Origin: Brevundimonas naejangsanensis
Lineage (GTDB): Bacteria > Pseudomonadota > Alphaproteobacteria > Caulobacterales > Caulobacteraceae
Direction of reading: 5' to 3'
DNA: 64,000 nucleotides
Assembly (NCBI RefSeq): GCF_003627995.1
Contig: NZ_CP032707.1
Coordinates: 124,001-188,000, forward strand
The translations under genes were made by a program, and so were the position numbers. The notes below the pieces were generated by a model. That model ran no database searches and was not told where the DNA came from. It saw nothing but the letters and a program-made list of their open reading frames with translations. Shown one piece after another: positions 1-64,000 of this stretch. How positions within the stretch are numbered: the stretch's first letter is position 1; every line of letters starts with the position of its first letter.

Positions 1-682
1 TCAGGATGCCGACCGGGTTGTTCTGACCGGCGGCGTGCAGGGCCCACAGGTGCAGCACCACGCAGCCGGCGATGACGAACGGCAGCAGGTAGTGCAGCGA
101 GAAGAAGCGGTTCAGGGTGGCGTTGTCGATAGCCGGGCCGCCGCGCAGCCAGACCAGGATCGGCTCGCCGACGACCGGGATGGCCCCGATCAGGTTGGTG
201 ATGACCTCAGCGCCCCAGAAGGACATCTGGCCCCACGGCAGGACGTAGCCGAGGAAGGCGGTGGCGATCATCAGGAAGAAGATGACGCAGCCGACGATCC
301 AGATCATCTCGCGCGGCGCCTTGTAGGAGCCGTAGTAGAGACCGCGCAGCATGTGCAGGTAGACGGCGACGAAGAACATCGACGCGCCGTTGGCGTGCAC
401 ATAGCGGATCAGCCAGCCGCCGTTCACGTCGCGCATGATGCGCTCGACCGAGGCGAAGGCCAGGTCAACGTGCGGGGTGTAGTGCATGGCCAAGACGATG
501 CCGGTGATGATCTGCGTCATCAGGCAGAGGGCCAGGATGCCGCCGAAGGTCCACCAGTAGTTCAGGTTCTTCGGGGTCGGCAGGTTGGCGTAGTCCATGC
601 CGAAACGGATGATCGGCAGGCGGGTGTCCATCCACCGCTCAACGGCGGTTTTCGGGACGTAGGTGGATTCGTGATCGCTCAT
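1..682 (-). CDS. petB: Cytochrome b of the bc1 complex (3' part missing)
   Basis: This is the quinol-oxidising cytochrome b subunit of the inner-membrane bc1 complex, which passes electrons from ubiquinol to cytochrome c. The reading frame begins [19 protein letters not shown] and runs off the left edge after about 227 codons, so only the N-terminal half is present. Family hallmarks are visible: a first helix with [36 protein letters not shown], haem-ligand histidines in [12 protein letters not shown] and YLHMLRG, the [10 protein letters not shown] stretch near the Qo site, and a later histidine pair around SLHYLLPF and VLHLWALH. It starts 17 bases after the petA stop on the same strand, the usual petA-petB(-petC) order, so petC is expected beyond the window. 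Confidence 0.96.
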
Positions 683-699
683 GGTTCCTCGGTCCGTCC

Positions 700-1254
700 T
701 CAGCCGATCTTCACGCGGGTGTCGGACAAGTATTCGTAGTTCGGCACGATCAGGTTCAACGGCGCCGGTCCCTTACGAATACGGCCCGAGGCGTCGTAGT
801 GCGAACCGTGGCACGGGCAGAACCAGCCGCCGTAGTCGCCGGCGTTGAAGGTCGGCACGCAGCCCAGGTGGGTGCACGAGCCGATGACCACGAGATATTT
901 CTCGTGACCCGGCTTGGTGCGTTCGGCGTCGGTCTGAGCCGGGCTGCCCACGGCGCCCTCGTCGATGACCTTCTTGAGCTCGGCCGGGGTGCGATAGCGC
1001 ACGAAGACCGGCTTGCCCTGCCACTTGATGACGACCTGCTGGCCTTCCTGGACCTTGGTGACGTCGAACTCGATCGACGCCAGGGCCAGGGTGTCGGCCG
1101 CCGGGTTCATCTGATTGATCAGGGGCCAGGCCACCATCACGCCGGCGCCGGCCGCAGCCGCGCCCGCCGCAATGTGGATGAAGTCGCGGCGAGTGGCGTC
1201 GCCACCCCCGTGTTGGCCGTCAGGCCCGTCAGCATTCACGACCGATTCGGCCAC
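700..1254 (-). CDS. petA: Ubiquinol-cytochrome c reductase iron-sulfur (Rieske) subunit
   Basis: This is the Rieske 2Fe-2S subunit of the bc1 complex; its mobile head carries electrons from quinol at cytochrome b to cytochrome c1. Both cluster-binding boxes are present, CTHLGCVP and CPCHGSHYD (two Cys and two His ligands plus the disulfide cysteines). Near the N-terminus [18 protein letters not shown] gives a twin-arginine motif followed by a single membrane helix, as expected for a Tat-inserted Rieske protein. Its length of about 184 residues is normal. There is no ATG. I prefer the GTG at 1254, because AGAGG lies 8 bases before it; a GTG at 1263 is the longer alternative. The gene heads the operon with petB. 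Confidence 0.96.
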
Positions 1255-1449
1255 GCGTTTCACCTCTGCAACGCCGGTCGCCCGTCCCGATATGGAACGT
1301 CCACCGGATGGAACCCTTCATGCGATGGCAAACCCCTGCCTGTCCGGCCTCGATTTCGACCCCTTCGGACAAGCTGGAAAGACAGCTTGCGAAACGGTCG
1401 CAACAAAAGCCGCGACAAGGCCCCGCCCCGCGCGTATGAGGGCCTTAGA

Positions 1450-1905
1450 ATGCGTCTCGCCCTTTTTCAACCTGACATCCCCCATAATGTCGGCGCCTGC
1501 ATCCGACTGAGCGCCTGTTTCGGCGTGGAATTGCACGTCATCGAGCCGACGAGCTTCCAATTCGACGACCGCGCCATGAAGCGGGCGGCCCTGGATTACG
1601 GCCCCTTGTCCCATATGACGCGCCACGCCGACTGGGACGCCTTCCAGCGCGACCGGGCGCCGGGGCGGCTGGTGCTGTTCACCACGCGCGCGGCCGAGCC
1701 GCTGACGGATTTCGTCTTCCGTCCCGACGACGTCCTGCTGTTCGGCAAGGAAAGCGCCGGGGCGCCCGACTACGTCCACGCGGCGGCGGATGCGCGAATC
1801 TTCATCCCGATCCGGGCGGAGACCCGGTCGCTGAACCTGTCGGTCAGCGCGGGAATCGGCCTGCACGAGGCGTTGAGGCAGACGCAGGCGTTGCCGTCGC
1901 GCTGA
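1450..1905 (+). CDS. trmL: tRNA (cytidine/uridine-2'-O)-methyltransferase TrmL
   Basis: This is a SPOUT-class methyltransferase that 2'-O-methylates the wobble nucleotide (position 34) of certain leucine tRNAs with S-adenosylmethionine. The 151-residue protein begins MRLALFQPDIPHNVGACIRL, the typical opening with the NxG motif that binds tRNA. It has LLFGKESAGAP in the middle and IPIRAETRSLNLSVSAGIGLHEALRQ near the end, which form the knotted SAM pocket. The frame stays open far upstream, but homology begins only at the ATG at 1450, and this length matches the family. It is transcribed divergently from petA, leaving about 195 bases between them for both promoters. A repeat element follows directly after the stop. 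Confidence 0.93.
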   Translation: MRLALFQPDIPHNVGACIRLSACFGVELHVIEPTSFQFDDRAMKRAALDYGPLSHMTRHADWDAFQRDRAPGRLVLFTTRAAEPLTDFVFRPDDVLLFGKESAGAPDYVHAAADARIFIPIRAETRSLNLSVSAGIGLHEALRQTQALPSR

Positions 1906-1906
1906 T

Positions 1907-2045
1907 CCTTCTCCCCTTGTGGGAGAAGGTGGACGGCGCAGCCGGACGGATGAGGGGTCTCGGGACGCCAAGACCGTGGCCTATTCTCCGCTGAGAAACC
2001 CCTCATCCGCCCCTGCGGGGCACCTTCTCCCACAAGGGGAGAAGG
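1907..2045. repeat. Intergenic inverted-repeat element, CCTTCTCCC family
   Basis: Positions 1907-1931 and 2021-2045 are perfect 25-base reverse complements. Each arm is itself a short hairpin (CCTTCTCCCC...GGGAGAAGG). The interior holds further complementary parts (GATGAGGGGT against ACCCCTCATC). The element fills the gap between the convergent trmL and dipeptidase genes, so its hairpins might also end transcription. A relative is at 27866-28038, and looser relatives are at 9081-9213 and 9704-9847. Confidence 0.85.
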
Positions 2046-2056
2046 CTTCTATCGGA

Positions 2057-3340
2057 TCACTCCGGCGCGCCGTCGTTCGGCAGTTGCGCCAGGTTCGGGC
2101 GTTCGCCGCGCTTCGACGCCGCCACGCGCTCGACCGCGCGCATGACGCGCAGCAGGTTCTCGCCCGAGATCTTGCGGATGTCGGCCTCGCTCCAGCCCCG
2201 GCGCATCAGTTCGGCCAGCAGGCGCGGATAGCCGTCCACCCCCTCCAAGCCGACCGGCAGGCTGTCCACCCCGTCATAATCCCCGCCCAGGCCGACATGG
2301 TCGATGCCCGCGACGTCGCGCACGTGCTGGATGTGGGCCACCACGTCGTCCATCGTCGCCTTGGGCGCGGGGTTGGCCGCGACCCAGGCGTCGAGGCCCG
2401 CCTTGACCGCCGCCGGGTCGCCGGGGTTCAGGCTCTTCAGCCGCGCGTCCTCGGCCGAGCGAGCGGCGCCCCAGGCGCGCACCGGCTCGCTGATGAAGCC
2501 CGGCACGAAGGTGACCATGACGACGCCGCCGTTGGCGGCCATCTGGCGAAGCACGGCGTCCGGCACGTTGCGCGGATGGGCCGTCACGGCCCGCGCCGAA
2601 GAGTGGGAGAAGATCACCGGCGCCTCGGACACGCGCAGGGCGTCGACCATGGTGTCCTCGGACACGTGGCTGAGGTCGACCATCATGCCCAGGCGGTTCA
2701 TCTCCTTGACCACCTCCTCGCCAAAGGCGTTGAGGCCGCCCCATTTGGGCGCGTCGGTGCCGCTGTCGGCCCAGGTCGTGCTCTTGGAGTGGGTCAGCGT
2801 CATGTAGCGCGCGCCCGAATCGTAGAACTCGCGCAGCAGGCCCAGGGAATCGTCGATGGAGTAGCCGCCCTCCATGCCGATCAGGCTGGCGATCTTGCCG
2901 CCGCGGTGGATGCGGGCCAGGTCGTCGGCGGTCGTGGCGATCTCGAAGGTCTCGGGGTGGGCGGCGACGATGCGCTTGACCGTGTCGATCTGCTCGAAGG
3001 TGGCCTTGGCGGCGTCGACCGGGGCCATGCTGGCGGGCACGTACACCGACCAGAACTGGCCGCCCACGCCCCCGGCGCGCAGGCGCGGAATGTCGGTGTG
3101 CAGACGCGTCGTGGCCGACAGATTCGCATTCAGATCAACGCGGTAGGGATCGTTCCCAAAGCCCTGACGCAGAGCCCAGGGCAGGTCATTGTGACCGTCG
3201 ATCAGAGGGGTGCGCTTGAGAATCTGCATCACGCGCGCCTCATCGGCGCCCGCCTTCGTCGATTGAGCCAGGGCCGGACCGGACAGGACGGCGAGCGAGG
3301 CGGCGGCCAGCAGGGTGGCGCTCAGGGCGGTGCGGATCAT
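2057..3340 (-). CDS. Membrane dipeptidase (peptidase family M19), exported
   Basis: This is a zinc-dependent dipeptidase of the renal dipeptidase family, which hydrolyses dipeptides (often with dehydro- or D-residues) outside the cytoplasm. The 427-residue protein starts with a clear signal peptide ([27 protein letters not shown]). [13 protein letters not shown] then gives the HxD metal motif. Further elements are [11 protein letters not shown] (metal Glu), [12 protein letters not shown] and [15 protein letters not shown] (metal histidines), and [15 protein letters not shown] with the conserved Asp. All expected active-site groups are present and the length is normal. It is a single gene, convergent with trmL and divergent from hemF. 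Substrate preference cannot be read from sequence; roles in D-amino-acid or peptidoglycan peptide turnover are known for relatives. Confidence 0.93.
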
Positions 3341-3448
3341 GGGTTCCCCTCATATGAACTGGCCCGCGCGACGCCCCCGGCGCCGCTTGGCGGGCGCGGC
3401 ACGCTGACACAGGCGGGCCGCCGAGGGAACCGCCTGCGGGGCTCGCTT

Positions 3449-3462
3449 GTGATCTGGATCAA
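3449..3462. promoter_or_regulatory. FNR/FixK-like box upstream of hemF
   Basis: GTGATCTGGATCAA matches the anaerobox consensus TTGAT-N4-ATCAA at all but the first base. It lies about 75 bases before the hemF start, in the 196-base gap shared with the divergent dipeptidase. Haem-synthesis genes are common targets of FNR/FixK regulators in alphaproteobacteria, so oxygen-responsive control of hemF is a reasonable inference. Which promoter it serves is not shown. Confidence 0.5.
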
Positions 3463-3536
3463 GGCCCCCTCGCCCGCCCTGCGGCATCTGGCTTTCGTCC
3501 GCGCGATCAGCCCGGACTGTTCAGAAAGGCCGCGCC

Positions 3537-4430
3537 ATGGTTGAAGCCCTCATGATCCAAGCTGACCCCGCCCTGATGGTTGAGCGCCGCGAGCGCGCCC
3601 GCGTCTGGTTCGAGACCCTGCGCGACAAGATTCACGCCGGTTTCGAGGCCCTTGAAGACGCCGCCCCCGCCGAGCTGTTCGCCGGAGAGGCCGGCCGCTT
3701 CGTCCGTACGCCCTGGGACCGGCCCGAGGGCGGCGGCGGCGTCATGGGCATGATGCGCGGCCGCCTGTTCGAGAAGGTCGGCGTTCACTGCTCGACCGTG
3801 CATGGGACCTTCCCGGCCGACTACGCCCGCAACGTGCCGGGCGCCGAGGAAGACCCGCGCTTCTACGCCACGGGCATCAGCCTGATCTGCCACCCGGTCA
3901 GCCCGCGCGTGCCCGCCGTGCACATGAACACCCGGCTGATCTCGACGACGAAGACCTGGTTCGGCGGCGGCGGCGACCTGACGCCCGTGCTGGACACGGA
4001 CCGTCGTGACGACCACCCGGACACGGTGGACTTCCACGCCGCCATGAAGGGCGCCTGCGACGCCTTCGACCCGTCCTGGCACGCCAAATACAAGCAGTGG
4101 TGCGACGAGTATTTCTTCCTGCCGCACCGCAATGAGCCGCGCGGCACCGGCGGCATCTTCTACGACCACCACGACAGCGGCGACTGGGAAAAGGATTTCG
4201 CCTTCACCCAGGCCGTCGGCGAGGCGTTCCTCAAGGTCTATTGCGACATCGTGGCCCGCCGCATGAACGAGCCCTGGACCGCCGAGGAGCGCGAGGAACA
4301 GCTGATCCGACGCGGCCGCTACGTCGAGTTCAACCTGCTCTACGACCGCGGCACCATGTTCGGGCTGAAGACCGGCGGCAACGTCGAGGCCATCCTCAGC
4401 TCCATGCCGCCCGAGGTGAAGTGGCCCTGA
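3537..4430 (+). CDS. hemF: Oxygen-dependent coproporphyrinogen III oxidase
   Basis: This cytoplasmic haem-biosynthesis enzyme oxidatively decarboxylates coproporphyrinogen III to protoporphyrinogen IX using O2. The 297-residue protein covers the whole family. Conserved stretches include [74 protein letters not shown] and [20 protein letters not shown] near the end. The ATG at 3537 has AAAGG about 7 bases upstream; an in-frame ATG at 3552 is possible. The gene stands alone, convergent with the histidine kinase. The oxygen-dependent form, with the FNR/FixK-like box upstream, suggests respiration that adjusts to oxygen level. Confidence 0.97.
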
Positions 4431-4463
4431 GCCCGTCCTCGCATCACGGCCTGGGGTCTCGCC

Positions 4464-6979
4464 TCAGGCCGTGACCTGATCGGTCGTCCGTTCCAGGGCC
4501 TCGGCGACGGCCCGGGTCAGGCCCGCGACGCTGAGCGGCTTGGTCAGGTGGCCGTCGGCGCCCGCGCGACGACTGGCCTCGACGTGTTCGCTCATGGCGT
4601 TGGCGGTCAGCATGAGGATGGGCGTGGCCTCGGCCCCGGTGCGTCGCTCGTAAGCGCGGATTTCGACGGTCGCCGTCAGCCCGTCCATCACCGGCATCTG
4701 CATATCCATCAGCACCAGATCGAACCCGCCTCGCCGGAAGGCGGCCAGGGCCTGGGCGCCGTCCTCGACCGCCGTCAGTTCGACCCCCAGAGGCTCGAGC
4801 ATGGCCTCCACCACCTTGCGATTGGCCGGATGGTCGTCGGCCAGCAGGATGCGCGGCGCCCCCTGACGGCCCGAAAGGACGGCCTGGGCCGGCCCGGCGA
4901 CGGGCGCAGGCGTCGTGTCCGGCGCGGCCTCATCCTCCGCCTCCTCCACGAGCGGCAGAGCCAGATCGAACCAGAAGCGCGCGCCCTCGCCCGGCGGCGA
5001 GTCGCAATCCAGCCGCCCCCCATCAGCCGCACGAGATCGGCCGAAATCGCCAGACCCAGGCCGCTGCCGCCGAAGCGGCGGGTGATGGAACCATCGGCCT
5101 GCTGGAAGCGATGGAAGATGCGCGACTTGAAATCGGCGTCGAAGCCGATGCCGGTGTCCGTGACGACGAAGCGGACACGGCCGTCGTCCGTCAGCACGAC
5201 CTCCAGATCGACCGTCCCCGCCTGGGTGAACTTCAGCGCATTGCTGACAAGGTTGGTCAGCACCTGCCGCAGCCGCACCGCATCGCCCGTGACCCGGCGA
5301 GGAAGGCGTGGATCCTGTTCCAGCCGCAACTCGACCTGCTTGCCGAGGGCCAAAGGCTCCCACATGGCGACGACGTCGCGGACCGCCTGACCCAGATCGA
5401 AGGGCGCGGGGTCGATGGCCAGCTCGCCCGTCTCGATCCGGGCCAGGTCCAGAATATCCGACAGCAGCCGCTCCAGGGTGACGCCGGACGAGCGAATGAC
5501 GTCCACCAGTTCGCGGTCCCGTTCAGGCAGGCCCCGTTGGGACAAGGCGTCGGCCATGGCCACCACCCCGTTCAGGGGCGTGCGGATCTCGTGACTCATA
5601 TTGGCCAGGAATTCGCTCTTGGCCCGGTTGGCGGCCTCGGCGCGCAGCTGGGCCTTCTTGAGACGTCGTGACTGCCGCCTCTGCCACAGCAGGACGAACA
5701 GCACGGACAGGGCGAAGACCAGGCTGATGCCCAGAATCCAGTTCTGCCCCCGGATCACGGCGCGCTGCAGCTGGGTGTTCGCCCTCGCCGTCTCCAGCTG
5801 GCGGCGCCGCTCGGCCAGTTGCTGCTGCATGTCGCCGGTGACCTGATGGATCCCGGCGCTGAAGCGACGCGCTGCGTGCACGTCGCGCTGGCGTTCATAG
5901 TCGCGCAGGACCGCGAACGCCTCGCTCGGGCGGCCCGAGCCGAACAGGAGTTCAGCCTCGACCAGGCGCTCCCTGGGATCGACGATGCCCGCCGGCGCCA
6001 GTTCGCGCAGCCGCCGCAGGTCGCTGCGAGCGCCGGCCAGATCGCCCAGCCGCGCCCGCGCCACGCCTCTGAGCGGCAGGATGTCGAGCGCCAGGAAGGC
6101 CTCGCCGTCGATCAGGGCCGTAAAGGGCGCCAGGCAGTCCAGCACGCCGCGCGAATCCTGGCGGCCATCGGCCACGAAGGCGCACAGGGCGGCGTCATAG
6201 GCCCTCAGGCTCTCCAGGCCGGCGCGCTGGGCCAGGCGATGGTGGGCCGCGTAATAGTGCTCGGCTCGCGGCAGGTCCCCGACCTGAAGGGCCATCCGGG
6301 TCAGGTTGTAGAGGCTGTCGAAATCCGGACGCGGATAGTCGGGGTTGGAATCGTCGATCTCGAACCGGCGAAAGGCGGCGGCCGCGCCGACCACGTCGCT
6401 CAGCTTCATCAGCCCCATGCCGGTCATTTCCCACACCCCGGCGCGGGCGGTGGCGGCGAAGGGATCGTCGACGGGGATTTCCGCCTCCGCCGTGGTGAGC
6501 AGGCGCAGCCCCTCGCCGATGCGGTCCTGGTCCATCAGCGCCAGGGCGCTCAACCGAGACGCATGAGCCTTGACGAACCAGTCCTCGGCCGTGCGGGCGA
6601 CGCGCTCCAGTTCCGGGACGACCGACACGTCGCCCTGATCGTAGCGAATGGTCAGGCCGTTCAGCCGGGCGATGGCGAGATAGCGGTCGTCGCCCTGGGC
6701 CCGCGCGCGCGCGGCCAGGCGCTCGTTCCACAGGGTCGCCTTGTCGAAATCCCCCTGGTTCAGCACCGTCCAGGTCACATGATAGAGGCGATTGAGCCCT
6801 TCGCGGTCGTGACGCTTCAGGGCTTCCAGCCCGAAGGCCTCGAGGGCCGCGAAATCGGTGCCGGCGGCGCGCTCCTCGACCGCGCGCGCCAGTTCCACGA
6901 CCTGCGACGGCGCCGCCGAGGCCGGCGGGGCCGCCACCAGCACGGCGGCGGCGATCAGGGACGTGCGAAGAATGGACAT
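4464..6979 (-). pseudogene. Hybrid sensor histidine kinase/response regulator, interrupted by a frameshift
   Basis: Read through one frameshift, this is a hybrid sensor kinase. In order it has a signal peptide (MSILRTSLIAAAVLVAAPPASA), a helical TPR-like periplasmic region of about 370 residues, a membrane helix (NWILGISLVFALSVLFVLLW), a dimerisation box SHEIRTPLNG with the phospho-His, an ATPase with NLVSNALKF (N box), DTGIGFD and GGSGLGLAI. A C-terminal receiver follows, with DDH acid residues, phospho-acceptor Asp in LVLMDMQMPVMDG, and conserved Lys in LTKPLS. The frame breaks in a run of six C at 5016-5021 (six G on the coding strand). A seventh base would join LMGG to RLDCDSPPGEGARFWF smoothly. 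As given, the kinase frame runs out of register to 4775 and loses the receiver. The start at 6979 has GGAAG upstream. It may be a real mutation or a homopolymer sequencing error. Confidence 0.8.
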
Positions 6980-7066
6980 GGCGCTTCCAGACGGCATCCC
7001 CGTCACCCTAGACCGACGGAAGTTGAACAAGGCTTAGCGCCGTTCACCGAAATGCGACGTCGCGGC

Positions 7067-7765
7067 TCAGGCCGTGACGCCGAGGTAGGCGCGAATCCAG
7101 GCGCCCAGCACCGCCCGGTCGTTGGGCTCGGCCAGGCTGGCCTGGGCCTGGTCGATCATGGCGTCGGGAATGCGGCCGCGCCGCCCCTCGGTCAGGTCGG
7201 CGGCGAAGGCCGGCTCAAACTCCGGATGGCACTGGAAACTGATCGCGTCCTGCCCCCAGGCCAAGCCGGCGTAGGGCGTGAAGGCGCTGGCGATCAGCAC
7301 CCGCGCGTCGGACGGAGGGACGATCACCTGGTCCTGGTGCGAGACCGGGATGGCGAGAGAGGCGGCCGGCGGCTGCATCCAGGCCTCGTCGCCGACCACG
7401 TCATAGCGGTGCAGGCCCACGCCCCAGCCCTTCTCCGACTTCTCCACCCGGCCGCCGAAGGCCTGGGCCAGAATCTGATGGCCGAAGCAGACGCCTACCA
7501 GGCGCGTCTTGCCGCGCGCCGCCCGCAGCCAGGCGGACAGGGGTTCGATCCACGGCAGATCCTCATAGACCCCGGCCGCCGAGCCCGTGACGATGGTCCC
7601 GGCGAAGGCCGCGGGATCCTCGGGCAGTTCGCCCGCCTGGACGTCGAAGCGCTGGGTGGCCGCGCCGTCGCCCAGCAGGACGCGAAGCTGGGCCGTGTAA
7701 TCGCCGAAGACCTCGGCCAGATGGGCGGGTGGGCGGCCGGTCTCGAGGATGGCGATGGCGGTCAT
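7067..7765 (-). CDS. Class I glutamine amidotransferase-like protein (GMP synthase GATase-like)
   Basis: This is a stand-alone class I glutamine amidotransferase domain of 232 residues. The nucleophile elbow is GVCFGHQILAQAFGG, with the catalytic Cys. The His/Glu pair is in FQCHPEFEP. IVTGSAAGVYEDLPWI fits the oxyanion region of the family. Such proteins resemble the GATase half of GMP synthase, and relatives act on gamma-glutamyl compounds or donate ammonia to partners; no synthetase partner is adjacent. The gene lies between the kinase (same strand) and the ABM-domain gene (divergent). Function beyond glutamine hydrolysis is not known from sequence. Confidence 0.85.
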   Translation of the reverse strand: MTAIAILETGRPPAHLAEVFGDYTAQLRVLLGDGAATQRFDVQAGELPEDPAAFAGTIVTGSAAGVYEDLPWIEPLSAWLRAARGKTRLVGVCFGHQILAQAFGGRVEKSEKGWGVGLHRYDVVGDEAWMQPPAASLAIPVSHQDQVIVPPSDARVLIASAFTPYAGLAWGQDAISFQCHPEFEPAFAADLTEGRRGRIPDAMIDQAQASLAEPNDRAVLGAWIRAYLGVTA

Positions 7766-7854
7766 GAATTCTACTCGGTCAGCGAAGGCGAAAGGCAGCC
7801 TCCGCCCCTCGATTGAGGTAGAAGGAGGAGGAAAGCAATGAGGCCAAAGACGCC

Positions 7855-8193
7855 ATGTCCTCCGACGCCCATCACGCCCATGACGACGCCGCCCGTGACG
7901 AGCCGGTGGTGCTGATCAATATCTTCAAGTGCGACGCCCGCCATCAGGACGCGCTGATGGAGGGCCTGGAGGATCTCGTTCGCACCCAGACCGCCCTGCC
8001 CGGCTTCGTCTCGGCGACCCTGCACAGGGGCCTGAACGGCCGGGTCGCGGCCAATCACGCCGTCTGGGCCAGCGCCGACCACTGGAAGGCCATGACCCGC
8101 CATCCCAAGGTGGTGGCCGCCATGGGGCCGATCCTGGCCATCGCCACCTTCGAGCCTCACCTCTATGAGCCAGGCGAGGTCATCAAGGCCTAG
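7855..8193 (+). CDS. Antibiotic biosynthesis monooxygenase (ABM) domain protein
   Basis: This is a small 112-residue protein of the dimeric alpha/beta-barrel ABM fold. VVLINIFKCDARHQDALMEGLEDLVRTQTALPGFVSATLHRGLNG is a typical first half; HAVWASADHWKAMTRHPKVVAAMGPI is the second. Family members include quinol monooxygenases and haem-degrading enzymes, but many have no known reaction. The start at 7855 has no good ribosome site close by. A strong purine stretch (GAAGGAGGAGGAAAG, 7821-7835) instead precedes an out-of-frame ATG at 7838 that would encode about 25 residues and overlap this start. Its 3' end overlaps the convergent rlmJ by 4 bases. Confidence 0.82.
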   Translation: MSSDAHHAHDDAARDEPVVLINIFKCDARHQDALMEGLEDLVRTQTALPGFVSATLHRGLNGRVAANHAVWASADHWKAMTRHPKVVAAMGPILAIATFEPHLYEPGEVIKA

Positions 8194-9011
8194 CCCGCGC
8201 GCCAGACCTCGGCCCGTCCCCCGGCGTCGCCCAGGGCCTGGACGGTCCAGCCGCAGATTTCGGCGGCGGCGGCCTCGGCGCCCGAGGGCGGATTGACCAC
8301 CGTCATGGCGCAGCCGTTCATCTTCATCGGGTTGTTCAGCGGCCGCAGGCGCGCCTCGGCCACCAGCACCCGCGCCAGGCCCGCCTTCTCCAGTCGACGG
8401 ATGAAGCCGTCGAAGGTCTCCAGGTCCTTGAGCGGCGTCCAGATCGCCACCGTCGCGGTCGGGTCGGCGCGCACCACCGCCGCCGCCGTCTCGGCCGAGC
8501 GCACATAGTCGTCGGGCCGCTCGAACGGCGGGTCGATCAGCACCAGGGGCGACTTGAGGCCGCGCGCCGCGCGCTGCGCCCCCTCATAGCCGTCGCCCGC
8601 CTGGCCCGTCGCATTGGGCCAAGTCGCCAGCGCCTCCTGGAGCAGGGCCTCGACCGGGGGGTTCAACTCGAACCCCCGATAGGAATCCTCCGGCCGCAGG
8701 GCGCGCGCGACCAGCACCGGTGAGCCGGGATAGAAGCGGACCCCGCCCTGGGGGTTCAAGGCCGCGACCTCGGCGGCCAGGGCCTCGATCAGCGGCGGCC
8801 GGGCCTCGGCCGTCATCAACCGCGCCACGCCCGCCTCGGCCTCGCGAGAGCGGACCGCGTCGCCCGACAGGTCATAGAGGCCGGCGCCCGCGTGGGTGTC
8901 CAGCACCGCGACCGACCCGCGCGCCTGCCGTTCCTTCAGCAGCCACAGCACCAGGGCGTGCTTGACCAGGTCGGCGAAGTTTCCGGCGTGAAAGCTGTGA
9001 CGATAGTTCAT
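8190..9011 (-). CDS. rlmJ: 23S rRNA (adenine(2030)-N6)-methyltransferase RlmJ
   Basis: This is a SAM-dependent enzyme that N6-methylates A2030 of 23S rRNA. The 273-residue protein opens with the diagnostic MNYRHSFHAGNFADLVKHA. SVAVLDTHAGAGLYDLSG forms the SAM-binding loop, and LVLIDPPFERPDDY is the catalytic DPPF/Y motif of N6-adenine methyltransferases. AEARLRPLNNPMKMNGCAMTVVNPP near the C-terminus is also typical of the family. The length is normal and the start is unambiguous. It is a single gene, convergent with the ABM gene. Confidence 0.95.
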   Translation of the reverse strand: MNYRHSFHAGNFADLVKHALVLWLLKERQARGSVAVLDTHAGAGLYDLSGDAVRSREAEAGVARLMTAEARPPLIEALAAEVAALNPQGGVRFYPGSPVLVARALRPEDSYRGFELNPPVEALLQEALATWPNATGQAGDGYEGAQRAARGLKSPLVLIDPPFERPDDYVRSAETAAAVVRADPTATVAIWTPLKDLETFDGFIRRLEKAGLARVLVAEARLRPLNNPMKMNGCAMTVVNPPSGAEAAAAEICGWTVQALGDAGGRAEVWRAG

Positions 9012-9080
9012 GGCCGCTCGTCCCTCGGTCCGCGCGCGGGGTCAAGGGGAAGGCGCCGGTGGCGCGTGAACGGCGTGCGT

Positions 9081-9213
9081 CTTTCCTCTCCATTTCATGG
9101 GGAGGGGGACCGCGAAGCGGTGGAGGGGACGACGCCAACGTCCAATGTCGAGACGCCCCCTCCGTCACGGCGCTCGCGCGCCGCGCCACCTCCCCATGAA
9201 ATGGAGAGGAAAG
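9081..9213. repeat. Intergenic inverted-repeat element
   Basis: Positions 9081-9105 and 9189-9213 form perfect 25-base inverted arms (CTTTCCTCTCCATTTCATGG and onward). The loop contains smaller complementary pieces such as GACCGCGAAGCGGTGG. It occupies the gap between divergent rlmJ and the small membrane protein. It resembles the other arm-and-loop elements here in size and layout but not in exact sequence. Confidence 0.8.
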
Positions 9214-9285
9214 CTGAAATGACGGTTGTTTCAATTGACCAACCCTTGTTCCATGGAGGAGCCTCAACGCCTCACGAGGGCGCCC

Positions 9286-9690
9286 ATGGACCAGCAGCTT
9301 TCCAACCGCTTCCTGCGCCTGGCCGTGGCCTTCGCCCTGATCGGCATGGTGTTGGGCTACTGGATGGGGTCCAGTCGGGACTTCACGGCCTCGCCGGTGC
9401 ACGCCCACATCAACCTGCTGGGCTGGGTGTCGATGGCCCTCTACGGCCTGTTCTACCGTATCCTGCCCCAGGCCGCGCGCGGTCGGCTGCCCCAGGTCCA
9501 TTTCTGGACCGCCCTGATCGGCCTGCTGATCTTCATGCCGGCCCTGACGGCGGAGCTGATCGGCGGCCCCGCGTGGGCGTCGTTCGCCCACATCGGCCTG
9601 ATCGCGGGGCCGACCCTGACCCTGCTGTCGATGGCGGTGTTCGCCCTGATCGTGTTCCGCGCCACCGGGCCGCGCGCGGCGACGGCCTGA
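9286..9690 (+). CDS. Small integral membrane protein, cytochrome oxidase subunit I-like
   Basis: This is a 134-residue membrane protein with about four predicted helices: LAVAFALIGMVLGYWMG, HINLLGWVSMALYGLFYRI, FWTALIGLLIFMPALTAELI and AHIGLIAGPTLTLLSMAVFALIVF. The VHAHINLLGWVSMALYG stretch, with paired histidines, is like the haem-ligand helix of cytochrome c oxidase subunit I and related short proteins. A haem- or metal-linked role is therefore possible but unproven. The open frame extends to 9226, but the ATG at 9286, preceded by GAGGG, gives a compact protein starting MDQQLSNRFLRLA. Inverted-repeat elements flank it on both sides, so it is probably transcribed alone. Confidence 0.75.
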   Translation: MDQQLSNRFLRLAVAFALIGMVLGYWMGSSRDFTASPVHAHINLLGWVSMALYGLFYRILPQAARGRLPQVHFWTALIGLLIFMPALTAELIGGPAWASFAHIGLIAGPTLTLLSMAVFALIVFRATGPRAATA

Positions 9691-9703
9691 AGCGCTCGAC
9701 CTT

Positions 9704-9847
9704 CTCCCGCCCCGTCCCGGGGAGGGTGGCTGAGCCTGTAAGGCGAAGCCGGGTGGGGCGGCCAAGCAAATCAACCGCGCCCTTAAATCACCCAGCCCTC
9801 CCCACCCGGTCGCTGCGCGACCACCCTCCCCGGGACGGGGAGGGAGA
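9704..9847. repeat. Intergenic inverted-repeat element, CCCCGTCCCGGGG type
   Basis: Positions 9710-9729 and 9821-9840 are perfect 20-base inverted complements; weaker pairing extends outward (CTCCC at 9704, GGGAG at 9842). Inside, GGGTGGGG and CCCCACCC pair as a second stem. It lies between the membrane protein gene and the 3' end of tdh, which are convergent, so the hairpins might also terminate transcription. Confidence 0.8.
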
Positions 9848-9861
9848 GAGGATGCGTGCCG

Positions 9862-10908
9862 TCAGTCAGCCCAGTTCAGAACCACCTTGCCCGACTGGCC
9901 CGACCGCATGGCCTCGAAGCCCTCGCGATAGTTCTCATAGGACATCTGGTGGGTGATCAGCGGCTGCAGGTCCAGGCCGGCCTTCAGCAGGCCCAGCATC
10001 TTGCGCCAGGTGGTGAACATCTCGCGGCCATAGACGCCCTTGATGTTCAGGGCCTTCAGGATGATGCGGCCCCAGTCGGTCTCGGTCGGCTTGGCCGGAA
10101 TGCCGAGAAGCGCCAGCCCGCCGCCCATGATCAGGGTGTCGACGCACTGGTTGAAGGCGATGGGCGAGCCCGACATCTCCAGCGCCACGTCGAAGCCGAC
10201 CTTGAGGCCCTGCTCCTTCATGACGTCGCGCAGATCCTCGCGCAGGGTGTTCACCGTGCGCACGCCCGGCGCCACCTTCTGCGCCAGCTCCAGCCGGTAG
10301 TCGTTGATGTCGGTCAGGACCACGGTGCGCGCGCCCGCGTGGCGGGCCACGGCGGCGGCCATGACGCCGATCGGCCCGGCGCCGGTGACCAGGACGTCCT
10401 CGCCTAGCAGGTCGAACTGCTGCGCCGTGTGCACGGCGTTGCCGAAGGGATCGAGGATGGAGCCGATCTCATAGGGCACGTCGTCCGGCAGCTCGATGAC
10501 GTTGAAGGCCGGGGCCACGACGTATTCGGCGAAGCAGCCCTGGCGGTTCACGCCGATGCCGCGCGTGTCGGGGTCCAGATGGAAGTGGCCCGCGCGCGCC
10601 GCCTCGGAGTTCAGGTCGATGACGTGGCCCTCGGCCGAGACGCGCTGGCCGACCTTGAGGCGACGATCCACGTCCTTGCCGATGGCGACGATCTCGCCGG
10701 CAAACTCATGGCCGGTGATCATGGGGACCGGGACGTTCTTTTGGGACCACTCGTCCCAGTTCCAGATGTGGATGTCGGTGCCGCACACGGCGGTGCGGTG
10801 CACCTTGATCAGCACGTCCTCGTCGCCCGCGACAGGGATGGGCGCCTCGATCAGGTCCAGCCCCTCGGCCGGCTTCATCTTGGCCAGGGCCTTCATCATG
10901 TCAGCCAT
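9862..10908 (-). CDS. tdh: L-threonine 3-dehydrogenase
   Basis: This zinc- and NAD-dependent medium-chain dehydrogenase oxidises L-threonine to 2-amino-3-oxobutyrate, the first step of threonine conversion to glycine and acetyl-CoA. The 348-residue protein has the catalytic zinc Cys in AVCGTDIHIWNWDEW, a typical Tdh signature, and GHEFAGEIVAIG with the zinc His/Glu. The nucleotide loop is VLVTGAGPIGVMAAAVARHAG. RGIGVNRQGCFAEYV and KGVYGREMFTTWRKM are also Tdh-specific. It lies downstream of kbl on the same strand, 115 bases apart. That gap carries a repeat element, so the pair probably forms one operon with an element inserted in it. Confidence 0.96.
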   Translation of the reverse strand: MADMMKALAKMKPAEGLDLIEAPIPVAGDEDVLIKVHRTAVCGTDIHIWNWDEWSQKNVPVPMITGHEFAGEIVAIGKDVDRRLKVGQRVSAEGHVIDLNSEAARAGHFHLDPDTRGIGVNRQGCFAEYVVAPAFNVIELPDDVPYEIGSILDPFGNAVHTAQQFDLLGEDVLVTGAGPIGVMAAAVARHAGARTVVLTDINDYRLELAQKVAPGVRTVNTLREDLRDVMKEQGLKVGFDVALEMSGSPIAFNQCVDTLIMGGGLALLGIPAKPTETDWGRIILKALNIKGVYGREMFTTWRKMLGLLKAGLDLQPLITHQMSYENYREGFEAMRSGQSGKVVLNWAD

Positions 10909-10928
10909 GTCGTTTCCTCATTCTTTTT

Positions 10929-11018
10929 CGTCACTCCGGAGGCCCGCAGGGCCATCCGGGGCCGCCGGAAGCGCCGGCATATGCTGCGGTCCGGATAGCG
11001 GCTGCGCCGCTTCCAGGA
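10929..11018. repeat. Dispersed intergenic repeat (GTCATCC-ended family) in the kbl-tdh gap
   Basis: The element begins CGTCACTCCGGAGGCCCGC and ends GGATGACG; the ends are imperfect inverted repeats. The interior GCCCGCAGGGCCATCCGGG is nearly the same as the interior of the element at 60891-60960 (GCCCGCAGGGCTATCCGGG). It sits between two genes expected to be cotranscribed, where such palindromes can affect mRNA processing. Confidence 0.7.
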
Positions 11019-11023
11019 TGACG

Positions 11024-12226
11024 TCAGATGACGCCCAGTTCCTTGCCCGCCTGGGTGAAGGCGGCCACGGCGGCGTCAATCTGCTCGAAGGTGTGGGCCG
11101 CCGACATCTGGGTGCGGATGCGGGCCTGGCCGCGCGGCACCACGGGGAAGCTGAAGCCGATGACATAGACGCCCAGCTCGAGCAGGCGCGCCGCCATGTC
11201 CTGCGCCAGCTTGGCGTCGCCTAGCATGACCGGAATGATCGGATGCTCGCCCGGCAGCAGGTCGAAACCGGCCTCGGCCATGGCCGAGCGGAAGCGCGCG
11301 GCGTTGGCGAACAGTTGCGTCCGCAGCTTGTCGCCCTCCTCACCCGAGGCGATGCGGATGGCCTCCAGCGACGAGCCGCAGACGGCGGGCGCCAGGGCGT
11401 TGGAGAAGAGGTAGGGCCGCGCGCGCTGCTTCAGCAGCTCCACGACGTTCTTGCGGGCGCAGATGAAGCCGCCCATGGCGCCGCCCAGGGCCTTGCCGAA
11501 GGTGCCGGTGACGAAGTCGACCTCGACGCCGCAATGGGCGAAGGAGCCCTTGCCCTTGGGGCCCAGGAAGCCCGTGGCGTGACAGTCGTCGACCATGATC
11601 AGGGCTTCGTACTGGTCGGCGAGGGCGCGGATCTGATCGATCTTGCCGATGTAGCCGTCCATCGAGAAGGCGCCGTCGGTGGCGATGATGATGTTGCGGG
11701 CGCCGGCGGCGCGCGCCTCCTTCAGCTTGGCCTCCAGGTCGGCCATGTCCGAGTTGGCGAAGCGGTAGCGCTGGGCCTTGGACAGGCGCACGCCGTCGAT
11801 GATCGAGGCGTGGTTCAGGCTGTCCGAGACGATGGCGTCCTCGGCCCCGAACAGCGGCTCGAAGATGCCGCCGTTGGCGTCGAAGGCGGCGGCGAACAGG
11901 ATGGCGTCCTCGAAGCCGAGGTAGTCGGCGATGGCGCGCTCCAGCTCCTTGTGGATCTCCAGCGTGCCGCAAATGAAGCGGACCGAGGCCGTGCCCGCGC
12001 CCCACTTCTCCTGCGCCTTGATCCCGGCCTGCACGACGCGCTCGTCGCCCGCCAGGCCGAGATAGTTGTTGGCGCAGAAGTTCAGCACATCGCGGCCGTT
12101 GACGGAGATCACCGGCCCCTGGCGCGAGGCGATGACGCGCTCGGGCTTGGTCAGGCCCTGGGCGTCGATGTCGGCCAGTTCGGCGGAGACGCGGTCGTAG
12201 AAAGCCATGTTCATGTTCTGGGTCAT
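11024..12226 (-). CDS. kbl: Glycine C-acetyltransferase (2-amino-3-ketobutyrate CoA ligase)
   Basis: This PLP enzyme cleaves 2-amino-3-oxobutyrate with CoA to glycine and acetyl-CoA, completing the Tdh-Kbl threonine pathway. The 400-residue protein is an alpha-oxoamine synthase. Visible signatures are NFCANNYLGLAGDERV, FICGTLEIHKELE, SDSLNHASIIDGVRLSKA, VDDCHATGFLGPKGKG and TGTFGKALGGAMGGF, where the Lys binds PLP. The start MTQNMNMAFYDRV fits the family length. It is the upstream gene of the kbl-tdh pair, and the product of Tdh is unstable unless consumed by Kbl. Confidence 0.96.
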   Translation of the reverse strand: MTQNMNMAFYDRVSAELADIDAQGLTKPERVIASRQGPVISVNGRDVLNFCANNYLGLAGDERVVQAGIKAQEKWGAGTASVRFICGTLEIHKELERAIADYLGFEDAILFAAAFDANGGIFEPLFGAEDAIVSDSLNHASIIDGVRLSKAQRYRFANSDMADLEAKLKEARAAGARNIIIATDGAFSMDGYIGKIDQIRALADQYEALIMVDDCHATGFLGPKGKGSFAHCGVEVDFVTGTFGKALGGAMGGFICARKNVVELLKQRARPYLFSNALAPAVCGSSLEAIRIASGEEGDKLRTQLFANAARFRSAMAEAGFDLLPGEHPIIPVMLGDAKLAQDMAARLLELGVYVIGFSFPVVPRGQARIRTQMSAAHTFEQIDAAVAAFTQAGKELGVI

Positions 12227-12265
12227 GTTTGCTCCGCTACGCTGAATCCCGGCAGGTTTGAACCC

Positions 12266-13123
12266 CTAGTTTGTCGCAGCTGGGGCGGGTCCGGTCGAGG
12301 CCTCGGCGACGGGCCGGACAGGGCTGACCTCGACCTGGCCGCCGCAGGGCGTGAAGGCCAGCGGCAAGTCGATCGGCGCCGCCGCCCCCGGCGCGACGAC
12401 GCGCACCGTCCGGGCCGAAGGGCAGACCGTCTCGCCCTGGTCCTCATGCGGGATGACGCTCCAGGCCAGGTCGAACCAGGCCGCCTGCCCGGGGCGGATT
12501 GCGACCGGCGTCGGGGCGCGGCCCTGAACGAGATAGCCGCCTGTCGCCTGAACCGCGCGGACCGAGGTCAGGGCCCGTTCCTTGTCGTCCAGCAGGCTCA
12601 CCGTCGGATAGCCGCTCACGGTGCAGGCCGCCGCCCCCGCGTTGCGCAACGCCAGGGTGGTGAGGCGATGGCCCATGCCCGCATCCCCGCCCTCGACCGC
12701 CAACCGCAGATCGGCGGCCGCGCAGGGCGCGCCGGAGGGGGGCGGGGCGGCGGCGGCGACCGGGCGACTGCATCGCTCGATGACCGCGCCGCCATCCGGG
12801 TCGAGACGGGTCAGGACAGCGCTCTCCTGCGCGCCGCGACTGGCGGTCCGCCATTCCAGCCCCTCGCCCGCATAACGCGCGCCGCTGGCCGAGACGGCGC
12901 TGGTCAGCAGATAATCGCGGCCGTCATAGGTCAGCCGGGCCGTCTGGGCGTCGGGATAGACGACGGCGATGGTCCGGCCGCTCTCGCAGGCATAGCCGAC
13001 GGTCGCCAGAGGCTGCCCCTCCGGCGCCTCGACCGGCGAGGTCGGCTGCGCCGCATCCTGGCGCGAGCAGGCGGCAGCCAGAAGGCCCAGGCAGACGGTC
13101 AGGACAATTGCGGATCGTGTCAT
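12266..13123 (-). CDS. Lipoprotein with MliC-like and DUF4232-like domains
   Basis: This is a predicted lipoprotein of 285 residues. The signal MTRSAIVLTVCLGLLAAACS ends in the lipobox LAAAC. Residues about 43-110 (YACESGRTIAVVYPD, then a stretch ending SGARYAGEGLEW) look like the MliC/PliC lysozyme-inhibitor fold. After a Pro/Ala-rich linker, residues about 130-265 resemble DUF4232, with CAAADLRLAV, LALRNAGAAACTVSGYPTVSLLD and a late cysteine in FTPCGG. MliC proteins block host or predator C-type lysozymes at the cell envelope; the role of DUF4232 is unknown. The gene is divergent from the zinc-type TonB receptor, with the Zur-like box in the gap, so zinc control of this gene too is possible. 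Confidence 0.75.
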   Translation of the reverse strand: MTRSAIVLTVCLGLLAAACSRQDAAQPTSPVEAPEGQPLATVGYACESGRTIAVVYPDAQTARLTYDGRDYLLTSAVSASGARYAGEGLEWRTASRGAQESAVLTRLDPDGGAVIERCSRPVAAAAPPPSGAPCAAADLRLAVEGGDAGMGHRLTTLALRNAGAAACTVSGYPTVSLLDDKERALTSVRAVQATGGYLVQGRAPTPVAIRPGQAAWFDLAWSVIPHEDQGETVCPSARTVRVVAPGAAAPIDLPLAFTPCGGQVEVSPVRPVAEASTGPAPAATN

Positions 13124-13210
13124 GGAGCCCCCGGAGTTCGCGGCCCTGCTGCAACGCCGGAGGATCAGGAAAGCTCCGCTTCAAGGAAATCGCGAGAGGC
13201 GGTTGCAGAG

Positions 13211-13230
13211 TGATATACTATAACATATCA
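13211..13230. promoter_or_regulatory. Zur-like operator upstream of the ZnuD-like receptor
   Basis: TGATATACTATAACATATCA is an imperfect palindrome in the otherwise GC-rich gap between the lipoprotein and receptor genes. Its core GATATA-C-TATAAC matches the Zur core GTTATA-N-TATAAC with one mismatch. Zur represses zinc uptake genes when zinc is plentiful. The receptor that follows has a histidine-rich metal loop, which supports the assignment. Confidence 0.65.
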
Positions 13231-13253
13231 AACCTCCCGTCATTGTAACGGGG

Positions 13254-15356
13254 ATGCGTGCCATGCGACTTCAAACCCTCCTGCTGAGCGCCGCCGGAGC
13301 GGCCGTCCTGTCCGGCCTGGCCCTGGCCGGTCCGGCCCTGGCCGAGGATGTGGTCCAGCCCCAGAAGTCCCAGGCCGACCCGCATGACCACGCCACCGAG
13401 GTCGAAGAGGTCGTGGTGCGCGCCCTGCCGCTGGGCCGGACGGGCCACGACGTCGGCTCCCACGTCGCCCTGCTGAGCGGCGACGACCTGGTGCACCGGC
13501 GCCAGTCGACCCTGGGCGACACCCTCAGCGGCATTCCCGGCGTCAGCTCCGACACCTTCGGCGGCGGGGCCAGCCGCCCGGTGGTGCGCGGCCAGGCGTC
13601 GCCGCGCGTCAAGGTGCTGAGCGAGGGTGCGGGCCTGATGGACGCCTCGGAGGTCTCCCCCGACCACGCCATCTCGGGCGAGCCGCTGCTGATGGAGGGC
13701 ATCGAAATCCTGCGCGGCCCGGCCGCCCTGCTCTACGGCGGCGGCGCCATCGGCGGGGCGGTGAACCTGCTGGACAAGAAGGTCCCCACCCGCGTTCCCG
13801 CGAACGGCGGCGAGGGCGTGGCCGAATACCGTCGCGGCTCGGTCGACAACGAGGAAGCCGGGGTGGTCGGGCTGACCGCCGGGGCCGGAAACTTCGCCGT
13901 CCGCGTCGAGGCGGCGGCGCGCAAGGCCGACGACTACAAGGTCCCCGGCTGGGACGAGCCGCGCCTGGACGGCTCCTACAACGAGACCTCGACCGCGACC
14001 CTGGGCGGGTCCTGGATCGGCGCGCGCGGCTATCTGGGCGCGGCCTATACGGAACAGACCAGCCGCTACGGCCTGGCCGGCCACGCCCATGAGTTCGAGG
14101 GCTGCCACCCGGACGGCGACCACCTGCACTGCGACAGCCATGACGGCCATGATCACGGCAGCCACGATGGCCACGACGCCGAGGAGGGCGAGGACGGTCA
14201 CGGCGTGCCCGAGGTGCGGCTGAAGAGCCGCCGCGTCGATCTGCGCGGCGAACTGCGCGATCCCCTGCCCGGCATCGAGAACATTCGTCTGCGCGCCGGC
14301 TACACCGACTATGAGCACAGCGAACAGGAAGGCGGCGTCGTTTCGACCACCTTCACCAACGAAGGCTATGACGGCCGGCTGGAGGCGCAGCACAAGCCCG
14401 TCGCCGGCTTCAAGGGCGTCGTCGGCCTGCAGTTGAGCAAGAGCGATTTCGCCGCCATCGGCGAGGAAAGCTTCCTGGCCCCCAGCACGACCAAGAACAC
14501 CGGCCTGTTCGTGATGGAGGAGTACGAGATCGGCCTGTGGCACCTGGAAGGCGCCCTGCGTCAGGAATGGCAGGAGGCCTCGGCCCTGGGCCTGCCCGAC
14601 GTGAAGCACAAGCCCTTCTCCCTGTCCGGCTCGGCGGTGTGGCACTTCACCCCCGGCTGGTCGGGCGCCCTGTCACTGTCGCGCTCGCAGCGCGCGCCCT
14701 CGGCCCAGGAGCTGTACGCCGACGGCGTCCACCTGGCGACCAACACCTATGAGATCGGCGACGCCGGCCTGCACGTCGAGACGGCCAATGCGGTCGAACT
14801 GACGCTGAGGAAGAACGAAGGCCCCCTGACCGGCTCGGTCAGCGCCTATCACTACGTCTATGACGACTACATCTTCGCCCGCACTCTGGATCAGTTCGAG
14901 GACTTCCGCCTGATCCGCTACAGCCAGGCCGACGCGACCTTCACCGGCGTCGAGGGCGAGCTGACCCAGCGCTTCACGCCCTGGCTGTCGGGCACGGTGT
15001 TCGGCGACTATGTGCGTGGCGAGCTGAAGGGCGCCGGCGGCAACCTGCCGCGCATCCCGGCGGCCCGGGCGGGCGTGCGGCTGGAGGCCTTCCACGGCCC
15101 CTGGTCCGGCGACGTCGAATACGCCCGCACCTTCAAGCAGGCCGACATCGCCGCCTTCGAGACCGAGACGCCGGGCCATGACATGGTCAACGCCACCCTC
15201 GCCTATGACGTCGACCTGGGGCCGGTGCGGTCCCAGATCTTCCTGCGCGGGACCAATCTGCTGGACGAGACGGCGTTCAACCACGCCTCCTTCCTGGCCG
15301 AGACGGCGCCCCTGCGCGGCCGCAACCTGAGCGTCGGAATCCGCGCCCGGTTCTGA
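13254..15356 (+). CDS. TonB-dependent receptor with His-rich loop, ZnuD-like zinc receptor
   Basis: This is an outer-membrane TonB-dependent transporter, about 700 residues, probably for zinc. It has a signal peptide (MRLQTLLLSAAGAAVLSGLALAGPALA), a TonB-box-like segment VEEVVVRALPLGR, a plug with GIPGVSSDTFGGGASRPVVRGQ and ILRGPAALLYGGGAIGGAVNLLD, and a barrel ending in an aromatic (GIRARF). Residues about 279-320 form an extracellular-type loop very rich in His and Asp (HEFEGCHPDGDHLHCDSH and continuing with HDGHDHG repeats). This is the hallmark of ZnuD zinc receptors. Two starts compete: 13254 has GGGG directly abutting it, while 13263 has that GGGG at a proper 9-base distance. A Zur-like box lies about 25 bases upstream. 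Confidence 0.88.
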   Translation: MRAMRLQTLLLSAAGAAVLSGLALAGPALAEDVVQPQKSQADPHDHATEVEEVVVRALPLGRTGHDVGSHVALLSGDDLVHRRQSTLGDTLSGIPGVSSDTFGGGASRPVVRGQASPRVKVLSEGAGLMDASEVSPDHAISGEPLLMEGIEILRGPAALLYGGGAIGGAVNLLDKKVPTRVPANGGEGVAEYRRGSVDNEEAGVVGLTAGAGNFAVRVEAAARKADDYKVPGWDEPRLDGSYNETSTATLGGSWIGARGYLGAAYTEQTSRYGLAGHAHEFEGCHPDGDHLHCDSHDGHDHGSHDGHDAEEGEDGHGVPEVRLKSRRVDLRGELRDPLPGIENIRLRAGYTDYEHSEQEGGVVSTTFTNEGYDGRLEAQHKPVAGFKGVVGLQLSKSDFAAIGEESFLAPSTTKNTGLFVMEEYEIGLWHLEGALRQEWQEASALGLPDVKHKPFSLSGSAVWHFTPGWSGALSLSRSQRAPSAQELYADGVHLATNTYEIGDAGLHVETANAVELTLRKNEGPLTGSVSAYHYVYDDYIFARTLDQFEDFRLIRYSQADATFTGVEGELTQRFTPWLSGTVFGDYVRGELKGAGGNLPRIPAARAGVRLEAFHGPWSGDVEYARTFKQADIAAFETETPGHDMVNATLAYDVDLGPVRSQIFLRGTNLLDETAFNHASFLAETAPLRGRNLSVGIRARF

Positions 15357-15579
15357 TCGCTTCGCATCCGCGAAAATCGAGGCGGCGGCGTCCGACGGAT
15401 TCCGCCCCCTTCTCCGTTGGAGAGAGGTCGGTTCGGGCAGGACTAAGCGCCTCATTACAGGGGTTTAATCCGGCGGGACGAAATGCGCCATTTTTCGGCG
15501 CACATCGGTCTCTAACGAGTCGTCGCGTGTCGGCGGGTCAGGGCGTCGGTCCTGATCCGTGGTTGCCTTAGGACTCCTC

Positions 15580-18387
15580 ATGTCGCCAGTCGCCCTGCTG
15601 CTCGCCCTCGCCTCCCTGTCTCCGACGCCGGAGACGGCGCCCGCAACGCCCCTGGGCGAGGCTTCGCCCCAGTCCGCCCCCGGAACGCCTGGGACCGCGC
15701 CCGACGGCGCCTATGACCTGGGCACCCTGGAGACGGTGACGACGGCGCGGCGCGGCGCGGCCCTGGGCGACTATGAGCCCGAACTGACTCTCGATGAGGA
15801 ACAGATCAAGGCCTACGGCGCCAGCACCATCCAGGAACTGATGGCCCTGCTGGAGCCGGTGACGCGCAGTTCGCGCGGCGGCTCCCCGGTCTTCCTGGTC
15901 AACGGCCGGCGCATTTCCGGCTTCCGCGAAATTCGCGGCATCCCGCCCGAGGCGATCGAGCGCACCGAGGTCCTGCCCGAGGAGACGGCCCTAGCCTACG
16001 GCTACAGCGCCGACCAGCGGGTGGTGAACTTCGTGCTAAAGGCCGACTTCCGCTCCCTGACCATGCAGGCCAGCCTGCGCCGCCCGGACCAGGGCGGCCG
16101 CACCTCCACCCAGCTCGAGAACAACGTCCTGCGCATCGCCGGGAAGGAGCGCTGGACGCTGGACCTGGGCTATCAGAACGACACCCCCCTGTTCGAGACC
16201 GAGCGCCACATCGTCCGCACGGCGACCGGCGCGCCCTATGACCTGCTGGGCAACGTCACCGCGCCCACCAAGGGCCAGGAGATCGACCCGGCCCTGTCCG
16301 CCCTGCTGGGCCAGACCGTGACGACCGCCTCGGTCGGCGCCGGCGCGGCGGGCGGAGCGACCCTGGCCGATTTCGGGGTCGGGCCGCGCACGGACGACCT
16401 GACCGCCTATCGCACCCTCCTGCCCAAGCGCGAGAACGCCTCGCTGAACGGCTCCATGGTCCGCGACCTGAACCGGACCATGTCGCTGACCCTCAGCGGC
16501 GGGCTGGAGGACACGTCGAGCCTGTCCTACCTGGGCCTGCCGGGGATCAGCCTGACCCTGCCCTCGACCAGCCCCTATTCGCCGTTCGGCGGCGACGTCC
16601 TGGTGAACCGCTTCATCGACGCGCCGGGCGCCATGACCCGCAACACCGACACCCGGACCGGCAACGCCAGCTTCCTGGTCGACGGCTATCTGGGGGACTG
16701 GCGCTGGACGGTGAACGGCGGCTACGACCGCACCGAGACCAAGACCCGCACCGGGCGCGGCGTCGACCCCGCAACGCTGCAGGCGGGCGTGACGGCCGGG
16801 ACCATCGACCCGTTCGGCGACCTGGGCCAACTGCCGTTCAATCCGTTCGACACGGCGAAGTCCGTCTCCAGCAAGTCCAGCCTCGAAGGCGTGATTAACG
16901 GCGAGGCCTGGGACGGCCCGGCGGGGTCGCTGACCTCGACCTTCAAGATCGGCTTCGACAGCCAGTCGCTGGATTCGGAGACCCTGCGCTCAGGCGACTT
17001 CTCCGAACGCTCCCTGTCGCGCGATCGCGCCAGCGCCTCGGGCAACTTCAACCTGCCCATCGCCAGCCGCGACCGCGAGGTCCTGGGCGTCCTGGGCGAC
17101 CTGTCGGCCAATCTGAACCTGGCCTATGAGGACCTGTCCGACTTCGGCGGGCTGAGCGCCTATACGGTCGGGTTGAACTGGTCGCCGTGGGAGCCGCTCA
17201 ACTTCACCGCCAGCTGGGCCGACGAGCAGAAGGCGCCGTCGATGTCACAGTTGAACGACCCGACCATCTCGACGCCCAACGTGCCGGTCTTCGACTTCGC
17301 CAAGAGCCAGTCGGTGAACATCACCCGCATCGACGGCGGCAACCCCAATCTGTCCGAAGAAACCAAGCGGGTGCTGAAGCTGGGCGTCAACCTAACCCCG
17401 CTGAAGGACAAGGACCTGCGGTTCACGGCCAACTACACCCGGACCGAGACGGAGGGCTCCATCGCCGCCTTCCCGACCATCACGCCGGAACTGGAAGCCG
17501 CCCTGCCCGAGCGCTTCACCCGCGACCTGGACGGCAATCTGCTGTCGATCGACGCGCGGCCGCTGAACTTCCAGATGGCCGAGCAGCAGGAGATCCGCTG
17601 GGGCCTGAACTTCTCGACCGCCTTCGGCAAGCCGGACCCGGCGGCCATGGCGCGCATCAACGCGCGCGGCGGCGGTGGCCCGCGCGGCCCCGGCGCGCCT
17701 CAGGGCGGGCCCGGCGCGGGCGGCCGTCCCGGAGGGGCCGGCGCTCCCGGCGGCGGATCCCCCGCCGTGATGCGGATCGAAGGCGGCCCGCCTCCGGGCG
17801 GCGGCGCGGGGGGCCCTCCGCCGGGCGGCGGCATACGGATGCAGGTCGGCGGGCCGGGCGGCCCGGGCGGTCGCGGCCGGGGCGGCGGCATGCTGCCGGG
17901 CCAGGGGCGCTTCAACGTCTCGCTCTACCACACCTATCGCATCCAGGATGAGATCACGATCCGCAACGGCCTGCCGGTGCTCGACCTGCTGGACGGGGCC
18001 GCCATCGGCGCGCGCGGCGGCCAGCCGCGCAACGAGGTCCAGTTCCAGATGGGCGTGTTCAAGAGCGGCATGGGCGGCTTCCTGAACGCCAACTGGAAGG
18101 AATCCACGCGCATCAACGGCGGCGCCAACCCCAGCGACGACCTGACCTTCTCGGACCTGACGACGGTGAACCTGAACCTGTTCGCCGACCTATCGTCGCG
18201 CCAGAGTCTCGTGTCGCGCTATCCGTGGCTGAAGGGGGCGCGCGTCAGCGTCGGGGTCGAGAACCTGTTCGACCAGCGGCTGGACGTACGCGACGGCCTA
18301 GGGAACGCGCCGCTGTCCTATCAACCCGACTACCTGGACCCGCTGGGCCGCACGTTCCGCATCAGCCTACGGAAGATTTTGTACTGA
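15580..18387 (+). CDS. TonB-dependent receptor-like protein with Gly/Pro-rich insert
   Basis: This is a predicted outer-membrane TonB-dependent receptor of about 935 residues. A short hydrophobic N-terminus (MSPVALLLALASL) serves as signal. LGTLETVTTARRG may be a TonB box. The plug has IQELMALLEPVTRSSRGG, FLVNGRRISGF and IERTEVLPEETALAYGYSADQRVVNFVLK. The barrel ends in DPLGRTFRISLRKILY. Unusually, about 80 residues (near 692-775) are almost only Gly, Pro, Arg and Ala, with GGPPPGGG repeats, lying within the barrel. The ATG at 15580 has AGGA 6 bases upstream; a GTG at 15559 would add seven residues. Substrate unknown. It follows the ZnuD-like gene by about 220 bases on the same strand. Confidence 0.82.
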   Translation: MSPVALLLALASLSPTPETAPATPLGEASPQSAPGTPGTAPDGAYDLGTLETVTTARRGAALGDYEPELTLDEEQIKAYGASTIQELMALLEPVTRSSRGGSPVFLVNGRRISGFREIRGIPPEAIERTEVLPEETALAYGYSADQRVVNFVLKADFRSLTMQASLRRPDQGGRTSTQLENNVLRIAGKERWTLDLGYQNDTPLFETERHIVRTATGAPYDLLGNVTAPTKGQEIDPALSALLGQTVTTASVGAGAAGGATLADFGVGPRTDDLTAYRTLLPKRENASLNGSMVRDLNRTMSLTLSGGLEDTSSLSYLGLPGISLTLPSTSPYSPFGGDVLVNRFIDAPGAMTRNTDTRTGNASFLVDGYLGDWRWTVNGGYDRTETKTRTGRGVDPATLQAGVTAGTIDPFGDLGQLPFNPFDTAKSVSSKSSLEGVINGEAWDGPAGSLTSTFKIGFDSQSLDSETLRSGDFSERSLSRDRASASGNFNLPIASRDREVLGVLGDLSANLNLAYEDLSDFGGLSAYTVGLNWSPWEPLNFTASWADEQKAPSMSQLNDPTISTPNVPVFDFAKSQSVNITRIDGGNPNLSEETKRVLKLGVNLTPLKDKDLRFTANYTRTETEGSIAAFPTITPELEAALPERFTRDLDGNLLSIDARPLNFQMAEQQEIRWGLNFSTAFGKPDPAAMARINARGGGGPRGPGAPQGGPGAGGRPGGAGAPGGGSPAVMRIEGGPPPGGGAGGPPPGGGIRMQVGGPGGPGGRGRGGGMLPGQGRFNVSLYHTYRIQDEITIRNGLPVLDLLDGAAIGARGGQPRNEVQFQMGVFKSGMGGFLNANWKESTRINGGANPSDDLTFSDLTTVNLNLFADLSSRQSLVSRYPWLKGARVSVGVENLFDQRLDVRDGLGNAPLSYQPDYLDPLGRTFRISLRKILY

Positions 18388-18403
18388 AGCCCCTTCCACT
18401 GCC

Positions 18404-18543
18404 GTCATCCTCCGGCTTGACCGGAGGACCCAGCGGCGCCGAAGGCGATCTTTAGGACCAACGCGGCGCGCGGGCTTTTCGCCCTGACGGGCACCGCTGA
18501 GTTCCCCGGTCTGCGCCGCTGACGCGGCTTGCCGGAGAATGAC
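18404..18543. repeat. Dispersed intergenic repeat, GTCATCCTCCGGC ends
   Basis: The ends GTCATCCTCCGGC (18404-18416) and GCCGGAGAATGAC (18531-18543) are inverted complements with one mismatch. The inner CCGGAGGACCCAGCGGCG matches the element at 22558-22731 (GGGGGACCCAGCGGCG). It sits between the receptor gene and the terminator before mce. Confidence 0.8.
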
Positions 18544-18550
18544 GAATATC

Positions 18551-18582
18551 AAAAAGGCCCGGTCTCACGACCGGGCCTTTTA
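18551..18582. terminator. Bidirectional intrinsic terminator between the receptor and mce
   Basis: GGCCCGGTC-TCAC-GACCGGGCC is a perfect 9-base stem. It is flanked by AAAAA on the left and TTTT on the right, so it can act on both strands. It lies 3 bases beyond the mce stop and after the receptor gene, which are convergent. Confidence 0.88.
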
Positions 18583-18585
18583 TCT

Positions 18586-19011
18586 TCAGTGCGCCTCTTT
18601 CGGCGTCTCCATCAATTCGATCAGCACCCCGCCCATCTCCTTGGGATGCAGGAAGACCACCGGCGTCCCATGCGCGCCGATGCGGGGTTCGCCCGTGCCC
18701 AGGATGGTCACGCCCTTGGCGCGCATCTCGGCGATGGCCGCGTGGATGTCGGCCACCTCGAAGCAGACGTGGTGCTGTCCGCCCTTGGGATTCTTGGCCA
18801 GGAAGCCGGTGATCGGGCTGGTCTCGTCATAGGGCTCGATCAGTTCGATCTGAGCGGTCGGCGTATCGATGAAGCAAACCTTCACCCCCTGCGCCGGCAG
18901 GTCGAACGGCTCGCCGATCTTCGTCGCGCCCAGAATATCACGATACAGTTTGATCGACTCGGCGATGGAGGGCGTGGCGACGCCGACGTGGTTGAGAGCG
19001 CCGATCATCAT
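18586..19011 (-). CDS. mce: Methylmalonyl-CoA epimerase
   Basis: This cytoplasmic enzyme interconverts the (S)- and (R)-epimers of methylmalonyl-CoA, linking propionyl-CoA carboxylase to the mutase. The 141-residue protein is a two-repeat glyoxalase/VOC fold. [20 protein letters not shown] gives the first metal His, [17 protein letters not shown] the second, and [16 protein letters not shown] the metal Glu. The start ATG at 19011 overlaps the mutase stop as ATGA, which supports translational coupling and fixes the start. It is the last gene of the run mutA-scpA-mce and ends at a strong terminator. Confidence 0.96.
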
Positions 19012-21164
19012 TTCTTCTCCGCAGGCGCGGGCTGGGCATAGCCCAGGCGCTGGTTCAGCTTCTCGATCAGGTCCACGGCCGTCTCGGCGATGACCGAGCC
19101 GGGCGGATAGACGGCCGCCGCGCCCATATCGATCAGGGGCTGCACGTCCGACGGCGGGATGACGCCGCCGACCACGATCATGATGTCCTCGCGCCCCAGC
19201 TTGGCCAGTTCGGCCTTCAGCTCGGGCACAAGCGTAAGGTGCCCCGCCGCCAGCGACGAGGCGCCGACCGCGTGGACGTTCTTCTCGACCGCATCGCGCG
19301 CGGCCTCGGCGGGCGTCTGGAACAGAGCCCCCGCCGTCACGTCGAAGCCGATGTCGCCATAGCCAGTGGCGACGACCTTCTGGCCCCGGTCGTGGCCGTC
19401 CTGGCCCAGCTTGGCGATCAGGATGCGCGGCGGGCCGCCGTCGTTCTCGACGAAGGCCGCGACCATCGAGCGGGCGCGGGCGACCTTGGGATCGTTCCCG
19501 GCCTCCTTGGCGTAGACGCCCGAGACGGTCTTCACCGTGGCGATGTGGCGGCCGAAGGCGGCCTCCAGCGCGTCGGAGATTTCGCCGACGGTGGCCTTGG
19601 CGCGGGCGGCCCGCACCGACAGCTCCATCAGGTTGGCGTTCCCGCGCGCGCCCTCGGTCAGGGCGTCCAGCGCGGCCTGCGTCGCCGCCTCGTCGCGCTC
19701 GGCCTTCAGGCGTTGCAGCTTCTCGATCTGGCGGGCGCGCACCTCGGCGTTGTCGACCTTCAGCATCGGAATGTCGTCGACCACGGGGTTCAGATATTTG
19801 TTCACCCCCACGACCGTCTGCTGGCCGGTGTCGATGCGGGCCTGAGTCTTGGCGGCGGATTCCTCGATCCGCAGCTTGGGAATGCCCGCCTCGATGGCCT
19901 TGGCCATGCCGCCGTAGGCCTCGACCTCCTCCATCAGGGCGCGAGCCTTGGTGGCCAGCTCCTGGGTCAAGCGCTCGACGTAGAAGCTGCCGCCCCACGG
20001 GTCGATGACGCGGGTCAGGCCCGTCTCGGCCTGCGCCAGAATCTGGGTGTTGCGCGCGATCCGGGCCGAGAAGTCGGTCGGCAGGGCCAGCGCCTCGTCC
20101 AGCGCATTGGTGTGCAGGCTCTGCGTCTGGCCGCCCGCCGCCGCCATGCACTCGACCATGGTGCGCGGTACATTATTGAACACGTCCTGCGCCGCCAGCG
20201 ACCAGCCCGAGGTCTGGCAGTGGGTCCGCAGGGACAGCGACTTCGGATTGACGCCGCCTTCGCGCTTGACCGCCTCGGCCCACAGCAGGCGGCCGGCGCG
20301 CATCTTGGCGACCTCCATGAAGTAGTTCATGCCGATGGCCCAGAAGAAGCTCAGGCGCGGCGCGAACCGGTCGATCTCCATGCCCGCCGCCTTGCCCGCG
20401 CGCAGGTATTCGATCCCGTCCGACAGTGTGTAGGCCAGTTCGATGTCCGCCGAGGCCCCCGCCTCCTGCATGTGGTAGCCGGAGATGGAGATGGAGTTGA
20501 ACTTGGGCGTTTCCTTCGCCGTCCACTCGAAGATGTCGGCGATGATTCGCATCGAGGGCGCGGGCGGATAGATGTAGGTGTTGCGGACCATGAACTCCTT
20601 CAGAATGTCGTTCTGAATGGTCCCGGTCAGCTTGGCGTGATCGACGCCCTGCTCCTCGCCCGCCACGACGTAGAGGGCCAGGATCGGCAGCACCGCCCCG
20701 TTCATGGTCATGGACACCGACATCTGGTCCAGCGGAATGCCGTCGAACAGGGTCCGCATGTCCAGAATGCTGTCGATGGCCACGCCGGCCATGCCGACGT
20801 CGCCCTTCACCCGAGGGTGGTCGCTGTCATAGCCTCGGTGGGTGGCCAGATCGAAGGCGACCGACAGACCTTTCTGACCGGCGGCCAGGTTGCGGCGATA
20901 GAAGGCGTTGGACTCCTCGGCGGTCGAGAAGCCCGCATACTGGCGGATCGTCCAGGGCGCGCCCGCATACATGGTCGGATAGGGCCCGCGGACGAAGGGG
21001 GCGAAGCCCGGCAGGCCGTGGATGAAGTCCAGCCCCTCGACAGCCTCGGGGCCATAGGTGGTCTCGACCGTCAGGCCTTCGGGCGTGCTCCACGGCGCGC
21101 GCTCAGGCCCGGCGCCGGTGGCGTCGAGGTCGAGGGCGATCTTGGAGAAGTCAGGAAAGCTCAT
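19008..21164 (-). CDS. scpA: Methylmalonyl-CoA mutase, large (catalytic) subunit
   Basis: This adenosylcobalamin enzyme isomerises (R)-methylmalonyl-CoA to succinyl-CoA. The 718-residue protein has an N-terminal TIM-barrel with [56 protein letters not shown] and [38 protein letters not shown] binds the CoA pantetheine. A C-terminal Rossmann domain has the cobalamin-binding [16 protein letters not shown] (DxHxxG). Its length is normal for the catalytic subunit. It overlaps mutA upstream and mce downstream by 4 bases each. Cobalamin must be supplied by import or genes outside the window. Confidence 0.97.
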
Positions 21165-22537
21165 TGGGCGGCCTCCTCGAAGGCGGCGGCGAAGCGCACG
21201 GGAGCCAAGGCCTCGAACGCCCCGATGACGACAGGCGCGGCGGGCGCGGGCGTCACGGGCGCGGGGCGCACGTCCGGGTCGACGAATTTGGTGACGCCGA
21301 CAATCTGGGCGACGCCGTCCTTGAAGGCTTTTTGCGCCATGTCGCGGGCGCGGGCGATGCGGGGCTGGATCACCCCGCCTTCCAGACAGGCGATGACGCC
21401 GCCTTCCGCCTCATAGACCTGAAACTCGGCCCAGGCGGCTTCCGCCAGTTCCCGGGTCCGCGCGTCCAGATACCAGGAGCCGCTGGCCGGATCATCGACG
21501 CGGCCCAGGTTGGATTCTTCCATCAGGATCAACTGGGTGTTGCGCGCCTGACGCTTGGCGAAGTCGTCCGGCAGGCCCGCCGCGCGGGTGAAGCCGTCCA
21601 GCACCAAGGCATCGGCCCCGCCCACGGCCCCGGCGAATCCGGCCGCCGTCAGGCGCAGCATGTTCGGCCACGGATCGCGCGCCGACAGCATCCGTCGCGA
21701 CGAGCGTGCTTCGATGATCGCCGGAACCTCGGCGCCGAACGCCTTGGAAACGCTGGCCCAGATCAGGCGCAGGGCGCGGATCTTCGCCAGGGAGTCGAAA
21801 TAGGCCTGGTCCACGGCCACGCCCAGAACCACGCCCTTCAGCGCCGCCTCGGCCGACAGGCCCGCTTCGACGGCCGCCTTCACATAGGCCACGGCCGACG
21901 ATGCGGCGAAGGCCAGTTCCTGCGCGATGGAGCCGCCCGCCTCATGCGCCACGCGGCCCGAGGCCATGAACAGCGTCGCCTCGGGATAGGTCGCGGCATG
22001 GGTCGCCGCCGCCTTGGCCGTTTCGGTCATGATGGCCGCGAAGTCGCCCGGCGCCCCGCCCGCCTCGGCATAGGCCGAGATCGGATCGAGGTGGAAGGCC
22101 AGCTTGGCGCGGGGCGAGCCCTTGGCGGCCATCGACAGGGCCTCCGCCGCCTTCACGCCCTCGAACCCGGCATCCAGCGCCACCGGCGCCAGTTCCAGCG
22201 CCACGCCGTCGAGGGCGCGCGCCAGTTTCGCAGCGTCCGCCGCTGCCGGCCCAGCGATCAGGATGGACGCCGCCCCGTTCTCCAGATCGGTCAGGATAGC
22301 GCGGTTCAGGGCGTCCGCGTCCTCGCCCTCGTTCAGCGCCCGCACGTCCCAGGCCCGGCCTTCGGAGTCCGAGGGCCGGGGCGCGAACACCAGCTCGGCG
22401 CCGTTCGCCGCCCCATACAGCGGCTTGGTCGCCAGATGGTCCGCATCCAGATGGATGAGGCTTTCCAGCGGACGCTCTTTCAGCGCCTTGACGGCGGCTT
22501 CGCGCCACTCCAGCGGGGTGGGATTGGGGAAGGTCAT
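21161..22537 (-). CDS. mutA: Methylmalonyl-CoA mutase, small subunit
   Basis: This is the non-catalytic partner of the mutase heterodimer. The 458-residue protein aligns in character with the barrel half of the large subunit: [51 protein letters not shown] and [13 protein letters not shown]. No DxHxxG cobalamin loop is visible, and the protein lacks the C-terminal Rossmann part that makes the classic small subunit above 600 residues. It therefore looks like the short form, ending in an Ala/Pro-rich tail. AAGGAG precedes the ATG. The ATGA overlap with scpA indicates coupled translation. A repeat element lies just upstream, between it and pccA. Confidence 0.93.
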
Positions 22538-22557
22538 GCGGCCGCTCCTTCTACCTT

Positions 22558-22731
22558 CGTCATCCTCCGGCCAGCCGCGCAGCGGCGCAGACCGGGGGAC
22601 CCAGCGGCGCGCGAAAGCGCGAAGCTGTCACGCACGCCGTGCGCCCCATCGAAACGCGGCGCTGTCGCCTTCGCTTCGCTGCGGCGCCGCTGGGTCCCCC
22701 GGTCGCTCCTGCGGAGCGCCGGAGGATGACG
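22558..22731. repeat. Dispersed intergenic repeat between pccA and mutA
   Basis: Its ends, positions 22558-22571 (CGTCATCCTCCGGC) and 22718-22731, are perfect 14-base inverted repeats. Inner segments are also complementary (GGGGGACCCAGCGGCG against CGCCGCTGGGTCCCCC). It belongs to the same family as 18404-18543. It separates genes that act in one pathway on one strand and lies next to the mutA ribosome-binding site. Confidence 0.85.
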
Positions 22732-22745
22732 AAAGAGAGGAAGCA

Positions 22746-24734
<1,989 letters not shown>

Positions 24735-24743
24735 TTCTGGGCC

Positions 24744-26279
<1,536 letters not shown>

Positions 26280-26342
26280 GGTTGGGCGACTCCCTGACTT
26301 CGTTCAGGGTCCAACAAGCCGGTTCATCGCAGAAAGGCAATC

Positions 26343-26409
26343 GCAACTTTGCAAAAGGTGCGTAAGTGCGTAAGCCTGCCAAGGAGGGCAGGCATTTTTG
26401 CAAAGTTGC
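26343..26409. promoter_or_regulatory. Paired TTTGCAAA operators (PccR sites) in the pccB-pccR gap
   Basis: TTTGCAAA occurs at 26348-26355 and 26397-26404. With flanks, 26343-26356 (GCAACTTTGCAAAA) and 26396-26409 (TTTTGCAAAGTTGC) are perfect 14-base inverted repeats. Between them are a tandem GTGCGTAAG repeat and the small palindrome GCCTGCC-AAGGA-GGGCAGGC. TTTGCAAA is the half-site reported for PccR of Rhodobacter. There the two copies are 4 bases apart, here 41, so each copy may serve one of the two divergent promoters. Confidence 0.8.
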
Positions 26410-26431
26410 AACGCCCAGAGCGGCGCGGATT

Positions 26432-27844
26432 ATGGCTGAGAAACTCTACTTCGGGACCAAGGTCCGCAAGCTGCGCGAGACGCGCGGCTGGACGCTGGAG
26501 CAGTGCGCCGGGCGGCTGGCGCTGTCGCCCTCCTACCTGTCGCAGATCGAGACCAACCAGCGCCCGGCCACGGCGCGGGTGCTGATCGCCCTGACGCGCG
26601 CCTTCGACGTGGACGCCAGCCTGTTCGACCTGGACGGCGACGCGCGCCTGATCGCCGACCTGCGCGAGGCGACCACCGACGTCGCTGGCCACGCCGAGGC
26701 GCCGACGGCGGGCGAGCTGAAGCAGGCGGCCATGAACGCGCCCCGGCTGGCGCGGCAGTTCCTGGCCCTGCACCAGGACTATCGCCGTCTGGACGAGCGG
26801 CTGAAGACGCTGAACGAAACCCTGGGCCGGGACGAGCGCGGCACGGCGGCCGCCCCCGCCCTGCCCTATGAGGCGGTGCGCGACTTCTTCCACTATCGCG
26901 ACAACTACATCGACGCCCTGGACCGGGCGGCGGAGGACTTGGCCGCGCAGCTGAACCTGGGCGACGGCGTCCATCCGGAGCGCGCGCTTGAGGCCGCGCT
27001 GAACGACCTGTGCGGCGTGCGCGTCGCCACGGGTCAGGCGCGCGGCGCCATGCGGCGCTTCGATCCGAGCGCGCGCATCCTCTACGTCGACGCCAGCCTG
27101 CCGGGCGCCACCCGCGCCTTCCAGATGGCGCACCAGCTGGTGCGGCTGCGGTTCGAAGATCTGATCGAGCACGAACTGGATCACGCCGCCTTCGACATTC
27201 CCGCCGCGCGCGACGTGTGCCGGGTCGGCCTGGCCAACTACGCCGCGGGGGCGCTGCTGCTGCCTTATCGCGCCTTTCTGGAGGCGGCGCGGGAGCTGCG
27301 GCACGACGTGGACCGTCTGCGCAACCGCTTCCACGTCAGCTTCGAGCAGGCCTGCCACCGGCTGAGCACGTTACAGAGGCCCGGCTGGCGCGGCGTGCCC
27401 TTCTACTTCGCGCGGGTGGACATGGCGGGGAACATCACCAAGCGGCACAGCGCGACGCGCTTCCAGTTCGCCCGCTTCGGGGGCGCCTGCCCCCTGTGGA
27501 ACGTGCACGAGGCCTTCAGCGCCCCGGACCGCATCCTGGTCAATCTGTCGGAAATGCCGGACGGCGCCCGCTACGTCTGCCTCGCCAAGAGCGTGTCCAA
27601 GCCGGGCGGGTCGTTCCTCGAGCCGGACCGACGCTATGCTCTGGGCCTGGGCTGCGAGATCGAGCACGCGGCGCAGCTGGTCTATGCCGACGGGCTGGAC
27701 CTGAACGGGCCGCCGACGCGCATGGGGGTCAACTGCCGCATCTGCGAGCGGACGGACTGCACGCAGCGGGCGTTTCCGCCGATCGACCGCACGCTGGCCG
27801 TGCCTGAGAATGAGCGGGGGGTGATCCCGTATACGCTCACCTGA
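26432..27844 (+). CDS. pccR: Short-chain fatty acyl-CoA regulator PccR (XRE HTH and ImmA/IrrE-like region)
   Basis: This is a transcription factor of the ScfR/PccR family that senses short-chain acyl-CoAs and controls propionyl-CoA carboxylase. The 470-residue protein has an N-terminal XRE helix-turn-helix (VRKLRETRGWTLEQCAGRLA, then LSPSYLSQIETNQRPA). The middle carries an IrrE/ImmA-like region, FQMAHQLVRLRFEDLIEHELDHA. The C-terminal domain has conserved cysteines (FGGACPLWNVHEAF, GVNCRICERTDCTQRAFPP). The frame is open from 26366, but the ATG at 26432 begins directly at the HTH domain and leaves the operators outside the gene. It is divergent from pccBA, its expected target. Confidence 0.93.
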   Translation: MAEKLYFGTKVRKLRETRGWTLEQCAGRLALSPSYLSQIETNQRPATARVLIALTRAFDVDASLFDLDGDARLIADLREATTDVAGHAEAPTAGELKQAAMNAPRLARQFLALHQDYRRLDERLKTLNETLGRDERGTAAAPALPYEAVRDFFHYRDNYIDALDRAAEDLAAQLNLGDGVHPERALEAALNDLCGVRVATGQARGAMRRFDPSARILYVDASLPGATRAFQMAHQLVRLRFEDLIEHELDHAAFDIPAARDVCRVGLANYAAGALLLPYRAFLEAARELRHDVDRLRNRFHVSFEQACHRLSTLQRPGWRGVPFYFARVDMAGNITKRHSATRFQFARFGGACPLWNVHEAFSAPDRILVNLSEMPDGARYVCLAKSVSKPGGSFLEPDRRYALGLGCEIEHAAQLVYADGLDLNGPPTRMGVNCRICERTDCTQRAFPPIDRTLAVPENERGVIPYTLT

Positions 27845-27865
27845 ATCCTTCACACCCATAGGAAT

Positions 27866-28038
27866 CCTTCTCCCGATGGGAGAAGGTGCCCCGAAGGGGC
27901 GGATGAGGGTTCCCAGCCACAGTCGGCGTAAGCCGTATCGCAACGGCTGCCGCCGACTGACAGCTTGAACCCTCACCCTTTCGCCTTAGCGGATCGCTTC
28001 GCTCTCCGAGGCTCAAGCCCTCTCCCATCGGGAGAGGG
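27866..28038. repeat. Intergenic inverted-repeat element, CCTTCTCCC family
   Basis: The ends CCTTCTCCCGATGGGAGAAGG (27866-27886) and 28018-28038 (CCCTCTCCCATCGGGAGAGG plus G) are each self-complementary and pair with one another with few mismatches. GGGGCGGATGAGGGTT and AACCCTCACCC pair inside. It fills the space between convergent pccR and mmsA and is a relative of 1907-2045. Confidence 0.82.
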
Positions 28039-28044
28039 TCAGGA

Positions 28045-29547
<1,503 letters not shown>

Positions 29548-29617
29548 TGGCGTCTCTCCCGCTGATTTATGGTTCTTCGTGAGCCTGCCCTAGCAGAGGG
29601 GCGCGGTCAGGCCCATT

Positions 29618-29649
29618 GCAATCTTGCAGGTGATGATGTGCATTTCTGC
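29618..29649. promoter_or_regulatory. Imperfect palindrome in the mmsA-lysR gap, candidate LysR site
   Basis: GCAATCTTGCA (29618-29628) and TGCATTTCTGC (29639-29649) are inverted relatives, agreeing in the outer GCA and inner TGCA. They are separated by 10 bases and lie directly before the lysR start. LysR proteins usually bind their own divergent promoter region, so this is a plausible operator, but the match is short. Confidence 0.35.
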
Positions 29650-29651
29650 AT

Positions 29652-30548
29652 ATGTTCGATTGGGATGATCTGAGGGTGTTTCTGGCCGCCGCCCGCGCCG
29701 GGTCGCTGGCGACGGCGGCGCAGCGGCTGGGCGTGGACGCGGCCACGGTCGGGCGGCGCGTGGCGCGGCTGGAGACGGCGCTGAAGTCGACGTTGCTGGT
29801 GCGCTCGGCAACCGGCCTGCAACTGACGGCGACGGGCGCGCAGTTGCTGGAACGGGCGCTGGACGCCGAAAGCGCCATGGAGGCCGCCGGGCGCGTCACC
29901 CAGCCCGACCTGATCGCCGGGACGGTGCGGATCAGCGCCTCGGAAGGCTTCGGCGGCGCCGTCCTGGCCCCCGCCCTGCCCGGCCTGCTGGCGGCGCATC
30001 CGGGGCTGAACATCGAGCTGGCCGCCAGCTCCGGCTTCCTGTCGCCCAGCCGCCGCGAGGTGGACATGGCCATCACCCTCAGCCCAGCCGCCGGGCCGCG
30101 CCTGATCGTCGAGCCGCTGACACCCTATCAGCTGGCGCTCTACGCCGCGCCCGAGCATCTGGCCCGGCACGGCGCGCCCGACAGCGTGGACGACCTGCCG
30201 CTCTTCGACATGGTCGGCTACGTCGACGACCTGATCTATGCGCCGGAACTGCACTATCTGGACGAGATTCGTCCCAACCTGCGCCCGCGCCTGGCGTCGT
30301 CCTCGATCCGGGCCCAGCGGGACATGATCGCGGCGGGCGGGGGGATCGGCGTCCTGCCCTGCTTCCTGGCCGAGGGGCTGAGGCGGGTTCTGGCGGACGA
30401 AGTGCTGATCGAGCGGCGCTTCTGGCTCAGCACCCACCGCGAGGTGCACGGCACGGCGCGGCTGAAGGCGGCGCGGCGCTGGATCAAGACCCTTTGCCGC
30501 GAACAGGCTCATCGTCTGGCGCCCAGGCCGCGCGCCGCGAAGGGGTAG
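29652..30548 (+). CDS. LysR-family transcriptional regulator, probable regulator of mmsA
   Basis: This is a 298-residue LysR-type regulator. MFDWDDLRVFLAAARAGSLA, then TAAQRLGVDAATVGRRVARLE, forms the winged HTH. From about residue 90 the effector domain follows (GTVRISASEGFGGAVLAPAL, and later SIRAQRDMIAAGGGIGVLPCF). No Shine-Dalgarno sequence is seen before the ATG at 29652, so the mRNA may have a very short leader. The divergent position next to mmsA, about 100 bases away, suggests control of mmsA in response to a valine-pathway metabolite; this is inferred from position only. Confidence 0.88.
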   Translation: MFDWDDLRVFLAAARAGSLATAAQRLGVDAATVGRRVARLETALKSTLLVRSATGLQLTATGAQLLERALDAESAMEAAGRVTQPDLIAGTVRISASEGFGGAVLAPALPGLLAAHPGLNIELAASSGFLSPSRREVDMAITLSPAAGPRLIVEPLTPYQLALYAAPEHLARHGAPDSVDDLPLFDMVGYVDDLIYAPELHYLDEIRPNLRPRLASSSIRAQRDMIAAGGGIGVLPCFLAEGLRRVLADEVLIERRFWLSTHREVHGTARLKAARRWIKTLCREQAHRLAPRPRAAKG

Positions 30549-30592
30549 CCGTCCAGCCGGGCCGCGCCCCGACCGGACGGCCTGAACGCGCC

Positions 30593-31072
30593 TTAGGAAA
30601 CGGTCAGCGACGACGAGCTGACCAGCGCGCCCGAGATGTGACAGGGTCCGGGAACGCCGGGAATGGTGTCGTCCAGCACGATCACCCCCGGACTGGAGAT
30701 GGTGCCGCTCACATTGCCCGAGCAGTCGCCCGCGATCGACGTCGAGCTCAGGCCCGAGATCGTCACCGGCGCATCGCCGTTGGCGTCCGCATGGCCGATA
30801 GTCACGGCCCAGGGGAAGTTGGACGGATTGACCAGGGCGCATTGCCAGTCGCCCGGATCAATGCTGCCGCCCGTGATGCTGCCGGTATGGCCGTCAGCAT
30901 TGATGGTCAGCGTAAGGCTGGCCGCGCAGTTGATATTCAGCGTTTGCGAAAGATTGAGAAAACCATCCAAGCTTACAGTGGTCGGAGCCGGCGATACGTG
31001 AGCGAAGGCCGGAGCCGAAAACGAGGCAGCAACAAGCAAAGCGGCCGAGACCGCGGCGATCTTCTTGTACAT
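30593..31072 (-). CDS. Small secreted protein of unknown function
   Basis: I do not recognise the family. The 159-residue protein has a clear signal peptide (MYKKIAAVSAALLVAASFSAPAFAHV). The mature part is rich in Ser, Thr, Gly, Ile and Val, with alternating beta-like segments (LTLTINADGHTGSITGGSI, APVTISGLSSTSIAG). It has four cysteines, in INCAAS, WQCALV, GDCSGN and GPCHIS, that could form two disulfides. The ribosome site GGGAGG, 7 bases before the ATG, is among the best in the window. TTGACA at 31145-31140 could be a -35 box, though no good -10 is seen. A perfect TTGATA-N10-TATCAA inverted repeat (31130-31151) overlaps it. Base composition of the upstream region is notably AT-rich for this genome. 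A cell-surface or matrix role is only a guess. Confidence 0.75.
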   Translation of the reverse strand: MYKKIAAVSAALLVAASFSAPAFAHVSPAPTTVSLDGFLNLSQTLNINCAASLTLTINADGHTGSITGGSIDPGDWQCALVNPSNFPWAVTIGHADANGDAPVTISGLSSTSIAGDCSGNVSGTISSPGVIVLDDTIPGVPGPCHISGALVSSSSLTVS

Positions 31073-31215
31073 TTTATTACCTCCCTATTCGCATCCACTG
31101 ATTTGAATGCCTGAAAACATCACCATGGGTTGATAATTATGTCAATATCAATCTTTGGTTGCATTCATGAGCTATGAAACTTCAACGGACAATGGAAACC
31201 ACAGGCGCAAGGGAT

Positions 31216-31242
31216 AAGCCGCCCCCGACGCGGGAGCGGCTT
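31216..31242 (-). terminator. Hairpin after the TonB receptor gene
   Basis: AAGCCGC (31216-31222) and GCGGCTT (31236-31242) pair, with further CCCG/CGGG pairing inside. It lies 12 bases beyond the receptor's stop. There is no clear U-tract on the minus strand, so it may be a weak or factor-assisted terminator. Confidence 0.45.
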
Positions 31243-31253
31243 CTCTCGGCGGA

Positions 31254-34220
31254 TCAGAAGGTCTTGGAGACGCTGACGGCGATCAGGCGGGGGTCCAGGG
31301 TGAAGACGTTGGTGGTCAGGCCGGTGTCGTCGCTGTTGGTGAAGGCGTCCGTGATCGGCGTCTTGTCGAACAGATTCTTGACATAGGCCTGGACGACCAG
31401 TCCGTCTTCAGGACGTTCCAGCGTCACCGACAGGTTGGCGTTGTCCCAGGACTTCAGACGATCATATTCGGTGTTGTAAACGCGGGCGTAGCTGCTGCCC
31501 TGATAGTAATAATCGCCCCGAACCGTCAGATCCCAGCCGCCCAGGAAGAAGGTGTATTGGGCGCCCAGGTTGGCGGTCCAGTTGGGCGCATTGGGCAGTT
31601 CGTTGCCGCCCAGATCCGCCGCGAACCCGCGCCCGCCGTTCGGAGCGTCTTTTAAGGGATTGTATTCAAATCCGTAGGTCTGCCAGTATTTCAGCAGCGA
31701 CGGATAATCCGGGCTGAAACTGCCCGTGCGCTGGGATCCGCTGCACAGGGCCTGAAGCGCGATCACCGTCGAGGAGACATTCCCGCCCCGCGCCAGAATG
31801 GTTTCGACATGTCGGGTGGGCGCGATGCAGTTGGACGGCACCTGCAGCCACGGGCGCAGCACCATCCAGTCGGGATTGCCCTGGGTGCGGTTCATGACGT
31901 CGATGGAGCTTTCGCCGTCGCCGATCCGGGTCTTCAAATAGCCGAGGTTGGCGTCAAGCCGGAAGTTGCGGTTCGGCTGAAAGACCGTCTCCAGCTCCAG
32001 CCCCATGCTGCGGGCGTCGAAATTCTCATTCAGAGAAATGCGGTCGACGATCTGCGAGACCTGGTAGTCCGTATAGTCATAGTAGAAGGCCGTGAGATTC
32101 AGCCTCAGACTGCCGTCGTAAAGCGAATTCTTGGTCCCGATCTCAAAGGCGTTGACGTATTCCGGCTCGAACGTCTCGGCCAGCGGCTGATACTGGATCA
32201 CGGCCGGATTGATGTCGACGCGCGGCGGATTGGCGCCGCCCCCCTTATAGCCGCGCGCAAAGGAGGCATAGACCAGGGTGTCGTCGGTGAAGCGAGTCAC
32301 CGGCTTCCAGTCCAGGACCAGCCGGCCCGTGACCGCGTCCCAGCGCTGATCGATGTCGGGCAAGGCCGGATAGCCGCGGCTGACATAGCCGCCGGACGAT
32401 CCGCCCGGATTGCCCCGGTCGGCGCCCAGCAGCAACTGGCTGGGATAGGGGGTGCTGACCTTGTGGTCATCGGTGTAGCGCAGGCCCGCGGTCAGCCGCA
32501 CGTCCGGCGTCAGATCCCAGTACCCCTCGCCGAACACGGCCCAGGACCGGGTGTGGATGACGTTCTTGCTGCGGAAATAGTTGTGCCCGTCCCCGGCCAG
32601 ATGACTGAGCGGCGTCGGATCGACGTAGATGCATTCCTTTGTCGTCTGAGGACCGCAAACCTGCGTCTGGCGCCCCATGTTCGTTGGAGAGCCGACAACA
32701 ACGTTGTAAAAATATTCCGCCAACAGCGTGAAAACATTGTTGAAGACGTAATAATCATCCTGGGATTTGAAATCCAGATAGTTGGCGCCCAGGCTGAAAT
32801 TGAACCGTCCATCGAAATCCGATTGCAGACGCAGTTCCTGCGACCACTGACGATTGTCGGACTGGCTCAGATCAGCCGACACCATGCGATTTGAGGTGCC
32901 GAGCTGAGGGTCGGTGTAATAGCCGCCAGGCAAGGCCGAAGGGCCGATGATCGGCTTCCCGAAGATATCGAACAATCCATCGGTGCTGGAGAACAGGGGA
33001 TTGGAGACGAATCGGTTGTAATCCTGGGTTGAGTAATAGTTGTCATCGGCATAGGCTGTTTGTGAGATCAGCTTCAGCCGATCGTTGACGTCGAATTCCA
33101 TGTTCAACTGGACCACGTCGTTCTTCACGCGAAAGAGCGGATCATAGCTCGTCGCGATCTCGCGCAGGTTGCGGGACTGCGTCAGGCCGGCATAGGGGTC
33201 GGTGCCGAGCCGGATCGTCGGCACAGCCTGCCTCTGCGCATTATTACCGAACGAGAACGAGGCGGAGAAGATGTGAGCGAAGGACCCGCCGTTGGGGACG
33301 CCGAAGGCCGCATCGTCATACAGGGATCCAGGCAGGCAGCCCTGGCTCAACCGATTGCGGAACAAAGGCTCGGTGATGGTGTAATTGCCGACCTTCGTCG
33401 GCCCCGGGTCAGTGGTGCAGAGCTGCTTGCCGGTTCGGGAGCGCCGGTCGTCCTCTTCGAAATGCTCCCAGATCAGGTTGCTGCGGAAACGATCGACCGG
33501 CTCCCACGCCGCCGACAGCCGCGTCGACCACATGTCGCGGTTGTTGACCCTGGTGTCCTTGAAGGTGTTGTGGTCGAAGCCCTCGCGCTTGGTCGTCGAT
33601 GCGGCGCCCCGCAGCCACAGGGTCTCGGTCAGCGGGATATTGACCATCATCTGGCCGCGCATGGAGCCGTAGTTGCCGGCTTCGGCCTTGAGCATGGCGT
33701 CGAAGTCCGGCCCCGGCAGCATGGGGATCATGTTGACCACGCCGCCGGTGGCGTTGCGGCCGTAGAGCGTGCCCTGCGGCCCGCGCAGCACCTCGACCCG
33801 GTTCACGTCCAGATATTCCTGCTCGAACAGGCGGTTGCGGATCAGGGGGGTGTTGTTGAAGCTGACGGCCACGGCCGGGTCGCTGCTGGCCGAGATGGCC
33901 TTGGTCCCGATCCCGCGGATCGAGAAATTATACATGCTGAAGTTGGCCTTGGAGAAGCTGACGTTCGGGATCGCCCGCATCAGCTCGGAGCCGCCCTCGA
34001 TCTTCAGCGCGTCCAGATTTTCAGCCGAAAAGGCCGAGACGGCGATCGGTACGTCCTGAATCGACTGCTCGCGCTTCTGCGCCGTGACGATGATGTCGCC
34101 GACGGCCGTGGCTTCCAGCGCCAACTCCTGCGCCAAGGCCGGCCCGGCGGCGGCGACGGAAAGAACGAAGGCCGATGCGGTGACGGCCAGACGCGCACGA
34201 GTACAGCCAGCAGACGCCAT
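31254..34220 (-). CDS. TonB-dependent receptor
   Basis: This is an outer-membrane TonB-dependent transporter of 988 residues. It has a signal peptide (ARLAVTASAFVLSVAAAGPALAQ), a TonB box region VGDIIVTAQKREQSIQDVPI, a plug with VSFSKANFSMYNFSIRGIG and VEVLRGPQGTLYGRNATGGVVNM, and a barrel ending in RLIAVSVSKTF. The IIVTAQKREQ...QDVP signature marks the large group common in sphingomonads and Caulobacterales, often linked to hydrophobic or glycan substrates. The start at 34220 has GGGGAGGA just upstream; the frame is open to 34349 but only this start gives a proper signal peptide. A 17-bp palindrome shared with the catabolic genes at 52-64 kb lies about 190 bases upstream. Confidence 0.92.
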   Translation of the reverse strand: MASAGCTRARLAVTASAFVLSVAAAGPALAQELALEATAVGDIIVTAQKREQSIQDVPIAVSAFSAENLDALKIEGGSELMRAIPNVSFSKANFSMYNFSIRGIGTKAISASSDPAVAVSFNNTPLIRNRLFEQEYLDVNRVEVLRGPQGTLYGRNATGGVVNMIPMLPGPDFDAMLKAEAGNYGSMRGQMMVNIPLTETLWLRGAASTTKREGFDHNTFKDTRVNNRDMWSTRLSAAWEPVDRFRSNLIWEHFEEDDRRSRTGKQLCTTDPGPTKVGNYTITEPLFRNRLSQGCLPGSLYDDAAFGVPNGGSFAHIFSASFSFGNNAQRQAVPTIRLGTDPYAGLTQSRNLREIATSYDPLFRVKNDVVQLNMEFDVNDRLKLISQTAYADDNYYSTQDYNRFVSNPLFSSTDGLFDIFGKPIIGPSALPGGYYTDPQLGTSNRMVSADLSQSDNRQWSQELRLQSDFDGRFNFSLGANYLDFKSQDDYYVFNNVFTLLAEYFYNVVVGSPTNMGRQTQVCGPQTTKECIYVDPTPLSHLAGDGHNYFRSKNVIHTRSWAVFGEGYWDLTPDVRLTAGLRYTDDHKVSTPYPSQLLLGADRGNPGGSSGGYVSRGYPALPDIDQRWDAVTGRLVLDWKPVTRFTDDTLVYASFARGYKGGGANPPRVDINPAVIQYQPLAETFEPEYVNAFEIGTKNSLYDGSLRLNLTAFYYDYTDYQVSQIVDRISLNENFDARSMGLELETVFQPNRNFRLDANLGYLKTRIGDGESSIDVMNRTQGNPDWMVLRPWLQVPSNCIAPTRHVETILARGGNVSSTVIALQALCSGSQRTGSFSPDYPSLLKYWQTYGFEYNPLKDAPNGGRGFAADLGGNELPNAPNWTANLGAQYTFFLGGWDLTVRGDYYYQGSSYARVYNTEYDRLKSWDNANLSVTLERPEDGLVVQAYVKNLFDKTPITDAFTNSDDTGLTTNVFTLDPRLIAVSVSKTF

Positions 34221-34383
34221 GAAATCCTCCCCGAAATCCACACAGCGCCCCGGCTGAATGGATGCACGTTTCCCCGCCCCCTGGATGATCGACCGTACGA
34301 CGAGGCGGCGCCGCCGACGGCATAACCTCGTTACGATCCATCTATTCACCGACCTGTCAATACATTACTTACATTATTGTGCG

Positions 34384-34396
34384 TTACCTTAGGTAA
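34384..34396. promoter_or_regulatory. Perfect palindrome TTACCT-T-AGGTAA upstream of the receptor
   Basis: TTACCTTAGGTAA is a perfect 6+1+6 palindrome in an AT-rich stretch about 165 bases before the receptor start. It sits 15 bases from the TGTCA-N7-TGACA site. It may be a second regulator site; no family can be named. Confidence 0.4.
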
Positions 34397-34411
34397 GGCT
34401 TCAGCGAACGT

Positions 34412-34428
34412 TGTCATTTGATTTGACA
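34412..34428. promoter_or_regulatory. Shared 17-bp operator TGTCA-N7-TGACA, copy 1
   Basis: TGTCATTTGATTTGACA has perfect 5-base inverted arms. It is in the gap between the COQ4-family gene and the TonB receptor at 31254-34220. The same 5+7+5 layout recurs at 52684, 59689 and 63848. Confidence 0.65.
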
Positions 34429-34497
34429 GTAAAGGCTGCCCTTCCGACTCGGGCGCTTCAGACGCGCAAGACGCCGCCTCCTATTCCCCGGGCAGGC

Positions 34498-35283
34498 TCA
34501 GGCCCTGCCGCCGCGATAGGCGTTGCAAAGGGACGTCGGCACGCGCTCGTAGAGCGTCGGCCGCGGAATGCGCAGGCGCCGGCGCGCCTCGTCCAAAGGT
34601 TCGGCCAGCAGAGCTTCATAGTCCTCGCCCGGCAGCCAGGCCGCGCGACGCCCGTCGCCCCAGGCCCGGAAAACGGCGCGGGCGCAGGGATGGCCGGTCC
34701 TGGCCCGGGCGAACTGAATCGCGATCACGGCGGCGATCAGGCCGAAGCCCGCGCTGCGCGTCTGCGGCAGGGAGAAGGCGACGACGCAGGCCTCGCCCAG
34801 GGCGTCGGCGCGATAGCCCGTCAGCACGTGCCAGACGTCATGCACGTCGCGCAGGCGCCGCGCGAACCAGGCGCGAGGGTGCGCCGCCTCGATCTCGCTG
34901 TCCGGAATCTTGCGGCTCTCTTCCGCCAGGCCATAGGCCGAGACATCCTCGGCCTCCACGAAGGCCAGATAGGCGGCCCCAACGCTGCCCGCCGGAAGCC
35001 CCGCCAACCAGGCCCCGTCCTGCAGGCGGTCCGCCAACTCCTGGCGCCGATAGGCCTGACGGCCGCCCGACGGGGTCTTCAGAAGCTTCTCATAGCCCCA
35101 ATCCACGGATCGGCCGGACAGGGCGTTCATGATCTCGAACACCTGTTCGGTGTCGTCCTTGTCGGCCACCAGCCGCCGCATGGCTCGAAGGGCGCGCAAC
35201 GGCTGCACCCTGCGTGAGGAAGCGTTGGCCGGCGAGCGGACCGGCGCGTCATCGCCAGACTGAAATGAGTGCGCGACCGTCAC
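34498..35283 (-). CDS. COQ4-family protein
   Basis: This is a protein of the COQ4 family, which organises or takes part in ubiquinone biosynthesis; recent work on relatives points to ring decarboxylation/hydroxylation. The zinc motif HDxxHx11E is exact here: HDVWH, eleven residues, then E in HDVWHVLTGYRADALGEA. About 261 residues from the GTG at 35283, which has AGGGG 8 bases upstream; a GTG at 35316 would give 272. It is divergent from the TetR gene and upstream of the TonB receptor on the same strand. Its place among catabolic-type genes rather than ubiquinone genes suggests a paralogue with a related role on another substrate, but that is inference. Confidence 0.82.
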   Translation of the reverse strand: MTVAHSFQSGDDAPVRSPANASSRRVQPLRALRAMRRLVADKDDTEQVFEIMNALSGRSVDWGYEKLLKTPSGGRQAYRRQELADRLQDGAWLAGLPAGSVGAAYLAFVEAEDVSAYGLAEESRKIPDSEIEAAHPRAWFARRLRDVHDVWHVLTGYRADALGEACVVAFSLPQTRSAGFGLIAAVIAIQFARARTGHPCARAVFRAWGDGRRAAWLPGEDYEALLAEPLDEARRRLRIPRPTLYERVPTSLCNAYRGGRA

Positions 35284-35321
35284 TTGCAGTACCCCTAAAC
35301 GCCCTTTAACACACACCTACC

Positions 35322-35349
35322 TACATGGCTGTCATTTACATAGATGTCA
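35322..35349. promoter_or_regulatory. Tandem 13-bp repeats over the tetR start, candidate TetR operator
   Basis: TACATGGCTGTCA (35322-35334) and TACATAGATGTCA (35337-35349) are direct repeats with two mismatches, spaced by 2 bases. Each contains the small inverted repeat ACA-N4-TGT. They lie between the divergent COQ4-family and tetR genes and cover the tetR start codon, as an autoregulatory operator would. Confidence 0.5.
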
Positions 35350-35973
35350 ATTAATAAGACTGAAAAACCGCGTCGTCGGCGGCGTTCTCCTGAAGAAGCG
35401 CGCCGCGAGGCGGTCGTCTCGGCGCGCGAGTTGTTGCTGTCGGGCGGACCGAATGCGGTGACGCTGTCGGCGGTGGCGGGCGAGATCGGCGTGACCCACG
35501 CCAATCTGATCCACCACTTCGGCTCGGCGGCCGGACTTCAGTCGGCCCTGATGGGATCGATGGTGGCGGACCTGAACGAGGCCCTGGGCGCCGCCGTTGC
35601 GCGCCTCCGCACCGACGAGGGGGCGCCGCTGGAACTGATCAACGCCGTGTTCGACGCCTTCTCGACCGGAGGCGCGGGCCGACTGGCGGCCTGGATCGCC
35701 CTGTCCGGCGATCTGTCCCACCTCGAGCCGGTGCGCGCGGCGGTGCAGGATCTGGTCGTCGCCATAGAGGAAAAGGTCGGCCTGGAAGGTCCCCGGGCCG
35801 ACGAGATCATCGGCTCAGCCGTCCTGTTCATCGCCCTCAGCGCCTTCGGCGAGGCCCTGATCGGCGGGCCCCTGCGCGAAATGCTGGATCAGCCCGAGGA
35901 CGCCAGCCGAAGGGTGGTGGCCAGTCTGCTGCCGGCCTTCCTGACCATACGCCCGCACGACGACGCGGCTTGA
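35344..35973 (+). CDS. TetR-family transcriptional regulator
   Basis: This is a 209-residue TetR-type regulator. A basic N-terminus (KPRRRRRSPEEARREAVV) precedes the HTH, VTLSAVAGEIGVTHANLIHHFGS, followed by a helical ligand domain (AAWIALSGDLSHLEPVRAAV, IIGSAVLFIALSAFGEALIG). No Shine-Dalgarno sequence precedes the ATG, so it may be leaderless. It is divergent from the COQ4-family gene, and tandem TGTCA-containing repeats cover its start. It is the only TetR gene in the window, and so the best candidate for the regulator of the TGTCA-N7-TGACA sites; the ligand is unknown. Its stop is 6 bases from the convergent gspM stop. Confidence 0.88.
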   Translation: MSINKTEKPRRRRRSPEEARREAVVSARELLLSGGPNAVTLSAVAGEIGVTHANLIHHFGSAAGLQSALMGSMVADLNEALGAAVARLRTDEGAPLELINAVFDAFSTGGAGRLAAWIALSGDLSHLEPVRAAVQDLVVAIEEKVGLEGPRADEIIGSAVLFIALSAFGEALIGGPLREMLDQPEDASRRVVASLLPAFLTIRPHDDAA

Positions 35974-35979
35974 GGTCGC

Positions 35980-36444
35980 TCATCCCCCGGACAGGGCGCC
36001 GGTGACGCCCAGCGTCCCGTCCGGATTCTCGACCACGCCCAGTTCCTCGATGCGCGCCCCGCCCTGCTCCAGCGCGGCCAGCCAGCCGAAGGCCTGGGCG
36101 CTCGTTGCGCGATCCAGTCGAAAGCCGAGCCGCCCGCCCTCGGACATGCCCAGCGTCGGCTGGACGCCCGCCGTCGGCGCGGTCGCGGCGACCAGGGTCT
36201 GAAGATCGACCGTCTCGGTCGGACGGACGCCGCGCTGAACCACGGCCGTCTCAATCTGCGCCAACTGTCGCTCGGCGGCGACGCGGGCGCGCGCCTGATC
36301 GTCCGTCCAGCCGTCCAGCGGGCGCACCAGGCCCAGCCAGCCGATGACGCCCAGCACGAGCGCGCCCATGACCGCCAGCATCCGCCGCTCGCGCAGCGAC
36401 CGGCCGTCCCACCAGGCGGCGATGGAAGAGAATGGGGCCTTCAT
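35980..36444 (-). CDS. gspM: Type II secretion protein GspM
   Basis: This is an inner-membrane assembly-platform protein of the type II secretion system, paired with GspL. The 154-residue protein has a short cytoplasmic N-terminus (MKAPFSSIAAWWDGRSLRERR), one membrane helix (MLAVMGALVLGVIGWLGLV) and a periplasmic ferredoxin-like domain (LGFRLDRATSAQAFGWLAALEQGGARIEELGV). It is the last gene of the gspC-M operon and overlaps gspL by ATGA. No gspN or gspO follows. Confidence 0.9.
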   Translation of the reverse strand: MKAPFSSIAAWWDGRSLRERRMLAVMGALVLGVIGWLGLVRPLDGWTDDQARARVAAERQLAQIETAVVQRGVRPTETVDLQTLVAATAPTAGVQPTLGMSEGGRLGFRLDRATSAQAFGWLAALEQGGARIEELGVVENPDGTLGVTGALSGG

Positions 36445-37544
36445 CGGGCGCCTCCAATCGTGAGCGTGCTGACCATGCGGCCTTCCTCCTCGGCGGAGGT
36501 TTCGTCGACCACGGCCAGACCGGCCTCGGCCAGGTCCGAGCGGACGGCGTCCAGGTCGTTGAAGGCCGGATGGGCCAGGGTGACGCGGAGGCCCTCGCCG
36601 CCCAGGGTCGCGTCGTCCAACTCAGCGCCCGGCACGCGCTCGACGGCGGCGAAGACGGCGGCCAGGGCGCGCGCGGTTCCGCCCGGCGGCGCTCCGGCGT
36701 CCAGGCGGCGCAGGGCTTCGGACGCCGCATCGGCCGCCGTCGCCAGTTCGGGGTAGAGCTTCACGGCCCCTGCCCTGGCGCCCGCCTCGGCGCGATCGGC
36801 CGCCGCGCGGTCGCGCAACCCCTCGGCGGCCATCAAGATCAGGGGCGAGATCAGCAGGGCCGCCGCCAGACCGGCCGCCAACCGCCAGCCCTTGGCCGCC
36901 TGCCCCCGCTCACGCCGGTCGTGGACCTGCAGCAGGTCGACCGGCGCCGCCAGCGCCCCCGCCGCCAGGGCCGCGTCCAGCGCCGCGCCTTCCAACCAGA
37001 CCAGGGCGCGCCCGGCCGCCACGGGCTCGGCCAGATCCGGCTGAACCGTCGCGGCGAAGGTCGAGCCGCGCAGGGCCACGTCGGCGCCGACCCGGGCGGC
37101 GGTCAGGGTCTCGGCCTCCTGCGGCGCGGGCAGACACAGGTTGTCGGGCACCACGGCCTCGGGCCCGATGTCGAACGTCTCCATCCAGCGCAGCCAGGCC
37201 TGCAGCAGTGTGGCCGAGACCGCCGCCGTCAGGCGCGGGCCGCCGTCGGCGGGAGCCGCGCCCAGAGCTACATCCAGCCCCTCGACCTCGCCCGCCGCCT
37301 GATCGCGCAGCGCCCAGCGCGCGGCGGCTCTGGCCTGCGCCATATTGCCCGGCGGCAGCTCCAGCCAGCGCGTCATGACGTCCGCGCCGGGGGCCACGGC
37401 GATGGTCCGCATCGACGGCGGGGTCTCGGCCTGATGCGGGTCCAACTCGCCGCGCCCGACGACGCGGCCCTCGCGGTCGACCAGCAGGAAACGCGCGGGC
37501 AAGGTCGCGTTGGTCGGGATGAACAGGATGCGGGCGTGGCTCAT
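36441..37544 (-). CDS. gspL: Type II secretion protein GspL
   Basis: GspL is a bitopic platform protein that binds the ATPase GspE in the cytoplasm and GspM in the periplasm. The 367-residue protein has an actin-like cytoplasmic part (ARILFIPTNATLPARFLLVD, RWALRDQAAGEVEGLDVALG), a membrane helix near residues 243-261 (LAAGLAAALLISPLILMAAEG), and a periplasmic domain ending in VSTLTIGGAR. The start at 37544 has GGAAGA upstream and lies 10 bases after the gspK stop. The gene overlaps gspM by 4 bases. Confidence 0.91.
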   Translation of the reverse strand: MSHARILFIPTNATLPARFLLVDREGRVVGRGELDPHQAETPPSMRTIAVAPGADVMTRWLELPPGNMAQARAAARWALRDQAAGEVEGLDVALGAAPADGGPRLTAAVSATLLQAWLRWMETFDIGPEAVVPDNLCLPAPQEAETLTAARVGADVALRGSTFAATVQPDLAEPVAAGRALVWLEGAALDAALAAGALAAPVDLLQVHDRRERGQAAKGWRLAAGLAAALLISPLILMAAEGLRDRAAADRAEAGARAGAVKLYPELATAADAASEALRRLDAGAPPGGTARALAAVFAAVERVPGAELDDATLGGEGLRVTLAHPAFNDLDAVRSDLAEAGLAVVDETSAEEEGRMVSTLTIGGAR

Positions 37545-37554
37545 TCTTCCATGC

Positions 37555-38541
37555 TCATTCTTCAGGCGTCCAGCGACGGATGACAGTGCGCGCCATGCCG
37601 TCGGGCGCGACATGGATCAGGGCGGTGCGCACGGCGCGGGCGTCGCCGTGCTCGATCTCCACCCTCAGGTCGAAATAGCGGTTGGCCAGGGTGATCTGGC
37701 CCTTGGTCTCTTCATCAACGACCACGCCCGCCAGGGCGGGTTGAGCCCAGAAGGCACCGGGGCTGCTCCACCCCGCCGCCGGGCGCGCGGCGATGGCCGC
37801 CTTGGCTGCGTTCAGCCCCACCACGCCCCGGCTGATCGCGACCAGCAGCACGGCGTCCTGCGGCTCCAGCGTATTGGGGTTCAGCGGCGACAGCCGCGCC
37901 TCCGGCAGGGCGCACAGATGGGGCCTCAACCGGCGATAAAGGGCCTCGTCCACCCCGGCGACGGCGCGCAGTTCGCTGACCTCGGCCAGCATGACCCCGC
38001 CCGTGCGATATGGCGTCTGGCGGCTGGCGTAGGTGGAATCTTCCGCCCCCTGCGCCGAGACCTCGGCGTCGCCATCCATCCAGTCGGTCAGCGCCGCCGC
38101 GACCGCCGCCATCCGTCCGCGCGGAACACCCAGGGCGGTGCCCAGGGCGATGAACTGCGCCGCCCCTTCGGGCCGTGCGATCAGGTCCTCGCCCTGGCCA
38201 AGCACCAGGCTGTTCAGGTTGAAGCAGGACTGGCCGTCGCGGATCACCGCCCGCCCCTCGCCGTCGTCCAGCGGCAGGGCGAAGACACGGCCGTTCCAGT
38301 GCGGCTGAAGCGGCGTGCGCGCGGGATCGGCGCGGACCAGATCGGACAGTCGTCGTCGCGCCAGCGCCTCGGCCCCCGCCGCAAAGCCTTGCGCCTGCGC
38401 CTGGCTCTCGGCGTTGGTCGTGCGGCGCACGGAAAAGCGCACATCGTCCAGCAGCACCACGCACAGCGCCGCCATCACCGCCACCAGCAGCAGGACAGTC
38501 AGCAGGGCCATGCCCCGGCGATCGCGCGCGCCCAGCTTCAT
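37555..38541 (-). CDS. gspK: Type II secretion minor pseudopilin GspK
   Basis: GspK is the largest minor pseudopilin and caps the pseudopilus tip with GspI and GspJ. The 328-residue protein has a short leader (MKLGARDRRG) followed by MALLTVLLLVAVMAALCVVL. As is normal for GspK, it lacks the Glu at position 5 of the mature helix. The large domain has the typical CFNLNSLV stretch and SPLNPNTLEPQDAVLL. The leader lacks the repeat-derived insert seen in gspG, gspH and gspJ. It overlaps gspJ upstream by ATGA. Confidence 0.92.
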   Translation of the reverse strand: MKLGARDRRGMALLTVLLLVAVMAALCVVLLDDVRFSVRRTTNAESQAQAQGFAAGAEALARRRLSDLVRADPARTPLQPHWNGRVFALPLDDGEGRAVIRDGQSCFNLNSLVLGQGEDLIARPEGAAQFIALGTALGVPRGRMAAVAAALTDWMDGDAEVSAQGAEDSTYASRQTPYRTGGVMLAEVSELRAVAGVDEALYRRLRPHLCALPEARLSPLNPNTLEPQDAVLLVAISRGVVGLNAAKAAIAARPAAGWSSPGAFWAQPALAGVVVDEETKGQITLANRYFDLRVEIEHGDARAVRTALIHVAPDGMARTVIRRWTPEE

Positions 38542-39182
38542 GCGGCGGCGACCAGAAACAGCTGCTCGACCGGGCCGAAGCCGTCCAGCGTCAGCGTCAC
38601 CCGCACCGCGTCCGGCAGGGGCCGGTCGCTGCTGGCGGAAAAGGCGGGCGCCTCCGATCCGTTCTGGATGAAGGCGACGCGGGCGTCCTTCACGCCGCGA
38701 TACAGCACCTGCGGCGGTCCGGCCCGCGCGCCGTCCAGATACGGCGCCACCCGACGCTCCAGCCGCTCCTCGACCAGCCGGTATTCGACGCGCTGCAAGG
38801 AGGCGCGCGGCGCGCCGTCCGGATTGCTCCAGCCGCTGCGAGCCAGCACCAGCAGGGGATCGCCCGGCAATTGCGGCCCTATGATCGCCTGAGGCGCCGG
38901 ACGCCCCGTCGGCCCGCGCACCCGCCGCCCCGTCGCCTGGGCCAGATCGGCGCGCAGCAGGGCGCGCGTGCGTTGCAGCGCCGCCACTCGGTCGGCGTTC
39001 GTCTTCACCGCGAACCGCGTCTCGATCGACTGCCCCAGCACCAGCGCGCCCGCCCCCGCCAGCAGGGCGAAGATCAATAGGGCGATCAGGACCTCAACCA
39101 GTGTAAATCCGGCTCTTTTTCTTCCGCTATCGCTCGCCGCGCGGCGGCTCGCTGCTTGAGCGGACAGGCGATCTTTCTTCAT
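38538..39182 (-). CDS. gspJ: Type II secretion minor pseudopilin GspJ
   Basis: GspJ is a minor pseudopilin of the tip complex. The 214-residue protein has the prepilin site AG|FTLVEVLIALLIFALLAGAGALV, with the mature Glu5. The N-terminal leader is long for this family, about 25 residues (MKKDRLSAQAASRRAASDSG, then RKRAG). AQAASRRAA in it is encoded by a copy of a palindromic repeat also present in gspG and gspH. The mature part includes RVEYRLVEERLERRV. It overlaps gspK and gspI by 4 bases each. Confidence 0.92.
   Translation of the reverse strand: MKKDRLSAQAASRRAASDSGRKRAGFTLVEVLIALLIFALLAGAGALVLGQSIETRFAVKTNADRVAALQRTRALLRADLAQATGRRVRGPTGRPAPQAIIGPQLPGDPLLVLARSGWSNPDGAPRASLQRVEYRLVEERLERRVAPYLDGARAGPPQVLYRGVKDARVAFIQNGSEAPAFSASSDRPLPDAVRVTLTLDGFGPVEQLFLVAAA
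39118..39162. repeat. In-frame palindromic repeat in the gspJ leader
   Basis: This copy shares CGCTCGCCGCGCGGCGGCTC and GCTGCTTGAGCG with the copy in gspG. Its centre CGCCGCGCGGCG is a perfect 12-base palindrome. On the coding strand it gives AQAASRRAA, just before the prepilin cleavage site. Confidence 0.75.
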
Positions 39183-39544
39183 GCCCCCGCCGCCCGGAAC
39201 AGCACGCGCTCGGCGGCCTGCTCCTCATCGGCGAAGACGCGCACGTCGATGCGGCCGACGCCGGGCATGTCCGTGGCGCTGACCACCCGCACCCAGCGCC
39301 AGTCGCGCCCGCCTAACGCCGCCTGCCCCGACGCCGTGCCGCTCGGCAGGTCGCGCGCGATCATCGCTTCGGCGGCGACATTGTCGGCGACGATGCCGCC
39401 CAGCGTCCGCGTCTCGACCCGCGCGGCGGAGCGCGTGCTCTCGCCGGACAGGTTCAGCAGCGCCATCGCCGCCAGACCGAACACGGCCAAAGCGACTAGA
39501 CACTCGATCAGGGTGAAGCCCGCGCGGGACGAACACTCACTCAT
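39179..39544 (-). CDS. gspI: Type II secretion minor pseudopilin GspI
   Basis: GspI is a small minor pseudopilin that starts tip assembly with GspJ and GspK. The 121-residue protein has a short normal leader, MSECSSRAG, then FTLIECLVALAVFGLAAMALLNL with mature Glu5. GRDWRWVRVV and IDVRVFADEEQAAERV lie in the C-terminal domain. Unlike its neighbours gspG, gspH and gspJ it has no repeat-derived leader. It overlaps gspH by 8 bases and gspJ by 4. Confidence 0.91.
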   Translation of the reverse strand: MSECSSRAGFTLIECLVALAVFGLAAMALLNLSGESTRSAARVETRTLGGIVADNVAAEAMIARDLPSGTASGQAALGGRDWRWVRVVSATDMPGVGRIDVRVFADEEQAAERVLFRAAGA

Positions 39545-40103
39545 GGATCGTCACCTCGCCCGCCCCGTCGATGGCGACAATGACGGCCTGCCCTCCGCGC
39601 TCCAGCCGCACGCTGGCGGCGTCGGCCCCGCCGGTCGGGTCGAAGACGGCGCGCGCGGGCGCGGCGACGGCGGCGCCTTCCTCCCATGCCGTGGGAGCCA
39701 ACACGCCAGTCAGCGGCGTCCAGACCGCGCCGTCAAAGGCCTCGAAGCCATAGCCCGCCGTGTCGGCGCGCAGCGCCACCGGGCGGTTGGTCATCACCGC
39801 CTCTTCGCGCGCCAGCGTCAGGCGCGCGGCGAACCGCTCGGCCTCGACCGCCAGCGTCGGGCGCGGGTCCGGCATGGACAGCACCAACGCCCCCGCCGCC
39901 ACGCCGATAATGGCGATGACGACCATCAGTTCGACGAGGGTGAAGCCTATTCTTTGTTCGCTGCCGCGCGCGCCTCGGGCCCGCGCTGCTTGAGCGAGTT
40001 GTCGTGCGCTACCGCTCGCCGCTCGGCGGCTGCCTATTTGAGCGCGTTGTGCGCGCGCCGATCGAGCCCGATCAGCCCTGCCAGTTGCCGATGTCGGCGT
40101 CAT
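39537..40103 (-). CDS. gspH: Type II secretion minor pseudopilin GspH with a very long leader
   Basis: GspH is the minor pseudopilin that joins the tip complex to the GspG shaft. The prepilin site is IG|FTLVELMVVIAIIGVAAGALVL with mature Glu5; the C-terminal domain has LTLAREEAVMTNRPVALR and FDPTGGADAASVRL. The nearest possible start is the ATG at 40103, inside the end of gspG; no ATG, GTG or TTG lies in frame between it and the cleavage site. The leader is therefore 53 residues, against 5-10 usually. It is built from two tandem copies of a palindromic repeat (encoding RRAASGSARQ and ARARGARGSEQ). How the gene is translated, by coupling to gspG or from a rare start codon, is open. Confidence 0.82.
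   Translation of the reverse strand: MTPTSATGRADRARSARAQRAQIGSRRAASGSARQLAQAARARGARGSEQRIGFTLVELMVVIAIIGVAAGALVLSMPDPRPTLAVEAERFAARLTLAREEAVMTNRPVALRADTAGYGFEAFDGAVWTPLTGVLAPTAWEEGAAVAAPARAVFDPTGGADAASVRLERGGQAVIVAIDGAGEVTIHE
39954..39996. repeat. In-frame repeat in the gspH leader, proximal copy
   Basis: This is a diverged copy ending GCTGCTTGAGCG, directly next to the distal copy at 39999-40044. It encodes LAQAARARGARGSEQ, just before the IG cleavage site of GspH. Confidence 0.65.
39999..40044. repeat. In-frame repeat in the gspH leader, distal copy
   Basis: The segment begins TTGTCGTGCGCTACCGCTCG and ends TTGAGCG. Over 46 bases it is close to the gspG copy at 40483-40528, with about seven differences. 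In GspH it encodes AQIGSRRAASGSARQ. Confidence 0.78.
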
Positions 40104-40590
40104 TTCCCTCGCCCCCTTCCTGGCCGTCGGCGCCGAAGGACCAGATATCGAACTGGCCGCCATGCGCGCTGCGACGGCGGTATTGGTAAGGGTTGCCCCA
40201 CGGGTCTTCCGGCAGGCGGCGGACATAGCCGCCCTGGCGATAGCGTTCCGGCCGCGCCAGATCCGCGGGCGGCGCGGTCAGGGCCTTCAGCCCCTGCTGG
40301 TCCGTGGGGAAGGTCAGGTTGTCGAGGCGATAGGTCTCCACCGCCTGTTCCAGCACCGAGATGTCGGCCCGCGCCTTGCCGACCATGGCCTTGTCCTGAC
40401 TGGGCAGGACGTTGATCGCCACCACCGTCGCCAACAGGCCGATGATGACGATGACCACCATTAGCTCGACAAGGGTGAAGCCTTGTCGTGCGCTACCCCT
40501 CGCCGCGCGGCGGCTCGCTGCTTGAGCGCGTCGGGCGCGCGCCTTGGCGATGTGGCGCAAGCGTCGGGCGCAGGTCTCGAGAACGGACAT
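40072..40590 (-). CDS. gspG: Type II secretion major pseudopilin GspG
   Basis: GspG is the shaft subunit of the pseudopilus. The mature protein is classic: G|FTLVELMVVIVIIGLLATVVAINVL, then MGKARADISVLEQAVETYRLDNLTFPTDQQGL, then RLPEDPWGNPYQY and FDIWSFGADGQEGGEG with calcium-binding residues. The leader from the ATG at 40590 is 37 residues (MSVLETCARRLRHIAKARAR, then RAQAASRRAARGSARQG), much longer than the usual 6-10. Its last part is encoded by a palindromic repeat copy. GAGAGG precedes the start, which lies 11 bases after the gspF stop. Confidence 0.93.
   Translation of the reverse strand: MSVLETCARRLRHIAKARARRAQAASRRAARGSARQGFTLVELMVVIVIIGLLATVVAINVLPSQDKAMVGKARADISVLEQAVETYRLDNLTFPTDQQGLKALTAPPADLARPERYRQGGYVRRLPEDPWGNPYQYRRRSAHGGQFDIWSFGADGQEGGEGNDADIGNWQG
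40483..40528. repeat. In-frame palindromic repeat in the gspG leader
   Basis: This 46-base copy begins TTGTCGTGCGCTACCCCTCG and ends GCTGCTTGAGCG, with the central palindrome CGCCGCGCGGCG. It encodes AQAASRRAARGSARQ, directly before the G|FTLVEL site. It is the best-preserved copy, together with 39999-40044. Confidence 0.8.
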
Positions 40591-40601
40591 CAATGCCTCT
40601 C

Positions 40602-41816
40602 TCACCCCAGGGCCAGGGTGTTGATCTGAAGGATGGGCAGCAGGATCGAGAGCACGATCACGGCCACGATCCCGCCCATGATCACGATGATCGCCGGCTC
40701 CAGAAGGCTGAGCATCACGGCGGTGAAGTTGGAGAACTCGCGCTCCAGATAGTCGGCTGCGCGCTCCAGCATGGGCTCCAGACGGCCGCTGCTTTCGCCG
40801 GACGCGGCCATGTAGACGAGGATGGGCGGGAAGACCTCGGCGCGGCGCATGGCGGCCGACAGGCCGCCGCCCTCGCGCACGGCCTCGGCCATCTGTTCGG
40901 TGGCGCGGCGCAGGGCGCGGTTGGAGACGGTGCGGGCGGTGATGGTCAGCCCCTCCAGCACCGGCAGGCCCGCCGCGATCATGGTCGACAGGGTGCGGGC
41001 CATGCGCGCCCCGTGCAGGTCGCGCGTCAGCCGACCGACCAGCGGCAGCCTCAGCACCCAGGCGTCCAGCCTCAGCCGCACCGCCTCGCGCCGCCTCGCG
41101 ATCAACCCCGCGGCGACCACGGCCGCCAGCGTCAACAGGATCAGCCAGCCCCAGTCGCGCATCAGGTCCGACAGGCCGATGACCAGCCGCGTCAGCAGCG
41201 GCAGGGTCTGGCCCATGCTGTCGAACTGATCGACCACCTTGGGCACGATATAGGCCATCATGGCGACGATGACGCCCAGCGCCACCACCGCCAGCACGCA
41301 CGGATAGACCAGCGCCGTCAACACCTTGCCGCGCACTTGTTCGTCCCGCTCCAGCCCGTCGGCCAGGCGTTCAAGGATGGGCTGAAGCGCGCCCGACTGC
41401 TCGCCCGCCGCCGTCATGGCGCGATACAGCGGCGGAAAAGCCGCGCCCTGCTGGCCCATGGCGTCGGACAGGCGCCGCCCCTCGATCACCCCGGCGTGGA
41501 CGCCTTCCAGCACGCGGCGGACATTGGGCCGGTCGGCCTGAAGCATCAGATTGCGCAGCGCCTCTTCCAGCGGAGAGACGGAGATCAGCGTCGCCAGTTG
41601 CCGCGTGGTTAGCGCCAGCGTCTTGGGCGACAGGCGCCCGACCTTGCCGACCTTCGAAGGCGCGGCGACCGCGCCCGAACGACCGGCCGTCAGTTGCAAC
41701 GGGGCCAACTGGCGCTTCGCCAGCGCCTTGCGCGCAGCCGCCTCATCGGCGGCAGTCACGGAGCCGCTGACCGTCCGCCCGGCCGCGTCGGCGGCGATGT
41801 AGTCGAAAGCCGCCAT
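40602..41816 (-). CDS. gspF: Type II secretion inner-membrane platform protein GspF
   Basis: GspF is the polytopic platform protein on which GspE acts to extrude pseudopilin. The 404-residue protein has an N-terminal cytoplasmic domain (MAAFDYIAADAAGRTVSGSV), and two repeats of the T2SSF domain with their signature stretches (FPPLYRAMTAAGEQSGALQPIL; FPPILVYMAASGESSGRLEPML). Hydrophobic helices follow near residues 170-190, 220-245 and 375-398. Its start shares one base with the gspE stop (TGATG), so translation is coupled. Confidence 0.95.
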   Translation of the reverse strand: MAAFDYIAADAAGRTVSGSVTAADEAAARKALAKRQLAPLQLTAGRSGAVAAPSKVGKVGRLSPKTLALTTRQLATLISVSPLEEALRNLMLQADRPNVRRVLEGVHAGVIEGRRLSDAMGQQGAAFPPLYRAMTAAGEQSGALQPILERLADGLERDEQVRGKVLTALVYPCVLAVVALGVIVAMMAYIVPKVVDQFDSMGQTLPLLTRLVIGLSDLMRDWGWLILLTLAAVVAAGLIARRREAVRLRLDAWVLRLPLVGRLTRDLHGARMARTLSTMIAAGLPVLEGLTITARTVSNRALRRATEQMAEAVREGGGLSAAMRRAEVFPPILVYMAASGESSGRLEPMLERAADYLEREFSNFTAVMLSLLEPAIIVIMGGIVAVIVLSILLPILQINTLALG

Positions 41817-43309
41817 CAGGCCGCGACCTCTTCGGCGGCGGTCTCCTGACGCGCCACGCGCAGGGCCTCCTCGACCGAGGTGACGCCCTCCAGCACCAGC
41901 GCCCGCGCCCGGTCGGCCAGCGTCCCGCCGCGCGCGAAGGCGGCGTCGAACACCGCGTCCTCATCGGCGCCCGAGGCGATCAGGCGACGCAACTTCTCGT
42001 CCACCGCCAGCGTCTCATAAAGGCCGATCCGCCCGACATAGCCGGTCGAACCGCAGTCGGCGCAGCCGTGCGGCCGCCAGACCCGCACGCCTCCCTCGGC
42101 CCCGATCAGGCGCGCCGTCGCCTTGTCCGCCGTCTCCTCGATCCGGCAGTGCGGGCACAGGCGCCGCACCAGCCGCTGCGCCACCACCAGCCGCAGGGTC
42201 GAGGCCAGCAGGAAGGGCTCGACCCCCATGTCGCGCAGCCGCGTCACGGCCCCGGCCGCATCATTGGTGTGGACCGTCGACAGAACCAGATGGCCTGTCA
42301 GCGAGGCTTGAACGGCGATGGCCGCCGTCTCCGTGTCGCGGATTTCGCCGACCATGACCACGTCCGGGTCCTGACGCAGGATGGCGCGCAGACCGGCGGC
42401 GAAGGTCATGCCGACCTTGGGGTTCACCTGCGTCTGGCCCACGCCCTCCATGGCGTATTCAACCGGGTCTTCGACCGTCAGGATGTTGCGCGAGCCGTCG
42501 TTCAGCAGCGACAGTCCGGCATAGAGGCTGGTCGTCTTGCCCGAGCCGGTCGGCCCGGTCACGAGGATGATGCCGTTCGGCTCGGCCAGCGCATGGCGGA
42601 AGGCCTCCAGCGCCGCCGGGTCCATGCCTAGACGGTCCAGCGTCAGCCCGGCCTGATCCTTGTCCAGAATCCGCAGCACCACCCGCTCGCCCGCCCGCGA
42701 CGGCAGGGTCGAGACGCGCACGTCCAGCGACTTGCCGCCCAGCGTCAGGGGAATGCGCCCGTCCTGGGGTTTGCGCTTCTCGGCGATGTCCAGCCGCGCC
42801 ATGACCTTGATGCGCGACACCAGCAGCGGCGCCACGCGCGGATTCAGGCTCAGCGCCTCGCGCAGCACCCCGTCCACCCGCATCCGCACCAGAAGGCGCG
42901 TCTCATAGCTTTCCAGATGCACGTCCGAGGCGCCGATGCGGGCGGCCTCAGCGATGACGCCGTTGATCAGGCGGATGACTGGCGCGTCGTCCGTGGCGTC
43001 CAGCAAGTCCGCCGCCGCCGGAATGTCATCCACCAGACTGTCCAGCCCCACCGGCAGGGACAGGTCGTCGCCGTCGGCCGCCGTCAGTTGCTCTCCCGCA
43101 TAGACTTCCGACAGCTTGCGGTCGAAGGCGGCGGCGCTCAGCGGCGTCGCCTCCAGCGGGCGGCCCAGCGCGCGGCGCGCCTCGACCAGCGCCAGAGGGT
43201 CTGCGCCCTCGCGCACCCCCACCGCCATCACTTCGCCCGCCGCCAGCAGCAGGACGCCGTGCGTCTTGGCGAAGCCGTAAGGCAGGCGTGGATCGACGAC
43301 GGTGATCAC
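41816..43309 (-). CDS. gspE: Type II secretion ATPase GspE
   Basis: GspE is the hexameric cytoplasmic ATPase that powers pseudopilus assembly. The 497-residue protein has the N1E region, then DVHLESYETRLLVRMRVDGVL, Walker A GPTGSGKTTSLYAGL, the Asp box ILTVEDPVEY, Walker B LRQDPDVVMVGEIRDTETA, and STVHTNDAAGAVTRLRDMGV with the His box. The zinc-binding C-M domain carries CPHC and CADC. All catalytic residues are present. It overlaps gspD by ATGA and gspF by one base. Confidence 0.96.
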   Translation of the reverse strand: MITVVDPRLPYGFAKTHGVLLLAAGEVMAVGVREGADPLALVEARRALGRPLEATPLSAAAFDRKLSEVYAGEQLTAADGDDLSLPVGLDSLVDDIPAAADLLDATDDAPVIRLINGVIAEAARIGASDVHLESYETRLLVRMRVDGVLREALSLNPRVAPLLVSRIKVMARLDIAEKRKPQDGRIPLTLGGKSLDVRVSTLPSRAGERVVLRILDKDQAGLTLDRLGMDPAALEAFRHALAEPNGIILVTGPTGSGKTTSLYAGLSLLNDGSRNILTVEDPVEYAMEGVGQTQVNPKVGMTFAAGLRAILRQDPDVVMVGEIRDTETAAIAVQASLTGHLVLSTVHTNDAAGAVTRLRDMGVEPFLLASTLRLVVAQRLVRRLCPHCRIEETADKATARLIGAEGGVRVWRPHGCADCGSTGYVGRIGLYETLAVDEKLRRLIASGADEDAVFDAAFARGGTLADRARALVLEGVTSVEEALRVARQETAAEEVAA

Positions 43310-45426
43310 CGGGCGCCCCCCGACACCGGCGGCAGCGGCCGGGCCGCGACCGGCGCGACAGGGGCGATGACCAGCGGCTCTCCCGCCGCCGGAGCCGCAG
43401 GCGGCTGGGCCTGCATATAGTCGCGCAACAGGGCGTCGAGGCTCGGCTCGCGATCGGGATGAACTCTCTGCTGCTCGCCGCGCATATAGCCCCAGCGGTC
43501 CGCCGCCAGCCCCTGCGCGTCCGCCGTGGTGCGCAATATGGTCGGGCGCAGGAAGACCATCAGATTGGTCCGCCCCCGCTCGCGGCTGGTCGAGCGGAAC
43601 AGGACGCCGACGCCCGGAATGTCGCCCAGACCGGGCACCTTGCTGACCTCCAGCCGGTCGTTCTGATCCAGCAGGCCGCCCGCCACGGCGATGTCGCCGT
43701 CATCGACGACCAGCGTCGTCTCCAGCTCGCGCTTGTCCAGGATCAGGTCGTTGGCGCCGCTGGTCAGCAGGCCGTTGATGCTCGACACCTCCTGCCGCAG
43801 CGTCAGGGTGATGGAGCCGCCTGCGTTGATCTGGGGCCGCACCGTCAGGCGCACCCCGATATCCTTGCGCTCGGTCGTGGTGAAGGGGTTGGAGTTGCCG
43901 TCCAGAATGGTCTGGCCAGTGGTGATCGGCACCTCCTGCCCGACCAGGAAGGTCGCCTCTTCGTTATCCAGCGTCATGATCGACGGAGTCTGCAGCAGGT
44001 TGGAGCCCGCGTCCGTCTTGGCCGCGTTGATGATGAAGCCGAACAGGCCGTCGCCCCACTTGCCGCCCGCCCCGCCGACGAAGCCGTTGGCGCCCAGCAG
44101 GCTGTTCAGGGCCAGGTTCTGCAGCCGCTCGCGCAGGGGATCGTCCTTGTCGAGTTGGCCCGCCGCCGCCCCGCCCGCGAGGGGAACCAGCGGCGCGGCG
44201 CGATCGGAATAGTTGGTCAGGCCGACGCCCTGCTCGCCCGCTAACAGCCACTGCACGCCCAGATCGCGCACGGCCTTGTCGCTCAGCTCCACGACGATGG
44301 CCTCGATCAGCACCTGCTGGCGGCGCACGTCCAGTTGGCGGATCACCTCGGTCAAGGTGCGTTGCAGGTCCGCCGGGCCGGAGATGACCAGGGCGTTGGC
44401 GCCGGGGAAGCGGGCGATCGTGGCGCGCTGTCCGGTGGCGGTCACCGTGGTCGAGCCGATCGACCCGCTGTCAGCCTCGCCCGTCGTGGTCAGGCCGCCC
44501 TGTCCCATGCCGCGGGTCGTATTGGTCGCCCCGGCGCGGGCGGTGCGCAGGCGCGGGGACGAGGTCGCCGCCGCATCGGCCGGCTGGCCCACGATCTGTT
44601 GCAGCACGGGCAGCAACTGCTCGGCGTCAGCGTGCTCCAGGAAGACGACGTTGACGTCCTGACTGGCCCGCGCGCGTCCGTCCAGGTCGGCGATCAGGCC
44701 GCGCACCCGCGCCAGCGCCTGACCATCGCCGCGCAGGACCAGGGCGTTGGAGCTTTCGACCGGGGTGATCGTCACCAGACCCGGCCCGCCGGGGCCGCCC
44801 GTCACCTGTTGCAGCACGCCCGCGATCTCGCGCGCCGAGGCGTTCTCCAGCGCCACGACCTCATAGGCGGAACGGTCCACGTCGATGCGGCCGACCAGCG
44901 CCCGGATGCGCGACAGATTGTCGGCGAAGTCGGCCACCACCACGCTGTTGGCGCCGGGATTGGCCAGCACCTGCCCCTGCGCCCCGACCAGCGGCCGGAT
45001 CGTCTCGGCGGCCGAGGCGGCGTCGATGTGGCGAAGGGTGAAGACCTCGGTCGAGAACCGCTCGGCGCCGACCGTGGCCGGGCCCTGCGCCGCGCCCTGG
45101 GCCGGACTGATGCGATAGGCGCCCGACGACGTCGGCGCCACCACCAGACCATTGGCCCGCAGCGTCGACAGGAAGACCTCGAACAGCTGGGCGCGGGTCA
45201 GGGGGCGCGGACTGGACACCGTCACCGTGCCCGTCACCGCCGGATCGACGATGAAGGTGCGGCCGGTGGTGCGCGCCACATCCTGCACGAAGGCGCGGAT
45301 GTCGGCGTTCTGGACGTTCAGCGTCTGGCGCGCCTCCTGGGCCATCACCGGCGCGGCGGCCAGCGGCTGGGCCGCCAGGACGGCGGCGAGAACGCCGGTG
45401 AGCAGGGAGCGGTTACGGGCCTTCAT
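43306..45426 (-). CDS. gspD: Type II secretion outer-membrane secretin GspD
   Basis: GspD forms the outer-membrane channel of the system. The 706-residue protein has a signal peptide (SLLTGVLAAVLAAQPLAAAP). The N0 domain follows (TLNVQNADIRAFVQDVARTTGRTFIVDP), then N1-N3 repeats (FTLRHIDAASAAETIRPLVGA, EVVALENASAREIAGVLQQV, VVFLEHADAEQLLPVLQQIV). The secretin core has QTPSIMTLDNEEATFLVGQEVP and DVGVRLTV-like GVRLTVRPQINAGGSITLTL, ending with IPGVGVLFRSTSRERGRTNLMVFLRPTI. No pilotin gene is seen. It lies between gspC and gspE with 4-base overlaps. Confidence 0.96.
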   Translation of the reverse strand: MKARNRSLLTGVLAAVLAAQPLAAAPVMAQEARQTLNVQNADIRAFVQDVARTTGRTFIVDPAVTGTVTVSSPRPLTRAQLFEVFLSTLRANGLVVAPTSSGAYRISPAQGAAQGPATVGAERFSTEVFTLRHIDAASAAETIRPLVGAQGQVLANPGANSVVVADFADNLSRIRALVGRIDVDRSAYEVVALENASAREIAGVLQQVTGGPGGPGLVTITPVESSNALVLRGDGQALARVRGLIADLDGRARASQDVNVVFLEHADAEQLLPVLQQIVGQPADAAATSSPRLRTARAGATNTTRGMGQGGLTTTGEADSGSIGSTTVTATGQRATIARFPGANALVISGPADLQRTLTEVIRQLDVRRQQVLIEAIVVELSDKAVRDLGVQWLLAGEQGVGLTNYSDRAAPLVPLAGGAAAGQLDKDDPLRERLQNLALNSLLGANGFVGGAGGKWGDGLFGFIINAAKTDAGSNLLQTPSIMTLDNEEATFLVGQEVPITTGQTILDGNSNPFTTTERKDIGVRLTVRPQINAGGSITLTLRQEVSSINGLLTSGANDLILDKRELETTLVVDDGDIAVAGGLLDQNDRLEVSKVPGLGDIPGVGVLFRSTSRERGRTNLMVFLRPTILRTTADAQGLAADRWGYMRGEQQRVHPDREPSLDALLRDYMQAQPPAAPAAGEPLVIAPVAPVAARPLPPVSGGAR

Positions 45427-46265
45427 GGGCGCGTCCTTACGGTGGTGGAGCGGACTTGGCCGTCGCGCTCGAACTGGATCTGGGCCGAGGGGGCGTCGGC
45501 CAGCTGGCCGCGCAGGGCGGCGATGGCCTGCGGGCTGTTCAGGGTCGTGCCGTTGACCGACAGGATGACGTCGCCTGAGCGCAGGCCGGCGTTGCGCAAC
45601 TCGCCCCCGTCGCCCGAGGCGGAGACCGTCAGGCCGTTGACGCCGAGGCCTTTGATGCGCGGACGCAGGCCCGCCTGGGCGATCAGACGTTGGGGGTCGA
45701 CCACCACGCCCTCGGCCGAAGCCGCTTCTGGCGCAGTCACGGCGGGTTGCGCCGCCGCTACAGGCGCAACGGGCGCTACGCCTGAGGCCAAGTCGGGAAA
45801 ATCGAGACGGAACGGCGCGCCGCCGCGCGACAGCATGACGTGGTCGGGCGCGACGGCGTTCAGGGTGAGCCCCGGCTCAAGCTCTTCGCCCGCGCCGACC
45901 GAAACCTGGCGGCCGTCGGCCAGGCCTATGATGGCCGAGCCGCCGCCCGCGCCGTCCGCGCGCACGCCGAACAGGGTCAGGCCGCCGCCATCCGATGGCG
46001 TGGCCTCGGCCCCGCCCCCGCCGTTTCGGAAGAAGGCGTCGAAGCGCGACAGCACGCCCAGGTCGACCTCCGGCAGAGGCCGCGCCTGCGTCGCTTGCGG
46101 CGTCGGCGCGGCAAATAGCCAGATCAGCCGCCCGCCCTGCACCAGAAGAAGAAGGATCAGCGCCGCCTCGACCACGCGCCGCAGGGGGGGACGGCGAAGG
46201 GACAGGCCGCCCTTGCCCAACGAAACGGCGCTCAATTTGCGAAGGCCAGCGAGCAAGGAAAACAT
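45423..46265 (-). CDS. gspC: Type II secretion protein GspC with PDZ-like domain
   Basis: GspC links the inner-membrane platform to the secretin and helps choose substrates. The 280-residue protein has a membrane helix (VVEAALILLLLVQGGRLIWLFAA), a homology region binding GspD (LTLFGVRADGAGGGSAIIGLADGRQVSVGAGEEL), and a C-terminal PDZ-like domain (GLRSGDVILSVNGTTLNSPQ, AQIQFERDGQVRSTTV). The frame is open to 46364. I take the ATG at 46265 (MFSLLAGLRKLSAVSL), which has GAGAGG about 10 bases upstream. It heads the operon, with the promoter expected in the 220 bases before the next gene. Confidence 0.9.
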   Translation of the reverse strand: MFSLLAGLRKLSAVSLGKGGLSLRRPPLRRVVEAALILLLLVQGGRLIWLFAAPTPQATQARPLPEVDLGVLSRFDAFFRNGGGGAEATPSDGGGLTLFGVRADGAGGGSAIIGLADGRQVSVGAGEELEPGLTLNAVAPDHVMLSRGGAPFRLDFPDLASGVAPVAPVAAAQPAVTAPEAASAEGVVVDPQRLIAQAGLRPRIKGLGVNGLTVSASGDGGELRNAGLRSGDVILSVNGTTLNSPQAIAALRGQLADAPSAQIQFERDGQVRSTTVRTRP

Positions 46266-46426
46266 CCCCAACGGCCTCTCGCGGCCGCCTCGCCTCCCTA
46301 GGCGGATGCTCCGTACCCGGCTCGCTCCGAACCATGACAGCGTCGAGAAGTTGTCACGACACATGAAGCGGGTTCAGATGAAATGATGCGCAACCGTCAC
46401 CCACCACGCCCGCCTATAGAGAGGCA

Positions 46427-46462
46427 ATAAAAAGCCGGGAGACCGCTGAGGGCCTCCCGGCT
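46427..46462 (-). terminator. Intrinsic terminator after the T2SS-adjacent TonB receptor
   Basis: AGCCGGGAG (46433-46441) and CTCCCGGCT (46454-46462) form a perfect 9-base stem. On the minus strand it is followed by TTTTTATT. It lies about 23 bases past the receptor stop and separates the receptor transcript from the gsp operon. Confidence 0.88.
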
Positions 46463-46485
46463 CAAATGTCAGGCGCGGTCCGCGC

Positions 46486-49191
46486 CTAGAAACGCGCGGT
46501 CAGGCTGACCGAGGCGCTCTGGCCCAGGTCGTACTGGTTGATGCGGATCCGGTTGCCCTTCTCCTGATACTCCTCAAAGTCCGTCCCGAGCAGGTTGCGC
46601 AGCTCCAGGGCGAAGCCCAGGTCGCGGCCCTTCACGGTGAAGTCCTTGCGATAGACGAAGTCGAGGAAGGCGCCCGGCTCCTGCACATAGTCGGGCTCGC
46701 GCACCGTGCCGATGCCCGCGCCGCGCGCAGTGGTCCGCTCCGAGACGTAGTTCAGGATCAGCGTGGCCTGCGATCGGGCCGTATCGTCTTCCCAGCCCAA
46801 CTGCAGGTTGGCGACGTGCGCCGACTGGCCTTGCAGGCGGCTGCCGTCCTGGATGAAGACCAAGGCCTGCTCAGGCTGACCGCCGCCGCCCAGCGTCAGG
46901 ACGGTGTCGCCCGCGCCGACAGACACCTCAGAGTCCGACCAGGTGTAGTTGGCCTGCACCAGCCAGCGCTTGTTGGAGATGAAGGCCGCCTGATCGGCGA
47001 ACTCGAAGTATTTCTTCACCTCGGCCTCGACGCCCATGACGGTCGCTTCCGGGGCGTTCAGGAAGGACTGCTGGCGCTGGTTGCCGACGTCGACGATCAC
47101 GGCTTCGACCGGCTTGTCGAGCTTCTTGTAGAAGACGCCCGCCGTGACGAACTGCTGGCGGCCGAAATACCATTCCCAGCGTGCGTCCAGGTTCAGGATC
47201 TCGGTGTCCGTCAGATACGGGTTGCCGATGAAGACCCGGTCGCTTTCGGGATCGGTGTAGGCCTGGGGCGCCAGTTCGCGGAACTGCGGACGGCCGATGG
47301 TCTTGGACGCGCCGAAGCGCAGCTGCTGATCCTCGGTGAAGTTCCAGGTCGCGGTGAAGGACGGCAGCCAGTACTGCTCGTCGATCTCGGTGGCGTCGAA
47401 GGCCGCCGCCCCGCCGAACAGGTCGCGCGGGCTCACGCTCTGCTGGCCGTCCTCGAAGCGGACGCCGAAGGTGGTGCGCACGGTCGGCACGAACTCGGCG
47501 TCGACCATGGCGTAGATCGCATTGACCTTGAGGTCGGCGTCATAGGCGTTGGCGCCGTTCGAGCCGGCGATCTCGCGCAGCTGCAGCGTCCACGGATTGA
47601 TGTTGTAGTCCGAGAACAGATAGTCGATCCGCGCCTGGCGCTGGCTGTTGCTCAGGCCGTTGACGGCCTCGAACTGCAGGTCGTGACGCTCGGCCGAGCG
47701 GGTGTTGTCCAGGGTCGAGGCGCCGACGCTGACGGTCGCCTCGCGGCCCGCCGCCATCGGCAGCTTGTAGGCCAGGTCCACGCCGCCGGACCAGATTTCG
47801 TCGTCCAGCTCGCTGAACGAGATCTGGTTGCCCTGGACGTTGTGGATGAAGCGGTCCTGGGCGTCGACGCCGTACTGGAAGCGCGATTCATAAGGGGCGT
47901 CGCGCGAGGTCTTGGCGTAGGCCGCGCGCCAGTCCAGCTTCCACGCGCCATCGGCGCCGAAGTAGTGCTCGCCCGCCAGTTGGCTGGTGAACAGCTGGCG
48001 CACGAACCACTCGGTGTGGTCGTTGCGGATCACGCTGCCGCCGGCGTCGAAGTCCGGCCCGGCCGAGGTGCGTGCGCGCTTGGTCGTGGTGCGAACGTAG
48101 AGGTTGGTCCACTTCACCTCGTGATCGTCGGTCGTCAGCGACAGACCGCCCAGGAAGTTCAGGCGCACGTCGTTCTGGTTCGACTCGACGTCGAAGGTCG
48201 ACACCGGCACCAGGTCGTCGCCCTGGAACTGGCCCTCTTCCTGGATCGCCTGACGGGTGCGCCAGGAGTTGTCGTAACCGGCGACGGCGATGACGCCCAG
48301 GTCGCCGATCCCGGTCGGGGTGCGGAAGCCGCCCGCCAGCTCCAGGCTGCCGTCGACGGGCGTCTGCTGACGCTGCATCAGGCGCAGCGGCGCATTGACC
48401 AGCGACCGGCCCATGGCCTGAACTTCATCGGCCGAGAAGTTGGCCAGGTTGATCTGCTTGCCGGCGCGGAAGGCCTGGTCGATCAGGCCCGGAACCTCGC
48501 GCGTGTTGTCGTCGAAGCCGGTCCAGTCCGTGTCCGAACCGTAATAGACGAGGTTGTCGCGGCCGGTCGTCTCAGTGTTGCCGCCGACGCCCGCCTTGAA
48601 GGTCAGGAAGGGCTCGGCCGGGGCGTCCACTGTGCGCAGGTCGATGACCCCGCCGCCGAACTCGCCCGGATAGTTGGGGGAATAGGACTTCTGGACCGTC
48701 ACGCCCGCCAGGATGCTGGACGGGAACAGGTCCAGCGGCACCACGCGCTGCAGCGGCTCGGGACTGGGCAGCGGCGAGCCGTTCAGCAGGGCCGAGGAAT
48801 AGCGCTCGCCCAGGCCGCGCACATAGACGAAGCGGCCTTCGACGATCGACAGGCCGGTCACGCGGGTCAGGGCGGCCGCGGCGGTGGAGTCGCCGGTGCG
48901 CTGCAGGTCTTCCGACGTCAGGAAGGCGGCCACCTCGGCGCTCTGACGGTTCGGTTGCGGGATGTTGCGGCCCAGGACGACGATGTCGCCCAACTGGGTC
49001 GCCGGGGTCTGGGCGACCTGTTCGGGGTCGTTGGCCGGATCGGCGGTCAGGTCGCTGTTCAGTTCATTGCTCAGGGCCACGGCGGCGGCGGGCGTCGCGG
49101 CTTGCGCCAGGGCCAGGCTGGGCGCGCCGAAAGCGGCGACGAGGGCGCTGCTGGCCAGCAGCACCCCGTTACGGGTCAGGGTCTTCTTCAT
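46486..49191 (-). CDS. TonB-dependent receptor next to the T2SS operon
   Basis: This is a TonB-dependent outer-membrane receptor of 901 residues. It has a signal peptide (MKKTLTRNGVLLASSALVAA, cleaved near LALAQA), a TonB-box-like LGDIVVLGRNI, and a plug with FVYVRGLGERYSSALLNGSPLPSP and FGGGVIDLRTV. It ends ASVSLTARF. The RGLGERYSS and SILAGVTVQKSYSPNYPGEF elements mark a subfamily often found beside secreted or lipoprotein partners. The frame is open to 49326, but the signal peptide fixes the start at 49191. It follows the beta-helix-like lipoprotein by 89 bases on the same strand, with a hairpin between, and ends at a strong terminator before gspC. Confidence 0.91.
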   Translation of the reverse strand: MKKTLTRNGVLLASSALVAAFGAPSLALAQAATPAAAVALSNELNSDLTADPANDPEQVAQTPATQLGDIVVLGRNIPQPNRQSAEVAAFLTSEDLQRTGDSTAAAALTRVTGLSIVEGRFVYVRGLGERYSSALLNGSPLPSPEPLQRVVPLDLFPSSILAGVTVQKSYSPNYPGEFGGGVIDLRTVDAPAEPFLTFKAGVGGNTETTGRDNLVYYGSDTDWTGFDDNTREVPGLIDQAFRAGKQINLANFSADEVQAMGRSLVNAPLRLMQRQQTPVDGSLELAGGFRTPTGIGDLGVIAVAGYDNSWRTRQAIQEEGQFQGDDLVPVSTFDVESNQNDVRLNFLGGLSLTTDDHEVKWTNLYVRTTTKRARTSAGPDFDAGGSVIRNDHTEWFVRQLFTSQLAGEHYFGADGAWKLDWRAAYAKTSRDAPYESRFQYGVDAQDRFIHNVQGNQISFSELDDEIWSGGVDLAYKLPMAAGREATVSVGASTLDNTRSAERHDLQFEAVNGLSNSQRQARIDYLFSDYNINPWTLQLREIAGSNGANAYDADLKVNAIYAMVDAEFVPTVRTTFGVRFEDGQQSVSPRDLFGGAAAFDATEIDEQYWLPSFTATWNFTEDQQLRFGASKTIGRPQFRELAPQAYTDPESDRVFIGNPYLTDTEILNLDARWEWYFGRQQFVTAGVFYKKLDKPVEAVIVDVGNQRQQSFLNAPEATVMGVEAEVKKYFEFADQAAFISNKRWLVQANYTWSDSEVSVGAGDTVLTLGGGGQPEQALVFIQDGSRLQGQSAHVANLQLGWEDDTARSQATLILNYVSERTTARGAGIGTVREPDYVQEPGAFLDFVYRKDFTVKGRDLGFALELRNLLGTDFEEYQEKGNRIRINQYDLGQSASVSLTARF

Positions 49192-49239
49192 GTTCGGCTG
49201 CCTTGCGAAGGACGAGAGAGGCTGGACGCTCAAAGGGTC

Positions 49240-49265
49240 GGCGGCGGCCCTTTCGGACCGCCGCC
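49240..49265. other. GC hairpin between lipoprotein and receptor genes
   Basis: GGCGGCGG (49240-49247) and CCGCCGCC (49258-49265) form a perfect 8-base stem with a 10-base loop, between two genes that look cotranscribed. It has no U-tract, so an mRNA-stability or attenuation role is more likely than full termination. Confidence 0.4.
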
Positions 49266-49280
49266 TCGCCAGAGGGTTCA

Positions 49281-50789
49281 TCAGCACTTCGAGTTGGCCG
49301 TCAGGCCGCAGGTCCAGCCCTGCCACCAGGTGTCCGAGGCGTTCTTCACGGCGCCGATGTAGTCGGTGTCGGTGAAGGCCGAGTGGACGGCGGAGGCCTT
49401 GACTGGGGTCACGGCGGCTTCGTTGGCGCCGTTGATGAAGGTCAGGACCTGGTTGGTGATGGTCACGCCCGAGGTCGGCGCCGTCAGGGTCGAGGTCCCC
49501 AGGGCGGTGTTGCCGGTCCCCGCCGTGAAGGTCGTCTGCGAACGGGCCGCGTTGTTCGGGCGGTAGGAGATGCCGCAGGACATGAAGACCGAGTTGAACA
49601 GCGGGTTCACGCTCGCGGTGTCGGCGTCGGCGATGTCCAGGCAGCCGGCCAGCGAACCGGCCGCGCTGGTGAAGACCGAGTTGACGACGGTCGCCTTCGT
49701 GCCCGTGTCGAAGTGGGCGACGGTGTGGGCGTCGGTCGGCGAGTTGCGGCCCACCAGGGTCCAGTTGGCGATCTTGGGCTGGGAGTTGTAGCGCTGGGCC
49801 AGCGGCGTCGAGGCCGGGGCGGCCGAGAACTCGAACCCGGCCGAGCGGCTGGTCGCGTTCGGGGCGCGCTGGGTCACGATGCCGAACTGGGCGCCGCCGC
49901 GCCAGCCGGTGTCGGTGTCGAAGGCGTCGTCGTCGGCGCCGTTGATGACGATGTGCTTCAGGTTGACGTTGCCGCCGAAGATTTCGATGCCGTCGTCCGA
50001 CGAGTTGAAGGACTGAACGTATTCGATGGTGGTGCCCGCGCCGACGCCGGCCAGGGTCAGGGCTTGCAGTTCGTTCCCGGTCGAGATTTCAAAGCCCGAA
50101 TAACGGATCTGGACGTAACGCAGACGGCCCGAGTTGTCGTTGGCGTTGCCGCCGCCGTAGAAGGCGTTAGTGCCCTCGACCTGGCCGGTGCAGGTGACCG
50201 GGGCGGTCAGCTGGCAGTTGGCCTGGGGCGCGCGGCCGGCGATGACGATGCCGCCCCACTGACCTTGCGAGGTCTCGGTCGTCGTGCCTTCGACGTTCTG
50301 ACGGCTGGTGAAGATGATCGGCTGGGAAGCCGTGCCTTCGGCGTAGATCTGCGAGCCGCGGTTCACCAGCAGATAGTCGCCGCCGCCCGAGGCGAAGATC
50401 GTCACGCCCGGCTCGACCGTCAGGATTCCTTGCGTGCCGGCATTGGCGGAGGCGTCGACGCCGCCGTCGGTGCCCACGGCCGTGCGGCCCGAGATCGAGT
50501 AGATGGTGCCGGCGCGCAGCGGCACGGTCAGCGAGCCGTTGATCTGCTGCGGCAGCTGGCAGTTGCGCAGCGTGCCGTTGGCGATGGTGCCGACGTTGGC
50601 GAAGCCCGTCGGACAGTCCGCCGCGGCCTGGCCGTTGCCGGGATTGCCGCCGCCGCCGCCGTTGCCGCCGCCGTTGCCGCCGCCGAAATTGCCCTCGCCG
50701 GGCGAGGCCACCTCGGCCGAGCCGCCGCAGGCCGCCAGGGCGAGCGCGCTGGCCGCCACGGCGAGCAGGGATTTGAAGCTGCTGGTCAT
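49281..50789 (-). CDS. Predicted surface lipoprotein, beta-helix-like, partner of the TonB receptor
   Basis: This is a lipoprotein of about 502 residues. The signal is MTSSFKSLLAVAASALALAACGG with lipobox LAAC, followed by a Gly/Asn-rich linker (GNFGGGNGGGNGGGGG). The body has beta-helix-like repeats: GILTVEPGVTIFASGGG, SQIYAEGTASQPIIFTSRQ, GQWGGIVIAGRAP, LRYVQIRYSGFEI, IEYVQSFNSSDDGIEIFGGNVNLKHIVINGADDDAFD. It ends in a Cys-containing tail (WWQGWTCGLTANSKC). The ATG at 50789 has GGTGGA 6 bases upstream; an ATG at 50795 is possible. Position beside a TonB receptor and the T2SS operon suggests it may be secreted to the cell surface by that system, but no experiment is known to me. Function unknown. 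Confidence 0.83.
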   Translation of the reverse strand: MTSSFKSLLAVAASALALAACGGSAEVASPGEGNFGGGNGGGNGGGGGNPGNGQAAADCPTGFANVGTIANGTLRNCQLPQQINGSLTVPLRAGTIYSISGRTAVGTDGGVDASANAGTQGILTVEPGVTIFASGGGDYLLVNRGSQIYAEGTASQPIIFTSRQNVEGTTTETSQGQWGGIVIAGRAPQANCQLTAPVTCTGQVEGTNAFYGGGNANDNSGRLRYVQIRYSGFEISTGNELQALTLAGVGAGTTIEYVQSFNSSDDGIEIFGGNVNLKHIVINGADDDAFDTDTGWRGGAQFGIVTQRAPNATSRSAGFEFSAAPASTPLAQRYNSQPKIANWTLVGRNSPTDAHTVAHFDTGTKATVVNSVFTSAAGSLAGCLDIADADTASVNPLFNSVFMSCGISYRPNNAARSQTTFTAGTGNTALGTSTLTAPTSGVTITNQVLTFINGANEAAVTPVKASAVHSAFTDTDYIGAVKNASDTWWQGWTCGLTANSKC

Positions 50790-51103
50790 CGTCATTCCAC
50801 CGGTCTGGTCAAAGGATGCGACAGGTGGCGGCCGATCCGTCCGGATGGCTTCTGGGTCCCTCCTGCCCGGCGGCATGGATAGCGACTGTGCACGCCGAAG
50901 CTTGCGCGCTTCAGTGACGGATCGGCTTAGGTTTCTTGCCGGTTTGTCTCCGCTCTCGTGACAGATGTTCCGGCGACGGAGCGTGACGGCGGGATGCGCC
51001 CAGGTCCGCAAAGCCAACGCTTGTATCTGGACCGCGTCTGTCGCAACACGGCGCGCCGGGCTCCCCGACCGGCCGAGAACCCCAAGGAAGAACAGGATAC
51101 CGG
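50790..51103. other. 314-base intergenic region with divergent promoters expected
   Basis: This gap separates the lipoprotein (minus strand) from the permease (plus strand), so it must hold both promoters. I see isolated TGACGG/TGACAG motifs but no pair, no clear -35/-10 boxes, no hairpin with a T-run and no credible short gene. Open frames here only extend the flanking genes backwards. Confidence 0.5.
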
Positions 51104-52528
51104 ATGGGCGGTTGGAACGTGCGTAAACGCATCACTGTCAACGCGCAGGAGCGCGGGCTCGCCCGCAGTCTCAGTTGGCCGCACCTGGTGGCCATGGGCG
51201 TCGGCGCCATCGTCGGCACCGGCATCCTGACCCTGATCGGCATCGGCGCCGACAAGGCCGGCCCCGCCGTGCTTCTGTCCTTCCTGATCGCCGGCTTCGT
51301 CTGCGCCTGCGCCGCCCTGGCCTACGCCGAAATGGCCACCACCATCCCGGCCTCGGGCAGCGCCTACACCTACAGCTACGTCGTTCTGGGCGAGGTCGCG
51401 GCCTGGGTCATCGGCTGGAGCCTGATCCTGGAATACAGCCTGGTGGTCAGCGCCGTGGCGGTCAGCTGGTCCGGCTACGCCGCACCCCTGCTGCACGACT
51501 GGCTGGGCCTGCCCATGGCGCTGATGCAGGGGCCGCACGCGGGCGGCGTGGCCAATCTGCCGGCCCTGTTCATCATCGTGGTCATCGGCGGCATGCTGAT
51601 CATCGGCACGCGCAAGAGCGCCACGCTGAACCTGGTCCTGGTAGTCATCAAGCTGTCGGCCCTGGCCCTGTTCGTCTGGTTCGCCCTGCCCCACTTCAAC
51701 GCCGCCAACCTGGAGCCCTTCAGCCCCTACGGCTTCGCCCGTCACATGGGCGACGACGGCGTCGAACGCGGCGTAATGGCGGCGGCGGCCATCATCTTCT
51801 CGGCCTTCTACGGTTTCGACGCCATCGCCACGGCGGCCGAGGAGACCCGCAATCCCAAGCGCGACCTGGCCATCGGCATCGTCGGCTCCATGCTGGCCTG
51901 CGCCGCCATCTATACGGTGATCGCCATGGCGGCCCTGGGCGCGACCAGCTTCACCAGCTTCGCCAACAGTCCCGAGCCCCTGGCCCTGATCCTGCGCGAG
52001 ATCGGCCAGCCCGGCGCCGCCCACTTCCTGGCGGTAACGGCCGTGCTGACCCTGCCGACCGTGATCCTGGCCTTCTTCTACGGCCAGAGCCGCATCTTCT
52101 TCGTCATGGCGCGCGACGGCCTTCTGCCGCACGGCCTGTCGCGCCTGTCGCCCAAGGGCGCGCCGGTGCGCATCACCCTGTTCACCGGGGCCGTCGTCGG
52201 GGCCATCGCCCTGTTCTTCCCGCTGGACGAGATCGTCGCACTGGCCAACGCCGGCACCCTGGTGGCCTTCAGCGCGGTGGCGCTGTGCATGCTGATCCTG
52301 CGCCGGCGCTCGCCCGAGCTGCAGCGCGGCTTCCGCACGCCCCTGGCCTGGATCATCGGCCCCATCGCCATCGGCGGCTGCCTGTATCTGCTGGCCAGCC
52401 TGCCGCAGAAGACCCAGCTGTGGTTCCTGATCTGGAACGTGGCCGGGGTGGCCGTCTATCTGCTCTATGGTCGCCGCTTCAGCGTCGCGCGCCGCCAGAG
52501 GGACGCGGACGAGTCGAACGTGGACTGA
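51104..52528 (+). CDS. APC-superfamily amino acid permease
   Basis: This is an inner-membrane amino acid transporter of the APC superfamily, cationic-amino-acid-transporter (CAT/YfnA) type. The 474-residue protein has about 12 helices. LSWPHLVAMGVGAIVGTGIL is the signature first helix with its broken GxG. ALAYAEMATTIPASGSAYTYSYVVLGE follows, and FSAFYGFDAIATAAEETRNPKRDLAIGI is the typical sixth-helix region. QSRIFFVMARDGLLP is also conserved. AGGA lies 6 bases before the ATG. It stands alone, and substrate range cannot be told from sequence. The following gap contains the operator for the next TonB receptor. Confidence 0.9.
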   Translation: MGGWNVRKRITVNAQERGLARSLSWPHLVAMGVGAIVGTGILTLIGIGADKAGPAVLLSFLIAGFVCACAALAYAEMATTIPASGSAYTYSYVVLGEVAAWVIGWSLILEYSLVVSAVAVSWSGYAAPLLHDWLGLPMALMQGPHAGGVANLPALFIIVVIGGMLIIGTRKSATLNLVLVVIKLSALALFVWFALPHFNAANLEPFSPYGFARHMGDDGVERGVMAAAAIIFSAFYGFDAIATAAEETRNPKRDLAIGIVGSMLACAAIYTVIAMAALGATSFTSFANSPEPLALILREIGQPGAAHFLAVTAVLTLPTVILAFFYGQSRIFFVMARDGLLPHGLSRLSPKGAPVRITLFTGAVVGAIALFFPLDEIVALANAGTLVAFSAVALCMLILRRRSPELQRGFRTPLAWIIGPIAIGGCLYLLASLPQKTQLWFLIWNVAGVAVYLLYGRRFSVARRQRDADESNVD

Positions 52529-52683
52529 TCGCCGGATGTCGACGGAGGGCCGCGTCTGATCACGCGGCCCTTGGTCGCCCGCGCGCGCCGTGCGGCGGCC
52601 GCCTTTCGCTCGTGCCGCAAGGGTTCGGGGGCTCGGCACGGCCGCGGACAGAATGACTTTTTGGTCAAATTTGTTACCTTTCT

Positions 52684-52700
52684 CGTCAGATTGTTTGACA
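52684..52700. promoter_or_regulatory. Shared 17-bp operator, copy 2, before the TonB receptor
   Basis: CGTCAGATTGTTTGACA fits TGTCA-N7-TGACA with one mismatch in the left arm. It lies 65 bases before the receptor start, in an AT-rich island, and just after a GGTCAAATTTGTTACC stretch. Confidence 0.6.
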
Positions 52701-52765
52701 AGATAGAGATCTGCTGCGCCAATCCTTCCATCTCGCATTCAGAACGAGAACACGGAGGGATCAAC

Positions 52766-54934
52766 ATGAAATTCTCACACTGGCTCAAGTGTAGCGCGGC
52801 CCTGGCCGTCGTCGGCGCCTCGCCCGTCATGGCGCAGGAAGCCCCTGCCACGGACACCCCGGCCGCCGCCGTCGCCGACATCGTCGTGACCGCCCAGCGC
52901 CGCGAACAGCGACTGCAGGACGTGCCCCTGGCGGTCAGCGCCTTCAGCATGGAATCGCTGGAGGACGGCAAGGTCGAGAGCCTGCTGAACCTGGACGGCA
53001 AGGTGCCGAACGTGGTCCTGGCGCCGGTCGGCGCCTACCCCTTCGCCAGCGCCTTCTACATTCGCGGCCTGGGCTATTCCGACGTCGAATCGAGCTTCGA
53101 GCCCTCCGTCGGGGTCGAGCTGGACGGCGTCTATCTGTCGCGCAACGTCGGCGCGGTTCAGGACTTCTTCGACATCGGCGGCGTCACCATCCTGCGCGGG
53201 CCGCAGGGCACGCTCTACGGCCGCAACACCATCGGCGGCGTGGTTAGCGTCCAGTCGCGCCGTCCGTCGTTCGATTTCGGCGCGCGCGGCCAGGCCACCT
53301 TCGGCTCCAACGGCCGCCAGGAGTTGCGCGCCGGCGTCGAGGGCGCCCTGATCGAGGACCAGCTGGCGGGGAAGTTCTCGCTCCTGACCAAAACCTATGA
53401 CGGCTACGTCAAGAACGATGACGGCCGGGACATGGGCGCCCAGGACGTGCTGTCGATGCGCGGCGCCCTGCTGTGGCAGCCGACCGCGACCTTCGACGCC
53501 ACCCTGATCGTCGACTACACCAAGGACAAGGGCACGGGCGCCGCCTTCGAGAACGTCAGCCTGCCCCACATGGTCCTGCCGGCCTTCGGCGAGCCGGCCG
53601 ACACGGACGGCGATCCCTTCCTGAGCCATGTCGGCGACGACATCTTCTCGGACCTGGAGGCCCTGGGCGTCACCCTGAACGCCAACTGGGACCTGGGCCC
53701 GGTCAAGCTGACCTCCATCACGGGCTACCGCAAGACCGACACCGAGGTGCTCAGCGACTTCGACGCTACGCACACGCCCTTCATGACCGTCCACCGCGAC
53801 GAGACCCATGACCAGTTCAGCCAGGAATTCCGCCTGAGCTCGAACACCGAGGGCCCGCTGACCTATGTGATCGGCGCCTACTACATGACCCAGGAATACG
53901 ACATCGCCACGGCTCAGTACGGCCTGGTGTTCGGCGGCCCCACGGCCGGCTCGACGATCTACACCAGCCAGAAGGCCGACTCCTGGGCCATGTTCGGTCA
54001 GGCCGACTATGAGGTCCTTCCGGGCCTGACGCTGACGGCGGGCGGCCGCTACAGCAAGGAAAAGAAGAGCTTCACCACCCAGCCGCTCTTCTATCCGAAC
54101 GCCCAGACCTTCGACGCCAGCTTCGACGACTTCTCGCCCAAGCTGGGCGTCAGCTACAAGTGGTCGGACACGCTGATGACCTACGCCCAGTATTCGCGCG
54201 GCTTCCGCGCGGGGGGCTTCAACGGCCGGGCGGGCTCCTTCACGGCGGTCGGCCCCTATGACTCCGAGACCGTCGACTCCTATGAAGCCGGGGTGAAGAG
54301 CGACCTGTTCGACCGTCGCCTGCGCCTGAACGCCGCCGTCTTCACGACCAACTACAAGGACATGCAGCAAAGCGTCCAGCAGTTGATCCCCGGCACCCTG
54401 ATCAACCAGACCCTGGTCGCCAACGTCGGCAAGGCCACCATCTCGGGCTTCGAGGCCGAGGCCACCGCCCTGCTGACCGACGTCTTCACCGTCACGGCCA
54501 GCGTCGGCTACCTGGACGCCGGCTATGACGAGTTCGTCGCCAACCTGGGCGACGGCCGGGGCACGATCGACCGCACCTATCTGCCGATGCCCTACACGCC
54601 CAAGTGGAGCAACAGCATCACCTTCAATTACAAGGATGATTTCGATTTCGGCCGGGTCACGGCCCAGGCCAGCGTGCGGCACATGACCGACATGTTCACC
54701 AGCTTCAACACGCTGAACACCACGACGGACCTGACCGTGCGCCAGGCCAACACCATCGTGGACGGCAGCCTGTCGCTGGAGCTGCCGGACGGCCGCTGGC
54801 GCGTGAGCCTGTGGGGCAAGAACCTGACCGACGAACTGGTGATCAACAACACCTTCGGGGTCGGGGCCCTGCTGGCCTCGAGGGTCTATCAACCCCCGCG
54901 CGAGATCGGTGTCGACCTCAGCCTGACGTTCTGA
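52766..54934 (+). CDS. TonB-dependent receptor of the catabolic cluster
   Basis: This is an outer-membrane TonB-dependent transporter of 722 residues. It has a signal peptide (MKFSHWLKCSAALAVVGASP, ending at VMAQE), the TonB box region VADIVVTAQRREQRLQDVPL, a plug with FYIRGLGYSDVESSFEPSVG and ILRGPQGTLYGRNTIGGVVSVQS, and a barrel ending in EIGVDLSLTF. The ATG at 52766 has GGAGGG nearby; the frame is open upstream to 52571 but without a signal peptide. Its family is widespread in bacteria that degrade hydrophobic organic compounds. An operator shared with CoA-metabolism genes precedes it and a terminator follows, so it is the likely uptake step of the cluster. Confidence 0.93.
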   Translation: MKFSHWLKCSAALAVVGASPVMAQEAPATDTPAAAVADIVVTAQRREQRLQDVPLAVSAFSMESLEDGKVESLLNLDGKVPNVVLAPVGAYPFASAFYIRGLGYSDVESSFEPSVGVELDGVYLSRNVGAVQDFFDIGGVTILRGPQGTLYGRNTIGGVVSVQSRRPSFDFGARGQATFGSNGRQELRAGVEGALIEDQLAGKFSLLTKTYDGYVKNDDGRDMGAQDVLSMRGALLWQPTATFDATLIVDYTKDKGTGAAFENVSLPHMVLPAFGEPADTDGDPFLSHVGDDIFSDLEALGVTLNANWDLGPVKLTSITGYRKTDTEVLSDFDATHTPFMTVHRDETHDQFSQEFRLSSNTEGPLTYVIGAYYMTQEYDIATAQYGLVFGGPTAGSTIYTSQKADSWAMFGQADYEVLPGLTLTAGGRYSKEKKSFTTQPLFYPNAQTFDASFDDFSPKLGVSYKWSDTLMTYAQYSRGFRAGGFNGRAGSFTAVGPYDSETVDSYEAGVKSDLFDRRLRLNAAVFTTNYKDMQQSVQQLIPGTLINQTLVANVGKATISGFEAEATALLTDVFTVTASVGYLDAGYDEFVANLGDGRGTIDRTYLPMPYTPKWSNSITFNYKDDFDFGRVTAQASVRHMTDMFTSFNTLNTTTDLTVRQANTIVDGSLSLELPDGRWRVSLWGKNLTDELVINNTFGVGALLASRVYQPPREIGVDLSLTF

Positions 54935-54940
54935 CCACCG

Positions 54941-54972
54941 GGGGCCGGCGCCGCGAGGCCCGGCCCCTTTTT
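54941..54972 (+). terminator. Intrinsic terminator after the TonB receptor
   Basis: GGGGCCGG and CCGGCCCC pair across an 11-base GC-rich loop and are followed by TTTTT (54968-54972). It lies 7 bases past the receptor stop and 28 bases before the monooxygenase gene, so expression is at least partly uncoupled there. Confidence 0.75.
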
Positions 54973-55000
54973 CATCCGCCCTTCGCCTTTTCGAGCCGCC

Positions 55001-56149
55001 ATGACTTCCTCCTCCGAACTGATCGGACGGGCGCGCGAGTTGCTGCCCACGCTCAAGGCCCGCGCGGCCGAGACCGAGGCCCTGCGCCGCCCGCACGACG
55101 ACACTATCCGCGACCTGATCGACGCCGGCATCGTGCAGATGCTGGTCCCCAAGCGTTGGGGCGGCGCCGAATCCGACCTCAAGACCATGTACGAGGTGGT
55201 CGATGTCCTGGCTCAGGGCTGCGTGTCCTCGGCCTGGATCGCCGCCTTCTACATCGGCCACAACCTCTACGCCGCCAAGCTGACGCCCAAGGCGCAGGAC
55301 GAGCTGTTCGGCGCGCGGGGCTTCGTCCTGCTGCCGGCCGCGACCGCCCCGACCATGAAGGCCGAGCCCGTCGAGGGCGGCTGGCGGATCAGCGGCCGCG
55401 CGCCTTGGGGATCAGGCGTTATGCACGCCGACTGGGTCATGGTCTCGGGCATGACGCCGGAGAAGGCGCCGCGCAGCTTCGTCATGCCCGTCTCCGACGT
55501 GACCGTCGACGACGTCTGGCGCTTCACCGGCATGGCCGGCACCGGCTCGAACGACATCGTCGTGGACGACATCTTCGTGCCTGACTATCGCTCGCTGGAC
55601 GGAGTGGACCTGCGCAAGGGACCGACGGACGGGACGGCGCTGTACGACAATCTCCTGTACGCCATCCCCCTGGTGCCCATGGCCTACGCCACCATCGTGC
55701 CGGTGCTGACCGGCGGACTGAAGGGAGCCCTGACCGCGTTCGAAAGCATCGTCGACCGGCGCGTGCGCAACTTCTCGGGCGACGTGGTCAAGGACCAGCA
55801 GCACGCCCACATCGTCATGGGCGAGATGCAGATCGCCACCCGCGCCGTCGACGTGCTCGGGCGCGCCCACATCGACCGCACCGAGGCCCTGGTGCAGACG
55901 GGCTTCACCACCGAGGACCGCATCGCCCTCAAGGGCTCGGCCGCCTATCTGGCGCGCACCGGACGCGAGGTGATGCAGGCCATGATGGCCAGCGCCGGCT
56001 CGTCCAACTATCACCATGACCAGCCGATCCAACGATTCTGGCGCGACCTGGCGACCGTCACGTCCCACGCCTTCTGGGACTGGGACATCGCCCGAGAACA
56101 GGTCGGCCGCCGCCACTTCGGCCTGCCGATCAGCCACCCCATCGTCTGA
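55001..56149 (+). CDS. Acyl-CoA dehydrogenase-fold flavin monooxygenase (HsaA/HpaB-like, oxygenase component)
   Basis: This 382-residue protein has the acyl-CoA dehydrogenase fold but looks like the group-D flavin monooxygenases (HsaA, C2-HpaH), which hydroxylate phenolic substrates with reduced flavin from a separate reductase. RRPHDDTIRDLIDAGIVQMLVPKRWGGAE is the N-terminal helical start. GWRISGRAPWGSGVMHADWVMVSG and TGMAGTGSNDIVVDDIFVPDYRSL form the middle barrel. SSNYHHDQPIQRFWRDLATVTSHAFWDWD near the end is the flavin-tail motif of this group, lacking the acyl-CoA dehydrogenase catalytic Glu loop. No reductase gene is seen nearby. It starts the run with the NTF2-like and MFS genes. Confidence 0.82.
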   Translation: MTSSSELIGRARELLPTLKARAAETEALRRPHDDTIRDLIDAGIVQMLVPKRWGGAESDLKTMYEVVDVLAQGCVSSAWIAAFYIGHNLYAAKLTPKAQDELFGARGFVLLPAATAPTMKAEPVEGGWRISGRAPWGSGVMHADWVMVSGMTPEKAPRSFVMPVSDVTVDDVWRFTGMAGTGSNDIVVDDIFVPDYRSLDGVDLRKGPTDGTALYDNLLYAIPLVPMAYATIVPVLTGGLKGALTAFESIVDRRVRNFSGDVVKDQQHAHIVMGEMQIATRAVDVLGRAHIDRTEALVQTGFTTEDRIALKGSAAYLARTGREVMQAMMASAGSSNYHHDQPIQRFWRDLATVTSHAFWDWDIAREQVGRRHFGLPISHPIV

Positions 56150-56164
56150 GCCGGAGCCGCCCCG

Positions 56165-56563
56165 ATGACATTGCCCGACGACATCCTGGCCCTGGCGAAC
56201 CGCTTCATCGAGGCCATCCAGGCCGGCGACCTCGAGTCGGTGAAGGACTGCTACCACCCCAAGGTCGAGGTCTGGCTGAACACGACCGGCGTCGCCGTGG
56301 ACCGCGAAGCCAGCCTGGCCGTCCTCAGCGGCTTCGCCGCCAGAACGTCCGAACGACGCTATGAGGACCGGCGCCTGCGCCTTCTGACCGACGGCTATGT
56401 GCAGCAGCACGTGCTGCGCGCCGTGCACATTGCCGGGCCGGTCCTGACCCTGCCCGCCGTCCTGGTCTGCAAGGTCAGGGACGGTCGCATCGTCCGGCTG
56501 GAGGAATATTTCGACTCCGCCCCCCTGGCCGTCTGGCGCGCCCAGGCCGCCGCGGCCGCCTGA
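56165..56563 (+). CDS. NTF2-like/SnoaL-type protein
   Basis: This is a 132-residue protein of the NTF2-like superfamily (SnoaL, ketosteroid isomerase and dehydratase relatives). Typical features are ANRFIEAIQAGDLESVKDCYHPKVEVWLNT at the front and VCKVRDGRIVRLEEYFDSAPLA at the end. It starts 15 bases after the monooxygenase stop, so it is cotranscribed and probably acts on the hydroxylated product or a related intermediate. The exact reaction cannot be inferred, since this fold hosts isomerases, cyclases, dehydratases and binding proteins. Confidence 0.8.
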   Translation: MTLPDDILALANRFIEAIQAGDLESVKDCYHPKVEVWLNTTGVAVDREASLAVLSGFAARTSERRYEDRRLRLLTDGYVQQHVLRAVHIAGPVLTLPAVLVCKVRDGRIVRLEEYFDSAPLAVWRAQAAAAA

Positions 56564-56606
56564 TGCCTTTTCCTCCGTTCCAGTTCCAGTATTCAGGAGT
56601 TCGCGG

Positions 56607-57935
56607 ATGACCGCCGCCTCGCCCCCCTCCGCCTCGCGCCCTCGCTACGCCGTCTACGTCGTCCTGGTCCTGATGGTCGCCTACATGCTGTCCTTCATGG
56701 ACCGGGTGCTGATCAGCCTGATGATCGACCCCATCCGCACGGAACTGGGCCTGGGCGACACCCAGGTCGGCCTTCTGGTCGGCTTCGGCTTCGTGCTGCT
56801 CTATTCGATCATGGGCATTCCCTTCGGCGCGATCGCCGACAGCGGCAATCGTCGCAACCTGATGGTGGGCGGCGTTCTGGGCTGGAGCGCGGCCACCGCG
56901 GTCAGCGGCTTCGCCGGCGGCTTCATCAGCCTGTTGGCGGCGCGAGCCATGGTCGGCATCGGCGAGGCGACCCTGTCGCCGGCGGCCTATTCCACCATCG
57001 CCGACCGGTTCGAGAAGCGGAAGCTGGGTTTCGCCGTCAGCCTTTACAACATGGGCGTGTCCCTCGGCGGGGGCGTGGCCATGCTGTTCGGCGGCGTCCT
57101 GGTCGCCTGGGCCATGGCCACCGCCGTTCCTCTGCCCTGGGGCGAGTTGACGGGCTGGCGCCTGGCCTTCGTCGCCGTGGGTCTGCTGGGCGTGCCCCTG
57201 GCCGCCGTCATGCTGCTGACCGTGCGCGAGGCGCCGCGCCGCCAGGGCGGGATCAAGCCTCCGCCGTTGAGCGCCCTGTGGGCCCTGGCCATGCGTCACA
57301 AGGCAGCCTTCGCCGCCGTGGTGATCGGCTATTCCATCCTGGTCATCGCCGCCTATGGCGCCATGCTGTGGGCCCCCGTCCACTTCGCCCGCGCCCATGG
57401 CATGAGCCCAGCCCATCTCGGCCTGGCCTTCGGAGTCATCATCGGCCTGTTCGGCACTGTCGGCCTGGCTATCGGCGGCCTGCTGTCCGACCGCTCGGCC
57501 AAGCGCGGCCACCCGGACGCTCCGGTCCGCATCGTCCTGGCCTCGGCCGTCCTCCAGTTTCCGCTGATGATGGGCGCCTATCTGGCCAGCGACACCACCG
57601 TCGCCCTGGTTCTGGCGGCGGCGGGCATGGCCACCGTCTCGACCATAGGCGGCCTGCAGGCGGGCACGCTGCAGATCCTGACGCCCGCCTCCATGCGCGG
57701 GCGGATGACCGCCATCTATCTGCTGGTCGCCAACATGGCCGGCATGGGGCTAGGTCCGCTCGTCACCGGCTTCGTCAGCGAGCACCTGTTCGACGGCCCG
57801 ACCAGCTTGGGCAAGGCCCTAGCCCTGGTGACGGCCGTGTCGCTGACCATCGGCGTCGCCCTGCTGCTGCTGGCCCGCAAGGCCATCATCGCCGCCGTCC
57901 TGGACAATGATCGCGCCGAGGCGGAAGCGGGCTGA
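56607..57935 (+). CDS. MFS transporter, spinster-type
   Basis: This is a 442-residue inner-membrane transporter of the major facilitator superfamily, about 12 helices. The first helix VLVLMVAYMLSFMDRVLISL, with DRVLIS and the following PIRTELGLGDTQVGLLVGFGFVLLYSIMGIPFGAIADSGNRRN, is typical of the spinster-like group common in sphingomonads. A second signature is LLSDRSAKRG in the middle. AGGAG lies 9 bases before the ATG. It is downstream of the NTF2-like gene and ends at a bidirectional terminator. It may import the substrate across the inner membrane after the TonB receptor; this is inferred from position. Confidence 0.88.
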   Translation: MTAASPPSASRPRYAVYVVLVLMVAYMLSFMDRVLISLMIDPIRTELGLGDTQVGLLVGFGFVLLYSIMGIPFGAIADSGNRRNLMVGGVLGWSAATAVSGFAGGFISLLAARAMVGIGEATLSPAAYSTIADRFEKRKLGFAVSLYNMGVSLGGGVAMLFGGVLVAWAMATAVPLPWGELTGWRLAFVAVGLLGVPLAAVMLLTVREAPRRQGGIKPPPLSALWALAMRHKAAFAAVVIGYSILVIAAYGAMLWAPVHFARAHGMSPAHLGLAFGVIIGLFGTVGLAIGGLLSDRSAKRGHPDAPVRIVLASAVLQFPLMMGAYLASDTTVALVLAAAGMATVSTIGGLQAGTLQILTPASMRGRMTAIYLLVANMAGMGLGPLVTGFVSEHLFDGPTSLGKALALVTAVSLTIGVALLLLARKAIIAAVLDNDRAEAEAG

Positions 57936-57960
57936 GGGCCTGTCCCGATCCGTCACAGCA

Positions 57961-57993
57961 AAAACCCCCGCCGGTCGAACCGGCGGGGGTTTT
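57961..57993. terminator. Bidirectional intrinsic terminator between MFS and CoA ligase genes
   Basis: AAAACCCCCGCCGGT and ACCGGCGGGGGTTTT are perfect 15-base inverted arms with a 3-base loop. T-runs follow on both strands (TTTTCTTTT on the plus strand). The flanking genes are convergent. Confidence 0.9.
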
Positions 57994-58030
57994 CTTTTGT
58001 TCGCCGGGACGAGCGGGTTTCGCCGTCCCC

Positions 58031-59566
58031 TCACCCCGCCGCCTTCACGTCCTTCCAATACTCGTCGCGGATCAGTCGCTTGTAGAGCTTGCCCGTGTCG
58101 TGACGCGGCAGCTCCCGCATGAAGTCGAACTGGCGCGGAGCCTTGATCCCGGACAGCGATCGCCGCGCCCAGGCGGACAGCGCCTCGGCGAATTCAGGCG
58201 TGGCGTCGGCCCAGTCGGCGGGCTGGATCACCGCCACGACGCGCTCCCCCATCTCGGGACAGGGCGCGCCGATCACGGCGGCGTCGGCCACCTGCGGGTG
58301 TTGGATCAGCAGGTTCTCGATCTCCTGCGGGTAGATGTTCACCCCGCCCGAGATGATCATGAAGCTCTTGCGGTCGGTCAGGAACAGATAGCCGTCCTCG
58401 TCCAGCCGCCCGACATCGCCCAGGGTCGTCCAGCCGCGCGCGTCATAGGCCGTCGCCGTCTTCTCCGGGTCGTTGTGATACTCGAACGGATGGTCGCCCT
58501 GAAAATAGATGTTCCCGACCTCGCCGGGCGGCAATTCGTTCCCCTCGTCGTCGCAGATATGGACGACGCAGAAGTTGGCCTTCCCCACCGAGCCGGGCTT
58601 CCTCAGCCACTCCTCGGAGGTGATGATGGTCATGCCGTTGCCCTCGGTCCCAGCGTAGTATTCGATCAGGATCGGGCCGAACCAGTCGATCATCGCCTGC
58701 TTGACCGGAACCGGGCACGGGGCCGAGGCGTGGATGGCCAGCTTCAGGGTCGAGACGTCGTATTTGGCGCGGACCTCGTCCGGCAGTTTCAACATGCGGA
58801 TGAAGTGGGTCGGCACCCACTGGCTGTGGGTCACGCCATGACGGTCTATGGCCGCAAGGGCCAGTTCGGCGTCGAACTTCTCCATCAGAACCACTGTGCC
58901 GCCCAGGTGCTGCACCGCCATGGACCAACGCAGCGGCGCGGCGTGATACAGGGGCGCCGGGCACAGATAGATGCTGGCCTCGTCCACGCCGAAGCGGGCC
59001 TTGGCCACCACCGTGGTCATGGGCATGGCGGTGACGTCGCCGTCCTTCGGCAGTTCCGGTCGGATGCCCTTCGGCCGCCCCGTGGTGCCTGAGGAATAGA
59101 GCATCTCTCCGCCCGCGACCTCGTCGGCGATGCGGCTGGCGGGCTGCGTCGCGACCTCGTCCTCCCACACGCGATAGCCCGGCACGACGCCGCCCAGCGA
59201 GAATAGCGCCAGGTCCGACAGCCCCGCCGGCAGGGCCGCCGTGTTGGGCAGGTCCGCGCCCGCGATCAGCACCTTGGCGCCGCAGTCGCGAGCGATGTAG
59301 TCGACCTCGGCGAGAGTCAGCCGCGACGACAGGGCGACGAAATAAAGCCCCGACCGCTGCGCCGCCCAGGCCAGGGCGAAATAGTCGGGCGTATTGCTCA
59401 GGCACACCGCGACCGCGTCGCCGGGCCTCAATCCCAGCGCGCGCAACAGATGAGCGGCGCGGTTGGAGGCGTCCTCCAGCTCACGAAAGGTCGTGACCGC
59501 GCCCGACTGGGCCATGATCAGGGCGGGCTTGTCGGGGGTGACGGCGGCGAAATGGCTGGGATGCAT
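58031..59566 (-). CDS. AMP-dependent acyl-CoA synthetase/ligase
   Basis: This is an ANL-superfamily enzyme that activates a carboxylic acid to its CoA thioester via an acyl-adenylate. The 511-residue protein has the P-loop-like motif MLYSSGTTGRPKGI, the A5-type IEYYAGTEGNGMTII, and the motifs GWTTLGDVGRLDEDGYLFLTDR and MIISGGVNIYPQEIE. The end has the catalytic Lys region LPRHDTGKLYKRLIRDEY. It resembles FadD13-like ligases for medium or branched and aromatic acids; the substrate is unknown. It is divergent from the CoA transferase gene, with two TGTCA-type sites in the 150-base gap. Confidence 0.91.
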   Translation of the reverse strand: MHPSHFAAVTPDKPALIMAQSGAVTTFRELEDASNRAAHLLRALGLRPGDAVAVCLSNTPDYFALAWAAQRSGLYFVALSSRLTLAEVDYIARDCGAKVLIAGADLPNTAALPAGLSDLALFSLGGVVPGYRVWEDEVATQPASRIADEVAGGEMLYSSGTTGRPKGIRPELPKDGDVTAMPMTTVVAKARFGVDEASIYLCPAPLYHAAPLRWSMAVQHLGGTVVLMEKFDAELALAAIDRHGVTHSQWVPTHFIRMLKLPDEVRAKYDVSTLKLAIHASAPCPVPVKQAMIDWFGPILIEYYAGTEGNGMTIITSEEWLRKPGSVGKANFCVVHICDDEGNELPPGEVGNIYFQGDHPFEYHNDPEKTATAYDARGWTTLGDVGRLDEDGYLFLTDRKSFMIISGGVNIYPQEIENLLIQHPQVADAAVIGAPCPEMGERVVAVIQPADWADATPEFAEALSAWARRSLSGIKAPRQFDFMRELPRHDTGKLYKRLIRDEYWKDVKAAG

Positions 59567-59619
59567 CGGCTTGCTCGAATGACGCGGGGCTCGGCCGCCC
59601 GTCGGGACGGACAGAGTTT

Positions 59620-59636
59620 TGTCAATTTATTTGTCA
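59620..59636. promoter_or_regulatory. TGTCA-N7-TGTCA site in the ligase-CoA transferase gap
   Basis: TGTCAATTTATTTGTCA has the same 17-base layout as the shared operator, but the right arm is a direct rather than an inverted copy. It lies 54 bases upstream of the ligase start. Its TGTCAATTTAT core equals the reverse strand of the site at 59689-59705. Confidence 0.5.
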
Positions 59637-59688
59637 ACTTCAACCCTCGACCTCGGCGTTGACTTTCGCGCCCGGCCCCGCCAGTGCT

Positions 59689-59705
59689 TGTAAGATAAAT
59701 TGACA
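59689..59705. promoter_or_regulatory. Shared 17-bp operator, copy 3, before the CoA transferase
   Basis: TGTAAGATAAATTGACA fits TGTCA-N7-TGACA with one mismatch. It ends 11 bases before the CaiB-type gene's ATG, so a bound repressor would block the promoter or ribosome site. Confidence 0.6.
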
Positions 59706-59716
59706 TTTTGGAGCGC

Positions 59717-60880
59717 ATGACCTTGACCAGCCCCTCGCTGAACGGCCCCCTGGACGGCCTCAAGGTCGTGGAGATGGGCCAGCTCATCGCCGGCCCCTTC
59801 TGCGGCCAGCTGCTGGGCGACATGGGCGCCGAGGTGGTCAAGCTCGAGGCGCCAGGCGTCGGCGATCCCATGCGCCACTGGGGCCAGGGCGAGGTTCCGA
59901 CCTGGTGGCGGGTCATCGCCCGCAACAAATTCTCGGTCGCCGTGGACCTGCGCTCTGCCGAGGGCCAACAGACGGCGCGCGACCTGATCGCCCAGGCCGA
60001 CATCCTGATCGAGAACTTCCGCCCCGGCACGCTCGAGAAGTGGAACCTGGCGCCCGCCGACCTGATGGCGGCCAATCCGCGTCTGATCGTGGTGCGGGTC
60101 TCCGGCTACGGCCAGACCGGCCCCTATTCCTCGCGCGCGGGCTTCGGCGGCATCGGCGAGGCGATGGGGGGCTGGCGCGCCATCGTCGGCGAGCCCGACC
60201 GGGCGCCGTCGCGCATGGGCGTCTCGATCGGCGACACCCTGGCCGCCACCTACGGCTGCATGGGGGCCCTGGCGGCGCTGCAGGCCCGCGAGCGCACCGG
60301 CCGGGGCCAGGTGGTCGACAGTTCGCTGTATGAAAGCGTGCTGCAGGTCATGGAAAGCCTGATCCCCGAATATGCGATCAACGGCCACAAGCGCACGCGC
60401 ACCGGCTCGGTCCTGCCCAAGATCGCGCCGTCGAACGTCTATCCCTGCGCCGACGGCGAATATCTGATCGGGGCCAACCAGGACGCCGTCTTCGCGCGGC
60501 TGTGCACGGCCATGGGCCGCCCCGAACTGGCCAGCGACGCGCGCTACGCCACCCATCTGGCGCGCGGCGACCATCAGACGGAACTGGACGGTCTGGTCAG
60601 CGACTGGACCCGGACGCTGAAGGTGCAGGAACTGGAAAACCTGATGATCGAGCACGCCGTCCCGGCGGGCCGGGTATATGACGCCGAAGACATGATGGCC
60701 GACCCCCACTTCGCGGCGCGCGAGGCCATCATCAGCGTGCCTGATCCCGTCCTGGGCGAGGTGCCGATGCAGAACGTCTTCCCCCGGCTGTCGGACACGC
60801 CTGGAGCCGTGCGCCGCCCGGCCCCGCTGGAGGTCGGCCAGGACACGGCGGAAATCCTGTCGCGCTGGCTGGGGGCCTGA
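59717..60880 (+). CDS. CaiB/BaiF family (class III) CoA transferase
   Basis: This enzyme transfers CoA between carboxylic acids (class III, family of formyl-CoA transferase, CaiB and alpha-methylacyl-CoA racemase). The 387-residue protein opens GLKVVEMGQLIAGPFCGQLLGDMGAEVVKLE, with NFRPGTLEKW and VVRVSGYGQTGPYSSRAGFG following. The catalytic Asp is expected in MGVSIGDTLAATYG. The ATG at 59717 gives MTLTSPSLNGPLDG; a TTG at 59708 is also open. It is divergent from the CoA ligase and convergent with leuD. Its acid substrate is unknown; possible choices with LeuCD nearby are discussed in the findings. Confidence 0.9.
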   Translation: MTLTSPSLNGPLDGLKVVEMGQLIAGPFCGQLLGDMGAEVVKLEAPGVGDPMRHWGQGEVPTWWRVIARNKFSVAVDLRSAEGQQTARDLIAQADILIENFRPGTLEKWNLAPADLMAANPRLIVVRVSGYGQTGPYSSRAGFGGIGEAMGGWRAIVGEPDRAPSRMGVSIGDTLAATYGCMGALAALQARERTGRGQVVDSSLYESVLQVMESLIPEYAINGHKRTRTGSVLPKIAPSNVYPCADGEYLIGANQDAVFARLCTAMGRPELASDARYATHLARGDHQTELDGLVSDWTRTLKVQELENLMIEHAVPAGRVYDAEDMMADPHFAAREAIISVPDPVLGEVPMQNVFPRLSDTPGAVRRPAPLEVGQDTAEILSRWLGA

Positions 60881-60890
60881 TCCGCCAACA

Positions 60891-60960
60891 CCGTCATCCC
60901 GGAAGCCCGCAGGGCTATCCGGGACCGCCGGAAACGCGGCGTCTGCGGCCGGGATGACGG
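60891..60960. repeat. Dispersed intergenic repeat between CoA transferase and leuD
   Basis: CCGTCATCCCGG (60891-60902) and CCGGGATGACGG (60949-60960) are perfect 12-base inverted ends. The inner GCCCGCAGGGCTATCCGGG is shared with the element at 10929-11018. The genes on either side are convergent. Confidence 0.82.
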
Positions 60961-60966
60961 CGAAGG

Positions 60967-61572
60967 TTAGCCCAGGTGCGGGGCGGCGTAAGCGATCCGG
61001 CTTTCGAACCGCTCGATCTCGGCCATGCGCGCCCGGGCCGCGTCGATCTCGTCCTTGCCTTCCAGCAGCTTGGTCTTGTCGCCCGGCGCGATGGCGAAGG
61101 GCCAGACGCGACCGCCCGCCCTCACCGTCTGGTCCGGCAGGGAAACGCTGAACCGCGCCGTGGCCGGGTCGCGCGCCAGCGTCATCAGCGCCAGGCATTC
61201 CGCCTCGGCCATAACCAAGGGCAGGATGCCGTTCTTCAGGCAGTTGTTGCGGAAGATGTCGGCGAAGCTTGGCGCGATGACGCAGCGGATACCGAAGTCC
61301 AGCAGCGCCCAGGGCGCGTGCTCACGGCTGGAGCCGCAGCCGAAATTGTCGAGCGCGACCAGGACGCCCGCGCGATCCCACGGCGTCTGGTTCAGCACGA
61401 AGTCCGGGCGCGGCCGGTCATCGGCGTCGAAACGCAGCGGATGCAGCAGGATGCGTCCCAGGCCGGCGCGGGTCACGCCCTTGAGGAAGCGACCGGGCGC
61501 CAGCTTGTCCGTGTCCAGGTTGGCGATGGGCAGGGGCGCCGCGACGGCGTCCAGGGTGATGAAGGGCTGCAT
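60967..61572 (-). CDS. leuD: 3-isopropylmalate dehydratase small subunit
   Basis: This is the swivel-domain subunit of isopropylmalate isomerase, which works with LeuC to interconvert 2- and 3-isopropylmalate in leucine synthesis. The 201-residue protein has the family landmarks LPIANLDTDKLAPGRFLKGVTRAGLG, NFGCGSSREHAPWALLDFGIRCVIAPSFADIFRNNCLKNGILPL and SLPDQTVRAGG. It shares one base with the leuC stop (coupled). Its normal length and motifs fit authentic LeuD. Because it is placed with CoA-acid genes, a catabolic paralogue acting on methylmalate or citraconate is possible. Confidence 0.94.
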   Translation of the reverse strand: MQPFITLDAVAAPLPIANLDTDKLAPGRFLKGVTRAGLGRILLHPLRFDADDRPRPDFVLNQTPWDRAGVLVALDNFGCGSSREHAPWALLDFGIRCVIAPSFADIFRNNCLKNGILPLVMAEAECLALMTLARDPATARFSVSLPDQTVRAGGRVWPFAIAPGDKTKLLEGKDEIDAARARMAEIERFESRIAYAAPHLG

Positions 61573-62978
61573 CAGACCAGGCTCCGGACGTCGATCAGCC
61601 GCCCCGCCACGGCGGCGGCGGCGGCCATGGCGGGCGACATCAGGTGGGTGCGGCCGCCCGGCCCCTGACGGCCCTCGAAATTGCGGTTGGAGGTCGAGGC
61701 GCAGCGCTCGCCCGGCGCCAAGCGGTCAGGGTTCATGCCCAGGCACATGGAGCAGCCCGCCTCGCGCCACTCGAACCCGGCCTCGATGAAGACGCGGTCC
61801 AGCCCCTCGGCCTCGGCCCCCGCCTTGACCCGGCCCGAGCCGGGCACGACCAGGGCGCGCACACCCGCGGCCGCCCGCCGCCCCCGCGCCACGTCGGCGG
61901 CGGCGCGCAGGTCCTCCAGCCGCCCGTTGGTGCAACTGCCGATGAAGACGACGTCGATCGGCAGGCCCGCCAGGGGCTGGTCCGGCGCCAGGCCCATATA
62001 GTCCAGCATCCGTTCGACCTGGGCGCGCCGCGCCGGGTCCGCCACGGCGGCGGGATCGGGCGTGCGGCCGCCGATGGGCGTTGTAGTCTCGGGGCTGGTG
62101 CCCCAGGTGACCATGGGCTCGACGGCCGAGGCGTCGATCCGAACCACCTTGTCGTAGGTCGCGCCCGGATCGCTGGCCAAGGTCCGCCAATCGGCGACCG
62201 CCGCCGCGAAGGCCTCGCCCCGGGGCGCATGGGGACGGCCCTCCAGATAGGCGAAGGTCGTCTCGTCCGGCGCGATCAGGCCCGCGCGCGCGCCCGCCTC
62301 GATGGACATGTTGCAGACCGTCATCCGCCCTTCCATGTCCAGGGCGCGGATCGCCGGACCCGCATATTCGATGATGTGACCGGTGGCGCCGTCCGTGCCG
62401 ATGCGGCCGATAACGGCCAGGATCAGGTCCTTGGCCGTGACGCCGCGGCCGAGTTCACCCTCCACCTCGACCAGCATCGACCGGACGCGTTTCTGCACCA
62501 GGGTCTGGGTCGCCAGGACGTGCTCGACCTCGGAGGTGCCGATGCCAAAGGCCAGAGCGCCGAAAGCCCCATGGGTGGCGGTGTGGCTGTCGCCGCAGAC
62601 GATGGTCGTGCCCGGCAGGGTCAGCCCTTGCTCCGGCCCGACCACGTGGACGATGCCCTGGTCCGGGCTGTCCAGAGGAATCCACGGCAGGCCGAACTCA
62701 GCCGCGTTCGCCTCCAACTGCTCGATCTGCGCCCGACTTTCGGGATCGAGGATGCCCGCCCCCCGGTTCAGGGTCGGCACGTTGTGATCGGCTACGGCCA
62801 GGGTCCGGTCGGGCGCATGGACTCCGATCCCGCGCTGGCGCAGGCCCTCGAAGGCCTGGGGGCTGGTGACCTCGTGGACGAGATGGAAGTCGACGTACAT
62901 CAGCATATCGCCGTCGCCGAGGTCGGCGACAAAGTGCCGGTCGTAGATCTTGTCCAGCAGGGTGCAGGGCGCGGTCAT
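61572..62978 (-). CDS. leuC: 3-isopropylmalate dehydratase large subunit
   Basis: This is the aconitase-family 4Fe-4S subunit of isopropylmalate isomerase. The 468-residue protein opens [20 protein letters not shown] and has [54 protein letters not shown], the cluster Cys in [13 protein letters not shown], and the pair in [39 protein letters not shown] ends the catalytic part. The ATG at 62978 has GAGGAGG just upstream and lies 10 bases after the crotonase stop; upstream extension adds nothing conserved. It is therefore cotranscribed with the crotonase gene, unusual for leucine synthesis genes. Confidence 0.94.
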
Positions 62979-62988
62979 CTCAGCCTCC

Positions 62989-63747
62989 TCAGCGGCCAGT
63001 GAAGCGCGCGGGGCGACGGGCGATGAAGGCGGCGGCGCCTTCACGGAAATCGGCCGTGCGCCCCGCCTCCCCTTGCGCCTCGCGCTCGAGATCCAGGGCC
63101 TGAGCGAAGCCGAGATCCAGAGCCGCCCGCGCGGTGCGGCGCACGGCGGCGTAGGCCTGCGTCGGCCCGCTGGCCAGCCGCTCCAGCAGGGCCTCGGCTT
63201 CGCTGACCAGCACTTCAGGATCGACGGCCTTCCAGGCCAGGCCCCAGTCCAGCGCCTGGTCCGCCGTGATGCGCTCGCCGGTCATCATCAGGCTCATGGC
63301 CCGGTGCCAGCCCAGGGTCCGCGGCAGCAGCCAGCTGGCCCCGCCGTCCGGCGCCAGCCCCACCTGAGCGAAGGCGTAGGCCAGGAAGGCCGAGCGCGAC
63401 ATGACGATCATGTCGGCGGCCAGGGCGATCGACGCCCCCGCCCCGATCGCCGGGCCGTTGACCGCCGCGACCAGGGGGATCGGCAAGTCCGCCAGCTTGA
63501 GCAGCAGGGGGTTGATGTGGCTTTCCAGGATGGCCCCGGCGTCCTGGGGCAGCGGCTCCGACAGCGTGCCCCCGGCGCAGAAGGCCCGGCCCGCCCCGGT
63601 GATCATCAGGGCGCGGGCGCCCGAAGCCACGGCGGCGTCGACGGCGGCGTCCAGCGCCTCGACCATGGGTTCGGTCAGGGCGTTCATCCGCTGGGGCTGG
63701 TCGAGACGGATGATCGCGCCTTCGCCCTTGCGTTCAAAACCGATCAT
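62989..63747 (-). CDS. Enoyl-CoA hydratase/isomerase family protein, PaaG-like
   Basis: This is a crotonase-superfamily enzyme of 252 residues acting on a CoA thioester. [20 protein letters not shown] and [21 protein letters not shown] form the oxyanion hole. [44 protein letters not shown] matches PaaG (ring 1,2-epoxyphenylacetyl-CoA isomerase) and related isomerases. At the spot where true hydratases have Glu it has Asp, so simple hydration is less likely than isomerisation. The start at 63747 ([20 protein letters not shown]) agrees with family length; upstream frame to 63828 is not conserved. It leads leuC-leuD, and the shared operator at 63848-63864 lies 100 bases upstream. Confidence 0.86.
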
Positions 63748-63847
63748 CGCACACCTCGCCGCGCCGCCCCGGCCGCGCAACCGACGGCCCGGACAACGAA
63801 AAACGCCTGAACATGAGTTGACAGACATGGTTCGGGACGGGATTAGA

Positions 63848-63864
63848 TGTCAATAGATTTGACA
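63848..63864. promoter_or_regulatory. Shared 17-bp operator, copy 4, between crotonase and CoA ligase
   Basis: TGTCAATAGATTTGACA has perfect 6-base inverted arms (TGTCAA, TTGACA). It lies in the AT-rich gap between two divergent genes, 40 bases before the ligase ATG and 100 before the crotonase. A TTGACA at 63818 may be a -35 box whose -10 region the site would cover. Confidence 0.65.
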
Positions 63865-63904
63865 ATCTTTCCCGCCCTCCGCGGCGGCAGGAGCACCCCT
63901 TTCG

Positions 63905-64000
63905 ATGAGAATTACGCAGGGCCTGGTGCGCGCCGTCGTCACGGCCGCGAACCGCACCGCCACCATCGATGGAGACCGTCGCCGCACCTGGCGCGAGGTC
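63905..64000 (+). CDS. AMP-dependent acyl-CoA synthetase, N-terminal fragment (cut by window edge)
   Basis: Only 32 codons are present, beginning MRITQGLVRAVVTAANRTAT and ending GDRRRTWREV. The opening ITQGL plus a later TWREV is typical of the N-terminus of fatty-acid-type CoA ligases (ANL superfamily). The frame is open to the window edge. It is divergent from the PaaG-like crotonase and follows the shared operator. The short length keeps confidence moderate. Confidence 0.65.
   Translation, partial: MRITQGLVRAVVTAANRTATIDGDRRRTWREV

Follow-up and report, generated by a model that had tools for sequence, protein, structure and literature searches.

Palindromic REP-like repeats recur in frame in the pseudopilin leaders of Brevundimonas

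Palindromic repeats within coding sequence have been described in several forms. Rickettsia palindromic elements (RPE) are reported as ~150-bp units of ten families in many unrelated genes (PMC10969869), and REPs as 20–40-bp palindromes forming dimers or clusters near gene 3′ ends, with some copies intragenic and some N-terminal (PMC3733652). For the enterobacterial RU-1/2/3 repeats (ERIC and its kin), the account in PMC2759123 includes a repeat in the predicted cleavable signal peptide of one Yersinia gene. The repeat described here, REP40, is an imperfect 40-bp palindrome of Brevundimonas whose tandem units mostly measure 48 bp each. Like RPE, it occurs in frame within protein genes (66 pseudopilin leaders, and SelO in genomes G012, G003, and G002); unlike RPE as characterized there, it is 40–48 bp rather than ~150 bp long and nearly always intergenic, and its coding copies were seen in pseudopilin leaders and one SelO loop. 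Like REPs, it is a short palindrome found in pairs and clusters near gene 3′ ends with some copies in genes, and the section of PMC3733652 on intragenic copies names no pseudopilin leader. Like the RU repeat, it is a probably mobile repeat inside a predicted cleavable N-terminal segment; unlike RU, for which that account gives one predicted case, REP40 has entered four paralogous genes recurrently and genus-wide. Coding palindromes as such are already known in Rickettsia and elsewhere; what appears new, relative to the open-licence literature searched, in which we found no description of repeats in pseudopilin leaders, is a recurrent hot spot in these leaders.

Prepilin peptidases remove the leader after the Gly that stands ahead of Phe, and the REP40 copies of the Brevundimonas naejangsanensis gsp operon all precede such a site. 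The window analyzed is a stretch of 64,000 nucleotides, positions 124001–188000 of a single-contig 3.0-Mb genome, and the identities of its gspG, H, I, J, and K genes are backed by Pfam matches. The features are as follows, with REP40 scores from nhmmer and a model built from extragenic copies.

40072..40590, minus strand: gspG, 172 aa with a 37-aa leader; Pfam T2SSG and N_methyl
40480, minus strand: expected gspG cleavage site, after the Gly codon ending here
40490..40529, minus strand: REP40 in the gspG leader, 35.1 bits
39537..40103, minus strand: gspH, 188 aa with a 53-aa leader; Pfam GspH and N_methyl
40006..40045, minus strand: REP40 copy 1 in the gspH leader, degenerate, 16.6 bits
39965..39996, minus strand: REP40 copy 2 in the gspH leader, degenerate and partial, 14.6 bits
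39179..39544, minus strand: gspI, short leader without the repeat; Pfam match
38538..39182, minus strand: gspJ, 214 aa with a 25-aa leader; Pfam match
39125..39162, minus strand: REP40 in the gspJ leader, 45.9 bits
37555..38541, minus strand: gspK, without a REP40 match in the model search; Pfam match

At its 3′ end gspG overlaps the start codon of gspH, and the gspJ start and gspI stop share an ATGA overlap. A preliminary description of this DNA had reported four repeat stretches (that in gspG at 40483–40528), and all four are present, in one codon register, directly ahead of G|FTLVE. Its term "near-identical" suits the gspG and gspJ copies, which share an identical 29-nt core; the two gspH copies, set 48 bp apart, are degenerate, with 70% and 76% identity to the gspJ copy over 50 nt. 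With up to three mismatches, the 29-nt core had no match in 100 dinucleotide-preserving shuffles of the window.

The proposal that the unit is a dispersed palindromic element was borne out. BLAST of the unit against its own genome, in which 40 of 105 candidates were scored, returned no fewer than 49 matches at E ≤ 10, part of them short and chance-like. The REP40 model itself has 40 positions (consensus GCGCTCAAGCAGCGAGCCGCCGCGCGGCGAGCGATAGCGC), built from 19 extragenic copies of this genome; it recovers all four gsp copies, on which it was not trained, the two in gspH weakly. The own-genome stretches examined contain 45 model matches, 4 in gsp and 41 elsewhere, 38 of the latter at ≥20 bits, so the unit is far from being confined to the operon, and its absence elsewhere in the genome, one of the refuting conditions proposed at the outset, does not apply. 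All 41 are intergenic according to a codon-usage gene caller, which also places the gsp leaders outside genes and is therefore blind to N-terminal additions. For 34 of the 41, the gene boundary closest to the repeat is a 3′ one, no more than 10 nt away in 13 of these, and the repeat is opposite in direction to that gene in 25 of the 34. An open frame running through the repeat into coding sequence is present for three of the four gsp copies and for one of the 41 others; the same test on 31 copies in 20 stretches of five relatives gave one positive, the in-frame SelO insertion. The one positive among the 41, a candidate N-terminal copy at position 1603935 of the own genome, was rejected, as an ATG and a purine-rich likely ribosome site follow the repeat.

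The two arms of REP40 are conserved as a pair. Across 16 distinct, ungapped copies of the own genome, picked by hand, 99% of cells are paired, 18 cells have changes on both sides against a shuffled mean of 4.4, and the covariation score is 0.259 against 0.052 in shuffles (reached in 0/500); counted by pairs, however, both-side changes affect 4, against 2.8 in shuffles (91/500), which is not unusual. With paired arms conserved by compensatory change, and as a short palindrome with many copies, mostly intergenic and near 3′ ends, REP40 is a REP in the broad sense. Unlike the GTAG/CGTC-tagged REPs, it lacks a clear GTAG or CGTC tag at the stem end (consensus GCGATAGCGC): the majority consensus ends in GATAG or GTTAG, with GGTAG in some copies only. 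A RAYT gene (Y1_Tnp, PF01797) was found in 1/25 Brevundimonas genomes and 5/14 control genomes; none was found in the own genome, and we rejected RAYT as the mover of REP40 on that ground. We likewise rejected a terminator or structured-RNA reading. The predicted RNA fold of the unit is stable, yet within the range of shuffles (z −0.4 and +0.9), as are those of the gsp copies (z +0.4, −1.8, and −1.4), and an Rfam search of window positions 38000–42000 returned two matches only, both below the gathering score and neither on the repeats.

Searching other genomes for the unit, as the preliminary description had suggested, located REP40 in 25/25 Brevundimonas genomes tested and, in 4/16 other genomes of the order, one weak match each. 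A gspG gene was identified at E ≤ 1e−45 in 70/131 Brevundimonas genomes, and 65 of these 70 operons were used; G006 was excluded for a partial gspG, G077, G114, and G138 because the gspG motif was not found, and G117 because no gspF stop was found. Among the 65, gspI was not found in one and gspJ not found in 10. Leader length was taken from the upstream stop codon to the G|F site, a measure that does not depend on calling a start: clean distances are mostly ~55–65 for G and 8–25 for H, I, and J, and insert-bearing ones reach 308. At a threshold of ≥14 bits, REP40 lies in the leaders of gspG in 24/65 operons, gspH in 29/65, gspI in 4/64, and gspJ in 9/55; 42/65 operons have it in at least one pseudopilin leader, and 55/65 have REP40 or another long leader insert. 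The absence of the repeat from gspI and gspK and its uniform orientation, both reported initially, hold for B. naejangsanensis; across the genus gspI is among the genes entered, and leader copies occur in both orientations, with reversed ones in G021 and G012. As a separate observation, the single-contig genome G012 has the gsp operon twice (C1:1304991 and 1980043), with an identical set of three repeats. Xanthomonas GspG proteins (L178–L182) are 65–74% identical, over the best segment, to that of B. naejangsanensis, and mostly closer to it than are the Sphingomonas ones listed; on these identities, transfer of a gsp operon between the Xanthomonas and Brevundimonas groups is possible.

In every REP40-bearing leader (66/66), an in-frame start codon precedes the repeats and no stop interrupts the frame, which bears out the original claim that the repeat is kept in frame and tolerated; in gspG of G047 the true leader is uncertain owing to a nearer ATG, yet that ATG also precedes the repeats. 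All 94 leader copies, in either orientation, share one codon register (77 of them at ≥20 bits), and since the forward consensus has another open frame, this constancy is not due to stops alone. The stop-to-cleavage distance is 1 mod 3 at 35/37 long G-H junctions, and in the two exceptions an ATG overlaps the gspG stop; it is 2 mod 3 at 55/55 I-J junctions, including 9/9 long ones, and 1 mod 3 at 53/64 H-I junctions, where the frame is less strict (13/17 long ones) and where no upstream start was seen in the N-masked gspI leader of G051. Repeat pairs in leaders lie at multiple-of-3 spacing in 28/28 cases (20 of them co-oriented, 8 opposed) versus 6/15 extragenic same-orientation tandem pairs (Fisher p 9e−6), a difference already implied by the shared register and not independent evidence. 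These frame, register, and spacing counts include related genomes and are not independent events.

The register of the leader copies is found again inside another protein, SelO. In G012, G003, and G002, the SelO loop flanked by RGFLAAQ and RLLDLGTKG contains REP40 in frame (44.5, 38.4, and 37.4 bits, respectively). At this site G009 and G008 carry inserts that the model does not match, and G014 carries a large different one; the protein match of G014 contains a stop. The site is empty in ten genomes, and 7/24 loci gave no motif. The preliminary description placed all copies within the segment removed by prepilin peptidase, which suits the coding copies of its own genome; across the genus it does not extend to this loop, and removal by the peptidase is thus not required for tolerance.

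REP40 is also not the only repeat in these leaders. Long leaders without similarity at the DNA level had been put forward as evidence against a mobile element, and in part they exist, 32/97 long leaders having no REP40 match; the inserts of two of these 32 were searched in their own genomes. That in gspG of G084 is another dispersed repeat with 32 matches, one of them in the gspH leader of the same genome; both strands of one palindrome match, and the 32 therefore correspond to ~18 separate places. That in gspI of G067 has a single other match, which is weak, and it is not clearly dispersed. The flank beside REP40 in the G021 leaders has 15 matches in G021 and 26 in G012, gsp leaders included. 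Beyond the genus, the gspH insert of Sphingobium limneticum has at least 68 genome matches counted over both strands, with 40 of 220 candidates scored, and the gspG leader of this species is among them; the gspH insert of Sphingomonas sp. Leaf242 has 39 further matches, all short (~22–39 nt of the palindrome). The leader unit of Sphingobium chungbukense (L224) is not dispersed, with genome matches in gspG and gspH only; its leaders (~2600–2705 and 3128–3228) contain tandem RRSAEHGF units, with the cleavage-site GF repeated in every unit. Three Luteimonas loci (L190, L193, and L198) have long G-H stop-to-cleavage distances of 223, 154, and 282, and the gspG leader of L198 contains a GATTCCC run.

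Leader contents also vary among close relatives. On a tree of 64 operons (FastTree, GspF tail plus G, H, and I; Fitch counts, with genomes lacking a found gspJ scored as repeat-free), REP40 presence changes at least 16 times for G, 14 for H, 4 for I, and 6 for J, against shuffled-label means of 18.9, 21.4, 4.0, and 8.6, and empty leaders are nested among filled ones. In a close group of ten genomes with mature GspG ≥99% identical, the gspJ leader contains no insert in G067, a single copy in five genomes, and two copies in two, with no call in the remaining two; of the ten gspG leaders, five are clean, four contain REP40, and that of G084 carries the other repeat. Such gain and loss suggest recent mobility, and the near-identical G and I leaders of G021 may reflect copies spreading between paralogous leaders by recombination. 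We found no pair of empty and filled sites with a target duplication when comparing gspJ of B. naejangsanensis with that of G067, or at SelO; the flanks diverge.

We favor the reading, with a probability of roughly 0.8, that REP40 copies are selfish REP-like elements filtered by protein tolerance, and that pseudopilin leaders are the main coding landing pad seen. REP40 would be a probably selfish element of the genus that presumably spreads by transposition and sits mainly just downstream of gene 3′ ends, which may be a preference in arrival as distinct from survival. Because neighboring gsp genes either abut or overlap head to tail, elements arriving at 3′ ends, at the gspF/G, G/H, H/I, and I/J junctions, would fall in the leader of the next pseudopilin. 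Only in-frame insertions would survive, and they would be cheap there, since the leader ahead of G|F is expected to be discarded and makes few sequence demands; removal by the peptidase may favor tolerance. REP40 and unrelated dispersed repeats would then repeatedly occupy the leader, be lost from it, and extend it in tandem, presumably to no benefit of the cell.

If translation started further downstream, the repeats would simply be intergenic REPs separating the genes of an operon. PMC3733652 warns that REPs annotated as N-terminal often go untranslated, the codon-usage caller assigns the gsp leaders to no gene, and 31/66 leaders have an in-frame ATG, GTG, or TTG in, between, or after the repeats (in or between them in 21/66; after the last in 13/66, of which 10 have an ATG, at codon −2 in 7 cases), such that a later start is possible in some relatives. 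As a general explanation it is very improbable: no such codon lies in frame 3′ of the repeat in gspG, gspH, or gspJ of B. naejangsanensis, 35/66 leaders have none between the first repeat and the cleavage site, and neither the frame kept in all 66 leaders, nor the register constant in all 94 copies, nor the identical register inside SelO would be expected of untranslated repeats.

Common ancestry, meaning one old insertion per gene or a leader copied between paralogues rather than repeated insertion, could account for the two copies in the gspH leader of 7/10 close-group genomes and for the matching G and I leaders of G021. We consider it distinctly unlikely given the opposite orientations and differing copy numbers, the empty leaders nested among filled ones (at least 16 and 14 changes for G and H, against shuffled means of 18.9 and 21.4), and the other repeat families at the identical place. 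The repeats could otherwise be kept for a function. RNA hairpins formed by them at the F-G and G-H junctions could set mRNA stability or translation, and thereby how much major pseudopilin is made relative to the minor ones; alternatively, the lengthened Arg-rich leaders could alter membrane insertion. It is in keeping with such a role that the leaders adjoining the major pseudopilin gene, those of H and G, are hit more often than those of I and J, that the palindrome covaries, and that the median net charge of leaders with REP40 is higher than without (8 versus 4 for G, 7 versus 3 for H); the charge is raised because the REP40 peptide is itself Arg-rich, and may be a by-product. A function nonetheless seems unlikely: G or J leaders are empty in close relatives whose mature GspG is almost the same, the repeats occur in either orientation, repeats of unrelated families are found as well, the predicted RNA folds are no more stable than shuffles, and short clean leaders are still common.

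A broader reading, which we regard as doubtful, is that prepilin leaders are a general safe harbor for mobile palindromes across several bacterial families, and that the lineage tunes type II secretion by the fast leader turnover that results. If true, a segment that is made and then discarded would let any small repeat family live inside operons, and tuning would act through a hairpin at the major/minor junction together with a variable charged leader. The gsp operons of Brevundimonas amount to a dense natural experiment in how selfish palindromes come to lie in coding sequence, with 65 operons, four paralogous genes, and three or more repeat families to compare. Entry seems to occur in a single register and at places where the peptide is thrown away or forms a loop. 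The length of a pseudopilin leader is thus no conserved trait within this genus, and the inserts offer a test of how much leader the prepilin peptidase will tolerate.
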